This document shows positions 1-64,000 of a stretch of 64,000 bases of DNA, one piece after another. Position 1 is the stretch's first letter, and each line of letters starts with the position of its first letter. Source of the DNA: Phenylobacterium aquaticum. Lineage in GTDB: Bacteria > Pseudomonadota > Alphaproteobacteria > Caulobacterales > Caulobacteraceae. Under the pieces are notes generated by a model. It was not told the origin of the DNA and made no database searches. It saw only the letters and a program-made list of their open reading frames with translations. The position numbers and the translations under genes were made by a program. The DNA lies in assembly GCA_947378305.1 (NCBI GenBank), contig CANCJJ010000001.1, positions 186,001 through 250,000 on the forward strand. The letters run 5' to 3'.

Positions 1-525
1 ATCCGTCAGCAAGCGCAGGCGTTCGCGCAGGGACTTTTCATAGGCCTGGGCATGGGCGGCATGGCCGGGCTCGGCGGCAAAGACCAGACGATCGAAAAAC
101 CGCCGCCGGTCACTGGCCCCTTCGAGGAACAGCCGGTCCTGGGCCGGTGTCAGCCAGACCTGGCGGGTCAGGTCGGCGAGGCGTCCGGGGGGAACGGCCT
201 CCCCCTCCAGCCGCACAGTGCGCCGGGCCGCCCCGGCCTGATCGAGGCCCGTGCCAATTCGGGTCGTGTCCCCGTCGCTGGACACCGTTGCGGCCACCGC
301 CCAGGCCAGGCCTTGAACCTCTCCCGGTCCGCGTCGGCCCATCTCGGACAAACTGGCATTTCTGAGGCCGCGCCCGGGGGACAGGAGGGAGATGGCCTCC
401 AGCAAATTCGTCTTTCCCGCGCCATTCGGGCCAACCAGAAAGACCGGTCGCCCGTCCAGGGCCAGCTCCGCCCGGACATAGGCGCGGAAATCCGTGAGGA
501 TCAGATGGGTCAGGACCGTTGTCAC
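1..525 (-). CDS. recF: DNA replication and repair protein RecF, N-terminal part (cut by window edge)
   Basis: RecF is an SMC-like ATPase that binds ssDNA/dsDNA junctions and helps load RecA at gaps. The ORF track misses it because it runs off the left edge. Translating the minus strand from a GTG at 525-523 gives [20 protein letters not shown], then the Walker A motif GPNGAGKTN near residue 32. The RecF-type segment [21 protein letters not shown] lies near residues 130-150, and the frame stays open to base 1 (175 codons, about half the usual 370). An in-frame TAG sits four codons before the GTG, so no longer start exists. It lies 55 bp downstream of dnaN on the same strand, the classic dnaN-recF order. 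Family and frame are certain; the C-terminal half is outside the window. Confidence 0.95.
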
Positions 526-580
526 CGCCCCACACTAGAGAGGTTTGACTCCAGACGGAACCGGCTTGCGGGCGCGGAGC

Positions 581-1699
581 CTAGACCCTCAGGGGCATGA
601 GCACATAGCGCACGTCCGGATCGGTCGGATCGAGCACCAGGGCCGGATCATTCGGCCCGCCAAAGCGGAATTCCGCCTGTTCGGCAGTGATCTGGTCGGT
701 CACATCCAGCAGATAGCGGGCATTGAAGGACAGCTCGAAGCTGTCCCCCGCATAATCCACCTCGATCTCCTCGACCGCTTGTCCCGCCTCCATATTGCGG
801 ACGGTCAGAATCACCCGGCCAGGCTCGATGGCCATGCGCACAGAGCGGCTCTTCTCTGCCGAAATCGTCGCCACACGGTCAACGGCGCGGGCAAACAGCT
901 TGTTATCCACCATCATGACCCGGGTATTGTCCCGGGGAATGACCCGCATATAGTCCGGGAAGCTGCCATCAATGACCTTGGAGGTCAGGGCCGCCCCGCC
1001 AAATTCAAAGCGCACCTTCTGGGCGCTCAGGGCCAGGTCGACGGTCTCACCGGCATCATCCAGCAATCGGCGGGCTTCATTAATGGTCTTGCGCGGCACG
1101 ATCACGCCGGGAGTGCCAGCCGAGCCCTCCGGGGCCGTCATTTCCGCCAGGGCCAGACGGTGGCCGTCCGTGGCCACGGCGCGCAACTTGGCCACACCGC
1201 TTTCCATCACCGTGTGCAGGTAGAGGCCGTTCAGATAATAGCGGGTTTCTTCCGTGGAGATGGCAAACCGGGTCTTGTCGATCAGCCGGATCAGGTCGGA
1301 AACATCCACGCCAATCCTTGCCGACAGACCGTCGGCGGACATGACCGGAAAGTCCCCGGCCGGAAGCACGGGCAGGTTGAAGCGCGAACGCCCCGCCGCG
1401 ACGATCAGGCGCGGATCATCGCCGGAAAACGACAGGGAAACATCCGCCCCCTCGGGCAGCTTGCGCACGATTTCGTAAAGCGTGTGGGCCGGGGCCGTGA
1501 TCTGTCCGGGCTGGTCGACCTGGGCATCGGCCTCGTCGATGATCTCCAGGTCCAGGTCCGTGGCCGAAAAGCTCAGACGATTACGGTCCGCCGACAAGAG
1601 CACATTCGACAGAATCGGAATGGTATTGCGGCGCTCAACGGCGCTTTGCACATGTCCGAGCGCCTTGAGAAGCGCGGCCCGTTCAATTGTCAGCTTCAT
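581..1699 (-). CDS. dnaN: DNA polymerase III sliding clamp (beta subunit)
   Basis: This is the ring-shaped processivity clamp that encircles DNA and tethers polymerase III and repair factors. The 372-residue product has family length. It starts MKLTIERAALLKALGHVQSA and carries the beta-clamp hallmark VERRNTIPILSNVLL near residue 20. The conserved segments AVATDGHRLA and the C-terminal VLMPLRV complete the three repeated clamp domains. It lies between grpE, 102 bp upstream, and recF, 55 bp downstream, all on the minus strand. The upstream gap should hold its own promoter. No truncation or unusual residue is seen. Confidence 0.97.
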   Translation of the reverse strand: MKLTIERAALLKALGHVQSAVERRNTIPILSNVLLSADRNRLSFSATDLDLEIIDEADAQVDQPGQITAPAHTLYEIVRKLPEGADVSLSFSGDDPRLIVAAGRSRFNLPVLPAGDFPVMSADGLSARIGVDVSDLIRLIDKTRFAISTEETRYYLNGLYLHTVMESGVAKLRAVATDGHRLALAEMTAPEGSAGTPGVIVPRKTINEARRLLDDAGETVDLALSAQKVRFEFGGAALTSKVIDGSFPDYMRVIPRDNTRVMMVDNKLFARAVDRVATISAEKSRSVRMAIEPGRVILTVRNMEAGQAVEEIEVDYAGDSFELSFNARYLLDVTDQITAEQAEFRFGGPNDPALVLDPTDPDVRYVLMPLRV

Positions 1700-1744
1700 G
1701 GTCTGGTCCGAATTTGCTGCCCGCCGGTGGGCGGGACACCCCTG

Positions 1745-1763
1745 TCCCCGATCACTCGGGGGA
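1745..1763 (-). terminator. Weak hairpin between grpE and dnaN
   Basis: The hairpin tccccga-tcac-tcggggga lies in the 102-bp gap after the grpE stop and before dnaN. It has a 7-bp GC-rich stem and tetraloop but no T-run. It may reduce read-through from grpE or simply be leader structure; the call is tentative. Confidence 0.3.
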
Positions 1764-1801
1764 TTCGGACTTTAATCATTTGTGCGCCAGACGAAAGGGG
1801 G

Positions 1802-2407
1802 TCAGGCGCGGGTATCCACCGTTCCGCCCGAACCGGCCTCGCTTGCGCCCGGATAAGTTGCACCGCCTGCCTTGTCTTCAGGCCCGGTCGAGCCCTTGGC
1901 CGCCACCACAACCATGGCCGGACGCACCAGTCGGCCCAGCAGTTCATAGCCCGGCTGCAGGGTCTGGATAATGCCGCCGGCCGAGACCTCGGTGGTGGGC
2001 TGTTCCATCATGGCCTGATGCTTGTGCGGATCGAACTTCTCGCCCTTGCCCGGCAGGACCTGCTTCAACCCGTTGGTTTCAAAGGCATTCAACAGGGCCT
2101 TCTCGGTCATCTCCACCCCGACCAGAAAATTCTTCATGGCACTGTCAGCGGTCTCGGGCGGAGCCGCCAGGGCGCGACCCAGGGTATCGGCCACTGTCAA
2201 AAGGTCCCGGGCAAATTTCTGAATGGCAAAGGCGCGGGCATCATTGGCCTCGCGCTCGGCCCGGCGCTTGGTGTTTTCCGCATCCGCCGCAAAGCGCAGG
2301 ACCTGTTCCTTCAGGACTGCATTTTCGGCGGCCAGGGCCTCCATATGGTCAATCGCCGCGTCAGCAACGGCATTGATCTCTTCATCGGGCCTTTGGTCGT
2401 CTGACAT
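1802..2407 (-). CDS. grpE: Nucleotide exchange factor GrpE for DnaK
   Basis: GrpE releases ADP from DnaK and drives the Hsp70 folding cycle in the cytoplasm. The 201-residue protein has the family layout. An N-terminal coiled coil (about residues 20-70, LAAENAVLKEQVLRFAADAEN) contains the RRAEREANDARAFAIQKFAR motif. A C-terminal beta domain follows, with FDPHKHQAM and VSAGGIIQTLQPGYELLGRLVRPAMVVVA. The last 25 residues are a low-complexity Gly/Ala tail. The gene starts 13 bp after the hrcA stop, so hrcA and grpE are probably one heat-shock transcript. No CIRCE element is visible upstream of hrcA, so sigma-32-type control is more likely than HrcA autorepression. Confidence 0.96.
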   Translation of the reverse strand: MSDDQRPDEEINAVADAAIDHMEALAAENAVLKEQVLRFAADAENTKRRAEREANDARAFAIQKFARDLLTVADTLGRALAAPPETADSAMKNFLVGVEMTEKALLNAFETNGLKQVLPGKGEKFDPHKHQAMMEQPTTEVSAGGIIQTLQPGYELLGRLVRPAMVVVAAKGSTGPEDKAGGATYPGASEAGSGGTVDTRA

Positions 2408-2420
2408 TCGGTCGTCCTTC

Positions 2421-3488
2421 TTATCCGTTCGCCATCTGGCTCAGCACGCGGGCGGTATAGTCCACCAGCGGGATCACCCGGGCATAATTCAGGCGCGCAG
2501 GTCCGATCACGCCGATCGCCCCCAGCACCTTCTGTTGGCCCGTCATATAGGGTGCGGCTATGACAGCGGAACCCGAAAGCGAAAAAAGTCGGGTTTCAGC
2601 CCCGATAAAAATGCTCACCCCCTGGGCCTCGCGCACGTCATCCAGCAGGCCGATGAGCTGTTCCTTCTGTTCCAGGTCGTCAAACAGGCGGCGCACCCGC
2701 TCAAGATCTTCGGCGGTTTCCCGGTCGCCCAGCAGGTTGGCCCGGCCCCGGACAATCAGGGCCCGGTCGGCCCCTTCGCCCCCGCCCCAGGCGGCCAGGC
2801 CATCCTCGACCAGCCGGGCTGCCGTCTCATTCAGCTCCCGCCGCGCTAGAACCAGCTCCGAGCGAATATCCGCCCCGGTTTCGGCCAGGGTCTTGCCCCG
2901 CAGGCGGGTATTCAGAAAATTCGAGGCCTCTTGCAGGGCGCTCGGCGTCACCCCCGCCGCCAGCTTCATCAGCCGGTTTTCCACCGTGCCATCGTCAAAC
3001 ACCATGACCGCCAGGGCCTGATCGCCACCCAGGGCGACAAATTCCACATGTTTGACCCCGGAATCCCGCACCGGCGTCACCACAATCCCGGCCCCCCCGG
3101 CCAGACCGGACAGGACGGCCGACGCGGCATTCAGCGCCTCCTCAAAGGATTTGCCATTCCCCGCCAGGCGCGCCTCAATGGCCCGGCGGTCGGCCTCGCC
3201 CACATCCCCCACCTCCATCAGGCCGTCGACAAACAGCCGAAGCCCCGCATGGGTCGGCAGTCGGCCTGCGCTGATATGGGGCGCGCCCAGCAGACCCAGC
3301 TCGGTCAGGTCCTGCAAGGTATTGCGGATCGAGGCGGGGGAAAGCTGCACCCCGCCCCGGGACAGGGTTCGCGATCCGACGGGCTCACCGGTCGCCAGAT
3401 AGCTTTCCACCACGCGCCGAAAAATCTCCCGGGCGCGGGCATCCATGTCGGCCAGGGGCGATGAGCCAAAGATGAGCGGATTGATCAC
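2421..3488 (-). CDS. hrcA: Heat-inducible transcription repressor HrcA
   Basis: HrcA is a winged-helix repressor that binds CIRCE elements at groESL-type promoters and depends on GroEL for activity. The winged-helix region reads [21 protein letters not shown] then [21 protein letters not shown], followed by a GAF-like core. The track ORF begins at 3554, but that GTG sits in the rph promoter region. Homologues begin shortly before the DARAR block, so I prefer the GTG at 3488 ([20 protein letters not shown], 355 aa). The ribosome binding site is weak and the exact start is uncertain. It is divergent from rph and directly upstream of grpE. Confidence 0.93.
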
Positions 3489-3592
3489 GTGTTTGCCACT
3501 GATGGTTTGAGACCCATGGACGGGACCTCTCCTATCTAGGATAAGCCGCCTCACACCGGGCGCAAGGCGCCGTGCTTAAAGATGAGGTCCCC

Positions 3593-4315
<723 letters not shown>

Positions 4316-4352
4316 ATCGCAGAGACTGGCGCAACCCGAGTCTGCAGACACG

Positions 4353-4384
4353 AAAAAGGCGGCTGAGGGATCAGCCGCCTTTCT
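4353..4384. terminator. Bidirectional intrinsic terminator after rph
   Basis: The 12-bp perfect stem aaaggcggctga/tcagccgccttt has a ggga loop, with an A-run on its left side and T-rich sequence on its right. It can end rph transcripts on the plus strand and the small minus-strand gene (4427-4534) on the other. Confidence 0.85.
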
Positions 4385-4426
4385 CAAATCCAGTCGCCGC
4401 CCCGAATGAGGGGCTGCTGCTTAACC

Positions 4427-4534
4427 CTAGAAGCGGTTCAGCAGATTGCGGAAGGCCGCAGGCGGCAAACGACCGATTTCAGCCGCGTAGGGGGCCATGA
4501 GTCGGACGAACAGGTTTTCAATAGCGCGAGCCAT
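4427..4534 (-). CDS. Candidate 35-residue small protein
   Basis: This ORF is below the track length limit. On the minus strand an ATG at 4534 opens MARAIENLFVRLMAPYAAEI, then GRLPPAAFRNLLNRF and a TAG stop. A good Shine-Dalgarno sequence (aaggA, seven bases before the ATG) precedes it, and the bidirectional terminator at 4353-4384 lies just past its stop. A 5-bp inverted repeat (gcaac-aaat-gttgc) sits about 20-35 bp upstream of the start. The peptide is basic and amphipathic, with no signal peptide and no family I recognise. The translation signals and terminator suggest a real gene. Otherwise the interval 4316-4718 is noncoding. Confidence 0.5.
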   Translation of the reverse strand: MARAIENLFVRLMAPYAAEIGRLPPAAFRNLLNRF

Positions 4535-4718
4535 GAGACAATCCTTTTCTGCAACGCAACAAATGTTGCAGTGCACATAGGGCGGGCGGCGCGAGTGTGC
4601 AAGCGAAGCGGGCGGGAAATTGTCGGTGGCTCAAGCCTAAAGGGCGGAAACTGTTGCGGCGCGGCAAAAAAGTGACAGTGGCGCACCCTCCAAATATTCG
4701 ATGAGCCTGGCACCCCCC

Positions 4719-4925
4719 TCACTCCCCCCGATAAACCAGCAAATCCTCCGGCTGACAGTCCAGTTCGCGGCAGAGGGCGGCCAGGGTTGAGAAGCGGATG
4801 GCGCGGGCCTGGCCGGTCTTGAGGATCAGGAGGTTGCTGGCGGAGATTCCCACCCGGTCGGAGAGTTCGGTCAGGGACATGCGCCGGTCCAGCAGGAGCT
4901 GGTCGAGGCGGATTTCAATGCGCAT
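4719..4925 (-). CDS. Small XRE-family HTH transcriptional regulator
   Basis: The 68-residue product is a single Cro/C1-type helix-turn-helix domain. It reads LLLDRRMSLTELSDRVGISA, then SNLLILKTGQARAIRFSTLAALCRELDCQPEDLL, as in the YozG-like regulators. Its ATG overlaps the stop of the upstream DUF2975 gene by one base (TGATG), so the two are translationally coupled. Small XRE proteins of this type are commonly paired with DUF2975 membrane proteins. Probable role: DNA-binding partner controlling the pair or a nearby envelope function. The target is unknown. Confidence 0.85.
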   Translation of the reverse strand: MRIEIRLDQLLLDRRMSLTELSDRVGISASNLLILKTGQARAIRFSTLAALCRELDCQPEDLLVYRGE

Positions 4926-5488
4926 CAGATGGTCAGCTCCGCCTCGCGTCTAAGCCGGGAGCCCTCGCGGAACACCTCGGCCAGGACGAACACCACCAGC
5001 ACGGAAAACCAGGCCGTCAGCGACAGGCCCGGTTGCAGGCCGTGGCCGCCGGGCCGCAGCACGGCGCGGGCAACAAAGACCGCATAGCGTCCGATCTCGA
5101 TCCCGGCCAGGGCCAGGGCGATGATCCGCAAATGGGTCACATTCACCGGATCAAACGGGTCCTTGGCCATGAGGGTGGCGAATATGCCCTGCCACTGGCG
5201 CACAATGACCAATATGCCAAACAGGTAGATGGAAAAGGCCGTCAGACGCCCCACCACCAGGGGCCACCTTTCCGGGGCTTCCAGTCCGGGCAGGTTGACG
5301 TGCAGCTCGCCCAGAAGCGCCGGGTTGAAGCCCACCACCACGGCAATGAAGATCAGCAATATGGCCGCCACCAGGCCAAACCACAGGGCGATATGCACCA
5401 CATCCAGCACGGTCTTCAGGAAGCTGGACACCGATCCCGGTCCCAGGGCGCGCATTTGAGGCATGGTCTGGCCTTTCGGTTTCTGCAC
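4925..5488 (-). CDS. DUF2975-like integral membrane protein
   Basis: The 187-residue protein has four predicted membrane segments, at about residues 25-50 (VVHIALWFGLVAAILLIFIA), 80-105, 120-140 and 155-175. The layout and the downstream coupled XRE regulator are characteristic of DUF2975 proteins, whose function is not established. The ORF is divergent from rdgB, with a short shared promoter region (5489-5564). Family assignment rests on topology and on the gene pair, not on a catalytic motif. Confidence 0.75.
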   Translation of the reverse strand: MQKPKGQTMPQMRALGPGSVSSFLKTVLDVVHIALWFGLVAAILLIFIAVVVGFNPALLGELHVNLPGLEAPERWPLVVGRLTAFSIYLFGILVIVRQWQGIFATLMAKDPFDPVNVTHLRIIALALAGIEIGRYAVFVARAVLRPGGHGLQPGLSLTAWFSVLVVFVLAEVFREGSRLRREAELTI

Positions 5489-5564
5489 AACTCAATAGGA
5501 TCACACCCGGTTGAGGCCAGATATTTCTCCGGTCGTCCGCGTCTTTTTTTCAGGAAAGCCCGTC

Positions 5565-6164
5565 ATGGCCCTAAAGCTTGATCCCGGAACCCGGCTGGTG
5601 GTGGCGACCCACAATCCCGGCAAGGCGCGGGAGTTGGCGGAAATTCTGGAAGGCCGGTTCGAGCTGGTCACCGCAGGCGAGCTGGGTCTGGACGAGCCGG
5701 AGGAGACCGAGGCCAGCTTTACCGGCAATGCCCTCTTGAAGGCCCGGGCCGCCGCCCAGGCCAGCGGTCTGGTGGCCCTGGCGGATGATTCCGGCCTGTC
5801 GGTGACCGCCCTGGGGGGCGCGCCTGGAATCTATTCCGCCCGCTGGGCCGGGCCGGGCAAGGACTTCTATGTCGCCATGGACCGGGTCCGGACCGAGCTC
5901 AAGGCCCTGGGGACCGCCGACAATTCCGCCTGGTTTACCTGTGCCCTGGCCGTGGCCTGGCCCGACGGGCCGGCGGTGGTGGTGGAGGGCCGGATCGACG
6001 GCACCTTGTCCTTCCCGCCCCGGGGTGACCGCGGGTTTGGCTATGATCCCGTCTTCACCCCCCTGGGGGGCGACCAGACCTTCGGGGAAATGGAGCCGGC
6101 CATCAAGGACGCCATGAGCCACCGGGCCCGGGCCTTTGCCCAGTTAAAGGACGCCCTGCTTTGA
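5565..6164 (+). CDS. rdgB: XTP/dITP diphosphatase (non-canonical purine NTP pyrophosphatase)
   Basis: RdgB removes dITP, dXTP and ITP from nucleotide pools, preventing their incorporation into DNA. Hallmarks are [17 protein letters not shown] near the N-terminus (substrate-binding T/SxNxxK motif), [39 protein letters not shown] and the C-terminal FGYDPVFTP with MSHRARA. The track ORF begins 18 codons upstream. The ATG at 5565 gives the standard start [17 protein letters not shown] (199 aa). Its TGA overlaps the TTG start of hemW. It is the first gene of a plus-strand run through gshB. Confidence 0.96.
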
Positions 6165-7318
6165 CCCCGCCCGCCCCGCCTCTGGGGGTCTATATCCACT
6201 GGCCCTACTGCGCCAAGATCTGCCCCTATTGTGACTTCAATGTTTGGAGGGCCCGGGGGCGGGAGGCCGAACAGCCCCGGTTGAAGGCCGCCATACTGGC
6301 CGACCTTGCCCGTCAGGCGGAACGGACCGGACCGCGCCGACTGGTCTCGATCTTCTTTGGCGGCGGCACCCCCTCCCTCATGGACCCGGACTGGGCGGGC
6401 GAGATCATTGCCGCCTGCAAGCGGCTTTGGACGCCGGAGCCGGATCTGGAGATCAGCCTGGAGGCCAATCCCACCGATGCCGAGGCTGACCGGTTTGCGG
6501 GCTTTGCCGCTGCCGGGATTGACCGCCTCTCCCTGGGGCTCCAGGCCCTGGATGACGAGGCCCTTCGCCTGCTGGGCCGCAACCATAATGCCGACGAGGC
6601 CCGGCGCGCCGCCCGGCTGGCTGGCCGGATCTTTCCCCGGCTCTCGCTCGACCTGATCTATGCCCGGCCTGGCCAGACCGTCCCGGACTGGACCGCCGAA
6701 CTGGGCGAGGCCATCGACCTGGGGGCCGAGCACATCTCCCCCTACCAGTTGACCATCGAGGCCGGGACCGCCTTTGATCGCGCCGTCCGCCGGGGCCAGC
6801 TCTTGCCCCCGCCCGAAGACCTGGCCGCCGATCTCTACGACACCACCCAGTCCGTCCTGGAGGCGGCGGGCTTCGAGGCCTATGAGGTCTCCAACCACGC
6901 CCGGGGCCGCAGGGCCCGCTCGCGGCACAATCTGGTCTACTGGCAGGGGGCCGACTATGTCGGGGTGGGGCCAGGGGCCCATGGTCGCCTCACCCTCGAC
7001 GGACAGAGACACGCCACCTTCACCCTCAGTCGCCCCCAGGTCTACATCACCCAGGTGGAAGGCTCCGGTCAGGGACTGGAGGCGGATGAAATCCTGTCCC
7101 CCGAGGCCGTCGCCCAGGAAAGACTCCTCGCCGGGTTGAGACTTCTCGAAGGTCTGGCCTGGGGGGACGTAACCGCCCTGGGCCTGTCTCCGGACCACCC
7201 TGTTGTCCACGCATTGATCATGCAAAACATGCTGGTTTCCGACCCAAAACGCCTGCGTTCCACGGCCATGGGAAGGCTGATTTTGGACGAAATTACACGA
7301 AAACTGGCCCTGGTCTGA
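6161..7318 (+). CDS. hemW: Radical SAM heme chaperone HemW (HemN-like)
   Basis: HemW is a radical SAM protein related to oxygen-independent coproporphyrinogen oxidase that binds heme and inserts it into target proteins. The cluster motif is [17 protein letters not shown] (CxxxCxxC) near residue 18. It is followed by [10 protein letters not shown], the SAM-binding segment [10 protein letters not shown] and the HemN C-terminal domain. The start is a TTG overlapping the rdgB stop (TTGA), which implies translational coupling; no better start precedes the cysteine motif. Only three cysteines form the motif, lacking the extra Cys typical of true HemN. Length is 385 aa, as expected. Confidence 0.93.
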
Positions 7319-7362
7319 CTTGTCCTTGCCAAAGCCGCGCAAAGCGGTGAAGCCTGAAATCC

Positions 7363-8235
7363 ATGTCCCGACACCCTGCTCCGCCCCCCCTGTCAGACGC
7401 GCCCCTGGCCCCCGGCCTCTATCTGGTCGCCACGCCCATCGGCAATTTGCGTGACATTACACTGCGCGCCCTGGACGTCCTGTCGGCTGCGGACATGGTC
7501 CTGGCAGAGGACACGCGGGTGACGGCCAAGCTATTGAATGCTTACGCTTTATCTAAAAAGCTTGAACGCTATGACGAACACTCGGCGGATCGCGCCGGGC
7601 CAAAGGCGCTCAAGATTCTGGCCGAAGGGGGCACGGTGGCCCTGGTCTCCGACGCCGGAACGCCGCTGATTTCCGACCCGGGCTATCGCCTGGGCAAGGA
7701 GGCCATTGCCCAGGGTTCTGCGGTCTATCCCATTCCCGGAGCCTCCGCCCTGCTGGCCGCCCTGTCCGTCGCCGGCCTGCCCACCGACCGCTTCCTCTTT
7801 GCCGGGTTCCCGCCCCCGAAGAGCGCGGCCAGGCGGACATTTTTCGATGATTTATCAAGGGTTCGCGCGACTCTGGTCTTCTTCGAAGGTGGCAGCCGCG
7901 TCGCCGCCAGCCTCGCCGACATGGCCGCAAGCTTCGGCCCCCGGGACGCCGCCGTGGCCCGGGAACTGACAAAGCTCTACGAAACCGTCATCCGGGCCCC
8001 CCTCGATCAACTCGCAGCAAATCCGGCCCTGGATCATCCAAAGGGCGAAATCGTCATCCTGGTCGCCCCCGCCGAGGAGGTTGCGGCGACGGCCGCTGAT
8101 GTCGATCAGGCCCTGATGGACGCACTCCAGCGCCTGCGCCCGGCCGAGGCTGCCGCCGAGGTGTCCAAGGCCCTGGGCCTGCCCCGCCGGGACCTCTACA
8201 ACCGGGTCATGGCCCTGAGGGGCAAGTCTGAATGA
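7363..8235 (+). CDS. rsmI: 16S rRNA 2'-O-ribose C1402 methyltransferase RsmI
   Basis: RsmI methylates the ribose of C1402 in 16S rRNA, part of the P-site decoding region. It is a tetrapyrrole-methylase-fold SAM enzyme. Diagnostic stretches are GLYLVATPIGNLRDITLRAL at the N-terminus, VLAEDTRVTAKLL, and VALVSDAGTPLISDPGYRLG with AVYPIPGASALLAALSVAGL. The 290-residue length is normal. The gene overlaps yraN by four bases (ATGA), and this rsmI-yraN pairing is conserved across proteobacteria. Confidence 0.96.
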   Translation: MSRHPAPPPLSDAPLAPGLYLVATPIGNLRDITLRALDVLSAADMVLAEDTRVTAKLLNAYALSKKLERYDEHSADRAGPKALKILAEGGTVALVSDAGTPLISDPGYRLGKEAIAQGSAVYPIPGASALLAALSVAGLPTDRFLFAGFPPPKSAARRTFFDDLSRVRATLVFFEGGSRVAASLADMAASFGPRDAAVARELTKLYETVIRAPLDQLAANPALDHPKGEIVILVAPAEEVAATAADVDQALMDALQRLRPAEAAAEVSKALGLPRRDLYNRVMALRGKSE

Positions 8236-8606
8236 GCCAGGTCCGTCGCGACCGGGGGGACCGGGCGCGCCGGTCCGGCCGCCAGGCAGAAGTCTGGGCC
8301 GCCCTGTGGCTGATGGCAAAAGGCTATCGAATTCTGGGGTTTAGACTGAGGACGCCCCAGGCCGAGATCGACCTCCTGGCCACCCGGTCCGGCGCACTGG
8401 TGGTCGTCGAGGTCAAGCGGCGCCAGGACCTCAATACCGCCCTGGAAGCCGTCAGTCCCGACCAGCGCGAGCGCCTCCGCCGGGCGGGGGCAAGCCTGGC
8501 CCAGGGCCGACCGGCCTTCAGAAACGCCACGGTGCGACTCGATCTCGTGGCCCTCGCCCCCGGTCGCCTGCCTCGCCATTGTGTCGATGCCTGGCAAGGC
8601 GGGTAG
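8232..8606 (+). CDS. yraN: UPF0102 (YraN-like) putative endonuclease
   Basis: This is a 124-residue protein of the YraN/UPF0102 family with a restriction-endonuclease-like fold. The motif is visible as GRQAEVWAALWLMAKGYRIL, then PQAEIDLLATRSGALVVVEVKRR, giving the E...D...ExK catalytic pattern. The physiological substrate is not established. The ATG overlaps the rsmI stop (ATGA), indicating coupling. Family identification is firm. Confidence 0.9.
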   Translation: MSQVRRDRGDRARRSGRQAEVWAALWLMAKGYRILGFRLRTPQAEIDLLATRSGALVVVEVKRRQDLNTALEAVSPDQRERLRRAGASLAQGRPAFRNATVRLDLVALAPGRLPRHCVDAWQGG

Positions 8607-8660
8607 ACTATCCGCAGGTTCAGGAAGATGGTTTAAGGCCCGGTCGAGAGGAAGCTGCCC

Positions 8661-9608
8661 ATGTCGCTCAAGGTTGCCATCCAGATGGATCCGCTGGAAA
8701 ACATCTCCATCCAGGGGGACACCAGTTTTGCCATGATGCTCGCGGCCCAGGCCCGGGGGCATTCGCTATTTGTCTACACCCCCGACCGTCTGTCCCTGGA
8801 AGAGGGCCGCGTCACCGCCCGGGGGCGCTATGTCAGCGTTCAGGACATTCAGGGCGATCACGCCCGGTTCGAGGCCTGGACCACCGTAGACCTGTCTGAA
8901 ATGGATGTGGTTCTGCTGCGCCAAGACCCGCCCTTCGACATGGCCTACATCACATCAACGCATTTCCTGGACGCCATTCATCCGGCCACCCTGGTCGTCA
9001 ACAATCCGACCGAGGTGCGCAATGCCCCGGAAAAACTGTTTGTCACAACCTTTCCGGGGGTGCAGCCCCCGACCCTGATCACCTCTGACCTGGAAGCCAT
9101 TTATGCCTTTCGGGCCAAGCATGGGGATATTGTCCTGAAGCCCCTGAACGGGGCGGGCGGATCGGGGGTGGCGCGCTTGCTGGCCGATGATCCCAATCTG
9201 GATGCCATGATGGACCTCCACCGCGCCATTGGGCGTGAGCCGGTGATTGCCCAGAAGTTCATTCCGGCGGTCTCAAAGGGCGACAAGCGGATTCTTCTGG
9301 TCGATGGCGAGCCCGTCGGGGCCATTAATCGCGTGCCAAGTGCGGGTCAGATCCGGTCGAACCTGGCCGTCGGTGGCCGGGCCGAGGCGGTTGAGCTCAG
9401 CGCCCGCGACCGCGAGCTTTGCGGCATTATTGGCCCCGAGCTGAAGCGTCGCGGCCTCATGTTTGTCGGGATTGATGTCATCGGTGACTTTCTGACCGAG
9501 ATCAATGTCACCTCCCCCACCGGGGCCCGGGCCCTGCAAAGGTTTACCGGCATTGATGCGACCCAGATCATGTGGGACCGGATCGAGGCCCTGCGCGCCG
9601 GACATTAG
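8661..9608 (+). CDS. gshB: Glutathione synthetase
   Basis: This ATP-grasp enzyme joins gamma-glutamylcysteine and glycine to make glutathione in the cytoplasm. Family blocks include [20 protein letters not shown] at the N-terminus, [36 protein letters not shown] and the ATP-grasp loop [13 protein letters not shown]. The C-terminal metal-binding segment [21 protein letters not shown] is present. The 315-residue length is standard. A gagaggaag Shine-Dalgarno sequence precedes the ATG. It is the last gene before the SOS box and comM. Confidence 0.97.
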
Positions 9609-9621
9609 GCCGGAACAGAAT

Positions 9622-9636
9622 GTTCTATTTTTGTTC
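9622..9636 (+). promoter_or_regulatory. LexA (SOS) box upstream of comM
   Basis: The sequence gttc-tattttt-gttc is an exact match to the alphaproteobacterial LexA consensus GTTC-N7-GTTC. It lies 57 bp before the comM ATG. ComM-type genes are reported in the Caulobacter SOS regulon, so function here is likely. Confidence 0.85.
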
Positions 9637-9663
9637 TTGATTTGCACTAATGTTCATGCTGGA

Positions 9664-9677
9664 TATTCCCGGGAATA
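9664..9677. promoter_or_regulatory. Perfect 14-bp palindrome between the SOS box and comM
   Basis: The sequence tattcccgggaata is a perfect palindrome 16 bp before the comM start codon. It could be a second operator or an mRNA hairpin near the ribosome binding site. No known regulator is recognised. Confidence 0.4.
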
Positions 9678-9692
9678 ACGGGGGACAGCCGC

Positions 9693-11219
9693 ATGGCCGC
9701 ACGCGTCGTAACCGTAGCGTTTCAGGGTGTTGAAGCCAGACCAGTCGATGTTGAGGTTCAACTCACCGGCGGCGAACAGAAGTTCATGCTGGTCGGGCTG
9801 GGCGACAAGGCCGTTGCCGAGAGCCGGGAGCGCGTAAGGGCGGCCTTTGCTGGCCTGGGACTGGCCATGCCCGGGCGACGGATCATCTGCAATCTGGCCC
9901 CGGCTGACCTTCCCAAGGAAGGCAGCCATTATGACCTGCCGATAGCCCTGGCCGTCATGGCGGCCATGGGCGTCATACCGCCAGACGCCCTGTCAGGCTG
10001 GGCGGCCATGGGGGAATTGTCCCTGGATGGCCGGATCGTCGCGGCTGCCGGGGCCCTGCCCGCCGCCGTGGCTGCAGGCAGTCTGGGGCTGGGCCTCATC
10101 TGCCCCCAGGCCAGCGGGGCCGAGGCCGCCTGGGCCGGAGAGACCCCGATCCTTGCGCCCGCCTCGCTGATCTCCCTGGTCAATCATTTCCGGGGCACCC
10201 AGATCCTGTCAGCTCCCGACCCCGGCCAGATTCTGGAGGGCGGACCGGTGCCGGACCTGCGCGACGTCAAGGGCCAGGAAAGCGCCAAGCGTGCCCTGGA
10301 AATCGCCGCAGCCGGGGGCCACAATCTCCTGTTCATAGGTCCGCCCGGGTCCGGGAAGTCCATGATGGCGGCGCGCCTGCCGGGCCTGCTTCCGCCACTT
10401 TCTCCGGCTGAGCTTCTGGAAACCTCCATGGTGCATTCCGTGGCGGGCCTGATTGCGCGTGGCGAACTGACCCGGGCCAGACCCTTCAGAACGCCGCATC
10501 ACTCCGCGACCATGGCGGCCCTGACCGGCGGCGGCGTCCGGATCAAGCCCGGGGAAGTCTCCCTGGCGCACAACGGGGTCCTGTTTCTGGATGAACTGCC
10601 GGAATTTTCCGCCCAGGCCCTGGATTCCCTGCGCCAGCCCCTGGAAACCGGCGAGGTTACCGTCGCCCGGGCCAATGCCCACATCCGCTATCCGGCCCGG
10701 TTTCAGCTGATCGCTGCCGAAAATCCCTGCAAATGCGGGCATGGCGGGGTGGGCCGGGGGGCTTGTGGCCGCGCGCCCCGGTGTCAGATCGATTATCAGG
10801 CCAAGGTGTCTGGCCCCTTCATGGATCGCATGGATCTGCAGATCGACGTGCCCGCCGTCAGCGCGGCCGACCTCAGCCTTCCGCCCCCCACCGAAGGGAC
10901 GGCCGAAGCCGCCGGGCGGGTCAGTGCAGCCCGCGCCCTCCAGGCCGAACGGGCCCGCGCCTCGGGTCGGGAGGGGGCCAGCCCCCTTAATGCCCGCGCC
11001 GACGGGGAATGGCTGGAAACCATTGCCGATCCAGAACCCGCGGCCCGTGCCCTCATGGCCCGGGCGGCAGAGGCCGGAGCGCTGACGGCCCGGGGATGGA
11101 CCCGAATTCTCAGACTGGCGCGAACCATTGCCGACCTGGACGGCGCAGGTCCCGTCGGGCGATTGCACGTCGCAGAGGCCCTGGCCTACCGGCGGGTTGG
11201 GCTCAGGGCTGAGGGCTAG
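9693..11219 (+). CDS. comM: ComM-type Mg-chelatase-like AAA+ ATPase
   Basis: ComM proteins are AAA+ helicases that promote branch migration during integration of transformed DNA. The 508-residue protein has an N-terminal ChlI/Lon-like domain, including LVGLGDKAVAESRERVRAAF. Walker A is LFIGPPGSGKSMMAARLPG near residue 218 and Walker B is GVLFLDELPEFS. The Mg-chelatase C-terminal region carries cysteines (NPCKCGH and CGRAPRCQ). The upstream GTTC-N7-GTTC box places it under LexA control, linking it to DNA-damage recombination. It stands alone between gshB and the LysE-type gene. Confidence 0.93.
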   Translation: MAARVVTVAFQGVEARPVDVEVQLTGGEQKFMLVGLGDKAVAESRERVRAAFAGLGLAMPGRRIICNLAPADLPKEGSHYDLPIALAVMAAMGVIPPDALSGWAAMGELSLDGRIVAAAGALPAAVAAGSLGLGLICPQASGAEAAWAGETPILAPASLISLVNHFRGTQILSAPDPGQILEGGPVPDLRDVKGQESAKRALEIAAAGGHNLLFIGPPGSGKSMMAARLPGLLPPLSPAELLETSMVHSVAGLIARGELTRARPFRTPHHSATMAALTGGGVRIKPGEVSLAHNGVLFLDELPEFSAQALDSLRQPLETGEVTVARANAHIRYPARFQLIAAENPCKCGHGGVGRGACGRAPRCQIDYQAKVSGPFMDRMDLQIDVPAVSAADLSLPPPTEGTAEAAGRVSAARALQAERARASGREGASPLNARADGEWLETIADPEPAARALMARAAEAGALTARGWTRILRLARTIADLDGAGPVGRLHVAEALAYRRVGLRAEG

Positions 11220-11344
11220 GACAGGGCGAAGGCCGGGTTGGAGAGGGCGGCCCAAACCCGGGGAAATATACCCGCTCGCTTGCCTTCCCTTCCCGAGACG
11301 GGCCGTGTAGCAACCAGATCACGCCCCCCGAAAAGTGCCCTGAC

Positions 11345-11977
11345 ATGAACGCCCTGCCCATCGATCTCGGCCGTTACCTGACCTTCATGGGGGTCATGGG
11401 AGTCATGGCCATTGCCCCCGGTCCAGCCAATGTCTTTTCCCTGGCGATCGGCGCGCAGAGGGGCCGCCGGGCCGCAATCCTGGCCATGCTCGGCATGAAC
11501 TCTGCGACCCTGGTCTGGTTTGCTCTGGCGGGACTGGGGCTGGGAGCCCTGGTTCTGGCCTTCCCCCTGGTGTTCAAATGGGTGGCCTATGCGGGTGCGG
11601 CCTATGTCGCCTGGCTGGGCGTTACGGCCATTCGGGGGGCGTTTCAGGCCCATGGCAAGATTCACCCCGGCACAGTCAAGATCGGGGCCTCAGCCTTTCG
11701 GGCCGGGTTTGCCGTGCAGATTTCAAATCCCAAGGTGGTCTTGTTCTTTACCGCAGTCCTTCCGCCGTTTCTGGACCCGCATCGCCCCCTGCCTGCCCAG
11801 CTGGTCAATTACGCCGCAGCCACCCTGCTCTTTGACGGCCTCGCCATGACAAGCTACGGCCTGGGCGGAGCCGCCCTTGCCCGGCGGCTGGAGGACCCTG
11901 GCTTTCGCCGGATTTTCCAGATCGGGGTGGGCTTGCTGCTCCTGACAGCCGCCGCCCTGATGGCGTTTCGGGAGTAA
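11345..11977 (+). CDS. LysE/RhtB-family amino-acid exporter
   Basis: The 210-residue inner-membrane protein has about six hydrophobic segments. The LysE/RhtB signature is GVMAIAPGPANVFSLAIGAQRGRRAAILAMLGMNSATL near the N-terminus, followed by AYVAWLGV and AGFAVQISNPKVVLFFTAVLPPFL. These transporters export amino acids or related small molecules. The substrate cannot be read from the sequence. A GC-rich hairpin directly after the stop probably terminates the transcript. The Shine-Dalgarno sequence is weak. Confidence 0.9.
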   Translation: MNALPIDLGRYLTFMGVMGVMAIAPGPANVFSLAIGAQRGRRAAILAMLGMNSATLVWFALAGLGLGALVLAFPLVFKWVAYAGAAYVAWLGVTAIRGAFQAHGKIHPGTVKIGASAFRAGFAVQISNPKVVLFFTAVLPPFLDPHRPLPAQLVNYAAATLLFDGLAMTSYGLGGAALARRLEDPGFRRIFQIGVGLLLLTAAALMAFRE

Positions 11978-12001
11978 GGCCCCCAGCAAAAGCAGGGGCC
12001 T
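11977..12001 (+). terminator. Hairpin terminator after the LysE-type gene
   Basis: The inverted repeat aggcccc...ggggcct closes a loop of about 11 bases immediately after the LysE-type stop. It merges with the palindromic repeat that follows. T-richness downstream is limited. Confidence 0.5.
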
Positions 12002-12046
12002 GTTTCGATCTGATAAGCCGGGCCCTGTTATCGGAACAGGCTCTAG
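11998..12046. repeat. Palindromic intergenic repeat, copy 1 (before the AmpG-type gene)
   Basis: The roughly 49-bp sequence from gcctgtttcga to ggaacaggctctag is imperfectly self-complementary. The reverse complement of copy 2 (13473-13525) matches it at most positions, sharing gcctgtttcga, gataa, ccgg and tatcggaacaggc. It may act as a terminator or a REP-like element. Confidence 0.7.
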
Positions 12047-12113
12047 ACGTCATGCCCGGAGCACCTCAATCTGACGGTAAAGCCCGTTTCCCTGGGCTGA
12101 GATGAGGCCCTGA

Positions 12114-13475
12114 ATGTCCCAGCCCGACGATACCCCTCCGCCCCAGGCGGCCAAGCCTCGTCCAAGGGCGCAACAGGTCCTGACCGCGATCCGGCGCCCC
12201 AAGGTGGCCGTCATGCTGGCCCTGGGATTTTCATCCGGCCTGCCCTTCCTTCTGACCGGCAATACCCTTGGCTATTGGCTGAGGGATGAGGGCACCTCGC
12301 TAAAGGCCATTGGATTTCTGTCCTGGGTCGGGCTGGCCTATTCCCTGAAGCTCCTCTGGGCACCGATGATGGACCGGCTGGATGCCCCCATATTGGGCCG
12401 CTGGCTTGGACGCCGTCGGGGCTGGATGGTCCTGGCGCAAGTCCTGGTCGGCCTGGGCCTTCTCGGCATGGCCGCCATTGGACCCGGAGCAGGACTGACG
12501 CCCATTGGAATATTTGCGGTCATTGTGGCCTTCGCCTCGGCCAGCCAGGATGTGGTGGTGGACGCCTGGCGCATTGAGGCTGCTGCGACCAGCGAGGAGC
12601 TTGGCCTGCTGTCTTCGGCCTATCAGCTAGGCTACCGCGCCGCCCTCCTGGTCACAGATGCCCTGATCCTGGCCGTAGCGGCCCGGCTGGGATGGTCCCT
12701 GTCCTATGGCATGGCCGCAGCCTGCATGGCCGTTGGACTTCTGGCGACCCTTAAGGCCCAGGAACCCCTGCGCATGACAGACACGCGAGCGGAGGGCGCG
12801 CCCCTCTGGACCCCGCGTGGGTTTTTCGATGCGGTGGTCGGCCCCTTTATCGACTTTTTCCGGACCCATCGGGAGCTCGGCGTTTTGATGCTGGCGGCCG
12901 TCGCCCTCTACCGGATTCCAGACTTTGTCATGGGGCCCATGGCCAACCCCTTTTACCACGACCTCGGTATTACCAAGGATATGGTGGCCGCCGTCCGGGG
13001 CTCGGTCGGGCTGATCGCCGCCCTGGCGGGTATTACCGTCGGCGGGATCAGCGCGGTTCGGCTGGGATTTTTTCCGACCCTGATCATCGGGGCCATACTC
13101 CAGCCCCTTGCCGTAGCCTCCTTCGCCCTGCTGAGCCTGCCGGGGGTCCATCCCGGCTTGTTCGGGGCGATCATGGCCGCGGATAATTTCGCCATGAGTT
13201 ATGCCGGCGTGGCTCTGGTGGCCTACATGTCCAGCCTGACCGGGCTTGGCTATACGGCCACGCAATACGCCCTTCTGTCCTCCACCTACGCCTTGCTCGG
13301 CAAGTTCCTGAAGGGGTTCTCAGGGGCGGTGGTGGAAAGCCTTACCCTATCCCACGGGCTGATGGGGGCCTATGGCCTGTTCTTTGTCGGCGCAGGCCTG
13401 ATTGGTGCCCCGGCCCTGGTCATGTTTCTGATCCTGGCCAGGGCCCACGCCCGACTGGAGGCCAGGTCTGCCTAG
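12114..13475 (+). CDS. AmpG-like MFS permease
   Basis: This is a 453-residue major facilitator with about 12-14 hydrophobic segments. It resembles AmpG, the inner-membrane importer of anhydromuropeptides from cell-wall recycling. The family hallmark is LGFSSGLPFLLTGNTLGYWL, then AIGFLSWVGLAYSLKLLWAPMMDR. SQDVVVDAWRIEA and a central loop also fit. The gatgagg ribosome binding site supports the ATG at 12114. The gene stands between two copies of an inverted palindromic repeat, and its TAG stop lies at the edge of copy 2. The substrate is inferred from family only. Confidence 0.85.
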   Translation: MSQPDDTPPPQAAKPRPRAQQVLTAIRRPKVAVMLALGFSSGLPFLLTGNTLGYWLRDEGTSLKAIGFLSWVGLAYSLKLLWAPMMDRLDAPILGRWLGRRRGWMVLAQVLVGLGLLGMAAIGPGAGLTPIGIFAVIVAFASASQDVVVDAWRIEAAATSEELGLLSSAYQLGYRAALLVTDALILAVAARLGWSLSYGMAAACMAVGLLATLKAQEPLRMTDTRAEGAPLWTPRGFFDAVVGPFIDFFRTHRELGVLMLAAVALYRIPDFVMGPMANPFYHDLGITKDMVAAVRGSVGLIAALAGITVGGISAVRLGFFPTLIIGAILQPLAVASFALLSLPGVHPGLFGAIMAADNFAMSYAGVALVAYMSSLTGLGYTATQYALLSSTYALLGKFLKGFSGAVVESLTLSHGLMGAYGLFFVGAGLIGAPALVMFLILARAHARLEARSA

Positions 13476-13525
13476 GGCCTGTTCCGATAGGCGGGAACCG
13501 GTTATCGGCTCGAAACAGGCTCTAA
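13473..13525. repeat. Palindromic intergenic repeat, copy 2 (after the AmpG-type gene)
   Basis: The sequence tagggcctgttccgat...cgaaacaggctcta is the second copy, related to copy 1 as its reverse complement. It fills the space between the convergent AmpG-type gene and ppa, where a bidirectional terminator would be expected. Confidence 0.7.
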
Positions 13526-13535
13526 AGCGCTTGAA

Positions 13536-14069
13536 CTAGACCTCACCCTTGGCGCGCAAAATGCTTTGGCGAATGATGTCGCCGGTTTCCTCCGGGTCCG
13601 CCCAACGAACGATTTCCACGGACTTGCCCTTTTCCAGGTCTTTGTAGTGCTGGAAGAAGTGGGCGATTTGTTCGGTCAGGATGACGGGAAGGGCACGCCA
13701 GCTTTCCACGCCCGTATAGAAGGGGTGCAGCTGATCCACGGGAACCGCCAGAACCTTTTCGTCGTCCCCCGCCTCATCCACCATGATCAGGCAGCCAATG
13801 GGCCGGCACCGAATAATGGCCCCGGGGACCACAGGGGTCGGGCCGACGACGAGGATATCGAGCGGATCTCCATCGCCGGAGAGGGTGTGGGGGATAAACC
13901 CGTAATTCCCCGGATAATACATGGCGGTGTGCAGGAACCGGTCGACAAAGATCGCGCCGCTTTCCTTGTCCAGCTCATACTTTACAGGCTCCCCGCCCTG
14001 GGGGATTTCAATCAGGGCATTGACGTCATAGGGCGGATTGAAACCGACTGAAATCTTGTTGATGTCCAT
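13536..14069 (-). CDS. ppa: Inorganic pyrophosphatase (family I)
   Basis: This soluble enzyme hydrolyses pyrophosphate and pulls biosynthetic reactions forward. The 177-residue protein has family-I markers. They are PVKYELDKESGAIFVDRFLHTAMYYPGNYGFIPHTL, then the metal-binding signature DGDPLDILVV, and a later DEAGDDEKVLAVP. The start ATG at 14069 gives MDINKISVGFNPPYDVNALI, normal for alphaproteobacteria. It is divergent from the rimP operon and convergent with the AmpG-type gene. Confidence 0.97.
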   Translation of the reverse strand: MDINKISVGFNPPYDVNALIEIPQGGEPVKYELDKESGAIFVDRFLHTAMYYPGNYGFIPHTLSGDGDPLDILVVGPTPVVPGAIIRCRPIGCLIMVDEAGDDEKVLAVPVDQLHPFYTGVESWRALPVILTEQIAHFFQHYKDLEKGKSVEIVRWADPEETGDIIRQSILRAKGEV

Positions 14070-14153
14070 GGGGATCCGCTCTCTTGCCGTAACGTCACCC
14101 TGTTGTTCAGGGCCAGGTGCCTATGGACCAAACCGGGCCTCGGGGGAAGGGGG

Positions 14154-14182
14154 CTGACAAGCGCCTGACGATGGTCTATAGA
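14154..14182 (+). promoter_or_regulatory. Sigma-70-type promoter of the rimP-nusA operon
   Basis: A -35 ctgaca is separated by exactly 17 bases from a -10 tataga, a near-consensus vegetative promoter. The predicted start is near 14189. That leaves a leader of about 87 nt before rimP, interrupted by the hairpin terminator at 14221-14250. Confidence 0.7.
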
Positions 14183-14220
14183 CGGTGCAACATCGTCCGT
14201 AGCGCTGGATTGCGCTTACG

Positions 14221-14250
14221 AGCGGCGGGCTTCGGCCCAGCCGCTTTTTT
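14221..14250 (+). terminator. Intrinsic terminator/attenuator in the rimP leader
   Basis: The stem agcggc-gggc closes a ttcg loop with gccc-a-gccgct (10 bp with one bulge) and is followed by six T residues. It lies between the promoter at 14154-14182 and the rimP ATG at 14276, where it should act as a leader attenuator rather than an end-of-operon terminator. Confidence 0.8.
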
Positions 14251-14275
14251 GTTGGCCGGAGGTTCGGCAAGTAGA

Positions 14276-14827
14276 ATGCGCGGCAAGACTGCCGAAGACC
14301 TGAAGCTCCTGGAGCTGCTCGACCCTGTCGCCGAGGTGACAGGCTACGAGATTGTGCGTCTGCGGCTGATGGGCGGCGAACATGCCCGGCGGCTGCAAAT
14401 CATGGCGGAAACCCCGGAAGGGGAGATGAATGTCGAGGATTGCGCCCGCCTGTCCCGGGCCATTGCCGAGATCATGGACGCCGCCGACCCTATTTCCGGG
14501 GAATATACCCTGGAGGTCTCCACGCCCGGGGTTGATCGTCCCCTGACCCGCCTCAAGGATTTTGTGACCTTCGCCGGATACGAGGCGCGACTTGAGCTTG
14601 ACCGGGTGGCCGAGGGGCGAAAGCGCTTCAAGGGCATGATCGTCGGCGTCGAGGACGACAATATTGCCATTGATCTGGAAGGCGAGGAGGCGACCGCCCT
14701 GGTGCCTTTTGCCTGGATCGTCGAGGCAAAACTGATCCTGACGGATAAATTGATGCAGCGCGGGGCTTATATGCGAGCAGCCCGGCTGTCGGACGACCCC
14801 CCGCAAGACCCTTCTGAATCTGAATAA
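14276..14827 (+). CDS. rimP: Ribosome maturation factor RimP
   Basis: RimP assists late assembly of the 30S subunit. The track ORF begins at 14117, inside the promoter. The ATG at 14276 gives the family start [20 protein letters not shown] and 183 aa. Conserved parts are [25 protein letters not shown] and the signature [20 protein letters not shown]. The C-terminal Sm-like domain carries [19 protein letters not shown] ggagg motif lies 13 bases before the start. It is the first gene of the rimP-nusA-ylxR-infB operon, 12 bp from nusA. Confidence 0.95.
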
Positions 14828-14839
14828 GAGGACCATCCC

Positions 14840-16513
14840 ATGAGCCTGACCGGTATTTCAGCCAACCGGCTTGAGCTGTTGCAGATCGCCGAGGCGGTCG
14901 CCCGCGAAAAGTCGATCGACAAGGAAGTTGTCATTGCCGCCATCGAGGAGGCCATCCAGAAGGGGGCCAAGGCTCGGTATGGCGCGGAGCATGACATTCG
15001 CGTTCACATTGACCAGAAGTCTGGCGAAACCACGATCACGCGGGTGATCACCGTCGTTCCGGACAATGCCGTCTACGAAAATGAAGAGGGCGTCTCCGAA
15101 GACCCCGTGGGCATTCGCCGCCTGTCAGATGCCTTGCGGGATGATCCTTCGGCGGAGGTCGGCAAGACCTATGAGGAGGTTCTACCCCCCTTCGAATTCG
15201 GCCGGGTCCAGACCCAGATGGCGCGCCAGGTTGTTACCGGCAAGGTCCGGGAAGCCGAGCGCGAGCACCAGTATGAGGAATTCAAGGATCGCGTCGGCGA
15301 AGTCATCAATGGCGTGGTCAAGCGCGTCGAGTATGGCAATACCGTCGTCGACCTGGGTCGGGGTGAAGGCATTATGCGCCGGGATCAGTCCATTCCCCGG
15401 GAAAACTTCAATCTGGGCGACCGCATTCGCTGCTATATCTATGACGTCCGCCGGGAGACCAAGGGACCGCAAATCCTGCTGAGCCGCGCCCATGGCGGCT
15501 TCATGGCCAAGCTGTTCGCCCAGGAAGTTCCCGAAGTTTATGACGGCGTGATCGAAATCCGCGCCGTGGCCCGGGACCCGGGCAGCCGGGCCAAGATGGC
15601 CGTCATCTCCAATGACAGCTCCATCGACCCCGTCGGGGCCTGCGTGGGTATGCGCGGCAGCCGGGTTCAGGCGGTCGTTGCCGAACTGCAGGGCGAAAAG
15701 ATCGACATCATCCAGTGGAGCGGCGACGAGGCGACGTTTATCGTCAACGCCCTGGCCCCGGCCGAGGTCTCCAAGGTGGTGATGGACGAGGAAGACGAGC
15801 GGGTCGAGGTGGTTGTGCCTGACGAACAATTGTCCCTGGCCATTGGCCGGCGCGGGCAAAATGTACGCCTGGCCTCCCAGCTGACCGGCTGGCAAATCGA
15901 CATCATGACCGAAAGCCAGGAGAGCGAGCGCCGCCAGCGTGAGTTCACCGAGCGGACGGCCCTGTTCCAGGAAGCCCTGGACGTGGATGAAGTCATTGCC
16001 CAGCTTCTGGTGACCGAAGGGTTCGCCACTGTTGAAGACGTCGCCTATGTCGAAAATGCCGAAGTCGCCGCCATTGAAGGCTTTGACGAAGACACCGCCG
16101 AAGAAATCCAGGCTCGCGCCCGCGACTTCCTTGAGCGCGAAGCTGCAGAGCTTGACAGCAAACGCCGCGAGGCGGGCGTCGAGGATGCCCTGCTTGAAAT
16201 CGAGGGGGTTACCCTGCCCATCGCCGTGGCCCTCGGTCAGGGTGATGTGAAGTCCGTTGAAGATCTGGCGGGCATGGTCCCCGATGACCTGCGCGGCTAT
16301 TTTGAGACCAAGGGCGGAGAGCGGGTGAGGGAGCCGGGGATTCTGGAGTCCTTCAATCTCGACCCGGCCGCTGCCGAAGCCCTGATCATGCGCGCCCGCG
16401 TTGCCATGGGCTGGATCGAGGCCCCGCCCGAGCCTGAGGTCGAAGCCCAGATCGAAGCGGAACTGTCAGAGGAAGATATCGTCTTCGGGCAGGCCCCGGG
16501 TCGGAGTAACTGA
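14840..16513 (+). CDS. nusA: Transcription termination/antitermination factor NusA
   Basis: NusA binds RNA polymerase and modulates pausing, termination and antitermination. The 557-residue protein has the N-terminal RNAP-binding domain (about 1-130). An S1 domain (about 135-200) contains [20 protein letters not shown]. Two KH domains carry [28 protein letters not shown] and [21 protein letters not shown]. Two C-terminal acidic helix-hairpin-helix repeats end in an alphaproteobacterial extension rich in Glu. Lying downstream of a leader terminator, NusA may feed back on its own operon. rimP is 12 bp upstream. Confidence 0.97.
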
Positions 16514-16523
16514 AGCTAGACGC

Positions 16524-17234
16524 GTGACCGAACCCCAGGACTCACGGGCACCAGGCCCAAAGACCCTGATCCCCAAGACCTTGGCAGAAGCCTCACGGCA
16601 ACGCCGGGACCTGGTCACAGGGGAGGTCATGGCCGAGGACCTGCTGATCCGTTTTGTCCCAGGACCTGGCGGAGATGTCGTCCCGGACCTGGCCGCCAAA
16701 CTGCCTGGACGTGGCCTGTGGGTCGCTGCAGATCGCACTTCGGTGGAGACGGCCAGCCGCAAGGGGCTGTTTTCCAGGTCGGCCAAGACCCGGCTTGCAG
16801 CGCACCCGGATCTGGCGGATCAGGTGGACCACCTGCTGTTTCGACGGGTTCTGGACGGGCTCGGCATGGCCAAGCGGGCGGGGGACCTGATCTCCGGCTT
16901 TGAGAAGGTGGCTTCCGCCCTGGGGTCTGGCCGGGTTGCCTGGCTGATCGAGGCCAGCGACGGGGCACCTGACGGTCGCCGCAAGATCGGAAACGCCGCA
17001 AGGCGGTCGGCAAAACCGCCTCAGGTCCTCGGAACCTATTCGGCTTCAGAATTGGGTTTGGCCTTGGGCGGCGAGAATGTGATACACAGTGCCTTCCTTG
17101 CGGGGCGAGGGGCAGATCGTTGGGCAGTCGATGTCCGGCGGCTGTCCGGTTTTCGTCCGCTCCTGCCTCCGAGTTGGCGCGAGGAACCGCCTGACGAGAT
17201 TGCCATACCTCATGGCCGTCCAGGTGAATTATAG
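16524..17234 (+). CDS. YlxR-like RNA-binding protein with L7Ae-like domain
   Basis: The 236-residue protein follows nusA, as DUF448/YlxR proteins do in most bacteria. The YlxR portion (about residues 25-95) reads RQRRDLVTGEVMAEDLLIRF and GRGLWVAADRTSVETA, with a basic KGLFSRSAKT. The second half resembles an L7Ae/L30e fold, as in alphaproteobacterial homologues (GLGMAKRAGDLISGFEKV). The track ORF starts inside nusA at 16401. The GTG at 16524, 10 bp after the nusA stop, is the first reasonable start. The usual Cys in the (R)RCIVTGE motif is replaced (RRDLVTGE). It may bind RNA or RNase P RNA, as reported for YlxR proteins. Confidence 0.85.
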   Translation: MTEPQDSRAPGPKTLIPKTLAEASRQRRDLVTGEVMAEDLLIRFVPGPGGDVVPDLAAKLPGRGLWVAADRTSVETASRKGLFSRSAKTRLAAHPDLADQVDHLLFRRVLDGLGMAKRAGDLISGFEKVASALGSGRVAWLIEASDGAPDGRRKIGNAARRSAKPPQVLGTYSASELGLALGGENVIHSAFLAGRGADRWAVDVRRLSGFRPLLPPSWREEPPDEIAIPHGRPGEL

Positions 17235-17377
17235 GTTAGGGTCGGCGTAATCTGGCCTGACCAGGCAGGCATCGGGTGGTCATTGCGCCGCCAGGTGAAT
17301 GGAACAACTCCCTGTTCCGCCCGTCTGGATATTTTGAATGTGGCCAGGATCGCCTGGCCGGTATGTAAAGCGAGCGA

Positions 17378-20371
17378 ATGAGCGACGAGAACGAAAACGG
17401 CCGTCCCCCCGCCCCGGGCGGGCGTCAGCCTCTCACCCTGAAGCCCCGCGTGGGCGCAGGTTCCGTGAGCGCGGGCACAGTGAAGCAGAGCTTCAGCCAC
17501 GGCCGGTCAAAGACGGTGGTGGTCGAGACCAAGCGCGCGCGTGCCCATTCTGCCCCTCCCGGCAATCTGGCGTCGCCGTCCCCTGCGGAAAAGCGGGTTC
17601 TCGCCCCTGCACCGGCACCGGCCCCGCGCCCGGCCCCGTCAGCCTCGGCGGTCGCAGACGGCAACCTCTCCTCCGAAGAAGTCCGGGCCCGCCAGCGCGC
17701 CATCGAACTGGCCCGTGAGCAACAGGCTCGCCAGCAAGTCGAGGCCCAGGCCCGTCTTGAGGCCGAAGCGCGTGCCGCAGCGGCCGCCAAGGCCCCCCCG
17801 GTCGCGGCAGAGCCCGCAGTCGTCGCGCCGCCTGCCCCTGTCATGGCTGAACCGGCCCCCCCGGCCCCTGAGCCAGAGGCACCGCCCGCGATTGCTGAAA
17901 CGGCCAACCCTGCGCCAACAGAAGCGCGCCGGGCTGAGCCCGCAAGGCCTGAAACAGCCGCCCGTCCTGCGCCCTCCAGCCAGACCCGGACCTATGAGCC
18001 CTCACGCGAGCGTCGGGATGACCGGGCCTCGACCACCACCTATCGGCCCGAGCGAACGCCTGGCCGGTTTGAAAACACCAGCTTCGGCCAGCGCGCGCCG
18101 AGGACGGACCAGCCCAGACCCCCGTCAGATGCCCCGGCAGCCAGTGACAATGATCGGCCCCAGGCAGACCGCGGGGCCCGTCCCACCCCCCAGGGGGCAG
18201 AGCCTGTCCGCTATTCGGCCCTGACCCCCCGGCCCGCGCCGGGCCGCGACGGTCCGCGCCCGGGTGCCGGACGCGGCGGTCCTGCAAGGCCTGTCCCCAA
18301 CGCCCCCCCGGCCACCCCCGAAATCCAGCGCGCAACCCGCCAGGCTCCACGCCCGGGGTCGCTGAATATGGACCGTCGTCCCGATGACGACGATGACACA
18401 CGCCGCAAGGCCGCCAATGCCCCGGCCAACAAGGCGATCAGCCGCGTAAAGGGGGCCACCCAACGCCGCGAAGGTCGCCTGACCATCCAGGCCGTTGCCG
18501 GAGATGATGAAGGTGCCGTCGAGCGCATGCGCTCCCTGGCCTCGGTTCGCCGGGCCCGGGAACGTGAGCGGGAAAAGCGCAAGGGTGGCGGCCAGGAACA
18601 GGTTCGCGCGGCCCGCGAGGTCGTTATTCCCGATGTTATCACCGTGGCCGAGCTGGCCAACCGGATGGCGACCCGGGGCGTCGAAATCATCAAGTTCCTG
18701 ATGCGTCAGGGCGTGATGCTCAAGATCAATGACGTCATCGACAACGACACCGCCGAACTGGTGGCGACAGAATTCGGCCATACCGTGCGCCGGGTCTCGG
18801 AATCCGACGTCGAAGAGGGCTTTATCGGCGCTCAGGATGTCGATGATCATCTGGACCCCAGGCAGCCCGTCGTCGCGGTCATGGGCCATGTCGACCATGG
18901 CAAGACCTCACTGCTGGACGCCCTGCGCTCAGCCGATGTTGCCGGCGGCGAACATGGCGGGATTACCCAGCATATCGGGGCCTATCAGGTCCGGCTGGAA
19001 TCCGGCCAGAAGATCACCTTCCTCGACACCCCCGGCCACGCCGCCTTCTCGGCCATGCGGGCGCGGGGCGCAGATGTGACCGACATCGTCATTCTGGTCG
19101 TCGCGGCGGATGACGGGGTCATGCCCCAGACCATCGAAGCCATCCACCACGCCAAGGCGGCGGGCGCGCCGATCATTGTGGCGATCAACAAGATTGATAA
19201 GCCGGGGGCCAATCCGACCCGCGTGATCAACGAGCTGCTTCAGCATGAAATCGTGGCGGAGAGCCTGGGCGGCGACACCCAGATCGTCGAAGTCTCAGCC
19301 CTCGAAAAGCTTGGCCTGGACGACCTGCTGGAAGCCATTCTGCTCCAGGCTGAAGTCCTGGATCTCAAGGCCAATCCCGACCGGACCGCCGATGGTGTGG
19401 TCATTGAAGCCAAGCTCGATCGCGGACGGGGAGCGGTTTCGACGGTTCTCGTCAAGCGCGGGACGCTCAAGCGCGGCGACATTGTTGTGGCGGGATCCTG
19501 TTTCGGACGGGTTCGCGCCCTGCTGAATGAACGGGACGAACAGGTCGTATCTGTTGGCCCCTCCGAGCCCGTCGAGATCTTGGGCCTGGATGGGACGCCG
19601 TCTCCCGGTGAAGCCTTCGCCGTTGTCGAAAACGAGGCTCGCGCCCGGGAACTGACCGAGTACCGGACCCGTGTGAAGCGTGAAAAGGCCGGCACCCAGG
19701 TTGGCGGTGGCGTGACCATGGCCGACTTCATGGCCAAGCTGCAGGACAAGAAAATTTCCGAGCTTCCGGTCATCATCAAGGCTGACGTTCAGGGTTCTGC
19801 CGAGGCCATTGTTGGCGCGCTCGACAAGTTGGGCACTGATGAAGTCCGTGCACGGATTATTCTTTCGGGTGCGGGTGCCATCAGCGAAAGCGATGTCATG
19901 CTGGCCAAGGGCGCTGGCTCGCCCATCTTGGGCTTCAATGTCCGGGCCTCCAGCCAGGCGCGGCAACTGGCGGAACGCGAAGGCGTGGAAATCCGCTATT
20001 ACGCGATCATCTACGACCTGATCGACGACATTAAGGGCGTTCTTTCGGGCATGCTGGCACCGGAACAGCGCGAAACCTTCCTTGGCAATGCCCGTGTGCT
20101 TCAGGTCTTCGATATCACCAAGGTCGGCAAGGTCGCTGGCTGTCGGGTTACCGAAGGTGTGGTTCGCCGGGGTGCCCGGGTCCGGATCGTCCGCGACGAC
20201 ATTGTGGTGCTCGAACTTGGGGTCCTTCAGACCCTCAAGCGCTTCAAGGAAGAAGTGGCTGAGGTCACCAACGGCATGGAATGCGGTATGGCCTTCCAGG
20301 GCTTCCAGGACATCAAGGAAGGCGACACTATCGAGTGCTTCACAATCGAGGCCGTGAAGCGCAGCCTCTAG
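17378..20371 (+). CDS. infB: Translation initiation factor IF-2
   Basis: IF-2 is the GTPase that delivers fMet-tRNA to the 30S subunit and promotes subunit joining. The 997-residue protein has a long Pro/Ala-rich, low-complexity N-terminal region (about 40-360). This is followed by the IF2_N domain ([20 protein letters not shown]). The G domain shows [15 protein letters not shown] (G1), [15 protein letters not shown] (G3) and NKIDK (G4). Domains II, III and IV complete it, with [22 protein letters not shown] at the C-terminus. The ATG is 143 bp after the ylxR-like stop. The leader in that gap could carry an internal promoter, but none is clear. Confidence 0.98.
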
Positions 20372-20452
20372 GGCTGGGTCGCATTGGGTCCTTTGACGGG
20401 CCCCTTGAAATCCCGGCCCTGAGGTTCCTTGACCTCGCGAGGAGACAAGACT

Positions 20453-20956
20453 GTGTGGCGTTTTCTGGCAGCCCTTGGCCTGTGCCTGGCACTTGGTGCC
20501 TGCGCAACCGCAACGCGTTATTCCGCCGCGCGCGACGTGCATGCCCTTCTGGTCTCCATTCGGGATGAGGATCGTATGGGCTTTGAGGCCCACATTGACC
20601 GCCCCGCCCTGAAGGCCGAGATCGAGCAGCGACTGGTCAAGGCCTCACCCGCCAAGGCCAGGGGCCTTGATGGTCTCGCCGCAATCCTGGCACCACAGCT
20701 GGCCGGGGTAATCAGTGACACCCTGATTCAGCCCCGGGTCTTTCGGGCCATTGCCGATGACTATGGTTACAAGACCTCGACCTCCCTGCCCAATAGCCTG
20801 GCCATTACCGGTTTGTTGAAAACCCTGCCGGACGGCCGCATCTGCGCGACCCAGAAAAAGGATGGTCCGTGCCTTCTGGTGTTCACGCGGCAGGACGGGA
20901 CCTGGAAGCTGTCCGGCTTTGAAGGCGATATGAAAATGCTCAGGATTAAGCTGTGA
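20453..20956 (+). CDS. Putative lipoprotein, DUF2939-like
   Basis: The GTG at 20453 has the ribosome binding site aggag nine bases upstream and gives MWRFLAALGLCLALGACATA. That is a lipoprotein signal peptide with lipobox LGAC, so the mature protein starts at Cys. The remaining roughly 150 residues resemble DUF2939 proteins (YSAARDVHALLVSIRDEDRM then FEAHIDRPALKAEI), whose function is not established. The track start at 20429 would put eight polar residues before the signal peptide and is less likely. It sits between infB and a dienelactone-hydrolase-like gene whose GTG overlaps its stop. Confidence 0.8.
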   Translation: MWRFLAALGLCLALGACATATRYSAARDVHALLVSIRDEDRMGFEAHIDRPALKAEIEQRLVKASPAKARGLDGLAAILAPQLAGVISDTLIQPRVFRAIADDYGYKTSTSLPNSLAITGLLKTLPDGRICATQKKDGPCLLVFTRQDGTWKLSGFEGDMKMLRIKL

Positions 20957-21744
20957 CCTACGAAGCGGCGCTCGAGTCCTATGACAGGTCGGACTTTAGC
21001 TTTGGGGCCTGGACCCGGCCCGTCTATCGCCGAGGCGAGGGGCCAGCCGTCATAATCATCCATGAAATCCCGGGCTTGCACCCCCTGGTCATTGATTTTG
21101 CAGACCGGGTGGCGGCTGCCGGAATGACCGTCTTCCTGCCCAGCCTGTTTGGCGAACCGGGACGACCCGTTTCCACAGGCTATGCCCTGGGGGCAATCAT
21201 CAATGCCATCTGTATTCGCCGGGAATTCAATGTCTGGCAGACCGGGCGCTCCAGCCCCGTGGTCGACTGGCTGAAAGCTCTGGCACGCCAGGCCCATGCC
21301 GAGTGTGGCGGGCGCGGCGTGGGGGCCGTCGGCATGTGCTTTACCGGGGGGTTTGCCCTGGCCATGATGACCGAACCCTCCGTGGTCGCCCCTGTTCTGT
21401 CCCAGCCCTCCCTGCCCATGGCCGCAGGCTCCAGACGCCGGGCCGCCGGTATTGATATTTCCCCCGCCGAGATCGCCTGTGTCCGCAAAAGGTTTGAAGA
21501 CGAGGACCTGTCGGTGATTGGGCTCCGCTTCAAGTCCGATGCCCTGGTGCCAGAGGCCAGGTTTGACACCTATCGCCGCGCGTTTGGTGACAGGTTCGAA
21601 GCCATTGAGCTGGAGGACGAAGATGCGAAACCTTCAGAGCGCCCCCCTCATTCGGTCTTGACGGTCCACCTGAACGAGCAGGGCCCGAGCAAGGCGGCAG
21701 AATCCCGGGTCATTGCCTTCTTCAAGGAGAGAACCGGAGCTTGA
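20953..21744 (+). CDS. Dienelactone hydrolase family protein
   Basis: The 263-residue protein is an alpha/beta-hydrolase of the dienelactone hydrolase family. The oxyanion region is AVIIIHEIPGLHPLVIDFADRVAAAGM and the nucleophile elbow GVGAVGMCFTGGFALAMM has Cys in the G-x-C-x-G-G motif. A candidate catalytic Asp lies in LRFKSDALVP, and the final His is probably in the PPHSVLTVH segment. It starts at GTG, overlapping the lipoprotein stop (GTGA). The substrate is unknown; family members act on cyclic esters, but many are uncharacterised. Its place inside a translation operon is unusual. Confidence 0.85.
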   Translation: MTYEAALESYDRSDFSFGAWTRPVYRRGEGPAVIIIHEIPGLHPLVIDFADRVAAAGMTVFLPSLFGEPGRPVSTGYALGAIINAICIRREFNVWQTGRSSPVVDWLKALARQAHAECGGRGVGAVGMCFTGGFALAMMTEPSVVAPVLSQPSLPMAAGSRRRAAGIDISPAEIACVRKRFEDEDLSVIGLRFKSDALVPEARFDTYRRAFGDRFEAIELEDEDAKPSERPPHSVLTVHLNEQGPSKAAESRVIAFFKERTGA

Positions 21745-21850
21745 TCCGGGGACCTGCGGCTGGACTTCAACGGCCCGGGCGCGTAGTAGACGCCGCTTGC
21801 CTGAGCCGAAGTGTCCGAACCACTGGCCAGGATTGTGAGGCAAAAATCCC

Positions 21851-22273
21851 ATGAAACGTCCAGTCCGTCCGGGTCGCGGTGTCACCGTTGGACCCTCCCA
21901 GCGCCAGCTAAGGGCTGGTGAACTTACCCGTCATGCCCTGGTGGACATTCTCCGGGAGGAAGATTTCCCCGATGAAGACCTGAAGGGCGTCTCGATCACC
22001 CTCACCGAAGTGAAGATGAGCCCGGACCTGCGCCACGCCCTTTGCTTCGTCGAGCCCCTTGGCGGGGAACAGGCGCATATCGTTGTTAAGGCCTTAAATC
22101 GTCATGCGAAATTTCTGAGGGGCCGACTGGGCCGCTCTATCGAAATGAAGTTCACGCCTGACCTGAAATTTGTCCACGACGACACCTTCGATGCCGCCGA
22201 GCGCATGAACCGCCTGTTTGACGATCCGAAGGTGGCCCGCGACCTTGCGGCCCCTTCCGACGACGAGTCCTGA
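21851..22273 (+). CDS. rbfA: Ribosome-binding factor A
   Basis: RbfA is a KH-fold factor that assists 16S rRNA 5'-end maturation and 30S assembly, notably in the cold. The 140-residue protein shows [21 protein letters not shown], then [19 protein letters not shown] and the C-terminal block [26 protein letters not shown], all typical. It lies 106 bp after the dienelactone-hydrolase gene and 2 bp before truB. Confidence 0.96.
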
Positions 22274-22275
22274 GG

Positions 22276-23205
22276 GTGGGGCGTCGCAAGTCCGGTGAGG
22301 CGATTTCCGGATGGATCTGTCTCGACAAGACCTATGACCTGACCTCAACCCAGGCTGTTGGGCGCGTGCGCCGGATCTTCAATGCGCAGAAGGCAGGCCA
22401 TGCCGGGACCCTCGACCCCCTGGCTACGGGCATATTGCCCATAGCCCTGGGGGAGGCCACCAAGACCGTTCCCTTCATGATGGATGCGGACAAGACCTAT
22501 CGGTTCACGATTGAATGGGGCCGGACAACCGCAACCCTGGATCGGGAAGGCGAGACCCTGGCGGAGTCCGATGTCCGCCCTGCGAAGGCGGCCATTGAGG
22601 CCGCCCTTCCGGCCTTTGTCGGCGAAATCCAGCAGGTACCGCCCGCCTATTCCGCCATCAAGGTAGACGGAGAGCGGGCCTATGACCTGGCGCGGGCCGG
22701 GGAAGAGGTCGTGCTCAAGGCCCGTCCCGTCCTCATTCATTCCGCGCGCCTGGTGGGCCAGCCCGACCTGGACCATGCGGAATTTGAAATCTCCTGCGGA
22801 AAGGGGACCTATGTCCGCGCCCTGGTCCGCGATCTCGCCCTGGCCCTCGGGGCGTGCGGCCATGTCAGCGACCTTCGCAGGACACGAGTCGGCCCGTTTT
22901 CCGAGGACAAGGCGATAACACTGGAAATGCTTGAGGATTTCAGGCATAAGCCCGCATTCTTGGAGGCACTGCTTCCGGTTGAGACCGCCCTGGACGACAT
23001 CCCGGAGTTGGCCGTAACCGCCGAAGACGCCTTCAGGTTAAAGCAGGGACGGCCCATCGTTCTCGTTCCCCGACAGGTTGAAACCCTGAAGGCCCGGCTT
23101 CCCGCTGGCTCCCGAACTGTTTCAGCCATGGCGGACGGGGTGGTGGTGGCGCTCTGCGAGATGCGCATGGGTCGGCTCGAACCCACGCGGGTCTTTCATC
23201 TCTAA
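22276..23205 (+). CDS. truB: tRNA pseudouridine(55) synthase
   Basis: TruB makes pseudouridine 55 in the T loop of tRNAs. The GTG start gives [20 protein letters not shown], 309 aa. The catalytic segment [24 protein letters not shown] holds the catalytic Asp. Later [27 protein letters not shown] and the [15 protein letters not shown] motif confirm the family. It is separated from rbfA by 2 bp and from rpsO by 20 bp, so cotranscription is likely. Confidence 0.96.
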
Positions 23206-23225
23206 TCAGAGCGGAGACTTGACCG

Positions 23226-23495
23226 ATGTCGATTACACTCGAACGTAAAGCCGAGCTTATTCAATCCCATGGCCGGACCACCGGCGATACGGGTAGCGCT
23301 GAAGTGCAGGTTGCAATCCTCTCAGAGCGGATTTCAAACCTGACCGAGCACTTCAAGATGCACAAGAAAGACAACCACTCTCGGCGCGGCCTTTTGAAGA
23401 TGGTGTCTCAGCGCCGTCGTCTGCTGGACCATTTGAAGTCCTGTGACGTCGCCCGCTATCAGTCCCTGATCGAAAAGCTGGGTCTGCGTCGTTAA
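23226..23495 (+). CDS. rpsO: 30S ribosomal protein S15
   Basis: S15 binds the central domain of 16S rRNA early in 30S assembly. The 89-residue product has exact family length. It shows [32 protein letters not shown], then [33 protein letters not shown]. It lies between truB and pnp, the standard order. The 236-bp gap to pnp is rich in inverted repeats. Confidence 0.99.
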
Positions 23496-23731
23496 GGTTC
23501 AACCTCGCCCGCAAGGGCGGGGGAGACCAACTCTATCTAGATCGCCGCCTCCCCCGCGACAGGCCGGGGGATTTATGGTGGCACCGGGTACCCAATTCGG
23601 GGGTGCCTCATCACGCCGGGGGTTCAACAGAAATCCTCACCCCGCCTGTTTGACCGGAGAGGATTTCGGAAGTCCGACACCCAATCCACCCCCCGTCGGG
23701 AATACGCCCGCGGGTACAGAAAGTAGCAAGA
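23496..23731 (+). other. Structured rpsO-pnp intergenic leader
   Basis: This 236-bp gap has no gene. It contains several GC-rich inverted repeats: gcccgcaagggcggg near 23508, a cctcccccg...ccgggggat pair near 23550, and ggcaccgggtaccca-attcgggggtgcc near 23580. In other bacteria the pnp leader folds into an RNase III-cleaved hairpin through which PNPase represses itself. A similar role is inferred here. Confidence 0.5.
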
Positions 23732-25873
23732 ATGTTCGATATCAAACGCAAGACCATCGAGTGGGGCGGCAAGCTGCTGACCCTCGAAACCGGCCGCATG
23801 GCCCGCCAGGCTGACGGCTCCGTGCTCGCCACCTATGGTGAGACCATGGTTCTGGCCACCGCCGTTTTCGCCAAGAGCGCAAAACCCGGCCAGGACTTCT
23901 TCCCCCTGACCGTGAATTATCAGGAAAAGTACTACGCCGCCGGCAAGATCCCCGGCAGCTTCCCGCGTCGTGAGGCCGCCCCGAGCCAGAAAGAAACCCT
24001 GACCTCGCGCCTTATTGACCGTCCGATCCGTCCCCTGTTCGTCGACGGCTTCAAGAACGAGGTCCAGGTTGTGACCACGGTCCTCGCCCACGACCTGGAA
24101 AATGACCCCGACATCGTCGCCCTGGTCGCCGCTTCGGCCGCCCTGGTCATTTCCGGTGCCCCCTTCATGGGTCCCATCGGTGGTGCCCGCGTCGGCTATA
24201 TCAATGGCGAATACGTCCTCAACCCCACGCTCGAAGAGATGAAGGAGTCCCAGATGGACCTCGTCGTCGCTGGCACGAGCGATGCGGTGATGATGGTGGA
24301 GTCCGAGATCCAGGAACTCTCCGAAGAAGTGGTTCTGGGCGGCGTCACCTTTGCTCACAAGGCCATGCAGCCCGTGATCGATGCCATTATCGAACTGGCC
24401 GAACATTCCGCCAAGGAACCCTTCCAGTTTACCCCGGACGATACCGAAGCCCTGAAGGCCAAGGCCAAGACCCTGGTCGGCAAGGACCTGGCCGCTGCCT
24501 ACAAGATCGTCGCCAAGGGTCAGCGTCAGGACGCCGTTGGCCTTGCCAAGGCCAAGGCCATGACAGCCCTGGCCAAGTCAGACGCCAATCCTGACGGGGC
24601 CGATGCCCAAAAGCTGGCTGGCGTCTTCAAGGAACTTGAGGCCGATGTGGTTCGCCGCAACATCCTCGATACCGGCATCCGCATTGATGGCCGGACCGTC
24701 GACAAGGTCCGCCCCATCGTTTCGGAAGTTGGCGTGCTCAGCCGCGCCCATGGTTCGGCCCTGTTTACCCGGGGCGAAACCCAGGCCCTGGTGGTTGCCA
24801 CCCTGGGCACCGGGGACGACGAGCAGATGATCGATGCCCTCGAAGGCAAGTACTACGAGAAGTTCATGCTGCACTATAACTTCCCCCCCTTCAGCGTGGG
24901 CGAAACCGGTCGCATGGGGGCCCCTGGCCGTCGTGAAGTCGGTCACGGCAAGCTCGCCTGGCGCGCCATTCGTCCCATGCTGCCCAATTACGAGGACTTC
25001 CCCTACACCATCCGTCTGGTCTCCGAGATTCTGGAGTCCAATGGATCGTCCTCCATGGCGTCGGTCTGCGGGTCCTCCCTGGCCCTGATGGACGCCGGTG
25101 TGCCCCTGAAGAAGCCGGTCAGCGGTATTGCCATGGGCCTGATCCTGGAGAAGGACGGCTTTGCCGTTCTGTCCGACATTCTGGGGGATGAAGATCACCT
25201 GGGCGATATGGACTTCAAGGTCGCCGGCACCGAAGACGGCATCACCTCCCTGCAAATGGACATCAAGATCGCCGGTATTACCGAGGAGATCATGAAGAAG
25301 GCGCTGGAACAGGCCAAGGGCGGCCGCCAGCACATTCTGGACGAAATGGCCAAGGCCATGGAAGCCCCCCGTGCAGAACTGGGTGAATTCGCCCCGAAGA
25401 TCGAGACCATCAAGATTCCCGTCGACAAGATCCGCGAAGTGATCGGGTCCGGCGGTAAGGTCATTCGTGAAATCACGGCGGAAACCGGCGCGAAGATCGA
25501 TATCGGCGAAGACGGCACCATCCGTATTGCAGCGGCCGAGCAGTCCAAGATCGATGCGGCGAAGGACTGGATCAAGTCCATCGCTTCGGAGCCGGAACTG
25601 GGCGCGATCTACACCGGCAAGGTCGTCAAGATTGTCGACTTCGGGGCCTTTGTGAACTTCTTTGGGGCCAAGGACGGCCTGGTTCACGTTAGCCAGATCT
25701 CCAGCGAGCGCGTTGGCAAGGTCTCGGACGTACTGGAAGAAGGTCAACTGGTGAAGGTCAAGCTTCTGGGCTTTGACGATCGCGGCAAGACCCGCCTGTC
25801 CATGAAGGTCGTCGACCAGGAGACCGGTGAAGACCTCTCCAAGAAGGAAACTGCGGAAACCGAAGAGGGCTAA
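23732..25873 (+). CDS. pnp: Polyribonucleotide nucleotidyltransferase (PNPase)
   Basis: PNPase is a phosphorolytic 3'-5' exoribonuclease of the RNA degradosome. The 713-residue protein has two RNase PH-like domains separated by an alpha-helical domain. Landmarks are [20 protein letters not shown] and [14 protein letters not shown] in the first, and GEGxETQALV-like [14 protein letters not shown] and [17 protein letters not shown]-type [20 protein letters not shown] in the second. The active-site [19 protein letters not shown]-type segment is present ([19 protein letters not shown]). A KH domain ([21 protein letters not shown]) and an S1 domain ([15 protein letters not shown]) close it. A perfect terminator follows. 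Confidence 0.98.
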
Positions 25874-25899
25874 GCCCGCCTCGACTTTCTGAGAAATGC

Positions 25900-25935
25900 A
25901 AAGGGGTGGCGGCCGTAAGGTCGTCACCCCTTTTT
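25900..25935. terminator. Strong bidirectional terminator after pnp
   Basis: A 15-bp stem (aaaggggtggcggcc with ggtcgtcaccccttt, including two G-T pairs) closes a gtaa tetraloop and ends in a run of five T. Its A-run on the left also suits the convergent Lon-N domain gene ending at 25951. Confidence 0.92.
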
Positions 25936-25950
25936 CATGGGCAACGGACC

Positions 25951-26607
25951 CTATTGCAGGCTGCGGGGACCGTCCTCGTCCTCGTCGGGACCATCGATTT
26001 CCAGCAGCATGGTCAGGATTTCAAAGCGATCCGCCAGGGTGATGGCCTCAATCAGGGCCTGCTTCTCCATGGGCGAGAAGGGCAGGCCCATGGACAGGCT
26101 GGTGGTCAGGTCCGCCATGGGGGCTGTCAGGGCGGCTTTGGGCTCAATATCCATGTCGCGGCGGTTCAAATAGGCCTTCAGGGCGCGGGAAAAGCGTTCG
26201 CGATCCAGACCGGCCTCAAGGCGATCAGGCTCCGCCAGATCCTCGGCGAATTCGGCAAAGTCGGCCCGAACCTGGCGGTAGGGGGTCGGGATCGACAATT
26301 CCTCGCCCAGACGAAACCGGCAGACCCCGGTCAGGGTAATCAGGTAACAGCCATCCGAAGTCTCACTGAAGCTGGTGATCCGCCCCAGGCACCCCACCCC
26401 GACCAGCAGGGGCCGTGCAGGCTCTCCCCCCGCCGTCTGGATCATGCCGATCACCCGGTCCCCGGCCATGGCATCGTCGATCATGTTCAGATAGCGCGGT
26501 TCGAAGATCCGCAAGGGTAGTTCGGCACCGGGCAGGAGCAGGGCCCCACCGAGGGGGAAGATCGGAAAGACCTGGGGCAGATCGCTGATCTTCAGATACC
26601 GGCTCAT
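25951..26607 (-). CDS. LON N-terminal (substrate-binding) domain protein
   Basis: The 218-residue protein contains only the N-terminal domain of Lon protease (PUA-like), without ATPase or protease domains. The signature is VFPIFPLGGALLLPGAELPLRIFEPRYLNMIDDAMAGDRVIGMI, followed by GCLGRITSFSETSDGCYLITLTGVCRF. Such stand-alone proteins are common in alphaproteobacteria; their role is not established. It follows a thioredoxin-TPR gene by 18 bp on the minus strand and is probably cotranscribed with it. Confidence 0.88.
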   Translation of the reverse strand: MSRYLKISDLPQVFPIFPLGGALLLPGAELPLRIFEPRYLNMIDDAMAGDRVIGMIQTAGGEPARPLLVGVGCLGRITSFSETSDGCYLITLTGVCRFRLGEELSIPTPYRQVRADFAEFAEDLAEPDRLEAGLDRERFSRALKAYLNRRDMDIEPKAALTAPMADLTTSLSMGLPFSPMEKQALIEAITLADRFEILTMLLEIDGPDEDEDGPRSLQ

Positions 26608-26625
26608 GGACGGTCCCTTCCCGGG

Positions 26626-27522
<897 letters not shown>

Positions 27523-27588
27523 GGTCAGATTTCCATCCGGGAACCGTCCCGGTCTTGAGACTTATCTGTCCTACATGGCGCCTTGAGC

Positions 27589-28116
27589 TCAGGCCTTCAA
27601 CGTCAGATCGGAAATTCGCGCCACAGGGCCTGCAAAATCGACAACCAGGGGATCCCGGCCCAGGGCGGCCAGAAAGGCCCACAGGCCTGCCCGGCTCACC
27701 CGCGTGGTGGCGGTATTGGTCAGGGGGTGGAAATTGACCAGGTCGGCCTCGACCAATCTCTGGTCCAGCACCAGACGGACCCGCTGGCCCGGATCATTGA
27801 CCAGGGCAAAACAGGTGACGGACCCCGGCGTGACGCCCAGGGTTTCCGCCATGAGCTCCGGGGCCCCAAAGGACAGCCGCCCCGCCCCTATGACGGCGTG
27901 CAGGCGCTTGAGATTGATCACCGTGTCATCCCGGGCACAGACCAGCCAGAGCGTGCCTCTGGCATCCTTCAGAAACAGGTTCTTGGTATGCGCGCCGGGC
28001 AGGGTCGCCTTGATCGCCTCACCCTCGCCGACCCGAAAGACGGCGGCATGGTCGCAGGTGATGTGATCCACCCCGTGGGCATCGAAAAAGGCAAACAGGT
28101 CGGCGCGGGAGAACAT
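27589..28116 (-). CDS. YbaK/ProX-type Ala-tRNA(Pro) deacylase
   Basis: The 175-residue protein is a YbaK-fold trans-editing factor that hydrolyses mischarged tRNA(Pro) (the ProXp-ala/PrdX group). Evidence is [21 protein letters not shown], then [41 protein letters not shown] and [10 protein letters not shown]. The track ORF extends 37 codons further upstream. The ATG at 28116 ([12 protein letters not shown]) matches family length. It is divergent from the DUF6065-like gene; the start regions lie about 110 bp apart. Confidence 0.85.
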
Positions 28117-28225
28117 GGCCCAGCCTTGCCCGGTTCGGGCGGGCTCGCAAGGGGCTGAGGTTGCAGTAGACGCGAGGCCGCCCGAATGGCTAATCATGGA
28201 GCTCACGCCTTGTCTGGAGGGTCTC

Positions 28226-28969
28226 ATGGAACTCGAATGCTATCCCACCGCCGAGCGGCCTCCGGAAATCGTGCCGGGGCGGCCCCAGCGGGCCTGGATG
28301 GACCGGTTTGCCGAGCGCCACCCCTATCGCTGCCTGCCCCTGGCCATGGCCAATACGACGGGCTGGGAGCTCTTGTGCCCCATGTCCTTCACCGCCGAGT
28401 GGAACGGCGGCCTGATGCAGGAAGACATCACCCTGACAACCGACAGGCCCCATCCGGATTTTCACAACTTCGCCAAGAGCCATTTCAGCCATGGCGTGAT
28501 TACCATGCACCCCGGCTATCTGTTCAGGACCCCGCCCGGCTGGTCCATGATTGCCCAGGGACCTCCGAACCACATCAAGGACGGCATCCAGCCCCTGGCG
28601 GGCCTTGTCGAGACCGACTGGCTCCCCTTCCCCTTCACCATGAACTGGATCTTTACCCGCCCGGGTCGGGTCCGCTTTGAAAAGGGCGAGCCCTTCTGCT
28701 TCATCACCCTGACCAAGGACAAGGAACTGGCCGAATTCCAGCCGGTCATCCGCTCCATGTCCCGCAATGCAGAACTGCGGGACCAATATGACACCTGGGA
28801 AAAACACCGGGCGGAATTCAACAAGAAAATCTTCCGGCTGGACCCCGAAGCCACCAAGGCCGCCTGGCAGCGGTATTACTTCAAGGGCGAATTCCCGGAA
28901 GAAACCGGTGAGGCCCCCAAGGATCACGTGAACAAGCGCCGATTGAAGGCACCTCGATTTATGGGCTGA
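28226..28969 (+). CDS. DUF6065-like protein of unknown function
   Basis: The 247-residue protein starts at the ATG at 28226, which has a textbook ggagg site five bases upstream. The track start at 28115 lacks one. The sequence is hydrophilic, with no signal peptide. It has conserved-looking aromatic/Pro segments such as [40 protein letters not shown] and [20 protein letters not shown]. It ends in a charged tail ([25 protein letters not shown]). It resembles the DUF6065 family, found as single genes in proteobacteria. No catalytic motif is recognised and the function is unknown. Confidence 0.7.
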
Positions 28970-29066
28970 TTACGCCCGGCATGCAGGCGGCGGCTTGCCA
29001 AGCCGCGGGGGCTCTGCCATAAGCCCGGTTCTCGAATTTCGGGGCCGCCTGGCGGCTTCGCGGAGC

Positions 29067-29141
29067 GCGGGCGTAGCTCAGTGGTAGAGCACAACCTTGC
29101 CAAGGTTGGGGTCGAGAGTTCGAATCTCTTCGCCCGCTCCA
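29067..29141 (+). tRNA. tRNA-Gly (anticodon GCC)
   Basis: The cloverleaf is clear. The acceptor gcgggcg pairs with cgcccgc and the D arm is gctcagtggtagagc. The anticodon loop ttgccaa lies in stem caacc/ggttg, the T arm is gagagttcgaatctctt and CCA is encoded. A possible promoter (ttgcca, 17 bp, cataag) lies at 28995-29023. Its 3' end is duplicated at 30015-30054. Confidence 0.97.
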
Positions 29142-29155
29142 AAAAATTCGATGAT
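29116..29155 (+). repeat. Left attachment-like repeat inside tRNA-Gly
   Basis: The 40-bp segment from the tRNA T arm through CCA and 14 bases beyond (ending ttcgatgat) recurs at 30015-30054 with a single T-to-C difference. The geometry matches attL/attR repeats formed by integration at a tRNA 3' end. Confidence 0.85.
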
Positions 29156-29221
29156 CCACAACATGCGGACGAGACCATGGGGCTTAGGTCCCTCACGGGC
29201 GTAAACCAATTTGGGCGGCTA

Positions 29222-29236
29222 TTCCCATGGCGGGAA
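29222..29236. promoter_or_regulatory. HigA-type operator O1
   Basis: The sequence ttccc-atggc-gggaa is an inverted repeat identical in its arms to O2, 26 bp downstream centre to centre. Paired TTCCC-N5-GGGAA sites suggest binding by two antitoxin dimers. Confidence 0.6.
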
Positions 29237-29243
29237 CTCTTGC

Positions 29244-29272
29244 TTGATTCCCAAATTGGGAACTGGTATTAA
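29244..29272 (+). promoter_or_regulatory. higBA promoter
   Basis: A -35 ttgatt and -10 tattaa are separated by exactly 17 bases, and operator O2 lies in the spacer. The predicted start is at about 29279, the A of the higB ATG, so the mRNA would be leaderless. Confidence 0.6.
29248..29262. promoter_or_regulatory. HigA-type operator O2 inside the promoter spacer
   Basis: The sequence ttcccaa-a-ttgggaa is a perfect 7-bp inverted repeat around one base, sharing the TTCCC-N5-GGGAA form with O1. Its position between -35 and -10 would block RNA polymerase directly. Confidence 0.65.
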
Positions 29273-29278
29273 CGTCCA

Positions 29279-29581
29279 ATGAGACTGATTGCCCGCTCGA
29301 CCCTGGCAGCCTTCTGGGAGCTTCATCCCGAATCGAAAGCGTCACTGGAGCACTGGATTGCCGTCACCTCGAAGGCGCAATGGCAGACTGCGAGTGAGGT
29401 GCAGGCGTCCTTTTCGAAGGCAAGGGTGCTGAATGGCTCGCGCGTGCGCTTCGAAGTTGCGGGCGGTCATTATCGATTGATCGTCGCCTTCAAGTTTGAG
29501 GCGCAGATCGCCTTTGTAAAATTCATCGGCACGCACAAGCAGTACGATGCCATAGATGCGCTGACGGTCAGCGCCTTCTGA
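29279..29581 (+). CDS. higB: HigB-type mRNA interferase toxin
   Basis: HigB is a RelE-superfamily ribosome-dependent endoribonuclease. The 100-residue product has the HigB pattern. It begins MRLIARSTLAAFWELHPESK and has a central helix with ASLEHWIAVTSKAQWQTASEV. The catalytic sheet is RVRFEVAGGHYRLIVAFKFEAQIAFVKFIGTHKQYDAID. The toxin-first order, with higA 11 bp downstream, is typical of higBA. The ORF starts right at the predicted transcription start. Codon use differs from that of the neighbours, suggesting acquisition. Confidence 0.93.
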   Translation: MRLIARSTLAAFWELHPESKASLEHWIAVTSKAQWQTASEVQASFSKARVLNGSRVRFEVAGGHYRLIVAFKFEAQIAFVKFIGTHKQYDAIDALTVSAF

Positions 29582-29592
29582 GGACCCGACCC

Positions 29593-29958
29593 ATGGATAT
29601 TTTCCCGATCAGAACCGACAATGACCATCGCGCGGCGGTGCAGGAAATCGAGCGGCTGTGGGATGCCGAGGCGGGAAGCGAAGCCTTCAACCGCCTCGAC
29701 GTTCTCGCCACCCTGGTGGACGCCTATGAAGCCAAACGCTGGCCGGTGGCCGACCTCGACCCTGTCGATACCATCAAGGCGGACATGGAGCTCAATGGCC
29801 GCTCCCTTGGCGACCTGACCAAGGTTATCGGCAAGAGCCGGGCAACCGAAATCCTCAAGCGCCGTCGTCCCTTGACCCTCGGAATGATCCGAAAACTCCA
29901 CAATGCCTGGCACATTCCAGCCGATCGCCTTGTGGCTGAGTATGAAACAACAAGTTGA
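29593..29958 (+). CDS. higA: HigA-type antitoxin
   Basis: HigA is the HTH antitoxin that neutralises HigB and represses the higBA promoter. The 121-residue protein has an N-terminal HigB-binding region (DNDHRAAVQEIERLWDAEAG). A C-terminal XRE-like helix-turn-helix follows (MELNGRSLGDLTKVIGKSRATEILKRRRPLTLGMIRKLHNAW). It follows higB by 11 bp. The two TTCCC-N5-GGGAA sites upstream of higB are its probable operators. Confidence 0.93.
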   Translation: MDIFPIRTDNDHRAAVQEIERLWDAEAGSEAFNRLDVLATLVDAYEAKRWPVADLDPVDTIKADMELNGRSLGDLTKVIGKSRATEILKRRRPLTLGMIRKLHNAWHIPADRLVAEYETTS

Positions 29959-30014
29959 GTGAGGCGGGGTTTCTGATTTTTGCGGCGGTAATCGCCCCAT
30001 GCAGGGTTAGGGCT

Positions 30015-30054
30015 GAGTTCGAATCTCTCCGCCCGCTCCAAAAAATTCGATGAT
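30015..30054 (+). repeat. Right attachment-like repeat (tRNA-Gly 3' end copy)
   Basis: The segment gagttcgaatctctcc...ttcgatgat repeats 29116-29155 with one mismatch (C at 30029 for T at 29130). No complete tRNA precedes it, since the sequence upstream (gcagggttagggct) does not form D or anticodon arms. Confidence 0.85.
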
Positions 30055-30100
30055 ACCGCCTCGAGATCGATGACGGGCATCCCGGCCACCGGGCGCGCGA

Positions 30101-32017
30101 CTAGGACATATCCCCCAAATCCCGCTGAACCGCCGCCAGGACGCTTGCCCAGTCGCCCGGAACGGCCTGCCGGTAAAGTCTCAGGCTGGAATACCAGGGG
30201 CTGTCGGTCCGGTCTAATTGCCAGCGCCAGTCGGGGCTGTAGGGCAGGAGCAGCCAGGTGGGTCGGCCCAGGGCTCCGCTTAAATGCGCCACGGAGGTGT
30301 CCACGCTGATGATCAGGTCCATTTGGTCACACAGGGCCGCGGTATCGGTGAAATCCGTTAGCGCCGCCCCGGGCCAGAGGATGTCCGGGCGCCGGGCCAG
30401 GGCGGGGCGATCAGCCTCCCGCAGGTCCTTTTGCAGGCAGACATAGGTGGGACCGAGCGGAAGGGCCGGGATGAGGGTGTCCAGGGCCAGGCTGCGGTTT
30501 CGGTCATTCCTGTGCAGGGTGCCGCCGCTCCAGACCAGGCCTACGCGGGGTCCGGGGCGTCCCTCTAGCCAGGCGTCCCAGGCCAGGATCTTTGCCGGGT
30601 CGGCCTTCAGATAGGGACCGGGATCAGGCAGGGTCTCCGCCCGCGCGCCCAGGGCCAGGGGCAGGCTGAGCAGGGGGCAGTGCAGGTTGATCGGCGGCAG
30701 GGGCGATCCGCGTTCGACAATCTGGTCTACACCCTCCAGGGTCTTGAACAGGTCGTACAGGGCAGGTTCAGCCTCCAGCACTACCCGCGCACCCCGGGCC
30801 TTGAGATCAACCATATAGCGGCAAAACTGCAGGCTATCGCCCAGGCCCTGTTCGGTGTGGACCAGCAGGGTCTTGCCTGCCAGATCGACCTCACCCCGCC
30901 AGAGCGGCGCGTCAAGGCCTCGCGGAATCAGACCGAGCCCCGGCACCCGCCAGCGCCACTCATAGAGGGGAAGGCCCACTTCAAAGTCTCCGGCCACCAG
31001 ACAGGCCAGCCCCTTGCCCCAGTGCGCCTCCGCCAGGTCAGGTGCCAGGCTGATGGCACGGTCAAAGCTCTCACAGGCGGCGGCAATCTGGCGGGAATCG
31101 GTGAGCAGATTTCCCCGATTAGACCAGGCCTGAGCATGGTTGGGGTTGAGGGCCAGGGCCTGGTCCAGGCTGGCCAGGGCGGCCTCGAGCCTGCCCTGGC
31201 CCCTGAGCACAACCGCCTGGTTGAGCCAGGCCTCCGGATCGTCCGGGTGCAGGCCAATCGCCCTCTCGCAGCTTTGGAGCGCTTCGTCCCACCGCCCCAG
31301 ATCCTGAAGCACCATGGCCCGGTTCGACCAGACCAGGGGTGAATTGGCCTCCAGACTAAGGGCCAGGTCATAGGCCCCAAGCGCTGCGTCGGGCTGGTTC
31401 AGGCCCTTCAGGACATTGCCGCGATTGGCATGGGCGGCGGCATTTTCGGGCTCCAGACCGATGGCGCGGTCACAGGCAATCAGAGCCCCCTCAAGATTGC
31501 CCTGGGACCGCAAGATGGCCCCTAGGTTTAACCAGGCCGGAACCATGTCCGGGGCATTCAGGAGGGCCTGTTCATAGCAGGCAAGCGCGGCCTCAGCCTC
31601 GCCCCGGACCTGAAGCAGGACGCCCAGATTGAACTGGGCATTCGCCTGGGTCGGGTCCAGGCTCAAGGCCTGCCGGAAGGCCAGGATCGCTGCGTCCGGC
31701 TGGTCCAGCGCCTGCAAGGCAAGGCCCCGGTTGGCGTGGAGCGGGCCATTGTCAGGCACCTGGACAATGGCGAGATCGTACAGGTCGAGGGCCCGGGCAG
31801 GGTCGGCGGTCTGATAGGCCAGTATGCCCGCCAACTGGAGGGCTTCGGCATGTTCGGGGGCGGCCACCAGAACCTCGGCGTAAATCGCTCCGGCTTCGGT
31901 CAGAGCGCCGGCCTGATGCAGGGCCATGGCCCGCTGCAGGAGGTCAATAAATTCGGGGGAGCGCGCAGGCGACATGGCGGGTCCCGTTTGGAGGATTAAG
32001 GCCGCTTTGGATACCAT
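30101..32017 (-). CDS. TPR-repeat protein with glycosyltransferase-9-like domain
   Basis: The 638-residue protein has about ten tandem TPR units over residues 20-370, each near 34 residues with the N-P-x-x-A pattern (for example LNPNHAQAWSNRGNLLTDSR). A C-terminal domain of about 250 residues resembles heptosyltransferase/GT9-type glycosyltransferases (WRGEVDLAGKTLLVHTEQGLGDSLQFCRYM, then VGLVWSGGTLHRNDRNRSL and IISVDTSVAHLSGALGRPTW). TPR-GT proteins of this kind act on cell-surface or protein-linked glycans; the acceptor is unknown. The ATG at 32017 has a gggag site seven bases upstream; Met15 (31975) is the alternative. It is the first gene after the mini-island. Confidence 0.82.
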   Translation of the reverse strand: MVSKAALILQTGPAMSPARSPEFIDLLQRAMALHQAGALTEAGAIYAEVLVAAPEHAEALQLAGILAYQTADPARALDLYDLAIVQVPDNGPLHANRGLALQALDQPDAAILAFRQALSLDPTQANAQFNLGVLLQVRGEAEAALACYEQALLNAPDMVPAWLNLGAILRSQGNLEGALIACDRAIGLEPENAAAHANRGNVLKGLNQPDAALGAYDLALSLEANSPLVWSNRAMVLQDLGRWDEALQSCERAIGLHPDDPEAWLNQAVVLRGQGRLEAALASLDQALALNPNHAQAWSNRGNLLTDSRQIAAACESFDRAISLAPDLAEAHWGKGLACLVAGDFEVGLPLYEWRWRVPGLGLIPRGLDAPLWRGEVDLAGKTLLVHTEQGLGDSLQFCRYMVDLKARGARVVLEAEPALYDLFKTLEGVDQIVERGSPLPPINLHCPLLSLPLALGARAETLPDPGPYLKADPAKILAWDAWLEGRPGPRVGLVWSGGTLHRNDRNRSLALDTLIPALPLGPTYVCLQKDLREADRPALARRPDILWPGAALTDFTDTAALCDQMDLIISVDTSVAHLSGALGRPTWLLLPYSPDWRWQLDRTDSPWYSSLRLYRQAVPGDWASVLAAVQRDLGDMS

Positions 32018-32118
32018 GCGCAGACTCCCGCGAACAGCCGGGGCCGGGCTTGCAGATTTTAGATTTGTTTTTGCCTCCGGACTGGGTCAAATCGGCAAAA
32101 CAACAGGATGCTGACCCC

Positions 32119-33276
32119 ATGAACCCCCAGGCTGAATTTGACATCATCGTCTATGGCGCAACCGGCTTTACCGGTCGGCTGGTGGCAGAGCACCTCGCCC
32201 AGGTCTATGGCGTCGGCGGCAAGGTCAAGTGGGCCATGGCGGGTCGGTCAGCGACCAAGCTGGTGGAGGTGCGGGACGAGATCGGTGCGCCTGCGGACAC
32301 GCCCCTGATCGTGGCCGATGCCACGGACCCGGCCTCGATTCGGGCCCTGGTCGGACGGACCAAGGCGGTAGTGACCACGGTCGGACCCTATCAGCTCTAT
32401 GGCTCGGACCTGGTGTCCGCCTGTGCCGCCGCAGGCACCGACTATCTGGACCTGTCTGGCGAACCCACCTGGATGGCGGAAATGATTACGGCCCACGAAG
32501 CCGCCGCCAAGGCCAGCGGTGCCCGCATTCTGTTCTCCTGCGGTTTCGACTCCATCCCCTTCGAACTGGGCGTCTTTCTGGTCCAGGGCATTGCCCGCAA
32601 GCGGCTTGGCCACCCCGTGGCACGGGTCAAGGGGCGGGTCCGGGACATGCGCGGGGGCCTGTCGGGGGGCACAGCGGCCAGTGGCAAGGCCACCATGGCC
32701 GCCCTTCAGAAAAACCCGGCCCTCATGGCTGTCCTGTTTAATCCCTTCGCCCTGACCCCGGGCTTTCAGGGCCCTGAACAGCCCAAGGGGGACACGGTAG
32801 CCTTTGACGCCGATGTCGGGGCCGAGGTGGGTCCCTTCATGATGGCCACCATCAATACAAAGAACATTCACCGGTCGAACCTCTTGCAGGGCCACGCCTA
32901 TGGCCAGGACCTGGCCTATGACGAAATGGCCATCATCACGCCGGGGGCCCAGACCGATTTCACCGATCTCGGTGGCGCGGGTGGTCCCCAGCCCGGCGAG
33001 GGCCCCAGCAAGGCTGAGCGTGAGGCGGGCTTCTATGACCTGTTGTTCGTCGGCATTGATGCCGATGGCACCTCCGTCAAGGGCTCGGTGCGCGGCGACA
33101 AGGACCCCGGCTATGGCTCCACCTCGAAGATGATCGCCGAGACGGCCATCTGCCTGGTCCTGGAATCCCCCGAGGTTGCCGGGGGCATCTGGACTCCCGG
33201 CGCGGCCCTGGGCCAGAAGCTGGTGGACCGCCTGGCGGCCCATGCGGGCCTGGTCTTCACTGACGAAACGGCCTGA
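32119..33276 (+). CDS. Saccharopine dehydrogenase-like NAD(P)-binding protein
   Basis: The 385-residue protein begins MNPQAEFDIIVYGATGFTGR, the Rossmann GxTGFTG motif of the saccharopine-dehydrogenase superfamily (trans-acting enoyl reductase group). TTVGPYQLYGSDLVSACAAAGTDYLDLSGE and ILFSCGFDSIPFELGVFLV are typical. Related mycobacterial proteins act in lipid synthesis as trans-enoyl reductases; here the substrate is unknown. The track ORF starts 23 codons earlier. The ATG at 32119 (after a weak caggatgctgaccc leader) matches family starts. It is divergent from the TPR gene and convergent with the following lipoprotein. Confidence 0.87.
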   Translation: MNPQAEFDIIVYGATGFTGRLVAEHLAQVYGVGGKVKWAMAGRSATKLVEVRDEIGAPADTPLIVADATDPASIRALVGRTKAVVTTVGPYQLYGSDLVSACAAAGTDYLDLSGEPTWMAEMITAHEAAAKASGARILFSCGFDSIPFELGVFLVQGIARKRLGHPVARVKGRVRDMRGGLSGGTAASGKATMAALQKNPALMAVLFNPFALTPGFQGPEQPKGDTVAFDADVGAEVGPFMMATINTKNIHRSNLLQGHAYGQDLAYDEMAIITPGAQTDFTDLGGAGGPQPGEGPSKAEREAGFYDLLFVGIDADGTSVKGSVRGDKDPGYGSTSKMIAETAICLVLESPEVAGGIWTPGAALGQKLVDRLAAHAGLVFTDETA

Positions 33277-33297
33277 CAAAGACCGGGTAAAGGGGCC

Positions 33298-33882
33298 CTA
33301 GCGGACCCGTCCGTCAACCGGACGCTGAAGCTTGGGGCCGACCTTTTCCAGGACGGCGCGGGCATCGAACTGGGCCGGATCTTCTGCGGACTTGGGGCCC
33401 TTGCCGACGAGAATTTCTGCCGTCGCCGTGAACTTTTCCACGGAGGTGACGTCGAGGCTGTTGTCGAAGACGGGGCCGGTCTGCCACGGGTCAAGGTTCC
33501 GCCAGCCATAGCGGGACCCGTAATAATGCCAGGTGGGGCTCCAATAGCCCATGCCATAGACATAATAAGGCGAGACCGACTGGATTCGGGCCATGGAGGT
33601 CTTGTCTGTGGCGCGATTGACCAGGGTAAAGTGATCAAAGCCCGCCTCGACGGTCAGCTCGGCCGCGCGATAGAGCAGATAGGTCTCGACGGTCTCGCGG
33701 GAGGTCAGGGTATTGCCGCTGAAGCTGACCCGGTACCGTCCCGGCTCGATTTGCGTGTCTGAATATCCACCGGCCACCGCCGAATGTTTCAGAATGGGCT
33801 GATAGGGCGTTGCCGTACCGCAGGCTGCGAGGGTCCCGATCAGGAACAGGCTGGCCGCCAGGGCAAATGATCTACGGATCAT
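33298..33882 (-). CDS. CC0125/CC1285-type envelope lipoprotein
   Basis: The 194-residue protein starts MIRRSFALAASLFLIGTLAA and has a lipobox LAAC followed by GTATPYQ. The central region GYSDTQIEPGRYRVSFSGNTLTSRETVETYLLYRAAELTVEAGFDHFTLVN matches a lipoprotein family that I recall as named after Caulobacter CC0125/CC1285, of unknown function. A Tyr/Trp-rich stretch follows (YYVYGMGYWSPTWHYYGSRYGW). The track start is four codons earlier at 33894; ATG 33882 gives a cleaner signal peptide. It is a single minus-strand gene between convergent and codirectional neighbours. Confidence 0.8.
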   Translation of the reverse strand: MIRRSFALAASLFLIGTLAACGTATPYQPILKHSAVAGGYSDTQIEPGRYRVSFSGNTLTSRETVETYLLYRAAELTVEAGFDHFTLVNRATDKTSMARIQSVSPYYVYGMGYWSPTWHYYGSRYGWRNLDPWQTGPVFDNSLDVTSVEKFTATAEILVGKGPKSAEDPAQFDARAVLEKVGPKLQRPVDGRVR

Positions 33883-33962
33883 GTCAGTCTCCAATTCCTC
33901 AGTAAGCCTAACCCGGATCAGAACCAGCCCCCTTGACCAGGGTCAAGAGGGCCGGATTTAGT

Positions 33963-34367
33963 CTAGATTACGCCGCCATGCAGCAGATGCACGACCGCCT
34001 GATAAAGCGCCCCGAACAACAGGCCCGCGGTGGCCAGGGTCTGGACCATGAAGCCCAGCTCGCGCTTGGACGCATCCTTGGAATAGCCCAGGGCGTAAAG
34101 CACGCGCCCGACAATCCAGACCAGTCCGACCAGGGCGGCAAGCTTGTCGTTCCAGTAGGCGGCAAAGAGCCAGAGGGACGCCAAAAAGATGGGCAGCCAC
34201 TCCAGGGTATTGGCCTGAACGCGGACATAGCGCTCCAGCAGGGGATCGCCGGTCATGGCCGGGGCAGAAATACCAACCTGCCGGCGGACGCCGCCAATCC
34301 GGACCCCCATCCAGACATAGGCCAGCAGGGCCAGCAAGGTGACCAGGGCCGTTGCGTTATAAGTCAT
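33963..34367 (-). CDS. MAPEG-family membrane protein
   Basis: The 134-residue integral membrane protein has four hydrophobic helices: LVTLLALLAYVWMGVRIGGV, LEWLPIFLASLWLFAAY, LAALVGLVWIVGRVLYALGY and LATAGLLFGALYQAVVHLL. The central VQANTLEWLPIFLASLWLF and VGRVLYALGYSKDASKRELGF are characteristic of MAPEG proteins (glutathione-linked eicosanoid/glutathione metabolism). The exact activity is unknown. It lies between the lipoprotein and argG on the minus strand. Confidence 0.9.
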   Translation of the reverse strand: MTYNATALVTLLALLAYVWMGVRIGGVRRQVGISAPAMTGDPLLERYVRVQANTLEWLPIFLASLWLFAAYWNDKLAALVGLVWIVGRVLYALGYSKDASKRELGFMVQTLATAGLLFGALYQAVVHLLHGGVI

Positions 34368-34426
34368 GAGATCGCTCCTCCGATTTTTCTCGGCGGGAGT
34401 GTGCCACGGCCTTCCCTAAGCGGGTC

Positions 34427-35656
34427 CTAACGCCGATTGCGCTGATCCCGCTTGGCGGCGACCCGCAGGCGCAGGGCATTGAGCTTGATAAAGCCTGCCG
34501 CATCCCGATGGTCATAGGCCACCTTGCCCTCTTCAAAGGTCACCAGATCCTGGTCATAGAGCGACCAGGGGCTCGTGCGCCCGATGATGGAGACATTGCC
34601 CTTGTAGAGCTTGACCCGGACCTGACCGGTTACATGACGTTGGCTGTAATCAATGGCCGCCTGCAGCATTTCCCGCTCGGGCGCGAACCAGAAGCCATTG
34701 TAGATGAGCGAGGCATATTTCGGCATCAGCTCGTCCTTGAGGTGCATGGAGCCCCGATCCAGGGTGATGCTCTCAATCCCGCGATGGGCCGCCAGCAGGA
34801 TTGTGCCGCCCGGCGTCTCATAAACGCCCCGGGACTTCATGCCGACAAAGCGGTTTTCAACCAGGTCCAGTCGCCCCACGCCATTGTCGTGGCCCAGCGT
34901 GTTCAGGTGGGTCAGCAGGGTGGCCGGGGACATGGCAACCCCGTCGATCGCCACCGGATCGCCATGCTCGAAATCCAGGGTAAAGACGGTTGGCTTGTCC
35001 GGCGCATCCTCCGGAGATATCGTCCGCATGTGAACAAATTCAGGGGCCTCGACCGCCGGGTCTTCCAGAACCTTGCCCTCGGACGAGGAATGCAGCAGGT
35101 TGGCATCGACACTGAAGGGGGCCTCGCCGCGCTTGTCCTTCGTGATCTGGATCTGGTGCTTTTCCGCAAATTCCAGCAGGGCCTCACGGCTCTTGAAGTC
35201 CCACTCCCGCCAGGGGGCAATAACGTGAATGTCGGGCTCAAGGGCATAATAGCCGAGCTCGAAGCGCACCTGATCATTTCCCTTGCCCGTCGCGCCATGG
35301 CTGACCGCGTCGGCACCGGTCAGACGGGCGATTTCGATCTGGCGCTTGGCGATCAGCGGCCGGGCGATGGAGGTGCCCAGCAGATACTGGCCTTCATAGA
35401 CCGTATTGGCCCGGAACATGGGAAAGACGAAATCCCGGACAAATTCTTCGCGCACATCCTCGATGAAGATGTTTTCGGGCTTAACCCCGGCGGCCAGCGC
35501 CTTGGCCCGGGCCGGTTCGATTTCCTCGCCCTGACCCAGGTCGGCCGTAAAGGTCACGACCTCGGCCCCGTATTCGGTCTGGAGCCATTTCAGAATGATG
35601 GAGGTGTCCAATCCGCCGGAATAGGCGAGCACGACTTTCTTGATTTGGGCGGCCAT
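34427..35656 (-). CDS. argG: Argininosuccinate synthase
   Basis: ArgG joins citrulline and aspartate with ATP in arginine synthesis. The 409-residue protein carries the PP-loop [20 protein letters not shown] at residue 7, then [33 protein letters not shown] and [26 protein letters not shown]. The later [25 protein letters not shown] confirms the class. A perfect palindrome (cgcctttaaaggcg) lies 30 bp upstream of the ATG and might be regulatory. Confidence 0.98.
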
Positions 35657-35685
35657 GGGGACATCCTCGATAGGGGTTTCAGGCG

Positions 35686-35699
35686 CGCCTTTAAAGGCG
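35686..35699. promoter_or_regulatory. Palindrome upstream of argG
   Basis: The sequence cgcctttaaaggcg is a perfect 14-bp palindrome about 30 bp before the argG start. It could be an operator or an mRNA hairpin; no regulator is assigned. Confidence 0.35.
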
Positions 35700-35752
35700 A
35701 ACGAGGGAACTTCACAAGGGCTAGCGTGCCCTTCAACAAAAAAGGCGGCGAA

Positions 35753-36130
35753 TTAGAGCCCGGGGGCAGGCTTGAGCGCGCCCTCTGCCTCCAGGACACC
35801 GAGGGCGGCCTTTAGCCAGCGCAGGTGAGCCACGGCCAGCAGGGGGGCGACCAGGGCGCGGATGCCGAACAGGATCATGACCTGGTCCGGAGCGGCATGG
35901 GGGGAGCGGTTCCCCACCACCAGGGCAAGACCCAGCACAAAGCCTGCGACCGGCATGATCAACAAGGCCAGGTTCCGTTTCAGCCGGACCCCCGGCCCGC
36001 CATCCTGGCGGAAGGTCATGGGCAGGGTTGTCTCCGGCGAGATCCGAGTCCAGGCGGCACGGGTGGCCGAGGCCATGACCGACAGGGCCAGAATCCACAG
36101 GACGTCGCCAATCACACTGAAGAGGGACAT
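35753..36130 (-). CDS. Small inner-membrane protein coupled to kup
   Basis: The 125-residue protein has three to four hydrophobic stretches (SLFSVIGDVLWILALSVMAS, LALLIMPVAGFVLGLALVVG and VMILFGIRALVAPLLAVAHL). No known family is recognised. Its ATG overlaps the kup stop by one base (TGATG), indicating translational coupling with the potassium transporter. It may be an accessory or regulatory subunit, but that is inference. Confidence 0.7.
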   Translation of the reverse strand: MSLFSVIGDVLWILALSVMASATRAAWTRISPETTLPMTFRQDGGPGVRLKRNLALLIMPVAGFVLGLALVVGNRSPHAAPDQVMILFGIRALVAPLLAVAHLRWLKAALGVLEAEGALKPAPGL

Positions 36131-38043
36131 CAGACGGTCACCTGGGTGCCAAGTTCGACCACGCGCCCCGGCGGAATCTTGAAGAAGTCTGTGGGGTTGG
36201 CCGCATTCCGCATGAGGAAGATGAAGAGCTTGTCCTGCCAGAGCGGCATGCCAGACTGGGCCGATGGCACCACCGATCGACGACCCAGGAAGAAGCTGGT
36301 GGCCATGATGTCGAACTTCAGCCCCTGCTTGCGGCAGAGCCCCAGGGCCTTGGGAATGTTCGGGCTTTCCATGAAGCCGTAGGAAATGGTGAGCTTCTTG
36401 AAGTCATCATTGATTGGGCCGATCAGGACCCGGTCCTGGTCCTTGACCCTTGGCGTTTCCGCCGTAACCACGGTCAGAATGATGTTCTTCTCGTGCAAGA
36501 CCTTGTTGTGCTTGAGGTTATGCATCAGGGCCACCGGGGCCATGTCCGGGTCGGACGTCAGGAAGATGGCCGTCCCCGGGGCCCGGTGGGGCACGCGGGC
36601 CTTCAGGATTTCCGACAGGTCGACCAGGGAAACCGAATCCTTACGGGTCTTTTCGGACAGGATCTGGGTACCCAGACTCCAGGTCCACATGACCAGGATC
36701 AGGATTCCGCCCAGCACTAGGGGCAGCCAGGCCCCCTCCGGAATTTTAAGCAGGTTGGAGGACATGAAAATCACGTCCAAGATACTGAAGAAGCCGGAAA
36801 GGGTCGCTGCCATCCATGTCGGCTTTTTCCAGAAATTGCGGACGATAATGAAAAACAAGAAGTTATTGACGAACATGGAGCCCGTAACCGCCACGCCATA
36901 GGCCGCCGCAAGATTGTGGGATGACCTAAAGGTGACCAGCAGCATGAGCACGCCAATCAAGAGGAAGGTATTGACCTGTGGGACATAAATCTGGCCCGCT
37001 TGGGTCTCTGACGTCCGACGGATGTCTATCCGAGGTAGCAGACCAAGCTGGACAGCCTGCTGGGTCAGTGAAAAGGCCCCGGTAATCACAGCCTGACTGG
37101 CAATGACACTGGCAGCGGTCGCCAGCAGCAAGACGGGCCAGTAGACCGCCTTGGGGATCATGTCGAAAAAGGGGTTCAGGCGGGCCGCAGGATGGGCCAG
37201 AACCAGGGCCCCCTGTCCCAGATAGTTTAACAACAGGCAGGGCAGGACCAGATAGAGCCAGGCGGCGCGGATTGGGCCCTTTCCGAAATGGCCCATGTCG
37301 GCATAGAGGGCCTCAGCCCCGGTGACGGCAAGAAAGACACTTCCCAGGATGATAAATCCCAAAAATCCGTTATCAATCAGAAAGATAATCCCATAGTGCG
37401 GCAGGAGACCGCGAATGATCGAGGGGTTATCGAAAATGTGAAACAGGCCCAGTCCGCCCAGGACGGCAAACCATAGAGCCGTAATCGGACCAAAGGCCCG
37501 CGCGACACTGGCGGTGCCCCGGGCCTGAACCAGAAACAGGGTGATGAGTATGCCTGCGGATATCGGCAGGACGAAGGGGGCCATGGTCTGGCCCGCCCCC
37601 GGCGCATCGCGAAGGCCCTCAACGGCCCCCAACACGGACACGGCAGGGGTGATGATTCCATCGCCATAAAACAGGGCCGCCCCGATCATGCCCAAAAACA
37701 GGACCATCTGGGATCGACGGCCCAGCGCCCTTTGCGCCAGCGCCATGAGCGCCAGGGTCCCGCCTTCGCCCTTGTTGTCCGCCCGCATCAGGAAGACGAC
37801 ATATTTGACGGTCACCACCAGGATCAGGGCCCAGGTGACCAGGGAGACAACCCCCAGGACGGACAGCTCGCCGGAGAGCCCGGCCCTCGAATGGGCCAGG
37901 GCCTCGCGCATGGCATAGAGCGGGCTCGTCCCGATGTCGCCAAAGACAACACCCAGGGCTCCTATGGCCAGGGCCCGGAAACTTTCCTTGTGGGGGTGAT
38001 GCTCTCCGTTTGAGTCGGAAGCAGTCTCAGCCGAGTCGGCCAT
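36130..38043 (-). CDS. kup: Low-affinity potassium transporter Kup
   Basis: Kup (Trk-D) is a proton-coupled K+ importer with 12 membrane helices. The 637-residue protein opens with a short acidic/His-rich leader, then FRALAIGALGVVFGDIGTSPLYAMREAL, the family hallmark. VFLMRADNKGEGGTLALMAL and LFYGDGIITPAVSVLGAVEG follow. A cytoplasmic domain of about 180 residues completes it. The downstream 125-residue gene overlaps its stop. It is divergent from nfuA with a 159-bp gap. Confidence 0.97.
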   Translation of the reverse strand: MADSAETASDSNGEHHPHKESFRALAIGALGVVFGDIGTSPLYAMREALAHSRAGLSGELSVLGVVSLVTWALILVVTVKYVVFLMRADNKGEGGTLALMALAQRALGRRSQMVLFLGMIGAALFYGDGIITPAVSVLGAVEGLRDAPGAGQTMAPFVLPISAGILITLFLVQARGTASVARAFGPITALWFAVLGGLGLFHIFDNPSIIRGLLPHYGIIFLIDNGFLGFIILGSVFLAVTGAEALYADMGHFGKGPIRAAWLYLVLPCLLLNYLGQGALVLAHPAARLNPFFDMIPKAVYWPVLLLATAASVIASQAVITGAFSLTQQAVQLGLLPRIDIRRTSETQAGQIYVPQVNTFLLIGVLMLLVTFRSSHNLAAAYGVAVTGSMFVNNFLFFIIVRNFWKKPTWMAATLSGFFSILDVIFMSSNLLKIPEGAWLPLVLGGILILVMWTWSLGTQILSEKTRKDSVSLVDLSEILKARVPHRAPGTAIFLTSDPDMAPVALMHNLKHNKVLHEKNIILTVVTAETPRVKDQDRVLIGPINDDFKKLTISYGFMESPNIPKALGLCRKQGLKFDIMATSFFLGRRSVVPSAQSGMPLWQDKLFIFLMRNAANPTDFFKIPPGRVVELGTQVTV

Positions 38044-38202
38044 TCAGAATTCTCCGGAGCGCGCAAAAAGCGTCCCCTTGGCCAGCCCCATGCCGTCCTG
38101 AGCGCCGCGCGATACACCCTTTCCGAAAGGGGTTCAATCGTCGCCCGCATGTCACAGCGTCTCAGGCTTGCATCTGACCCAACAAACCGCCACATCTGGG
38201 AC

Positions 38203-38775
38203 ATGTTTATCCAGACAGAACCCACACCGAACCCCGAAGTCCTGAAGTTCCTGCCTGGCCGTCAGGTCATGGAGGACGGGTCCCGGGACTTCCGCTCAGC
38301 CGAGGATGCCCAGGCAAGCCCCCTGGCCGTCGAAATTTTTTCCATCAGCGGCGTCACCCGGGTCTTTTTTGGCGCGGACTTCATCACCGTGGGCAAGGAC
38401 GCCGATCAGCCCTGGACCCATTTGAAGGCCCCGATCCTGGCCGCCATCATGGATCACTTCACCTCCGGCAAGTCGCTCTTTGAGTCTGACGCTTCCGAAG
38501 CGGGCGGCCATGACGATGGCAGCTATGATGGCGAAACGGCCCAGGTCGTCGCGGAAATCAAGGACCTGCTGGACAGCCGTATCCGCCCGGCCGTGGCCCA
38601 GGATGGCGGCGACATCCTCTTCAACCGATTTGAGCCGGACACCGGCGTCGTCTGGCTGCACATGCGCGGGGCCTGCTCCGGCTGCCCGTCGTCTTCGGCA
38701 ACCCTTAAGGCTGGCGTCGAGAACATGCTGAAACACTATGTTCCGGAAGTTACCCGCGTCGAACAAGCCCTTTGA
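38203..38775 (+). CDS. NfuA/NifU-type iron-sulfur carrier
   Basis: The 190-residue protein has an N-terminal Nfu_N domain (MFIQTEPTPNPEVLKFLPGR). A C-terminal NifU-like domain follows with the cluster-binding motif ACSGCPSSSATLKAGVENML near residue 160. These carriers deliver Fe-S clusters to target proteins. The track ORF starts 18 codons upstream; ATG 38203 matches the family. It opens a long plus-strand cluster, 24 bp before tsaB, which includes fur and miaB, consistent with iron-sulfur and tRNA modification needs. Confidence 0.93.
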   Translation: MFIQTEPTPNPEVLKFLPGRQVMEDGSRDFRSAEDAQASPLAVEIFSISGVTRVFFGADFITVGKDADQPWTHLKAPILAAIMDHFTSGKSLFESDASEAGGHDDGSYDGETAQVVAEIKDLLDSRIRPAVAQDGGDILFNRFEPDTGVVWLHMRGACSGCPSSSATLKAGVENMLKHYVPEVTRVEQAL

Positions 38776-38799
38776 CCCTGGGGTATCGTTAGGTCCGCC

Positions 38800-39444
38800 A
38801 TGAAGGTTCTGGCCCTTGAGACCTGCCTGGCCGCCTGCTCGGTGGCCCTGCTGGACGGTGATGAGGTCATCGCCCGCCGAATTGAGCCCATGACCCGTGG
38901 GCATCAGGAACGCCTGGCCCCCCTGGTGGCTGAGCTTTTGGCCAGTGTCCGGTTTGACCTGTCCGGCCTGGACCGCATCGGGGTCACGGTCGGGCCGGGC
39001 TCCTTTACCGGACTGCGGATCGGCCTGGCCTTTGCCAAGGGCCTGGGGGCCGCCCTGGACAAGCCTGTCTGCGGAATCGGTGTCCTGGACGCCCTGGCCT
39101 GGCCGCATAGAGTCCATGAGGGCCTGGTTCTTGCCGTCCTGGAGGGGCCTCGGGACCAGGTCTATTTGCAAACCTTTCAGGCGGGCCAGTCGACCTGCAC
39201 ACCCGCCGCCGTTCCGGTTGAACTGGCTGTGTCCTGGCTGAAGATCCAGCCCAGCCTCATGGTCGGCACCGGCCTGGAGGCCCTGGCCAGCCTGCCGGCC
39301 GGGATTGCGCGTTTGCAACAGGGCCAGATTGACCCGGTTGACGTGGCCAGACTCGCCGCCCGGGCGATCCCGGGCGATCTCAAGCCCCTCTATCTGCGCG
39401 CGCCGGATGCCAAATTGCCGGGCGGCAGGGATCTTCCGGCATGA
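38800..39444 (+). CDS. tsaB: tRNA threonylcarbamoyladenosine biosynthesis protein TsaB
   Basis: TsaB partners TsaD in making t6A37 in tRNAs that read ANN codons. The 214-residue protein has the family start MKVLALETCLAACSVALLDG, then GHQERLAPLVAELL and the ASKHA motif GVTVGPGSFTGLRIGLAFAKGL. Its stop overlaps the rimI ATG (ATGA), so the two genes are coupled. Confidence 0.94.
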   Translation: MKVLALETCLAACSVALLDGDEVIARRIEPMTRGHQERLAPLVAELLASVRFDLSGLDRIGVTVGPGSFTGLRIGLAFAKGLGAALDKPVCGIGVLDALAWPHRVHEGLVLAVLEGPRDQVYLQTFQAGQSTCTPAAVPVELAVSWLKIQPSLMVGTGLEALASLPAGIARLQQGQIDPVDVARLAARAIPGDLKPLYLRAPDAKLPGGRDLPA

Positions 39445-39899
39445 TCCGTCCTGCTGACCTGCCCCAGGAGGGTGCCCTGCTGGCCCAGATTCACGCCCTG
39501 GCCTTTTCGCCGGGCTGGGCGGCCCCGGAATTGACGCGACTGGCCTCAGGGCCGGGGGCCTTTGCCCTGGTGTCGGACGAAAGCGGCCTGATCCTGTGTC
39601 GCGCCGGGGGTGGCGAGGCCGAGATCATTACCCTGGCCGTGGACCCCGCCCGTCGGCGTCAGGGTCTGGGGCGCGCCCTTGTCGAGGCTGCGGCAATTTT
39701 GGCGCGGGATCATGGGGCAGAGGCCATGTTTCTTGAGGTTGCCGAATCCAATTTGGCGGCCTTAGCCCTCTATGCCCGGACAGGATTTGAGACCGTAGGA
39801 CGACGCCCCGGCTATTATTCCCAGACCGGCGGTCCGCCCGTTGATGCCATTGTCATGCGGTGGCACCTTAACAGCGGCCCGGCTTCGCCCTATTCTTGA
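39441..39899 (+). CDS. rimI: Ribosomal protein S18 alanine N-acetyltransferase-like GNAT enzyme
   Basis: The 152-residue protein is a GNAT acetyltransferase with the acetyl-CoA loop VDPARRRQGLGRALVEAAAIL and the C-terminal block VAESNLAALALYARTGFETVGRRPGYY. Adjacency to tsaB and fur fits RimI, which acetylates the N-terminal Ala of ribosomal protein S18. The start overlaps the tsaB stop (ATGA). Confidence 0.88.
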   Translation: MIRPADLPQEGALLAQIHALAFSPGWAAPELTRLASGPGAFALVSDESGLILCRAGGGEAEIITLAVDPARRRQGLGRALVEAAAILARDHGAEAMFLEVAESNLAALALYARTGFETVGRRPGYYSQTGGPPVDAIVMRWHLNSGPASPYS

Positions 39900-39922
39900 T
39901 GGGAACCGAGCCAGGAGCCCCC

Positions 39923-40330
39923 GTGGACCGCATCGAGAACCTCTGTATCCAGCAGGGCATGCGCATGACCGAACAGCGCCGGGTCATTGCGCGGGTGCTC
40001 TCGGCGGCCCTCGACCATCCGGATGTCGAGGAACTGCACAGGCGCGCCTATGCCGTAGACCCGCATATCTCCATTGCGACCGTCTATCGCACGGTCCGCC
40101 TGTTCGAAGAGGCCGGGATTATTGCCCGACACGACTTCAGGGACGGCCGGTCGCGCTATGAAGAGGCCCCGGAAACCCACCACGATCACTTGATCGACAT
40201 GAAGACGGGCAAGGTTGTCGAATTCATGGACGCCGAGATCGAGGCCCTTCAGGAAGCCATCGCCCGCCGACTGGGCTATCGGCTCATCGATCACCGTCTG
40301 GAGCTCTATGGAATGCCGTTGGACGAATGA
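39923..40330 (+). CDS. fur: Ferric uptake regulator Fur
   Basis: Fur-family repressor controlling iron homeostasis. The track starts at a TTG (39896), but the GTG at 39923 has aggag five bases upstream and gives [20 protein letters not shown] (135 aa). The winged helix contains [20 protein letters not shown] and [19 protein letters not shown]. Metal-binding residues lie in [15 protein letters not shown]. The usual C-terminal CxxC motifs are not visible, as is common in alphaproteobacterial Fur. It lies between rimI and miaB and overlaps miaB by four bases (ATGA). Confidence 0.93.
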
Positions 40331-41727
40331 GCGCCCCTGACGAGTTGCACCCAGGTCCCCTGGACCCCATAACGGCCACCATGTCCCCACCCAGCAAGCG
40401 CCTCTACATCAAGACCTATGGCTGTCAGATGAATGTCTATGACAGCGAGCGCATGGCCGATGTCCTGGCCCCCCTGGGCTATGCCATGACCCAGAGCCCG
40501 GAACAGGCCGATCTGGTGGTGCTCAATACCTGCCATATCCGCGAGAAGGCGACCGAGAAGGTCTATTCAGAGCTTGGCCAGATCCGGCGGATGAAGCTTG
40601 ACCAGGCCGCCCTCGGCAAGACCATGACCATTGCGGTGGCTGGCTGCGTCGCCCAGGCAGAAGGCGCGGAAATCATGCGTCGCCAGCCAGCGGTGGATCT
40701 GGTCGTCGGCCCCCAGGCCTATCACCAGCTGCCGGAACTGATCGCGCGCACCCACCGCGCCAAGGGCGAGCGGCTGGCCGCCGACTTTGCTGCCGAGGAC
40801 AAGTTCGACGCCCTGCCCACAAGCCGAAACCCGGGCGGTGTCACGGCCTTTCTCACGGTCCAGGAGGGTTGCGACAAGTTCTGCACCTTCTGCGTTGTCC
40901 CCTATACCCGGGGTGCCGAGTGGTCTCGCCCGCCAGAGGCCATCCTGGCCGAAGCCCGGTCCCTGGCCGAACAGGGTGTGCGGGAAGTCACCCTGCTGGG
41001 CCAGAATGTGAATGCCTATTCCGCCGAGGGCGGGCTGGCCGCCCTGGTGCGGTCCCTGGCCCGGATCGAGGGTCTGGACCGGATCCGCTACATGACCAGC
41101 CATCCCCGGGACATGGATGAGGCCCTGATCCAGGCCCATGGGGAGATCCCCGAACTCATGCCCTTCCTGCATCTTCCGGTGCAGTCGGGCTCTGACCGAA
41201 TCCTGAAGGCGATGAACCGCGCCCACACGGCGGAGAGCTATCTGAAGCTGATCGAGCGGGTTCGTCAGGCAAGGCCCGACATTGCCATATCCGGCGACTT
41301 CATTGTGGGCTTTCCCGGCGAGCGGGAGTCGGACTTCGAGGCCACCCTCGATCTGATCCGGGCTGTTGGCCACGCCTCGGCCTTTTCCTTCAAATACTCC
41401 AAACGACCCGGAACCCCCGCCGCCGCCCTCCCGGGCCAGGTGGACGAGGCGGTGAAGGATGAGCGTCTGGCCCGACTGAACGCCCTGCTGGACCTCCAGC
41501 AAAAGGACTTCAATGCCGCACAGGTTGGCAAGGTCCTGCCCGTCCTGTTTGAGCGGGCCGGTAGACATGATGGCCAGCTGGCCGGGCGCAGTCCCTTCCT
41601 CCAGGCGGTCCATTGCGACGGGCCCCTGGACCTGATCGGCCAGATTGTCCCGGTCAGGATTGATGGGTCCGCAAAGATGAGCCTGACCGGCACGCGGATT
41701 GGGCACGAGGATTTGGTGAATTCATGA
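40327..41727 (+). CDS. miaB: tRNA-2-methylthio-N6-dimethylallyladenosine synthase MiaB
   Basis: MiaB is a radical SAM methylthiotransferase acting on i6A37 of tRNAs. Markers are [20 protein letters not shown] in the N-terminal UPF0004 domain and [18 protein letters not shown]. The radical SAM motif is [19 protein letters not shown] (CxxxCxxC). A C-terminal TRAM domain ends near [11 protein letters not shown]. The ATG at 40327 overlaps fur (ATGA); an internal Met at 40381 ([14 protein letters not shown]) could also be used. It is coupled to phoH downstream (ATGA). Confidence 0.97.
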
Positions 41728-42677
41728 GCAAGTCGGCAGAGTTTTTCACGCTTTCCGACGCCACTGCCCACGCCGTTGTCGGCCCCTCCAGCCGACATGC
41801 CGCCCTCATCGAGGATGCCTTTGACGTCCTGATCGAAACCCCCGGTGGTGGTCTGGCCGTCAAGGGCGACAGCCGGGCCAGGGGATCGGCAAAACAGGTC
41901 CTCCAGGCCCTGGCAGAAAAGGTCGAGAAGGGCCAGGCCATTGCCGAGGCCGACGTCCGCGTCGCAATTGGCCGTGTGCGGGTGGGCCGGGGTTCGGCCC
42001 CAGGGGCCCTGCCCACCGGTCGTCGGGGTCAGGTCTCCCCCAAGACCGTGGCCCAGGCCCAGTATCTTCAGACCCTCTCAGATTGTGACCTGGTCTTTGG
42101 CCTGGGTCCCGCCGGAACCGGCAAGACCTTCCTGGCCGTGGCCCACGGGGCGGGCATGCTTTTGCGGGGCGAGGTCGAGCGCCTGATCGTGTCCCGGCCG
42201 GCAGTGGAAGCCGGCGAGCGGCTTGGCTTCCTGCCCGGCGACCTGTCTGAAAAGGTGGATCCCTACATGGCACCGGTCTGGGAGGCCCTGACCGACATTC
42301 TGGGCGTGGACCAGTTTCGGCGGCGACGGGACAAGGGCGAGATCGAGTTGGCCCCCATCGCCTTCATGCGCGGCCGGACCCTGTCCCATGCCTTTGTGAT
42401 CGTCGATGAGGCCCAGAACTGTTCGCGCCTGCAGATGAAAATGGTCCTGACCCGCATAGGTGAGGGCGCGCGCATGGTGGTGACCGGTGACCCCAGCCAG
42501 GTTGACCTGCCCCATGCCAGTGATTCCGGACTGGCCCATGCCGTTGGCCTGCTGGAAGGCGTGAAGGGGGTTGGCGTATCGCGATTTACCGCCACGGACG
42601 TGGTCCGACATCCCTTGGTCGAGCGGATTGTTCGCGCCTATGAGGGCGAAAAGAGCCCCTCCAGGACGGGCGCGTGA
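41724..42677 (+). CDS. PhoH-like ATPase
   Basis: The 317-residue protein is a PhoH family P-loop ATPase with [22 protein letters not shown] (Walker A) and [23 protein letters not shown] (Walker B), plus [14 protein letters not shown]. The phoH-ybeY pair is conserved in many bacteria and linked to RNA/ribosome quality control. Its stop overlaps the ybeY GTG (GTGA). The N-terminal 110 residues include a KH-type region. Confidence 0.93.
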
Positions 42678-43162
42678 TCACCATTGATCTTGAGGTCGAG
42701 GATGAGGCCTGGCTCCTGTCCCTGCCCAATGTCGAATCCCTGGCCCAGACGGCCGCCCGGGCTGCCCTGGCGGAGGCCGGACGCGAGGCAAATCTCGTCA
42801 TATTGCTGACCGGAGATGGCGAGGTTCGCGACCTCAATCTCCGCTTTCGTGCCCAGGACAAGGCCACCAATGTCCTGTCCTTCCCGGCCCCGGAAAATCC
42901 TGAAGGCCATCTGGGCGATCTGGCCCTGGCCCACGGGGTCTGCCTTCGGGAAGCTCTGGCCCAGGACAAGCCCCTGGCCCATCATCTGCAACATCTTGTG
43001 ATGCATGGCGTCCTGCACCTTATCGGCTATGATCACGAAACCGATGCCGAGGCCCTCATTATGGAGGATCTGGAGCGGGCAGCCCTGGCCGGCCTTGGGA
43101 TCGGCGATCCCTATGCAGAAGCGCCCGAGGCGGCAGAACGAGGAGACGATGGCAAGTCGTGA
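42674..43162 (+). CDS. ybeY: Endoribonuclease/rRNA maturation factor YbeY
   Basis: YbeY is a metal-dependent endoribonuclease for 16S rRNA 3' end maturation and ribosome quality control. The 162-residue protein shows FRAQDKATNVLSFPAPENPE, LGDLALAHGVCLREA and the zinc-binding motif HHLQHLVMHGVLHLIGYDHE (HGxLHLxGYDH). It starts with GTG overlapping phoH. The following corC-like gene starts inside its last 14 bases. Confidence 0.96.
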   Translation: MITIDLEVEDEAWLLSLPNVESLAQTAARAALAEAGREANLVILLTGDGEVRDLNLRFRAQDKATNVLSFPAPENPEGHLGDLALAHGVCLREALAQDKPLAHHLQHLVMHGVLHLIGYDHETDAEALIMEDLERAALAGLGIGDPYAEAPEAAERGDDGKS

Positions 43163-44045
43163 CGAGTCCAGCAAGGCCGCCCCCCGGAGGACCTTGCTCA
43201 CTGCCCTGGTTCAGCGCTGGCGCGGGTTAAGGCCCGGGCCCGTCAGTGTGATTTCCGACGCCGAGGCCCTGGCGGACGCCCAGGGCGGGCGACTGGTCGA
43301 TCAGGCCCAGGCCTTTCAGAACCTCAGGGTCGAAGACGTCATGACGCCCCGGGCCGATATTGTGGCCGTCGAACTGACCACGCCCCTCAAAGAGCTCGTC
43401 CAGCGCTTTGTCGAGGCGGAACACTCCCGTATGCCGATCTATCGGGAGACCCTGGACGATCCGGTGGGGGTGGTTCACGTCAAGGACGTCTTTAAGCTGA
43501 TGGCGGGGGCCGCCGCGCCAAAACCCCGCAAGGCCGGGACCGGGGACCTGATCCTGCAGAAACTCCGGCGCGATGCCCTCTATGTTCCAGCCTCCATGCG
43601 CGCCGCCGACCTCTTGCTGCGGATGCAGGGGACACGGACCCACATGGCCCTGGTGATTGACGAATTCGGGGGCACCGATGGTCTGGTCACCCTGGAGGAC
43701 CTGGTCGAAGCCGTGGTGGGCGAGATTGACGATGAACATGACGAAGCCCAGACGGCGGGCGTGATTGCGCGGCCGGGCGGGATATTCGAAGCCGACGCCC
43801 GAGCCCCCCTGGAAGAACTCGAAGCGGCCATGGGACAGGACCTGGCTCCGGCGGATCTTGAAGAAGATATTGATACCGTCGGGGGCTTCGTGACGGCAAT
43901 TGCCGGTCGGGTGCCACAGCGCGGCGAGGTGATCACCCACGCCGACGGTTTCGAGATTCAGGTCCTGGATGCCGATCCTCGGCGGGTGAAACGCGTTCGT
44001 ATCCGCCCGACGGCCCTGGTTTCGCCGACCCCTGTGTCCACCTGA
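43149..44045 (+). CDS. CorC/TlyC-like CBS-domain protein
   Basis: The 298-residue soluble protein has two CBS domains (about residues 60-180: RVEDVMTPRADIVAVELTTP and GDLILQKLRRDALYVPASMR). It also has a CorC_HlyC C-terminal domain (ALVIDEFGGTDGLVTLEDLVEAVVGEI). Such proteins are linked to Mg2+/Co2+ homeostasis or hemolysin-like activity; the exact role is unclear. The track start lies in ybeY; the ATG at 43149 has gaggaga just before it. The gene order phoH-ybeY-corC-lnt is conserved in proteobacteria. Confidence 0.9.
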   Translation: MASRDESSKAAPRRTLLTALVQRWRGLRPGPVSVISDAEALADAQGGRLVDQAQAFQNLRVEDVMTPRADIVAVELTTPLKELVQRFVEAEHSRMPIYRETLDDPVGVVHVKDVFKLMAGAAAPKPRKAGTGDLILQKLRRDALYVPASMRAADLLLRMQGTRTHMALVIDEFGGTDGLVTLEDLVEAVVGEIDDEHDEAQTAGVIARPGGIFEADARAPLEELEAAMGQDLAPADLEEDIDTVGGFVTAIAGRVPQRGEVITHADGFEIQVLDADPRRVKRVRIRPTALVSPTPVST

Positions 44046-44050
44046 CGATC

Positions 44051-45631
44051 ATGGGCTTGCGCGGGCGGGAGCGACTATTCTGCCTCCTGGCGGGGGCCAT
44101 GCCAGCCCTGGCCTTCCCGCCCTTTGGAATCCTGCCCGGCCTGGCGGGCTTTGGCCTCTTGCTGAGCCAACTTGACCGTGACGATCCCAAGCCCCGCTGG
44201 GCCGCCTTCCGGCGCGGCTGGCTGGCCGGTCTTGGGTATTTCGGGGTCAGTACCTGCTGGGTGGTGGAGCCCTTCTTGGTGGATGCCCGGACCTATGCCT
44301 GGATGGCGCCCTTTGCCCTGGTCCTCATGGCCACGGGCCTGGCGGTTTTCTGGGGACTTGCCGGGCTGATCTACAGAACCTTTCGTCCCAATGCGGCCTG
44401 GCGGCGCTGCCTGGTCTTTGCCGGAGCCCTGGCGGGGATGGAGTGGCTGCGCGGCCACGTCTTTACGGGCTTCCCCTGGGACCTTCCCGGGGAGGTCTGG
44501 AAATCCGGAACAGCCCCCTCGCAACTGGCCTCCGTCATCGGAGCCTATGGCCTGACCTTTGTCACCCTGGCCCTGGCGGCGTGCTCAGCGGCCTTTTGGG
44601 ACCGGAAAGATCGGGGCGACCGCATCTGGGCAGGCCTGGTGATCCTAGCGGGACTGGCGGGGCTCTATGGCTGGGGAAGCCTGCGTCTGGCGGAGGCGCG
44701 GCCCCCCGAGGTCACGGCCCCCGTAATCCGGTTGGTCCAGGCCAATATCGACCAAAAGACAAAATGGCGGGCTGAAAATCTGGACATGATTTTCGCCACC
44801 TACCTGGACCTGACGACGCGGCCCGGGGCGCGGACCCCCGATGTCGTGGTCTGGCCGGAAGGGGCCCTGCCCGCTGTGATCGACGACCTGCTGCAACCGG
44901 GCAGCCCCTATCTGTCGCGACTGACCCTGGCGCTCAAGCCCGGACAAACCCTGATGATGGGGGCCAATCGCGCGGGCTACGGACCCGAGGGCCAGACCCT
45001 CTATTTCAACAGTCTTGTTGCCCTCCGGCGCGAGGTCACCGGTGAGTTGAGCCTCTCCGGAGTTTACGACAAACACCGGCTGGTTCCCTTTGGAGAATTC
45101 CTGCCCCTGGGCAGGCTTGCCGGACAAGTGGGTCTGCGCAGCCTGGTCCACATGCCCGAGGACTTCACCCCGGGCCCCTCGCCGAAGATCATGACCCTGC
45201 CCGGCCTCCCCGCCCTCCAGCCCCTGATCTGTTACGAGGCCCTGTTTCCAGGCTTCATGGCCGAGGCCAGGGCCCTCGGTGGCCACCGGCCCGACTGGAT
45301 TCTCAATGTCTCAAACGATGCCTGGTTTGGCTCGACCAGCGGGCCCTGGCAGCATCTGAACATGGCGGGTTACCGCGCCATCGAGGAAGGCCTGCCCCTG
45401 GCGCGGGCCACGCCAACCGGCGTCACGGTCATGCTGGATGCCTATGGCCGGGCCGTGGGCGGGCACAGGCTGGGTCTGGGGTCCCTGGGCATTATTGACG
45501 CGCCCCTGCCGCGCGCGCTTGGCCCGACGCCCTATTCCCGTTGGGGCGATCGCTTTCTGTTCCTCATGCTGATTGGGTCGGCACTGCTTGCGGGATATAA
45601 AGATTTCTTTATAGGATTGCGGAAGGCCTGA
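44051..45631 (+). CDS. lnt: Apolipoprotein N-acyltransferase
   Basis: Lnt adds the third acyl chain to lipoproteins in the inner membrane. The 526-residue protein has six N-terminal membrane segments and a nitrilase-like domain. Catalytic residues are visible as VVWPEGALPAVIDDLL (Glu), GVYDKHRLVPFGEFLPL (Lys) and LQPLICYEALFPGF (Cys). SNDAWFGSTSGPWQHLNMA follows. It lies 5 bp after the corC-like gene; metK follows after 48 bp. Confidence 0.97.
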   Translation: MGLRGRERLFCLLAGAMPALAFPPFGILPGLAGFGLLLSQLDRDDPKPRWAAFRRGWLAGLGYFGVSTCWVVEPFLVDARTYAWMAPFALVLMATGLAVFWGLAGLIYRTFRPNAAWRRCLVFAGALAGMEWLRGHVFTGFPWDLPGEVWKSGTAPSQLASVIGAYGLTFVTLALAACSAAFWDRKDRGDRIWAGLVILAGLAGLYGWGSLRLAEARPPEVTAPVIRLVQANIDQKTKWRAENLDMIFATYLDLTTRPGARTPDVVVWPEGALPAVIDDLLQPGSPYLSRLTLALKPGQTLMMGANRAGYGPEGQTLYFNSLVALRREVTGELSLSGVYDKHRLVPFGEFLPLGRLAGQVGLRSLVHMPEDFTPGPSPKIMTLPGLPALQPLICYEALFPGFMAEARALGGHRPDWILNVSNDAWFGSTSGPWQHLNMAGYRAIEEGLPLARATPTGVTVMLDAYGRAVGGHRLGLGSLGIIDAPLPRALGPTPYSRWGDRFLFLMLIGSALLAGYKDFFIGLRKA

Positions 45632-45679
45632 CGGAACTCTCAGTCAGGACATACAACAGGTCTGTGCAGGAGCCACGTC

Positions 45680-46900
45680 GTGAGCCGTTCTTCCTATATC
45701 TTCACCAGCGAAAGCGTTTCCGAAGGTCACCCGGACAAGGTGGCGGACCGGATTTCCGATACCGTGGTCGATGCCTTTCTGGCGGTCGAGCCCGAGGCCC
45801 GCGTCGCCTGTGAAACCCTGGTCACGACAAACCGCGTCATCCTGGCCGGAGAAGTCCGCGCCGGGAAGCCGGGAGCCAGCAAGGCCGAGAACAAGCAATT
45901 GACCAAGGATATCGTCGCCAGCCTTGAACCCAAGGTCCGCGCCGCCATCCGGGACATTGGCTATGAGCAAAAGGGTTTCCACTGGGAAAAGGCGAAATAT
46001 GCCTGCCATCTGCATCCCCAGTCCGCCCATATCGCCATGGGCGTGGACTCCTCGGACAAGAAGGACGAGGGCGCGGGCGATCAGGGCATTATGTTCGGCT
46101 ATGCCTGTGACGAAACCCCGTCGCTCATGCCCGCAACCCTGCAATATTCCCACGACATCCTGCGCCGTCTGGCAGAGGTCCGTCACTCCGGGGAATGCCA
46201 GGTTCTGGAACCCGACGCCAAGAGCCAGGTCACCCTGCGCTATGAAAACGGCCAGCCGGTCGAGGTCCTGCAGATTGTGGTCTCGACCCAGCACAAGAAG
46301 AAGATCGGCCATCTGGCCACCAATCCGCGCCGCCTGAAGGCCGAAATCCAGCCCTATGTGGAAAGCGTCTTCCCGTCCGGCCTGATTACCCGCCGCACCA
46401 AGTGGCACGTCAATCCCACCGGCAAGTTCGAAATCGGCGGGCCGGATGGCGACGCGGGCCTGACCGGTCGCAAGATCATTGTGGACACCTATGGCGGCGC
46501 GGCCCCCCACGGCGGCGGGGCCTTTTCCGGCAAGGACCCGACCAAGGTCGACCGGTCTGCGGCCTATGCCTGCCGCTATTTGGCCAAGAATGTCGTGGCC
46601 GCGGGCCTGGCGCGCAAGTGCACAATCCAGATCAGCTATGCCATCGGCGTCGCCCATCCCTTGAGCTTCTATGTCGACCTGCATGGCGAAGGGGAAGTCG
46701 ATCCGGCCAAGCTGGAGCGCCTGCTGCCGGAATTGATCGGCGGCGCGACCCCCCGGGCCATTCGTGAGCACCTGCAGTTGAACCGGCCCATCTATGCCCG
46801 GACCGCTGCCTATGGCCATTTCGGGCGTCAGCCGGACAATGAGGGCGGCTTCTCCTGGGAAAAGGCGGACCTGGTCGATGCACTGAAGGGCCTGGCCTAG
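45680..46900 (+). CDS. metK: S-adenosylmethionine synthetase
   Basis: MetK makes SAM from methionine and ATP. The 406-residue protein starts at a GTG with an aggag ribosome binding site. It carries [20 protein letters not shown], the flexible-loop segment [12 protein letters not shown] and [22 protein letters not shown]. It lies upstream of trmB, whose product uses SAM; this metK-trmB pair is typical for alphaproteobacteria. No SAM riboswitch could be recognised in the 48-bp gap to lnt. Confidence 0.98.
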
Positions 46901-46913
46901 GCTGGACTCCAGC

Positions 46914-47585
46914 ATGGATGGCCACCGCCCCCTTCGCTCCTTCGGGCGTATAAGGTCACGGGTCATCAAGCCCCGTCAGGCCGCCCTGATGGAGACCCTC
47001 CTGCCTGAAATCCGCCTGCCCGCGACCCTGTTCCAGCCCCTGAGCCTCAGGCCGGAGTCCGACGCTGTCTGGCTGGAGATCGGCTTTGGCGGCGGGGAGC
47101 ACATGGCCGCCCAGGCTGCGCGCCATCCCGAAGCCCTGATCCTGGGGGCAGAGCCCTTCCAGAATGGCGTCGCCAGCGCCCTGCGTCACCTCGACGACCA
47201 GGGCCTGAACAATGTGCGCCTGCATGACGGCGATGTCCGGGACCTGATCGGCTGTCTGCCCAAGGCTTGCCTGGACCGGGTCTTCATCCTGTTTCCAGAC
47301 CCCTGGCCCAAGGCCCGGCACCACAAACGCCGCCTGTTAAACCCCGACCTGCTCGACGACCTTGCCCGGGTCATGAAACCGGGGGCCCACCTCAGATTCG
47401 CGACGGATTGGGCCGATTATGCGGACTGGACCCTGGAGCGGGTCCTCGCCGACGGACGCTTTGACTGGCCCGCCCAGACGGCTGCCGACTGGCGCACACC
47501 CCCGGCCGATCACATCACGACCCGATATGAGGAAAAGCGTCTGGGCGACTGTGACCCCGTCTTTCTGGACTTTATCCGCCGCTAA
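46914..47585 (+). CDS. trmB: tRNA (guanine-N7-)-methyltransferase TrmB
   Basis: TrmB makes m7G46 in tRNA using SAM. The 223-residue protein has the SAM-binding WLEIGFGGGEHMAAQAARHPE, then GAEPFQNGVAS and the class signature VFILFPDPWPKARHHKRRLLNPDLL. It ends convergently with the protease gene 4 bp away. It starts 13 bp after metK. Confidence 0.96.
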   Translation: MDGHRPLRSFGRIRSRVIKPRQAALMETLLPEIRLPATLFQPLSLRPESDAVWLEIGFGGGEHMAAQAARHPEALILGAEPFQNGVASALRHLDDQGLNNVRLHDGDVRDLIGCLPKACLDRVFILFPDPWPKARHHKRRLLNPDLLDDLARVMKPGAHLRFATDWADYADWTLERVLADGRFDWPAQTAADWRTPPADHITTRYEEKRLGDCDPVFLDFIRR

Positions 47586-47589
47586 CGGC

Positions 47590-48423
47590 CTAGCTGACAT
47601 CCAGGCAGATGACCTGGGCCACCCGAAGGTCCCTTCGCAGGGTGTCTGAGACAATCCCGTAATTGCCGAGGGTAACGGATTCGCCCCGGGCGAAGTCTGC
47701 CGGGACCTCATGGGCCGCCTTCAGGGCCGCCGTCAGGGTTTCCGGCGCGGTGGTGTAGATCCGGCCCCTGCGTGGAGCCTCGGCGACCGTGACCCCAATC
47801 ACCCGGCCCGCACTGTCCAGGGCAGGGGCTCCGGACAGGCCCGCCAGACTGCCCTTCAACAGGTCCGTGCGACCGGTTTCCGCCCAGACCAGCACCGGTT
47901 CGGTGCGCGCGCCGCGCCCGCGAATGACGAGGTTTTCACGTCCCAGAAGTCTGGAGGTGGCTTCCCCGGGTTGGCCCTGGGGAAAACCGGGATGATAGGC
48001 TCGGTCTCCCCGGCGAAGCACCCGCTCCATGCCCAGTGGCAAGGGCGATGCGCCACCAGATGTCGTGAGAATGGCGACCTCGCCGCGGGGATCAATACTG
48101 ACCTGGGCGGCGACGCCCTGGCCATCGGCCACGACAATAGCTGCCCGGTTGCAACCATCGACCACATGGCGCGCCGTCACCCAGACCCCGCGATCGGCAA
48201 TGGAAAAGGCCGTGCCCGACCCCGGTTCGCCCTTGGCAGGCACCTCAACCACCACGGACGGATCGAAGGGCGAGGACGGACCCAGGGGAATGCCCTCGAC
48301 CCCGGCCACAGGCGGCGGCGCAGGCGGGGCATTGGTCTTTTCCCGCCGCCCCAAGGCAACAACCAGCACAGCGACCACAATCGCCAGGTAGACCAGCCAG
48401 TCGTTGAGTTTGGGAAAGTGCAA
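47590..48423 (-). CDS. Membrane-anchored trypsin-like serine protease homologue
   Basis: The 277-residue protein has an N-terminal signal anchor (LVYLAIVVAVLVVALGRR), a Pro-rich linker and a trypsin-like domain (about residues 65-250). His is in GVWVTARHVVDGCNRAAIVV. Ser is in GSLAGLSGAPALDSAGRVIG (GLSGAP). At the usual Asp position (DVAIL type) the sequence reads PRGEVAILTT, with Glu in place of Asp, so catalytic competence is uncertain. It is probably periplasmic and follows the DUF350 gene on the minus strand. Confidence 0.75.
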   Translation of the reverse strand: MHFPKLNDWLVYLAIVVAVLVVALGRREKTNAPPAPPPVAGVEGIPLGPSSPFDPSVVVEVPAKGEPGSGTAFSIADRGVWVTARHVVDGCNRAAIVVADGQGVAAQVSIDPRGEVAILTTSGGASPLPLGMERVLRRGDRAYHPGFPQGQPGEATSRLLGRENLVIRGRGARTEPVLVWAETGRTDLLKGSLAGLSGAPALDSAGRVIGVTVAEAPRRGRIYTTAPETLTAALKAAHEVPADFARGESVTLGNYGIVSDTLRRDLRVAQVICLDVS

Positions 48424-48481
48424 GCCTGTCCTCTAGACCTACTTTGCGACGAAGTTTGGGCGCGACCGTTTCATCAAGGCC

Positions 48482-48910
48482 CTAGCCGGCCACGGCCGCC
48501 GCGAGAATGAGGGCACTGGCCAGCTTGGCCCCGACCAGCAGGACGGCGGCAGACATCTCCCCCTCCTGGATGCGGGTGGGCAGGCCGTGCAGGATCAGGT
48601 CGACCACTCGAAAGACCAGCAATTGCACCACCACCGTCGATGCGCCCCAGATAAGGATTTCGACCACGGAGGTTGACGCCGTCAGAGACACCGCGAGGGG
48701 AATGGCCAGGCCCGCCAGGACGCCGGCCAGGGAGAGGGCCGCGGCGGAATTTCCTTCCCGGATCAGGGCAATTTCCCGCTGGGGCGTGAGCAAGATATAG
48801 AGCCCGGCCCCCACCATGAGAATGAGCAGGGTCATGCCTGCATGGAGCAGGGTCAGGGGAAAGCCTGAGGCAAAGGCCTGAAGTTCTGGCGACTGGGAAT
48901 GCGGAATCAT
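48482..48910 (-). CDS. DUF350 (UPF0719) membrane protein
   Basis: The 142-residue protein has four hydrophobic helices: FPLTLLHAGMTLLILMVGAGLY, SAAALSLAGVLAGLAIPLAVSL, SVVEILIWGASTVVVQLLVFRVVDL and AAVLLVGAKLASALILAAAVAG. The DUF350 pattern is seen as EIALIREGNSAAALSLAGVL and DLILHGLPTRIQEGEMSAAVLL. Function is unknown. It lies between rlmN and the protease gene on the minus strand, so the three may be cotranscribed. Confidence 0.88.
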   Translation of the reverse strand: MIPHSQSPELQAFASGFPLTLLHAGMTLLILMVGAGLYILLTPQREIALIREGNSAAALSLAGVLAGLAIPLAVSLTASTSVVEILIWGASTVVVQLLVFRVVDLILHGLPTRIQEGEMSAAVLLVGAKLASALILAAAVAG

Positions 48911-48957
48911 CTGGGCCCTGCTGAATGTGTTGCTCTAGGTCCCACGCCCACCTGATT

Positions 48958-50151
48958 TCAGGAGGCCGGGACGTCTTCTGTCGCCGCACGATCAAGCGCC
49001 CGACGGGCACTGGCGCGCAGTTTCTCACTCTCACTCTTCAACTGGCCGCAAGCCGCCAGAATATCCCGCCCCCGTGGCGTGCGGATCGGCGAGGCATATC
49101 CCGCCCGATTGAGCACGGCCGCAAAGGCCTCAATGGTAGGCCAGTCGGAACAGACATAGGGACTGCCCGGCCAGGGGTTGAAGGGGATCAGGTTAATCTT
49201 GGACGGAATGCCCTTGAGCAGGCGCACCAGGGCCAGGGCCTCGGCCGGACTGTCATTCACACCCTTCAGCATGACATATTCAAACGTCACCCGCCGGGCA
49301 TTGCTGAGCCCCGGATAGCCGCGAATGCCCGCCATGAGATCGGCGATCGGATATTTCTTGTTCAGCGGCACCAGGACGTCGCGCAAGGCATCATTGGTCG
49401 CGTGCAGGGAAATCGCCAGCATGGCCTGGGTGCGGTGACCCAGGGCCGGAAGCTCAGGCACGACCCCGGAGGTCGAGACCGTGATCCGCCGCCGGGAAAT
49501 CGCAATCCCCTCATTGTCGGAAATGATGTCGATGGCATCGGCGACGTTATCGAGATTGTAGAGCGGCTCACCCATGCCCATGAAGACAATGTTCGACAGG
49601 CGACGATCGGCCTTGGGCGAGGGCCATTCCCCAAGTTCATCCCGGGCAATCTGCACCTGGGCTACAATTTCTGCTGCCGTCAGGTTTCGAACCAGGGCCT
49701 GGGTTCCAGTATGACAGAAGGTGCAATTCAGCGTGCAGCCAACCTGGCTGGACACACACAAGGCCCCCGAACGCCCCACATCCGGAATATAGACCGTCTC
49801 GACCTCAATCCCCGGGGCCATTCGGATCAGCCACTTTCGGGTCCCGTCATTGGAGACCTGCCGCTCAATGACTTCCGGGCGGGCCAGATCAAAATGGGCC
49901 GCAAGCAGGGGGCGGGTCTCCTTGGCCACGTCGGTCATGGCGTCAAAATCCGTGACGCCATAGTGATGAATCCAGCGCCAGAGCTGGGTGGCCCGCATCT
50001 TGGCCTTGTCGGGGCGGACAATATCGGCGGCCACCAGGGCCTCGACCAGGGCCTTGCGCGTCAGGCCCGACAGATTTGGCCGCGCAGGCTTGGAAGCCGA
50101 CACGGGCCGATTGGCCTGGGCAAGATCAACAACAAGGGTCAAGGGGCGCAC
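48958..50151 (-). CDS. rlmN: 23S rRNA (adenine-C2)-methyltransferase RlmN
   Basis: RlmN is a radical SAM enzyme that methylates A2503 of 23S rRNA and A37 of some tRNAs. The cluster motif is [18 protein letters not shown] (CxxxCxxC); [19 protein letters not shown] and the C-terminal [14 protein letters not shown] agree. The track ORF extends to 50223, past the likely promoter at 50169-50197. The GTG at 50151 (about 397 aa) lies just after the predicted transcription start and is preferred. Confidence 0.93.
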
Positions 50152-50168
50152 TCTGAAGGACAGGCCTC

Positions 50169-50197
50169 TATATAGGTCATGCTGATCACCGCGACAA
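50169..50197 (-). promoter_or_regulatory. Sigma-70-type promoter of rlmN
   Basis: Reading the minus strand, a -35 ttgtcg and a -10 tatata are spaced by exactly 17 bp, with a predicted start near 50162. This makes any rlmN start upstream of 50162 unlikely. Confidence 0.55.
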
Positions 50198-50308
50198 ATC
50201 CGGCCTGAGGCCTGGAGCTTCAAACAAATGTTTGTCCGGAGGCTTCCGCCGCCTCGCCCCCTAAGCTAGCTTGCCGCCAACACACTGCGCCCCTGGGGAG
50301 AAGAAGTC

Positions 50309-51313
50309 ATGAAAGCGGTTTTGAGCAAGGTCGTTGGGGGTCCCGAAACCCTGGTTCTGGAAGATATTCCGGCACCGGAGCTCCGCCCGGGTGGAGCCCT
50401 GGTTCAGGTCAAGGCCGTCGGGATCAACTTCCCGGATGTCCTGATGATTGAAGACAAGTACCAGTCAAAGCCCCCCCGGCCCTTCGCGCCCGGCGGCGAG
50501 GTCTCCGGCGTTGTTACGGCTGTCGCCGAGGGCGTCACCAATGTGAAGGTTGGCGACCGGGTTCTGGCCCAGATCGGGTCCGGCGGACTGGTTGAACAAA
50601 TCGCCGCGCCTGCCAACCGGCTGACGCCAATTCCCGATGCCATGCCCTTTGACGAAGCTGCCGCCTTCATCCTGACCTATGGCACCTCCTATCACGGGCT
50701 CAAGGACCGGGGGCACCTCAAGGCGGGCGAGACCCTGCTGGTCCTCGGCGCCGCAGGCGGTGTCGGCCTTGCGGCTGTGGAACTTGGCAAGGCCATGGGG
50801 GCCAGGGTCATTGCCGCCTGTTCAACCCAGGAAAAGGTCGACCTGGCCATTGCCCATGGCGCGGATGCCGGCGTGGTCTATGGGCGAGGCCCGTTTGACC
50901 GGGATGGCCAAAAGCAGCTGAGCCAGTTGTTCAAGGATGCCTGTGGCGAGGCCGGGGCCAATGTCATTTATGACGCCGTTGGCGGCGACTATGCCGAACC
51001 CGCCCTGCGTTCCATTGCCTGGGAAGGCCGCTATCTCGTCATCGGCTTTGCCGCTGGGGAAATTCCGAAGATTCCGCTGAACCTGCCCCTTCTGAAGGGT
51101 TGCGACATTGTGGGCGTGATCTGGGGCAACTGGACCGCGCGGAACCCCGACCTGTTCCAGAAGGCCAATCTCGAACTCATGGACCTCTACAAGGCGGGCA
51201 AGATCCGGCCCCATGTGTCCGAACGCTTCCCCCTGGAACGGGCCGCAGACGCCATCGCCCACCTGGGCAGCCGCAAGGCCATGGGCAAGGTTGTCGTCAC
51301 CCTCGGCGACTAG
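50309..51313 (+). CDS. NADPH:quinone oxidoreductase family protein
   Basis: The 334-residue medium-chain dehydrogenase/reductase lacks the catalytic zinc ligands and matches the quinone-reductase type. It begins MKAVLSKVVGGPETLVLEDI, then GINFPDVLMIEDKYQSKP and the NADP-binding GETLLVLGAAGGVGLAAVELGKAMGARVIA. The C-terminus is IRPHVSERFPLERAADAIAHL. The electron acceptor is unknown. It precedes an SDR and an EamA permease in a probable operon. Confidence 0.88.
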   Translation: MKAVLSKVVGGPETLVLEDIPAPELRPGGALVQVKAVGINFPDVLMIEDKYQSKPPRPFAPGGEVSGVVTAVAEGVTNVKVGDRVLAQIGSGGLVEQIAAPANRLTPIPDAMPFDEAAAFILTYGTSYHGLKDRGHLKAGETLLVLGAAGGVGLAAVELGKAMGARVIAACSTQEKVDLAIAHGADAGVVYGRGPFDRDGQKQLSQLFKDACGEAGANVIYDAVGGDYAEPALRSIAWEGRYLVIGFAAGEIPKIPLNLPLLKGCDIVGVIWGNWTARNPDLFQKANLELMDLYKAGKIRPHVSERFPLERAADAIAHLGSRKAMGKVVVTLGD

Positions 51314-51353
51314 GCCGAGCCACACATCGAAACGAACGGATAAGGGGAAGACA

Positions 51354-52214
51354 ATGGCAGGACGTCTGGATGGCAAGATTGCCATGATCACCGGGGCGGC
51401 GTCAGGGATTGGTCTGGCAACGGTCGAGCTGTTTGTGGCCGAGGGGGCCCAGGTCATCGCCGCCGACATCCAGGACGAAAAAGGGGCCATGCTGGAACGC
51501 CGCTTCCCGGACCGGGTTCGCTATGCCCATTGCGATGTCACGAGCGAGGCCGACATCGAGGCCGCAGTCGCCCTCGCGGACAGCGCCTTCGGGGGGCTGG
51601 ACATTCAGTTCAACAATGCCGGTATCTCCGACCGCATGGGTACCATCACCGAGGTGACCGCCGAGGGTTGGAGCTGGATTTTCGACGTCCTGGTCCGCGG
51701 CCCGGCCCTGGGCATGAAGCATGCTGTGCCCCTCATGCTGAAGCGAGGCGGTGGGGCCATTATCAATACGGCCTCGATTGCGGGACTTCAGGCCGGTTAT
51801 GGACCCATTGCCTATTCCACCGCCAAGGCGGGCGTCATTCATATGAGCCGGGCCGCCGCCGCCCAGCTTTCGCCCCAGGGCATCCGGGTCAATGCCATCT
51901 GCCCGGGCCTGATCGCGACCTCTATCTTCGGGGCCACCCTGGGCATGACCCGGGACGTGGCCGACCAGATGGCCGCCCTGGTGGCCCAGAATGCCAGCAC
52001 GGCCCAACCCGTGAAGAAGGCGGGCCTGCCCGACGATATTGCCCAGGCCGCCCTCTATTTGGCATCGGACGCCTCGGCCTTTGTCACAGGCACCCACCTG
52101 GTGGTCGATGGCGGCATTACAGTCGGCGGGCGTCACAGCTGGGATCAGACGATGATCTCCCCCTTTGCCGCCATCTTTGGCGGGGAATTGCCCCAGTCTC
52201 CGGATCCGGCTTGA
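51354..52214 (+). CDS. SDR-family oxidoreductase
   Basis: The 286-residue classical SDR starts at the ATG at 51354 (aagggg just upstream): MAGRLDGKIAMITGAASGIG. It contains NAG-type QFNNAGISDRMG, the catalytic Ser region GAIINTASIAGLQAGYGPIAYSTAKAGV (Ser..Tyr..Lys) and RVNAICPGLI. The last about 25 residues (after VDGGITVGGRHSWDQ) extend beyond the usual end. The substrate is unknown. Its TGA overlaps the TTG of the next gene (TTGA). The track ORF starts 47 codons upstream inside the quinone reductase gene. Confidence 0.9.
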   Translation: MAGRLDGKIAMITGAASGIGLATVELFVAEGAQVIAADIQDEKGAMLERRFPDRVRYAHCDVTSEADIEAAVALADSAFGGLDIQFNNAGISDRMGTITEVTAEGWSWIFDVLVRGPALGMKHAVPLMLKRGGGAIINTASIAGLQAGYGPIAYSTAKAGVIHMSRAAAAQLSPQGIRVNAICPGLIATSIFGATLGMTRDVADQMAALVAQNASTAQPVKKAGLPDDIAQAALYLASDASAFVTGTHLVVDGGITVGGRHSWDQTMISPFAAIFGGELPQSPDPA

Positions 52215-53152
52215 GCCCGTCAGACATCCCAGCGCCAGTCGCCGTCACCTGGCATTCGGGCCTTACCCCCAATGTGCGGGGCGCGCTCTGGATGCTGGCC
52301 TCGGCCCTGGCCTTTACGGTCATGATGACCCTGGTGAAGTTTCTGGGCGGTGACTATCCAGCCTCCCTGCAGACCTTCTACCGGCAGCTTGCAGGGTTCA
52401 TTGTCCTCTTGCCGGTCATCGTGCGGCACAAGAGTGCCGCCTTTGCCACCACCCGGCCCTGGATACTGATCTTTCGGTCCCTGGCCGGGACCGTGGGCAT
52501 GATCCTGTCCTTTTATGCCTTCCAGAAAATGCCCCTGGCCGATGCCAATGCCCTGTCCTTCACCCGGACCCTCTGGCTCGTGCCCCTGGCGGCCTTTGTT
52601 GTGCGGGAAAAGATCGGGCCCTTGCGGATTGGCGCGGCCCTTGTGGGTTTCTTGGGTGTTCTGGTCATGGTGAGACCCGGCGCAGGTGGCCATTTCGCCA
52701 TGGGCCTGCCCGCCCTGGCCATGCTGGCCTCCTCCTTCCTCTTTGCCCTGACCATTACCGGCATGAAGGTCATGACCCGGGATCACAGTCCCACCGTGCT
52801 TCTGGTCTGGTCCGCCTGTCTGGGCCTGGTACTTGCCATTCCGGGGGCCGTCATGGCCTGGCACTGGCCTGGCCCGATGGACCTGCTGCTCCTGGTCATT
52901 ATGGGTGCCATGGGGACCCTGACCCAGGCCTGCTATATTCGCGGCATGGCTGTTGGCGATGCCGCCGCCATGGCTCCAGTGGACTATACGCGTCTGGTAT
53001 TTTCGGTCCTGGCCGGTCTGGTTCTGTTTCACGAGCTTCCCAGCCCCTGGACCCTGCTCGGCGCGGGCATTGTCGTGGCCTCCGCCCTCTTCATCACCTG
53101 GCGAGAACATCAATTGGCCCGCAGCGCGCCCCTTGAGCCCCTGGCGCACTAG
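52211..53152 (+). CDS. EamA-family (DMT) transporter
   Basis: The 313-residue permease has ten predicted helices in two EamA repeats, with GALWMLASALAFTVMMTLVKFLGG and YRQLAGFIVLLPVIV in the first. LFALTITGMKVMTRDHSPTVLLVW appears in the second, and VDYTRLVFSVLAGLVLFHELP near the end. These proteins export metabolites such as amino acids or purines; the substrate is not predictable. The true start is a TTG (52211) overlapping the SDR stop. The track ORF of 540 aa is an artefact running back into the SDR in another frame. Confidence 0.87.
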   Translation: MSPSDIPAPVAVTWHSGLTPNVRGALWMLASALAFTVMMTLVKFLGGDYPASLQTFYRQLAGFIVLLPVIVRHKSAAFATTRPWILIFRSLAGTVGMILSFYAFQKMPLADANALSFTRTLWLVPLAAFVVREKIGPLRIGAALVGFLGVLVMVRPGAGGHFAMGLPALAMLASSFLFALTITGMKVMTRDHSPTVLLVWSACLGLVLAIPGAVMAWHWPGPMDLLLLVIMGAMGTLTQACYIRGMAVGDAAAMAPVDYTRLVFSVLAGLVLFHELPSPWTLLGAGIVVASALFITWREHQLARSAPLEPLAH

Positions 53153-53259
53153 CCCACTGAAGGGCGCCCCAAAGTCAGGGCTTTTGCCGCGCCGCCCGGC
53201 GGGTTAAAGGCTTTGCATCAACAGATAGACGATCCAACGAAAACGGGAGACCTGCCCTC

Positions 53260-54039
53260 ATGAAACTTGATTCCTCCATTGCCGCCGTCGTCACCGGCGG
53301 CGCCTCCGGCCTCGGTGAAGCCACAGTCCGTCAACTGGCTGCCCATGGCGTCAAGGTCGCCATCTTCGACATGAACGAAGCCCGGGGCGAAGAGGTCGCC
53401 AAGGAAGTTGGCGGCGTATTCTGCAAGTGCAACGTGACCTCCGACGCGGAAGTCGATGCCGCCTTTGAAAAGGCCCGCGCCGCCCATGGCCAGGAGCGTA
53501 TCCTGGTCAATTGCGCCGGGACGGGTAATGCCGCCAAGACCGCCAGCCGCGACAAGACCACCGGCGAGACCAAGCATTTCCCCCTGGATGCCTTCAACCT
53601 GATCATCCAGATCAACCTGGTCGGCACCTTCCGGTGCATTGCCAAGTCGGCCAAGGGCATGCTGGACCTGGAGCCCATTGACGGCGAGCGCGGCACCATC
53701 GTCAACACCGCCTCCGTGGCGGCTGAAGACGGCCAGATGGGCCAGGCGGCCTATTCCGCCTCCAAGGCCGGGATTGTCGGCATGACCCTGCCCATCGCCC
53801 GCGATCTGGCCGGCGATGGGATACGCGTCAACACCATTCTGCCGGGGATCTTCGATACCCCCCTGATGCGCGGTGCTCCGGAAGCTGTAAAGCAAGCCCT
53901 GGCCGCCTCTGTCCCCTTCCCCAAGCGTCTTGGGACCCCGACAGACTATGCGCACCTGGCCCTGACCATGATCACGAATGGCTATTTCAACGGCGAGGAC
54001 GTGCGTCTCGACGGGGCCATCCGTATGGCCCCGCGCTAA
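53260..54039 (+). CDS. 3-hydroxyacyl-CoA dehydrogenase-type SDR
   Basis: The 259-residue SDR resembles type II 3-hydroxyacyl-CoA dehydrogenases (HSD17B10 group). It begins MKLDSSIAAVVTGGASGLGEATVRQLAAHG. Characteristic parts are VNCAGTGNAAKTASRDKTTGETKHFPLDAFNLIIQINLVGTF, TASVAAEDGQMGQAAYSASKAGI (Ser, Tyr and Lys) and GIRVNTILPGIFDTPLMRGAPE. It probably acts in fatty acid or branched amino acid catabolism. It is separated from the EamA gene by 107 bp. Confidence 0.9.
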   Translation: MKLDSSIAAVVTGGASGLGEATVRQLAAHGVKVAIFDMNEARGEEVAKEVGGVFCKCNVTSDAEVDAAFEKARAAHGQERILVNCAGTGNAAKTASRDKTTGETKHFPLDAFNLIIQINLVGTFRCIAKSAKGMLDLEPIDGERGTIVNTASVAAEDGQMGQAAYSASKAGIVGMTLPIARDLAGDGIRVNTILPGIFDTPLMRGAPEAVKQALAASVPFPKRLGTPTDYAHLALTMITNGYFNGEDVRLDGAIRMAPR

Positions 54040-54063
54040 GACGACCTGAAACGTCCAATAGGT

Positions 54064-54089
54064 CCCCTTCTCTGCTCGCAGGGAAGGGG
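54064..54089. terminator. Hairpin between the convergent SDR and maeB genes
   Basis: The inverted repeat ccccttc...gaagggg (7 bp, loop about 12 bases) lies between two convergent genes. It has no T-run; a bidirectional terminator is possible but weak. Confidence 0.4.
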
Positions 54090-54101
54090 CAGGACCTGTC
54101 C

Positions 54102-56387
54102 CTAGCCGTCTGCGAGATCCTGTTCGTAAGCAGCCAGGGTGGCCATCTGCAGGATCTTGGAGACCGAGGCCGAGAGGGGCGCAATCTGCACGGATTTTTC
54201 CAGACCCAGCAGAATGGGTCCAATCACCGTCGCCGCGCCAAGTTCCTGAACCAGCTGGGTTGAGATGGCGGCCGAGTGAATCGCCGGCATGACCAGAACA
54301 TTGGCTGGTCCCGTCAGCCGCATGAAGGGATAATTGGCCCGCTTTTCCATATCCAGGGCCAGGTCCGGCGGGATTTCGCCCTCATATTCGAAGTCGATGC
54401 CGTCCATTTCGTCCAGCATGGCCACGGCTTCGCGCACCTTTTCAGAGCGTTGGCCCATGGGATTGCCAAAGGTCGAATAGGAGAGGAAGGCGATCCGGGG
54501 CGTATAACCCATGGCCTTGACGGCGCGCGCGGCCTCAATGGCAATGTCCACCAGCTCTTCGGCTTCCGGCATTTCGGTCACACTGGTATCGGCGATAAAC
54601 AGGGTATGGCTCTTGGCCAGCAGGACGCTCATGCCAATGACCCGGCCATCCGGCTCAGGGTCGATGACCCGCAGAATCTCCTCAAGCGCCTGGTCATAGG
54701 ACCGGGTCACCCCGGTGACCATGCCGTCAGCGTGTCCCAGCGCCACCATGCAGGCGGCAAAGGAGTTGCGATCCTGGTTGATGAGCCGGACCACATCGCG
54801 CTTCAGATAGCCCTGCCGGGCCAGGCGGGCATAGAGGAAGTCTGCAAAGGCCGGATTATAGGCCGACACCCGGGCATTGATGATTTCGAGGCTGACATCC
54901 GCCGGATCGAGACCGGCCAGCTTCATGTTTTCCAGCACCAGCTCTTCGCGGCCGACCAGAATGGCCTTGCCAAGGCCCGCGCTCTGGAAGGCATGGGCCG
55001 CCCGGATGACGCTGGGCTCTTCGCCCTCGGCAAACACAATGCGCTTTTTCGGCGACTTCAGGACAGCCCCCTGGAGCTTCTGCAGGAAGCCCGCCGTGGG
55101 GTCCAGGCGCTGGGCCAGGGAGGCGCGATAGGCATCCATGTCCGCAATCGGCTTGCGCGCAACGCCGGTATCCATGGCCGCCTGGGCGACGAAGGGCGGG
55201 ATGTAGGAAATCAGTCGGGGATCGAAGGGGGAGGGAATGATGTATTCCGGTCCGAACTTCAGCTGAACCCCGTGATAGGCGGCGGCCACCTCATCGGGCA
55301 CATCCTCCCGGGCCAGCAGGGCCATGGCATTGGCGCAGGCGATCTTCATTTCCATATTGACCCGCCGGGCCCGGACATCCAGGGCACCACGGAAGATGTA
55401 GGGGAAGCCCAGAACATTGTTGACCTGGTTCGGATAGTCACTCCGCCCCGTGGCGACAATGGCGTCCGGACGGATGGCATGGACCTCTTCCGGTGTAATC
55501 TCGGGATCAGGATTGGCCATGGCAAAGATCAGGGGGTTGGGGGCCATGCTGGCCACCATTTCCTGGGTCAAAGCCCCCTTGACCGACAGGCCGATGAAGA
55601 CGTCTGCCCCCTTGACCGCATCGGCCAGGGTCCGGGCATCGGTATCCACGGCATGGGCGGATTTCCACTGGTTCATGCCCTCCGGGCGGCCCCTGTAGAT
55701 CACGCCGGTATTGTCGACGGCGATACAGTTTTCATGGGCCAGCCCCATGGCCTTCATAAGCTCAAGCGAGGCAATCCCGGCGGCACCCGCACCGCAAAGG
55801 ACCAGCTTTACGTCCTTCAGCTCACGTCCGGTTATGAAACAGGCATTGATCAGGCCAGCCGCAGAGATGATGGCTGTGCCGTGCTGGTCATCATGAAAGA
55901 CCGGAATGTCGAGCAGCTCCTGGAGTTCCGTTTCGATACGGAAGCATTCCGGGCTCTTGATATCCTCGAGGTTTATCCCCCCGAAGGTGACGCCGATATT
56001 CTTGACCACGGTAATGATTTCGTCCGGGTCCGTCGCAGAGACTTCGATGTCGATGGAGTCCACATCCGCGAACCGCTTAAAGAGGACGCTCTTGCCCTCC
56101 ATCACCGGCTTTGAGGCCAGGGCCCCGAGATTGCCCAGGCCCAGGATCGCGGTCCCGTTGGAAATCACGGCCACCAGATTGCCCTTGGCCGTGTAGTCAT
56201 AGGCGCTCTCGGGGTCTTCAGCGATCTTCAAGACCGGCACGGCCACCCCGGGGGAATAGGCCAGGCTCAGATCCCGCTGGGTCGCCATGGGCTTGGTCGC
56301 CGTTATGGCGATCTTCCCGGGCGTCGGGTATCTGTGGAAGCTCAGGGCTTCTTCGTCAGTGAAGGTACGCTTTTCCGAGTCGCTCAT
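54102..56387 (-). CDS. maeB: NADP-dependent malic enzyme with PTA-like domain
   Basis: The 761-residue protein has an N-terminal malic enzyme domain (about 1-430; KRFADVDSIDIEVSATDPDE, then FHDDQHGTAIISAAGLINAC and VLCGAGAAGIASLELMKAMG). A C-terminal phosphotransacetylase-like domain follows (PKKRIVFAEGEEPSVIRAAH through the end). This MaeB type decarboxylates malate to pyruvate with NADP. It lies alone on the minus strand, convergent with the SDR. Confidence 0.96.
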   Translation of the reverse strand: MSDSEKRTFTDEEALSFHRYPTPGKIAITATKPMATQRDLSLAYSPGVAVPVLKIAEDPESAYDYTAKGNLVAVISNGTAILGLGNLGALASKPVMEGKSVLFKRFADVDSIDIEVSATDPDEIITVVKNIGVTFGGINLEDIKSPECFRIETELQELLDIPVFHDDQHGTAIISAAGLINACFITGRELKDVKLVLCGAGAAGIASLELMKAMGLAHENCIAVDNTGVIYRGRPEGMNQWKSAHAVDTDARTLADAVKGADVFIGLSVKGALTQEMVASMAPNPLIFAMANPDPEITPEEVHAIRPDAIVATGRSDYPNQVNNVLGFPYIFRGALDVRARRVNMEMKIACANAMALLAREDVPDEVAAAYHGVQLKFGPEYIIPSPFDPRLISYIPPFVAQAAMDTGVARKPIADMDAYRASLAQRLDPTAGFLQKLQGAVLKSPKKRIVFAEGEEPSVIRAAHAFQSAGLGKAILVGREELVLENMKLAGLDPADVSLEIINARVSAYNPAFADFLYARLARQGYLKRDVVRLINQDRNSFAACMVALGHADGMVTGVTRSYDQALEEILRVIDPEPDGRVIGMSVLLAKSHTLFIADTSVTEMPEAEELVDIAIEAARAVKAMGYTPRIAFLSYSTFGNPMGQRSEKVREAVAMLDEMDGIDFEYEGEIPPDLALDMEKRANYPFMRLTGPANVLVMPAIHSAAISTQLVQELGAATVIGPILLGLEKSVQIAPLSASVSKILQMATLAAYEQDLADG

Positions 56388-56476
56388 GAGTGAGGCGAGT
56401 CCTTGTCGTCAGGAATAAATAGGGAAGTTCAGAAGGGGCAACCTACAGAGCCCGCCGCCCCGGGACAACCTTGGGA

Positions 56477-57124
56477 TCATCCCGCCATGCGGGCCGCCAG
56501 GGCTGCCTGCATCTCGCCCATGACCTTGGCCACCGCCGGATCACCTTGAACCTGCGCCCAATAGGCTTCCACCTTGCCATAGGGGGCAAGCAGGTCCGGG
56601 CGGGCAAACATCTGGGAAAACAAGGCGGTAAACATCAGGACTGGGGCCAGGGCTGCATCAGCCGTGGTCAGGGTGTCGCCCACGGCATAGCGATCGCCGG
56701 TCAAAAAGACATTCAGGTGGGTCAGGCCATCCCGCAGCTTGTCAAAGGCCCCCTCGACCACGGCGGCGTCGCGGGTGGCGGGGTTCATCTGGCCGAACAG
56801 GGTGCCGCCATGCGCCATGATGTAGAGCTCGGCGATCCGGGCGAGCAGACGGCTGCGGGCAATATCCGCAGGCTTGACCGGACGCAGGCCGCTTTGAGGA
56901 AAGGCATCGGCGAGAAACTCGACAATCGTATCGCTCTCCGGGATCACCGTTCCGTCATCCAGAACCAGGGCCGGAATCTTGCCCATGGGATTAATGGCCA
57001 GGTATTCTGGCGACTTTGTGCTGCCGCCGGGCGGGGACAGGATTTCGACCGGCAAGGCCTTGGCATAGATGGCAATGCGCACGCGGGCCGCAAAGGGGGA
57101 CAGATCGGCAGAAAAAAGCTTCAT
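56477..57124 (-). CDS. Glutathione S-transferase family protein
   Basis: The 215-residue protein has an N-terminal thioredoxin-like domain (MKLFSADLSPFAARVRIAIY, then YLAINPMGKIPALVLDDGTVIPESDTIVEFL). A C-terminal helical domain with AVGDTLTTADAALAPVLMFT follows. The G-site Pro and Ser are in the expected region. The substrate is unknown. The track ORF extends upstream to 57403; the ATG at 57124 is the family start. It is divergent from dapB with a gap of about 155 bp. Confidence 0.9.
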   Translation of the reverse strand: MKLFSADLSPFAARVRIAIYAKALPVEILSPPGGSTKSPEYLAINPMGKIPALVLDDGTVIPESDTIVEFLADAFPQSGLRPVKPADIARSRLLARIAELYIMAHGGTLFGQMNPATRDAAVVEGAFDKLRDGLTHLNVFLTGDRYAVGDTLTTADAALAPVLMFTALFSQMFARPDLLAPYGKVEAYWAQVQGDPAVAKVMGEMQAALAARMAG

Positions 57125-57279
57125 TTTGGGCTCTCGCGGGAATGTATTTGCCTTGATAACAGGGTTCGTCAAACTTGCAGCCCTGTTCCGGGCTATTCCT
57201 TGATCCACCAAGGGTGTTGACCAAAGCCCTGCCATCGCGAGACAAGACCAAAAGACCTTGTGGCTTCGGAGAGACCCCC

Positions 57280-58053
57280 CTGACTCCTCCCGTTCGAATT
57301 GCTGTTGCCGGAGCCTTGGGCCGTATGGGTCAGGCCGTGGCGGCCGTCGTCGAGGCCTCCGAAGGTCTGGTTCTGGCCGCCCGCTTTGATCGTCCGGGGA
57401 CAAGCGGGGCCGGTTTGCTGCCGCAGGATGAAGCCCTGGCCCTGGCCGATGTGGTCATAGACTTCACAACCCCCGCCGCGTCTGTAGCCCTGGCCCAGAC
57501 CCTGTCTTCGTCTGGAAAGATCGGACTGGTCCTGGGAACGACCGGGTTTTCGGACTCTGACCTGGCCGTCCTGGCGGACGCCGCCAAGACCGTTCCCATG
57601 GTTCGCGCTGGAAACTTCTCCCTGGGGGTCAATCTGCTCATGGGGCTGGTGGAACGTGCGGCCCGGGCCCTGGACCCCGCCGATTACGACATCGAAATCC
57701 TCGAAGCCCACCATCGGCGCAAGGTGGATGCCCCCTCCGGGACCGCCCTCATGCTGGGCGAAGCCGCCGCCGCCGGGCGCGGCCTGGACCTGTCTCAGGT
57801 CGCCGTTCGGACGCGTGACGGCATAACCGACCCCCGGCAAACCGGTGAGATCGGTTTTTCCGTAATCCGGGGCGGCGGTATCATTGGCGAGCATTCCGTG
57901 ATTTTTGCCGCCGATGAAGAAATCCTGACCCTGAGCCACTCCGCCCGGGACAGGAGCTTGTTCGCCCGGGGGGCTGTCGCGGCGGCACGCTGGGTCTGTC
58001 AGCAACCGCCGGGTGAATATGACATGCAGGACGTGTTGAATCTGAAATCCTGA
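57280..58053 (+). CDS. dapB: 4-hydroxy-tetrahydrodipicolinate reductase
   Basis: DapB makes tetrahydrodipicolinate for lysine and peptidoglycan. Features are [20 protein letters not shown] (cofactor loop), [13 protein letters not shown] and the catalytic [20 protein letters not shown], then [12 protein letters not shown]-type NLLMGL. No ATG, GTG or TTG lies just before the homologous start. A CTG at 57280 has the ribosome binding site ggagag seven bases upstream and gives [17 protein letters not shown] (257 aa). The longer forms begin at GTG 57214 or earlier. The start is therefore uncertain. Confidence 0.9.
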
Positions 58054-58067
58054 ACCTGGAGGCAAGG

Positions 58068-59486
58068 GTGACAACCGATATTCTGGACCTGGATGCGACC
58101 GATCAACTGGCGGCCCTGGCAGCACGCAGAATAACCGCGATGGACCTCCTGGGCCTGGCCATGGCACGTCAGTCCCAGACCCACGATCAACTCAATGTCG
58201 TTGTCGCCACGGATACCGAGCAGGCCATGGCCCAGGCCCGGGCCAGCGATATGCGCCGGGCGAGAGGGGAGCCTCTCGGCGCTCTGGAGGGCCTTCCCAT
58301 GACCCTCAAGGACACCCTGGACGTCATTGGCATGCCGGCCAGTGCCGGGCTTGCCGCCTTGCGCGACCGCCGGTCTGGCGATTCCACGGTTGCCGCCCGG
58401 GCCCGGGCCGCCGGGGCCATTCTTTGGGGCAAGACGAATGTGCCGGTCATGGCCGGTGACTGGCAGAGTTTTAACGGCCTCTATGGGGCATCAAACAATC
58501 CCTGGAACCTGTCCCGGACGACCGGCGGGTCTTCCGGCGGTGCCGCTGCGGCCCTGGCGACGGGGATCACGGCCCTGGAAATCGGGTCCGACATCGGGGG
58601 CTCCCTGCGGGTCCCGGCCAATTTTTGCGGCATCTATTCCCACAAGCCGAGTTGGGGCGCTGTGTGCCAGCGGGGCCATGTTCCGCCCCATCCAGGTGCC
58701 CGTGCGCCCCGGGATATCAATGTGATTGGCCCCATGGCCCGCTCTGCCCGGGACTTGAAACACCTGTTTTCCGTCATTGCCGACCATCCACATCAGGCCG
58801 AGGCGGCCCCCGACCTCAGGTCCCTGCGGGTTGGCCTCTGGCTGGACGAGCCCCGCTTCCCCCTGGACCCGGAAGTCCGGGCGGTCATTGAAGCCTATGC
58901 GGCCAGTCTGGCTGCCGCAGGCGTTCACATTGATCCGGTATCAAGCCCGGTCGATTCCCAGGTTTTGAGGGATACCTATACCGTCCTCCTCGGGGCCATA
59001 CTCGGGGCCGACCTGTCGCCTGAGCAATATCAGGCCATGGCCGCCCAGAGACCCGCCCTCCTGGCCGCCAATGATCCCGCGGCGCTCAGTCTGCTGGCCT
59101 ATACCGCCTCGCATCTGGAGTGGATGGAGGCCAATGAAACCCGTGCCGCCCTGGTCGATCAGGTCGCCCTGGCCCTGGCCCCCTATGATGTGATCATTGC
59201 CCCGGTCTCACCTGTTGTGGCCTTTCCCCACGATCACGCCCCCTTCCGGTCCAGGCGTCTGACCCCCTCCACCGGCGAGGCCTTTACCTATAATTCCATG
59301 CTGGACTGGGTTGCCCTGGCCAGTCTGTGTCACCTGCCAGCCACCTGCGTCCCGGCCGGTCTGACTCCCGGAGGCATGCCGGTTGGCGTCCAGCTGATTG
59401 GCTCAAACGGGGCGGATGCGCACAACCTGGCGGTGGCAGAGTCGTTTTCGGCCATCCGGGCCTTTATTCCGCCGCCCATGATCTAG
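58068..59486 (+). CDS. Amidase (amidase-signature family)
   Basis: The 472-residue protein starts with GTG and has the amidase signature. The catalytic Lys is in ALEGLPMTLKDTLDVIGMPA. The Gly/Ser-rich block TTGGSSGGAAAALATGITALEIGSDIGGSLRVPANFCG carries the cis-Ser and nucleophile Ser. Substrates of this family vary (acetamide, indole-acetamide, peptide amides) and cannot be decided here. It lies 14 bp after dapB. Confidence 0.9.
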   Translation: MTTDILDLDATDQLAALAARRITAMDLLGLAMARQSQTHDQLNVVVATDTEQAMAQARASDMRRARGEPLGALEGLPMTLKDTLDVIGMPASAGLAALRDRRSGDSTVAARARAAGAILWGKTNVPVMAGDWQSFNGLYGASNNPWNLSRTTGGSSGGAAAALATGITALEIGSDIGGSLRVPANFCGIYSHKPSWGAVCQRGHVPPHPGARAPRDINVIGPMARSARDLKHLFSVIADHPHQAEAAPDLRSLRVGLWLDEPRFPLDPEVRAVIEAYAASLAAAGVHIDPVSSPVDSQVLRDTYTVLLGAILGADLSPEQYQAMAAQRPALLAANDPAALSLLAYTASHLEWMEANETRAALVDQVALALAPYDVIIAPVSPVVAFPHDHAPFRSRRLTPSTGEAFTYNSMLDWVALASLCHLPATCVPAGLTPGGMPVGVQLIGSNGADAHNLAVAESFSAIRAFIPPPMI

Positions 59487-59510
59487 ATCGGCTCCGAAAG
59501 CCGGAGGCGC

Positions 59511-59966
59511 TCAGCGGCCGCCGGTCGATCCAAAGCCCCCGGTGCCGCGCACGGTCTCGTCAAGCCGGTCGACTTCAACCCAGCTGGCCTGAACCACAGG
59601 GGCCACAATAAGCTGGCCTATGCGATCCCCCCGGCGAACCGTGAAGTCCTCTTCGCCCAGATTGATCAGGATGACGTGAACCTCACCCCGGTAGTCGGCA
59701 TCGATGGTGCCGGGGGTATTGGCCTGGGAAATTCCTGACTTCAGCGCCAGGCCGGAGCGGGGCCGGACCTGGCCCTCAAATCCCTTTGGCAGGGCAAAGG
59801 ACAGGCCGGTGGGAATGGCGGCCCGGGCCCCCGGTTTCAGAACCACAGGCTGATCCTCAGGAACCGCAGCGCGCAGATCCATTCCGGCCGAATCTTCCGT
59901 CTCATAGGCCGGAAGGGGCAGGTCGCGATTATGGTCCAGCCGGACCACCGGGATCATGGGTCTCAC
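59511..59966 (-). CDS. dut: dUTP diphosphatase
   Basis: Dut removes dUTP and supplies dUMP for thymidylate. The 151-residue trimeric-type protein has all motifs: [43 protein letters not shown] and the C-terminal [12 protein letters not shown]. The GTG at 59966 overlaps the coaBC stop (GTGA); an ATG at 59957 is possible. Confidence 0.97.
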
Positions 59967-61153
59967 GAAAGCTCCAGGGCTATGGTTTCAGCAAGTTTGC
60001 GCGCCACATCGGTCTTGGAGGTGCGCGGCCAGCGCTCAATGCCATCTTTTCGAAGAATGGCCACGGCATTGTCATCACCCCCCATGGTGCCGGCAATGGA
60101 GACATCATTGGCAATAATCCAGTCGCAGCCCTTTCGGGCAAGCTTGGCCTGGGCATAGGTCTCAACCTGATCGGTTTCAGCCGCAAAGCCTATGACCAGA
60201 CGGGGCCGGGCGGGGCCCTGGGACAGGGTGGCCAGTATGTCGGGATTTTCCACCAGGCTAAGGACGGGGGCTCCCTGGACGGTCTTTTTTGTCTTGGTGG
60301 TCGCAACACTTTCCGGTCGCCAGTCCGAGACCGCCGCCACACAAACCGCGATATCGGCAGGCAGGGCCGCCTGACAGGCCGCCAACATGTCGCGGGCCGT
60401 CTCGACATCCACACGCGTCACGCCCGCAGGTGTCGCCAGGGACACGGGTCCAGCCACCAGGATGACCTCTGCCCCCAGACTTGCGAGGGCTCCGGCAATC
60501 GCAAACCCCTGTTTTCCGCTCGACCGGTTGGTCAGGACCCGAACGGGATCGATGGGCTCCGCCGTCGGGCCGGCCGTGACAATGGCCCGCCTTCCCGTCA
60601 GGGGGCGGGCAAGGGGCGCAAGTCGGGCGAGAATGGCGGCAAGAATCTCTTCCGGCTCGGCCATGCGGCCCAGGCCGAACTCGCCACAGGCCATGTCGCC
60701 CTCGACCGGGCCAATCATCTGCACACCGTCAGCCTGTAGCTGAGCGAAATTGCGCCGGGTCGCGGCATGGTCCCACATGCGCACATTCATGGCGGGGGCC
60801 ATGAGGACGGGCTTGTCCGTGGCCAGCAGAACCGTCGTCGCCAGGTCATTGGCAAGCCCATGGACCGCCCGGGCCATCAGATCCGCCGTCGCCGGAACCA
60901 CAACCACAAGATCCGCCTGGCGGGACAACTGGATATGTCCCATCTCCGCCTCGTCGGTCAGGGAAAACAGTTCAGAATAGACCTTGTCTTCACACAGGGC
61001 CCCCAAAGACAGGGGCGTGACAAATTGCGCGCCCGCCGCCGTCAGGATGGGCCGCACGGCGATCCCGGCCTTGCGCAGGCCGCGAACCAGCTCAAGGCTC
61101 TTGAAGGCGGAAATGCCGCCGCCGACGATCAGAAGAATGCGCTTATCGGACAA
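59963..61153 (-). CDS. coaBC: Bifunctional phosphopantothenoylcysteine decarboxylase/synthetase
   Basis: CoaBC adds Cys to 4'-phosphopantothenate and decarboxylates the product on the way to CoA. The N-terminal flavoprotein domain has [20 protein letters not shown] and [10 protein letters not shown]. The synthetase domain has [34 protein letters not shown]. The track starts at TTG 61210. The TTG at 61153 ([13 protein letters not shown]) has a gagggg ribosome binding site about 8 bases upstream and fits homologues (396 aa). Its stop overlaps the dut start. Confidence 0.95.
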
Positions 61154-61223
61154 GGCCCTAGCCCCTCTGCAACAGGCGGGTGTTTTATTCCAATCAGGGG
61201 GACTCGACAAACATCTACATTTT

Positions 61224-61238
61224 GTTCATAGTTTGTTC
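61224..61238 (+). promoter_or_regulatory. LexA (SOS) box between coaBC and the lipoprotein gene
   Basis: The sequence gttc-atagttt-gttc is a perfect match to the alphaproteobacterial GTTC-N7-GTTC consensus. It lies 32 bp before the lipoprotein ATG (61270) and 71 bp from the coaBC start. An inverted repeat ttgttc-tcatc-gaacaa overlaps its right half (61233-61249). Confidence 0.85.
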
Positions 61239-61269
61239 TCATCGAACAACCCATGCGTGGAGAGGAAGC

Positions 61270-61863
61270 ATGTTAAAGGTGAGTTGGGTATTGACGGCCG
61301 GTCTCGGGCTCTTGGTTCTGGCCGGATGTGAGCGACCCTCGGCGATTGCGCCCCGGGGATCAGACGAAACAAGCCGCCCGTCATCGAGCGCCTACACGTC
61401 TGAGACGGACCGGTCGGGCAGCGGAAATTCGACCTCTGATGGACCTGCCCGGACCCGGGTTCAGGACGCGCCGGTCCGGCAGCTGAATGGCAAGCCAATC
61501 TGGTCGGCCAGCCGAAAGGGGTCGGCCGAAGAAAATGCGCAACGCAGCTTCCAGCGTAACGGTGAGGCCTTCGGCGCGCGCAGTCTGGATGACTATATCC
61601 GCAAGGCCCAGAGCTTCACCAGCCAGCCCCCTTCGGGAACCGAACGGCTGGAGCGAACCAATGGCGATGTCCTGCTTTACAATGCCAAGACAAATGTCTT
61701 TGCCGTCATGACCGCAGACGGGGCGCCGCGCGCCCTGTTCAAGCCCGATGATGGCCCGGCCTATTGGGCAAGCCAGAAGGCCCAGGTTCTGCAAAGGCAA
61801 ACCGCCAGGGCGGATCGCAGGTCCGGGCAAAAGCCATCTGGCGGTTCAGACCTAGCCCAATAG
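61270..61863 (+). CDS. Putative lipoprotein with toxin-like C-terminal domain, SOS-box controlled
   Basis: The ATG at 61270 follows a strong agaggaag ribosome binding site (197 aa). The N-terminus MLKVSWVLTAGLGLLVLAGC is a lipoprotein signal peptide with lipobox LAGC. A Ser/Thr-rich linker (about residues 22-70) follows. The C-terminal 90 residues (from SFQRNGEAFGARSLDDYIRK to DDGPAYWASQK) resemble small BECR-fold nuclease/toxin domains with the pattern F..xG.EFG...Y...A..F...P, GD...YN..TN.F.V...DG....F.P. The usual His before GxEFG appears as Asn here. No immunity gene is adjacent; its stop overlaps the ubiB stop by 12 bp, tail to tail. The function is inferred. Confidence 0.75.
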   Translation: MLKVSWVLTAGLGLLVLAGCERPSAIAPRGSDETSRPSSSAYTSETDRSGSGNSTSDGPARTRVQDAPVRQLNGKPIWSASRKGSAEENAQRSFQRNGEAFGARSLDDYIRKAQSFTSQPPSGTERLERTNGDVLLYNAKTNVFAVMTADGAPRALFKPDDGPAYWASQKAQVLQRQTARADRRSGQKPSGGSDLAQ

Positions 61864-63381
61864 GTGCAGGGTCAGGATCACTGTCAGCAGGGCCCCGGTC
61901 ACCAGGGTCAGGGCCGCGCCCGCAAGGCCGGCCCAGATCAGGGTCCTCGGGCTCGGTCGGGCGGCCTGTGCGGTCATGGCGGAAGAGGGCGAGCGGCCTT
62001 CCGCCTCCAAGAGGGCGGTCAGGTTTCGCAGGGCGCTTACCGCCTGATCCGCAAACCGCTTGACCTGGCTCAGGGGCGAGAGTTCCCGCAGCATCCAGCG
62101 CCGGACAACCGGGTCGGCCGCCGCCCAGATATCCAGGTCGGGCGAGATATGCCGCGCCACGCCCTCCGCCGTCATCATGGTCTTTTGCAAGAGGACCAGT
62201 TCAGGGCGAAGCTTCATGTCGAACAGGGCGGTGATCTCGAAGAGCTGGATCAAAACACGGCTCATGGACACGTCCTGGGCCGAGCGCCCGAAAACAGGTT
62301 CGCCGACGGCCCTCAGGGCCTGGGCGAAGATCGCCGAATCGTGGTGGCTCGGAACATAGCCTGCATCGAAATGCACCCGGGCGACCCGTGCATAGTCGCG
62401 CTCCAGAAAGCCCCAGAGGATCTCGGCCAGATAGCGGCGACCCTCAGGGTTCAACCGGCCAATAATTCCAAAATCCACCGCCTCGATCTGGGCCGGGGCG
62501 GAGACGAAGAGATTGCCCTCATGCAGGTCTGCGTGAAACACGCCATGGTCCAGGGCCTGGGCCAGAAAGGCCTGGATCAGCCGCCCGGCCAGGGCAGGTC
62601 GGTCAAGTCCGGGTTGGGCCAGGGCCGCCGGGTCTGAGAGGGCCATGCCCCGCGCCCATTCCAGGGTCAGGACCCGCTTGCCGACCCCCTCCCAGATAAT
62701 CTTCGGGGCCGACATATAGCCATCGCGGGCCATGACCTCGCCAAGCTCGTCCCCGCCTGCGGCTTCCAGCCGAAGGTCGAGTTCCAGTTCTGTTGCCGCA
62801 ATGACGGTTTCCACCAGGGCTAGCGGCTCCAGCCTCCGGGCCAGGGGCAGCAGGGTCTCGGCCAGGCGACCCGCCAGACGCAGAACCTCGGAATCCCGCG
62901 CAACCTGGGCCTCAACCCCGGGCCGCAGAATCTTGACCGCAACCCGGCGCCCATCCCGCAAAACGGCCGAATGCGCCTGGGCCAGGGATGCCGCCGCGAC
63001 AGGCGGACCAAACTCCTGAAAGAGGGCTTCCAGGGGTCGGCCCAGGGAGTGCTCCACAGCGTGGCGCGCCTGATCCATGGGAAAGGGGGCCAGCTGGTCC
63101 TTGAGGCGGGCAAGGTCCTGGGCAAAGGCCAGACCGAATATGTCCGCGCGGGTGGACAAAAGCTGACCAAACTTGATGGCAATCGGCCCCAGGGTCTCCA
63201 GGGCCCGCGCCAGTCTCTCACCCGGCCGGCCTGACCGGGGGCCAGGACCCGTGAGGCCCCGCAGGACGCGGGCAAATAGCCGCAGGGCGGGGGGAAAGGT
63301 GGCCTCCAGCTCGCGGGGCAGGAGCGCATCCTGTCGCGCCAGCCGCCAGCCGACCCCGATCAGCCTGAACCCGGCTCCCAC
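61852..63381 (-). CDS. ubiB: UbiB/ABC1-type kinase-like ubiquinone biosynthesis protein
   Basis: The 509-residue protein is an atypical kinase-like ATPase needed for ubiquinone synthesis. The N-terminal KxGQ motif appears as IAIKFGQLLSTRADIFG. The Ala-rich loop is AAASLAQAHSAVLRDGRRVAVKILRPGV. The catalytic region reads HADLHEGNLFVSAPAQIEAVDFGIIGRL. Two C-terminal hydrophobic helices (TLIWAGLAGAALTLVTGALL) anchor it to the membrane. It starts at GTG 63381, 3 bp after the ubiE stop. Confidence 0.94.
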   Translation of the reverse strand: MGAGFRLIGVGWRLARQDALLPRELEATFPPALRLFARVLRGLTGPGPRSGRPGERLARALETLGPIAIKFGQLLSTRADIFGLAFAQDLARLKDQLAPFPMDQARHAVEHSLGRPLEALFQEFGPPVAAASLAQAHSAVLRDGRRVAVKILRPGVEAQVARDSEVLRLAGRLAETLLPLARRLEPLALVETVIAATELELDLRLEAAGGDELGEVMARDGYMSAPKIIWEGVGKRVLTLEWARGMALSDPAALAQPGLDRPALAGRLIQAFLAQALDHGVFHADLHEGNLFVSAPAQIEAVDFGIIGRLNPEGRRYLAEILWGFLERDYARVARVHFDAGYVPSHHDSAIFAQALRAVGEPVFGRSAQDVSMSRVLIQLFEITALFDMKLRPELVLLQKTMMTAEGVARHISPDLDIWAAADPVVRRWMLRELSPLSQVKRFADQAVSALRNLTALLEAEGRSPSSAMTAQAARPSPRTLIWAGLAGAALTLVTGALLTVILTLHLLG

Positions 63382-63384
63382 GAC

Positions 63385-64000
63385 CTAGCTGGCCCAGCCG
63401 TGGTGCAGGGCGGCAACGCCACCGGTGAAATTCGTATAGCCGGCCCGCTGGAAACCGGCCTCGCGGATCATGGTCGCAAAGGTCTCCTGGTCCGGGAACC
63501 GGCGAATGCTCTCCACCAGATACTGATAAGACGCCCTATCCCCGGCGACATGCTCCCCAATCGCCGGAATGACCTTGAAGGAATAGGCGTCATAGGCCTG
63601 GCGGAAGGCTGGAGCCACAGGCCTGGAAAACTCCAGACAGAGGAAGCGTCCGCCCGGCTTGAGCACGCGACGTGCCTCGACCAGGGCCGCCGGAATATCC
63701 GTAACATTTCGGATTCCGAAGGAAATCACATAGGCATCGGCACAAGCATCCGGCAGGGGCAATCTCTGGGCATCGCCGACGCCCCAGGCCATTTCGGGTT
63801 CGCCGCCCTTGGTCCGCCCGGCAGCGATCATTTCTGCATTATAGTCCAGAACCAGAATCCGGGCATCCGGCCCGCCCCGACGGTCCTGTGCCCTCCGGGC
63901 CAGACGGGAAAAGCGTCGGGCCATATCTCCGGTCCCCCCGGCGCAGTCGATAATCGTCTCCCCGGGCTGGGGATTGAGCCGGGCGGCGACGGCATCTTTC
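63385..64000 (-). CDS. ubiE: Ubiquinone/menaquinone C-methyltransferase UbiE, C-terminal part (cut by window edge)
   Basis: UbiE carries out the C-methylation step of ubiquinone synthesis. The frame is open to the right edge (about 205 codons; a full protein is about 250). Translating from base 64000 gives [34 protein letters not shown], containing the SAM-binding motif. [31 protein letters not shown] and the C-terminal GVAALHHGW confirm the family. The track ORF starting at 63924 is an internal Met. It lies 3 bp from ubiB. Confidence 0.95.

What the first reader, a model, noticed from the sequence alone, without database searches (positions are those of the whole stretch)
61224..61863. SOS-box lipoprotein with a toxin-like C-terminal domain
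A perfect GTTC-N7-GTTC LexA box sits 32 bp before a lipoprotein whose C-terminal 90 residues resemble BECR-type nuclease toxins found in phage and contact-dependent toxins. DNA damage would thus induce an envelope-anchored or exported nuclease-like protein. The N-terminal part is a signal peptide plus a low-complexity linker. The usual motif His appears as Asn, so it may be inactive or binding-only. No immunity gene is adjacent.
Basis: partly seen in the sequence, partly recalled or inferred. Interest (0 to 1): 0.72.

Follow-up and report, generated by a model that had tools for sequence, protein, structure and literature searches.

The report
Domesticated toxin lipoprotein under SOS control
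A DNA-damage-controlled lipoprotein found in nearly all Caulobacter relatives turns out to carry the RNA-cutting domain of a bacterial contact-killing toxin whose cutting residues have been lost, so a weapon seems to have been turned into a harmless, conserved part of the damage response.

Summary
The 197-aa lipoprotein (61270-61863, +) has a LexA box (61224-61238) overlapping the -10 of a sigma-70-like promoter. Its C-terminal domain is homologous, not merely similar, to a solved CDI toxin (PDB 8ey4 chain A: phmmer 7e-14, profile 1.5e-27; model pLDDT 92.7, TM 0.90, rmsd 0.8 A). Colicin D tRNase is the next fold match. The gene is a single-copy core gene of the window's family, Caulobacteraceae (141/149 genomes), divergent from coaBC-dut in 106/110 loci. 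A perfect LexA box lies upstream in 75/110, against 2 of 1,366 control windows. Toxin relatives keep His93, His97 and Thr155; the window has Ser, Asn and Ala. No box-bearing member keeps all three; the one clade that does has no box. The toxin's own immunity family (CPCC, chain I of 8ey4) sits directly downstream in three relatives, a relic of a toxin-immunity cassette. The domain is nevertheless under strong purifying selection. Best reading: a toxin domain domesticated as an SOS-inducible, exported, catalytically dead binding lipoprotein. LexA control is inferred, supported in Caulobacter crescentus by a strongly hypomethylated GANTC 2 bp from the box. The ligand is unknown.

The parts
61204..61232 (+). 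sigma-70-like promoter TCGACA-17-CATAGT reading into the lipoprotein
   Evidence: Consensus scan, 1 found against 0.2 expected. A CTCGAC/CTGGAC-type element recurs upstream of the box in 54 of 58 forward-box orthologues at -10, -20, -21 or -22 from the box start.
61224..61238 (+). LexA (SOS) box GTTCATAGTTTGTTC, overlapping the -10 element
   Evidence: Conserved upstream of 75/110 orthologues against 2/1,366 control windows.
61270..61863 (+). SOS-box lipoprotein, 197 aa
   Evidence: Orthologues in 141/149 genomes of the family.
61270..61329 (+). lipoprotein signal peptide and lipobox (LAGC, Cys20)
   Evidence: Sequence. Cys20 invariant in the 44-row alignment.
61330..61485 (+). low-complexity linker, residues 21-72
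   Evidence: Sequence. Higher dN/dS than the domain in most pairs tested.
61489..61776 (+). colicin-D/CDI-toxin-like BECR domain (residues 74-169) with toxin-invariant residues replaced: S93, N97, A155
   Evidence: phmmer to 8ey4_A E 7e-14; profile 1.5e-27; model pLDDT 92.7, pTM 0.85; Foldseek TM 0.90, rmsd 0.8; residues.
59963..61153 (-). coaBC (Dfp), divergent neighbour; shares the intergenic region
   Evidence: Pfam DFP and Flavoprotein. Divergent in 106/110 loci.
59511..59966 (-). dut (dUTPase), downstream of coaBC
   Evidence: Pfam dUTPase.

Best explanation
A polymorphic-toxin cassette (colicin-D-fold CDI/Rhs toxin domain plus CPCC immunity gene) was captured early in the Caulobacteraceae and domesticated. 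The toxin domain was fused to a lipoprotein signal peptide and linker and fixed next to coaBC-dut, and in most lineages it came under LexA. Inferred working: LexA on the box blocks the promoter; DNA damage derepresses it; the protein is exported by Sec, lipidated at Cys20, and displays the domain in the periplasm or at the cell surface. In this species the domain should not cleave RNA (S93, N97, A155). It is kept for binding, of RNA or more probably of a protein partner, rather than for killing. Shown here: homology to the toxin, box conservation, residue loss, purifying selection, relic immunity gene. Inferred: LexA binding, induction, localisation, loss of activity, ligand.
For: Match to 8ey4_A. 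Core gene, single copy, 141/149 genomes of the family, 0 of 159 genomes in other families of the order. Box in 75/110 orthologues, with perfect AT-rich boxes elsewhere in the genome upstream of ssb, uvrA, radC, a PHP-domain (DnaE-like) gene and comM/yifB as internal controls. H93/H97/T155 kept in toxin and exported relatives but never all three with a box. Domain dN/dS 0-0.22 in 19 of 20 pairs, 0.34 in one. CPCC gene directly downstream in G003, G025 and G009, matching 8ey4 chain I at 1e-15. Inferred C. crescentus orthologue CCNA_03826: the top-50 hypomethylated GANTC at 3992382/3992384 falls exactly on -57/-59, 2 bp from the box, and is not listed as a MucR target (PMC5172544).
Against: No expression or binding data were available here. 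The box is absent in about 30% of orthologues, so LexA control is not universal. Box presence and His loss fall mainly on one deep split of the tree (independent-pairs test p = 1), so they may be linked only by descent. T155 is kept in many His-less members (70 of 109 loci), so residual or altered catalysis is possible there. Other BECR enzymes work without histidine (colicin E5, PMC8616854).
Confidence: 0.66

Rival explanations
1. SOS-induced bacteriocin: an active, released or surface-displayed nuclease toxin, as colicins are.
For: The fold is that of a CDI toxin and colicin D. SOS control is typical of colicins (general knowledge). CPCC immunity is adjacent in three relatives.
Against: The full set of toxin-invariant residues is lost in all box-bearing members. 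No CPCC gene in the own genome or in 138/149 family genomes. Vertical, single-copy inheritance. No delivery domain. Strong purifying selection rather than toxin polymorphism.
Confidence: 0.08
2. Periplasmic RNase (nutrient scavenging or RNA clean-up) that still cleaves with altered catalytic residues.
For: The clade with intact H93/H97/T155 (14 loci), and exported single-domain relatives in other alphaproteobacteria with intact HxxxH (L184-L191), look like exported enzymes. T155 and K158 are widely kept; R129 and R154 nearly invariant.
Against: In the window H93, H97 and T155 are all replaced. Position 97 varies freely (N, D, F, Y, R, W), unlike a substituted catalytic residue.
Confidence: 0.14
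3. The LexA box serves the divergent coaBC-dut operon (dUTPase in DNA repair) and the lipoprotein is a bystander.
For: coaBC-dut is divergent in 106/110 loci and dut is a DNA-metabolism gene.
Against: The box is closer to the lipoprotein start (typically 40-55 bp) and overlaps a promoter reading towards it. Locus L074 has no coaBC neighbour but keeps a box. The clade without a box still has coaBC beside the gene.
Confidence: 0.1

Closest known systems
CDI toxin domain of PDB 8ey4 chain A (E. coli O32:H37, with CPCC immunity chain I)
   Same: Same domain family: 38% identity over 83 columns in the structural alignment, TM 0.90, rmsd 0.8 A. Its CPCC immunity partner lies next to the lipoprotein gene in three relatives.
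   Different: Here it is on a small lipoprotein, no delivery apparatus, H93/H97/T155 lost, immunity gene absent, core gene with LexA box.
Colicin D tRNase domain (5znm, 1v74, 1tfo, 1tfk)
   Same: Next-best fold matches, TM about 0.5-0.58. Toxin relatives carry Hxx[ED] and TxxK as listed for the Tox-ColD clade in PMC3482391. Colicins are also SOS-controlled (general knowledge).
   Different: No detectable sequence similarity; Hxx[ED] and TxxK are broken here; no immunity gene, no receptor or translocation domains.
Caulobacter SOS genes with envelope or death roles (sidA; bapE endonuclease)
   Same: LexA-regulated genes outside repair in the same family of bacteria (PMC12700426, PMC4211646).
   Different: Unrelated by description; BapE is an endonuclease linked to damage-induced death, whereas this protein is predicted inactive and exported. 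BapE sequence was not compared here.

Membership tests
CDI/colicin-D-like BECR toxin domain (8ey4 family) | Sequence homology to the toxin domain | tested here: met
   phmmer 7.2e-14, profile 1.5e-27.
CDI/colicin-D-like BECR toxin domain (8ey4 family) | Fold | tested here: met
   AlphaFold2 model pLDDT 92.7; Foldseek 8ey4_A TM 0.90, colicin D next.
CDI/colicin-D-like BECR toxin domain (8ey4 family) | Toxin-invariant His93, His97 and Thr155 (Hxx[ED], TxxK) | tested here: not met
   Window S93, N97, A155.
CDI/colicin-D-like BECR toxin domain (8ey4 family) | Nuclease activity or toxicity | not testable with these tools
   Needs an assay.
Polymorphic toxin-immunity system | Cognate immunity gene adjacent | tested here: not met
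   None in the window; no CPCC in the own genome. Adjacent only in G003, G025, G009.
Polymorphic toxin-immunity system | Delivery module upstream of the toxin domain | tested here: not met
   Only a lipoprotein signal and linker.
Caulobacteraceae LexA regulon | GTTC-N7-GTTC box at the promoter, conserved in orthologues | tested here: met
   Window box overlaps the -10; 75/110 orthologues.
Caulobacteraceae LexA regulon | LexA binding and induction by DNA damage | not testable with these tools
   Indirect only: hypomethylated GANTC beside the box in C. crescentus (PMC5172544).
Bacterial lipoprotein | Signal peptide with lipobox Cys | tested here: met
   LAGC20; Cys invariant in the 44-row alignment. 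Checked by eye and pattern, not with a dedicated predictor.

The most novel reading that the evidence does not exclude
The domesticated pseudo-toxin is an SOS-inducible shield: damaged cells put an inactive copy of a CDI/colicin-D-type toxin domain on their envelope, where it competes with incoming toxins of the same family for a receptor, import factor or processing protease. SOS induction would thus raise protection when neighbours release SOS-induced weapons.
Probability: 0.1. Interest if true: 0.82.

Novelty: new variant of a known kind. Interest (0 to 1): 0.58.

Why it matters
It would be a clear case of a polymorphic toxin domain turned into a core, SOS-wired cell component, with the immunity gene still caught in place in a few relatives. 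The inferred orthologue CCNA_03826 is in the model organism C. crescentus, where SOS genes of unknown function remain an open problem, so knockout, reporter and activity tests are straightforward. The clade with an intact active site and no LexA box offers a natural comparison.

Tried and rejected
Pfam, NCBIfam: no family. PHROGs gave only a portal-fused phage version; the phage collection gave one distant hit. First genome-contig scan with the single protein found nothing; a 5-row alignment found 149 relatives, 80 kept, mostly titled Caulobacteraceae. Link between box and His loss tested on a coaBC tree: one deep split, no independent support, so I do not claim cause. Absence of box in the HxxxH clade checked against its own variant box: uvrA there has GTTGCCAAATTGTTC-type sites, but no site with up to one mismatch lies upstream of the lipoprotein, so absence stands. 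Downstream genes as partners: DUF5076 in some Caulobacter and a 90-aa membrane-like ORF in one clade are lineage-restricted, rejected as immunity. Papers: no open text describes the gene as SOS-regulated or its function; the main SOS regulon papers (da Rocha 2008, Modell 2011, Bos 2012) are not held, so prior listing of this gene as SOS-induced cannot be excluded.

Full report
What is there. At 61224-61238 (+) lies GTTCATAGTTTGTTC, 31 bp before the ATG of a 197-aa ORF (61270-61863) that begins with a signal peptide and lipobox LAGC20. The box overlaps the -10 of the only promoter-like site in the region, TCGACA-17-CATAGT at 61204-61232, which reads into the lipoprotein. Upstream and divergent are coaBC and dut; downstream and convergent are ubiB and ubiE.

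Is the box more than chance? Alone it is not persuasive: the pattern occurs 57 times in the genome, the reversed control 63 times. Orthologues settle it. Perfect boxes, in either orientation, lie within 200 bp of 75 of 110 orthologous starts, against 0.5% of shuffled upstream regions and 2 of 1,366 other windows of the same loci. AT-rich perfect boxes in the same genome stand before ssb, uvrA, radC, a PHP-domain (DnaE-like) gene and, in the window at 9622, comM/yifB, so the motif is very probably the working LexA box of this organism.

The family. Searching whole genomes found the protein, usually once, in 141 of 149 genomes of the same family in 20 of 22 genera, and in none of 159 genomes of the other families of the order. 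Records found with a family alignment are mostly titled Caulobacter, Phenylobacterium and other Caulobacteraceae; shared contig lengths suggest the window's own genus is Phenylobacterium (inference). The gene is divergent from coaBC in 106 of 110 loci. It is a vertically inherited core gene, not a mobile toxin.

The domain. Residues 89-169 match PDB 8ey4 chain A, a contact-dependent growth inhibition toxin (phmmer 7.2e-14; profile 1.5e-27). A model of residues 66-182 from 74 window and relative sequences has pLDDT 92.7 and pTM 0.85. Foldseek puts 8ey4_A first (TM 0.90, rmsd 0.8 A) and colicin D tRNase structures next (TM about 0.5-0.58). The same domain ends Rhs, CdiA and filamentous-haemagglutinin proteins on plasmids.

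The active site. In the toxin and exported relatives that cover them, H93, H97 and T155 are kept (HWxKH ... RTMFKP), agreeing with the Hxx[ED] and [TS]xxK motifs given for the colicin D clade (PMC3482391). The window has S93, N97 and A155. Among 109 loci, all three are intact in 14, all in one clade without a LexA box; none of the 75 box-bearing loci keeps the full set. On a coaBC tree this is essentially one deep split, so the two traits may be linked only by descent. Domain dN/dS is 0-0.22 in 19 of 20 close pairs, including His-less ones, so the domain is maintained for something.

The relic. CPCC (PF14206) proteins are the immunity partners of this toxin family: one overlaps the toxin gene on a Rhizobium plasmid, another follows the domain in a viral contig, and chain I of 8ey4 is one. 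None is in the window's genome and only 11 of 149 family genomes have any. The pair of the solved toxin-immunity complex is thus still side by side there, which is strong evidence that the lipoprotein descends from a toxin cassette.

In vivo lead. Coordinates in two papers fit C. crescentus NA1000 CCNA_03826 as the orthologue: 184 aa with a 4-bp overlap with a 120-aa downstream ORF, as in L030 (PMC5869019). A GANTC at 3992382/3992384, among the most hypomethylated in the genome and not listed as a MucR target, falls exactly on -57/-59, 2 bp from the LexA box (PMC5172544). A protein occupying this site, plausibly LexA or RNA polymerase, would explain it; this is inference. The transcripts of CCNA_03825/03826 also co-purify with the sRNA GsrN (PMC5869019).

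How it most likely works. LexA represses; DNA damage derepresses; the protein is exported and lipidated; the dead toxin domain acts as a binding module at the envelope. Derepression, localisation, loss of activity and ligand are inferred. Novelty: a new variant of a known kind, a domesticated pseudo-toxin in the SOS regulon. I cannot exclude that this gene appears in older SOS gene lists that are not held here.

Noticed in passing
window 9622-9636: Perfect AT-rich LexA box GTTCTATTTTTGTTC about 57 bp before a comM/yifB-like Mg-chelatase gene (9693-11219).
   Followed up: partly
L184, L185, L187-L191 (other alphaproteobacteria): Small proteins with an N-terminal hydrophobic or signal segment and a single colicin-D-like domain with intact HxxxH, without a LexA box within 300 bp upstream; possible exported RNases.
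   Followed up: partly
L286-L288, L290 upstream of uvrA: In the clade without a box at the lipoprotein, uvrA is preceded by GTTGCCAAATTGTTC-type sites, suggesting a shifted LexA motif.
   Followed up: partly
L141 (G000:C7:110800-112400): A strong AT-rich LexA box lies 106 bp before a phage terminase-small-subunit-like gene, perhaps a LexA-controlled prophage.
   Followed up: no
L075 (G083:C4): A second, toxin-like copy of the domain with HxxxH inside a 327-aa open frame in one family genome.
   Followed up: no
L030, L035 downstream of the lipoprotein: DUF5076 gene follows or overlaps the lipoprotein in several Caulobacter; inferred NA1000 equivalent CCNA_03825, whose transcript co-purifies with sRNA GsrN.
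   Followed up: partly
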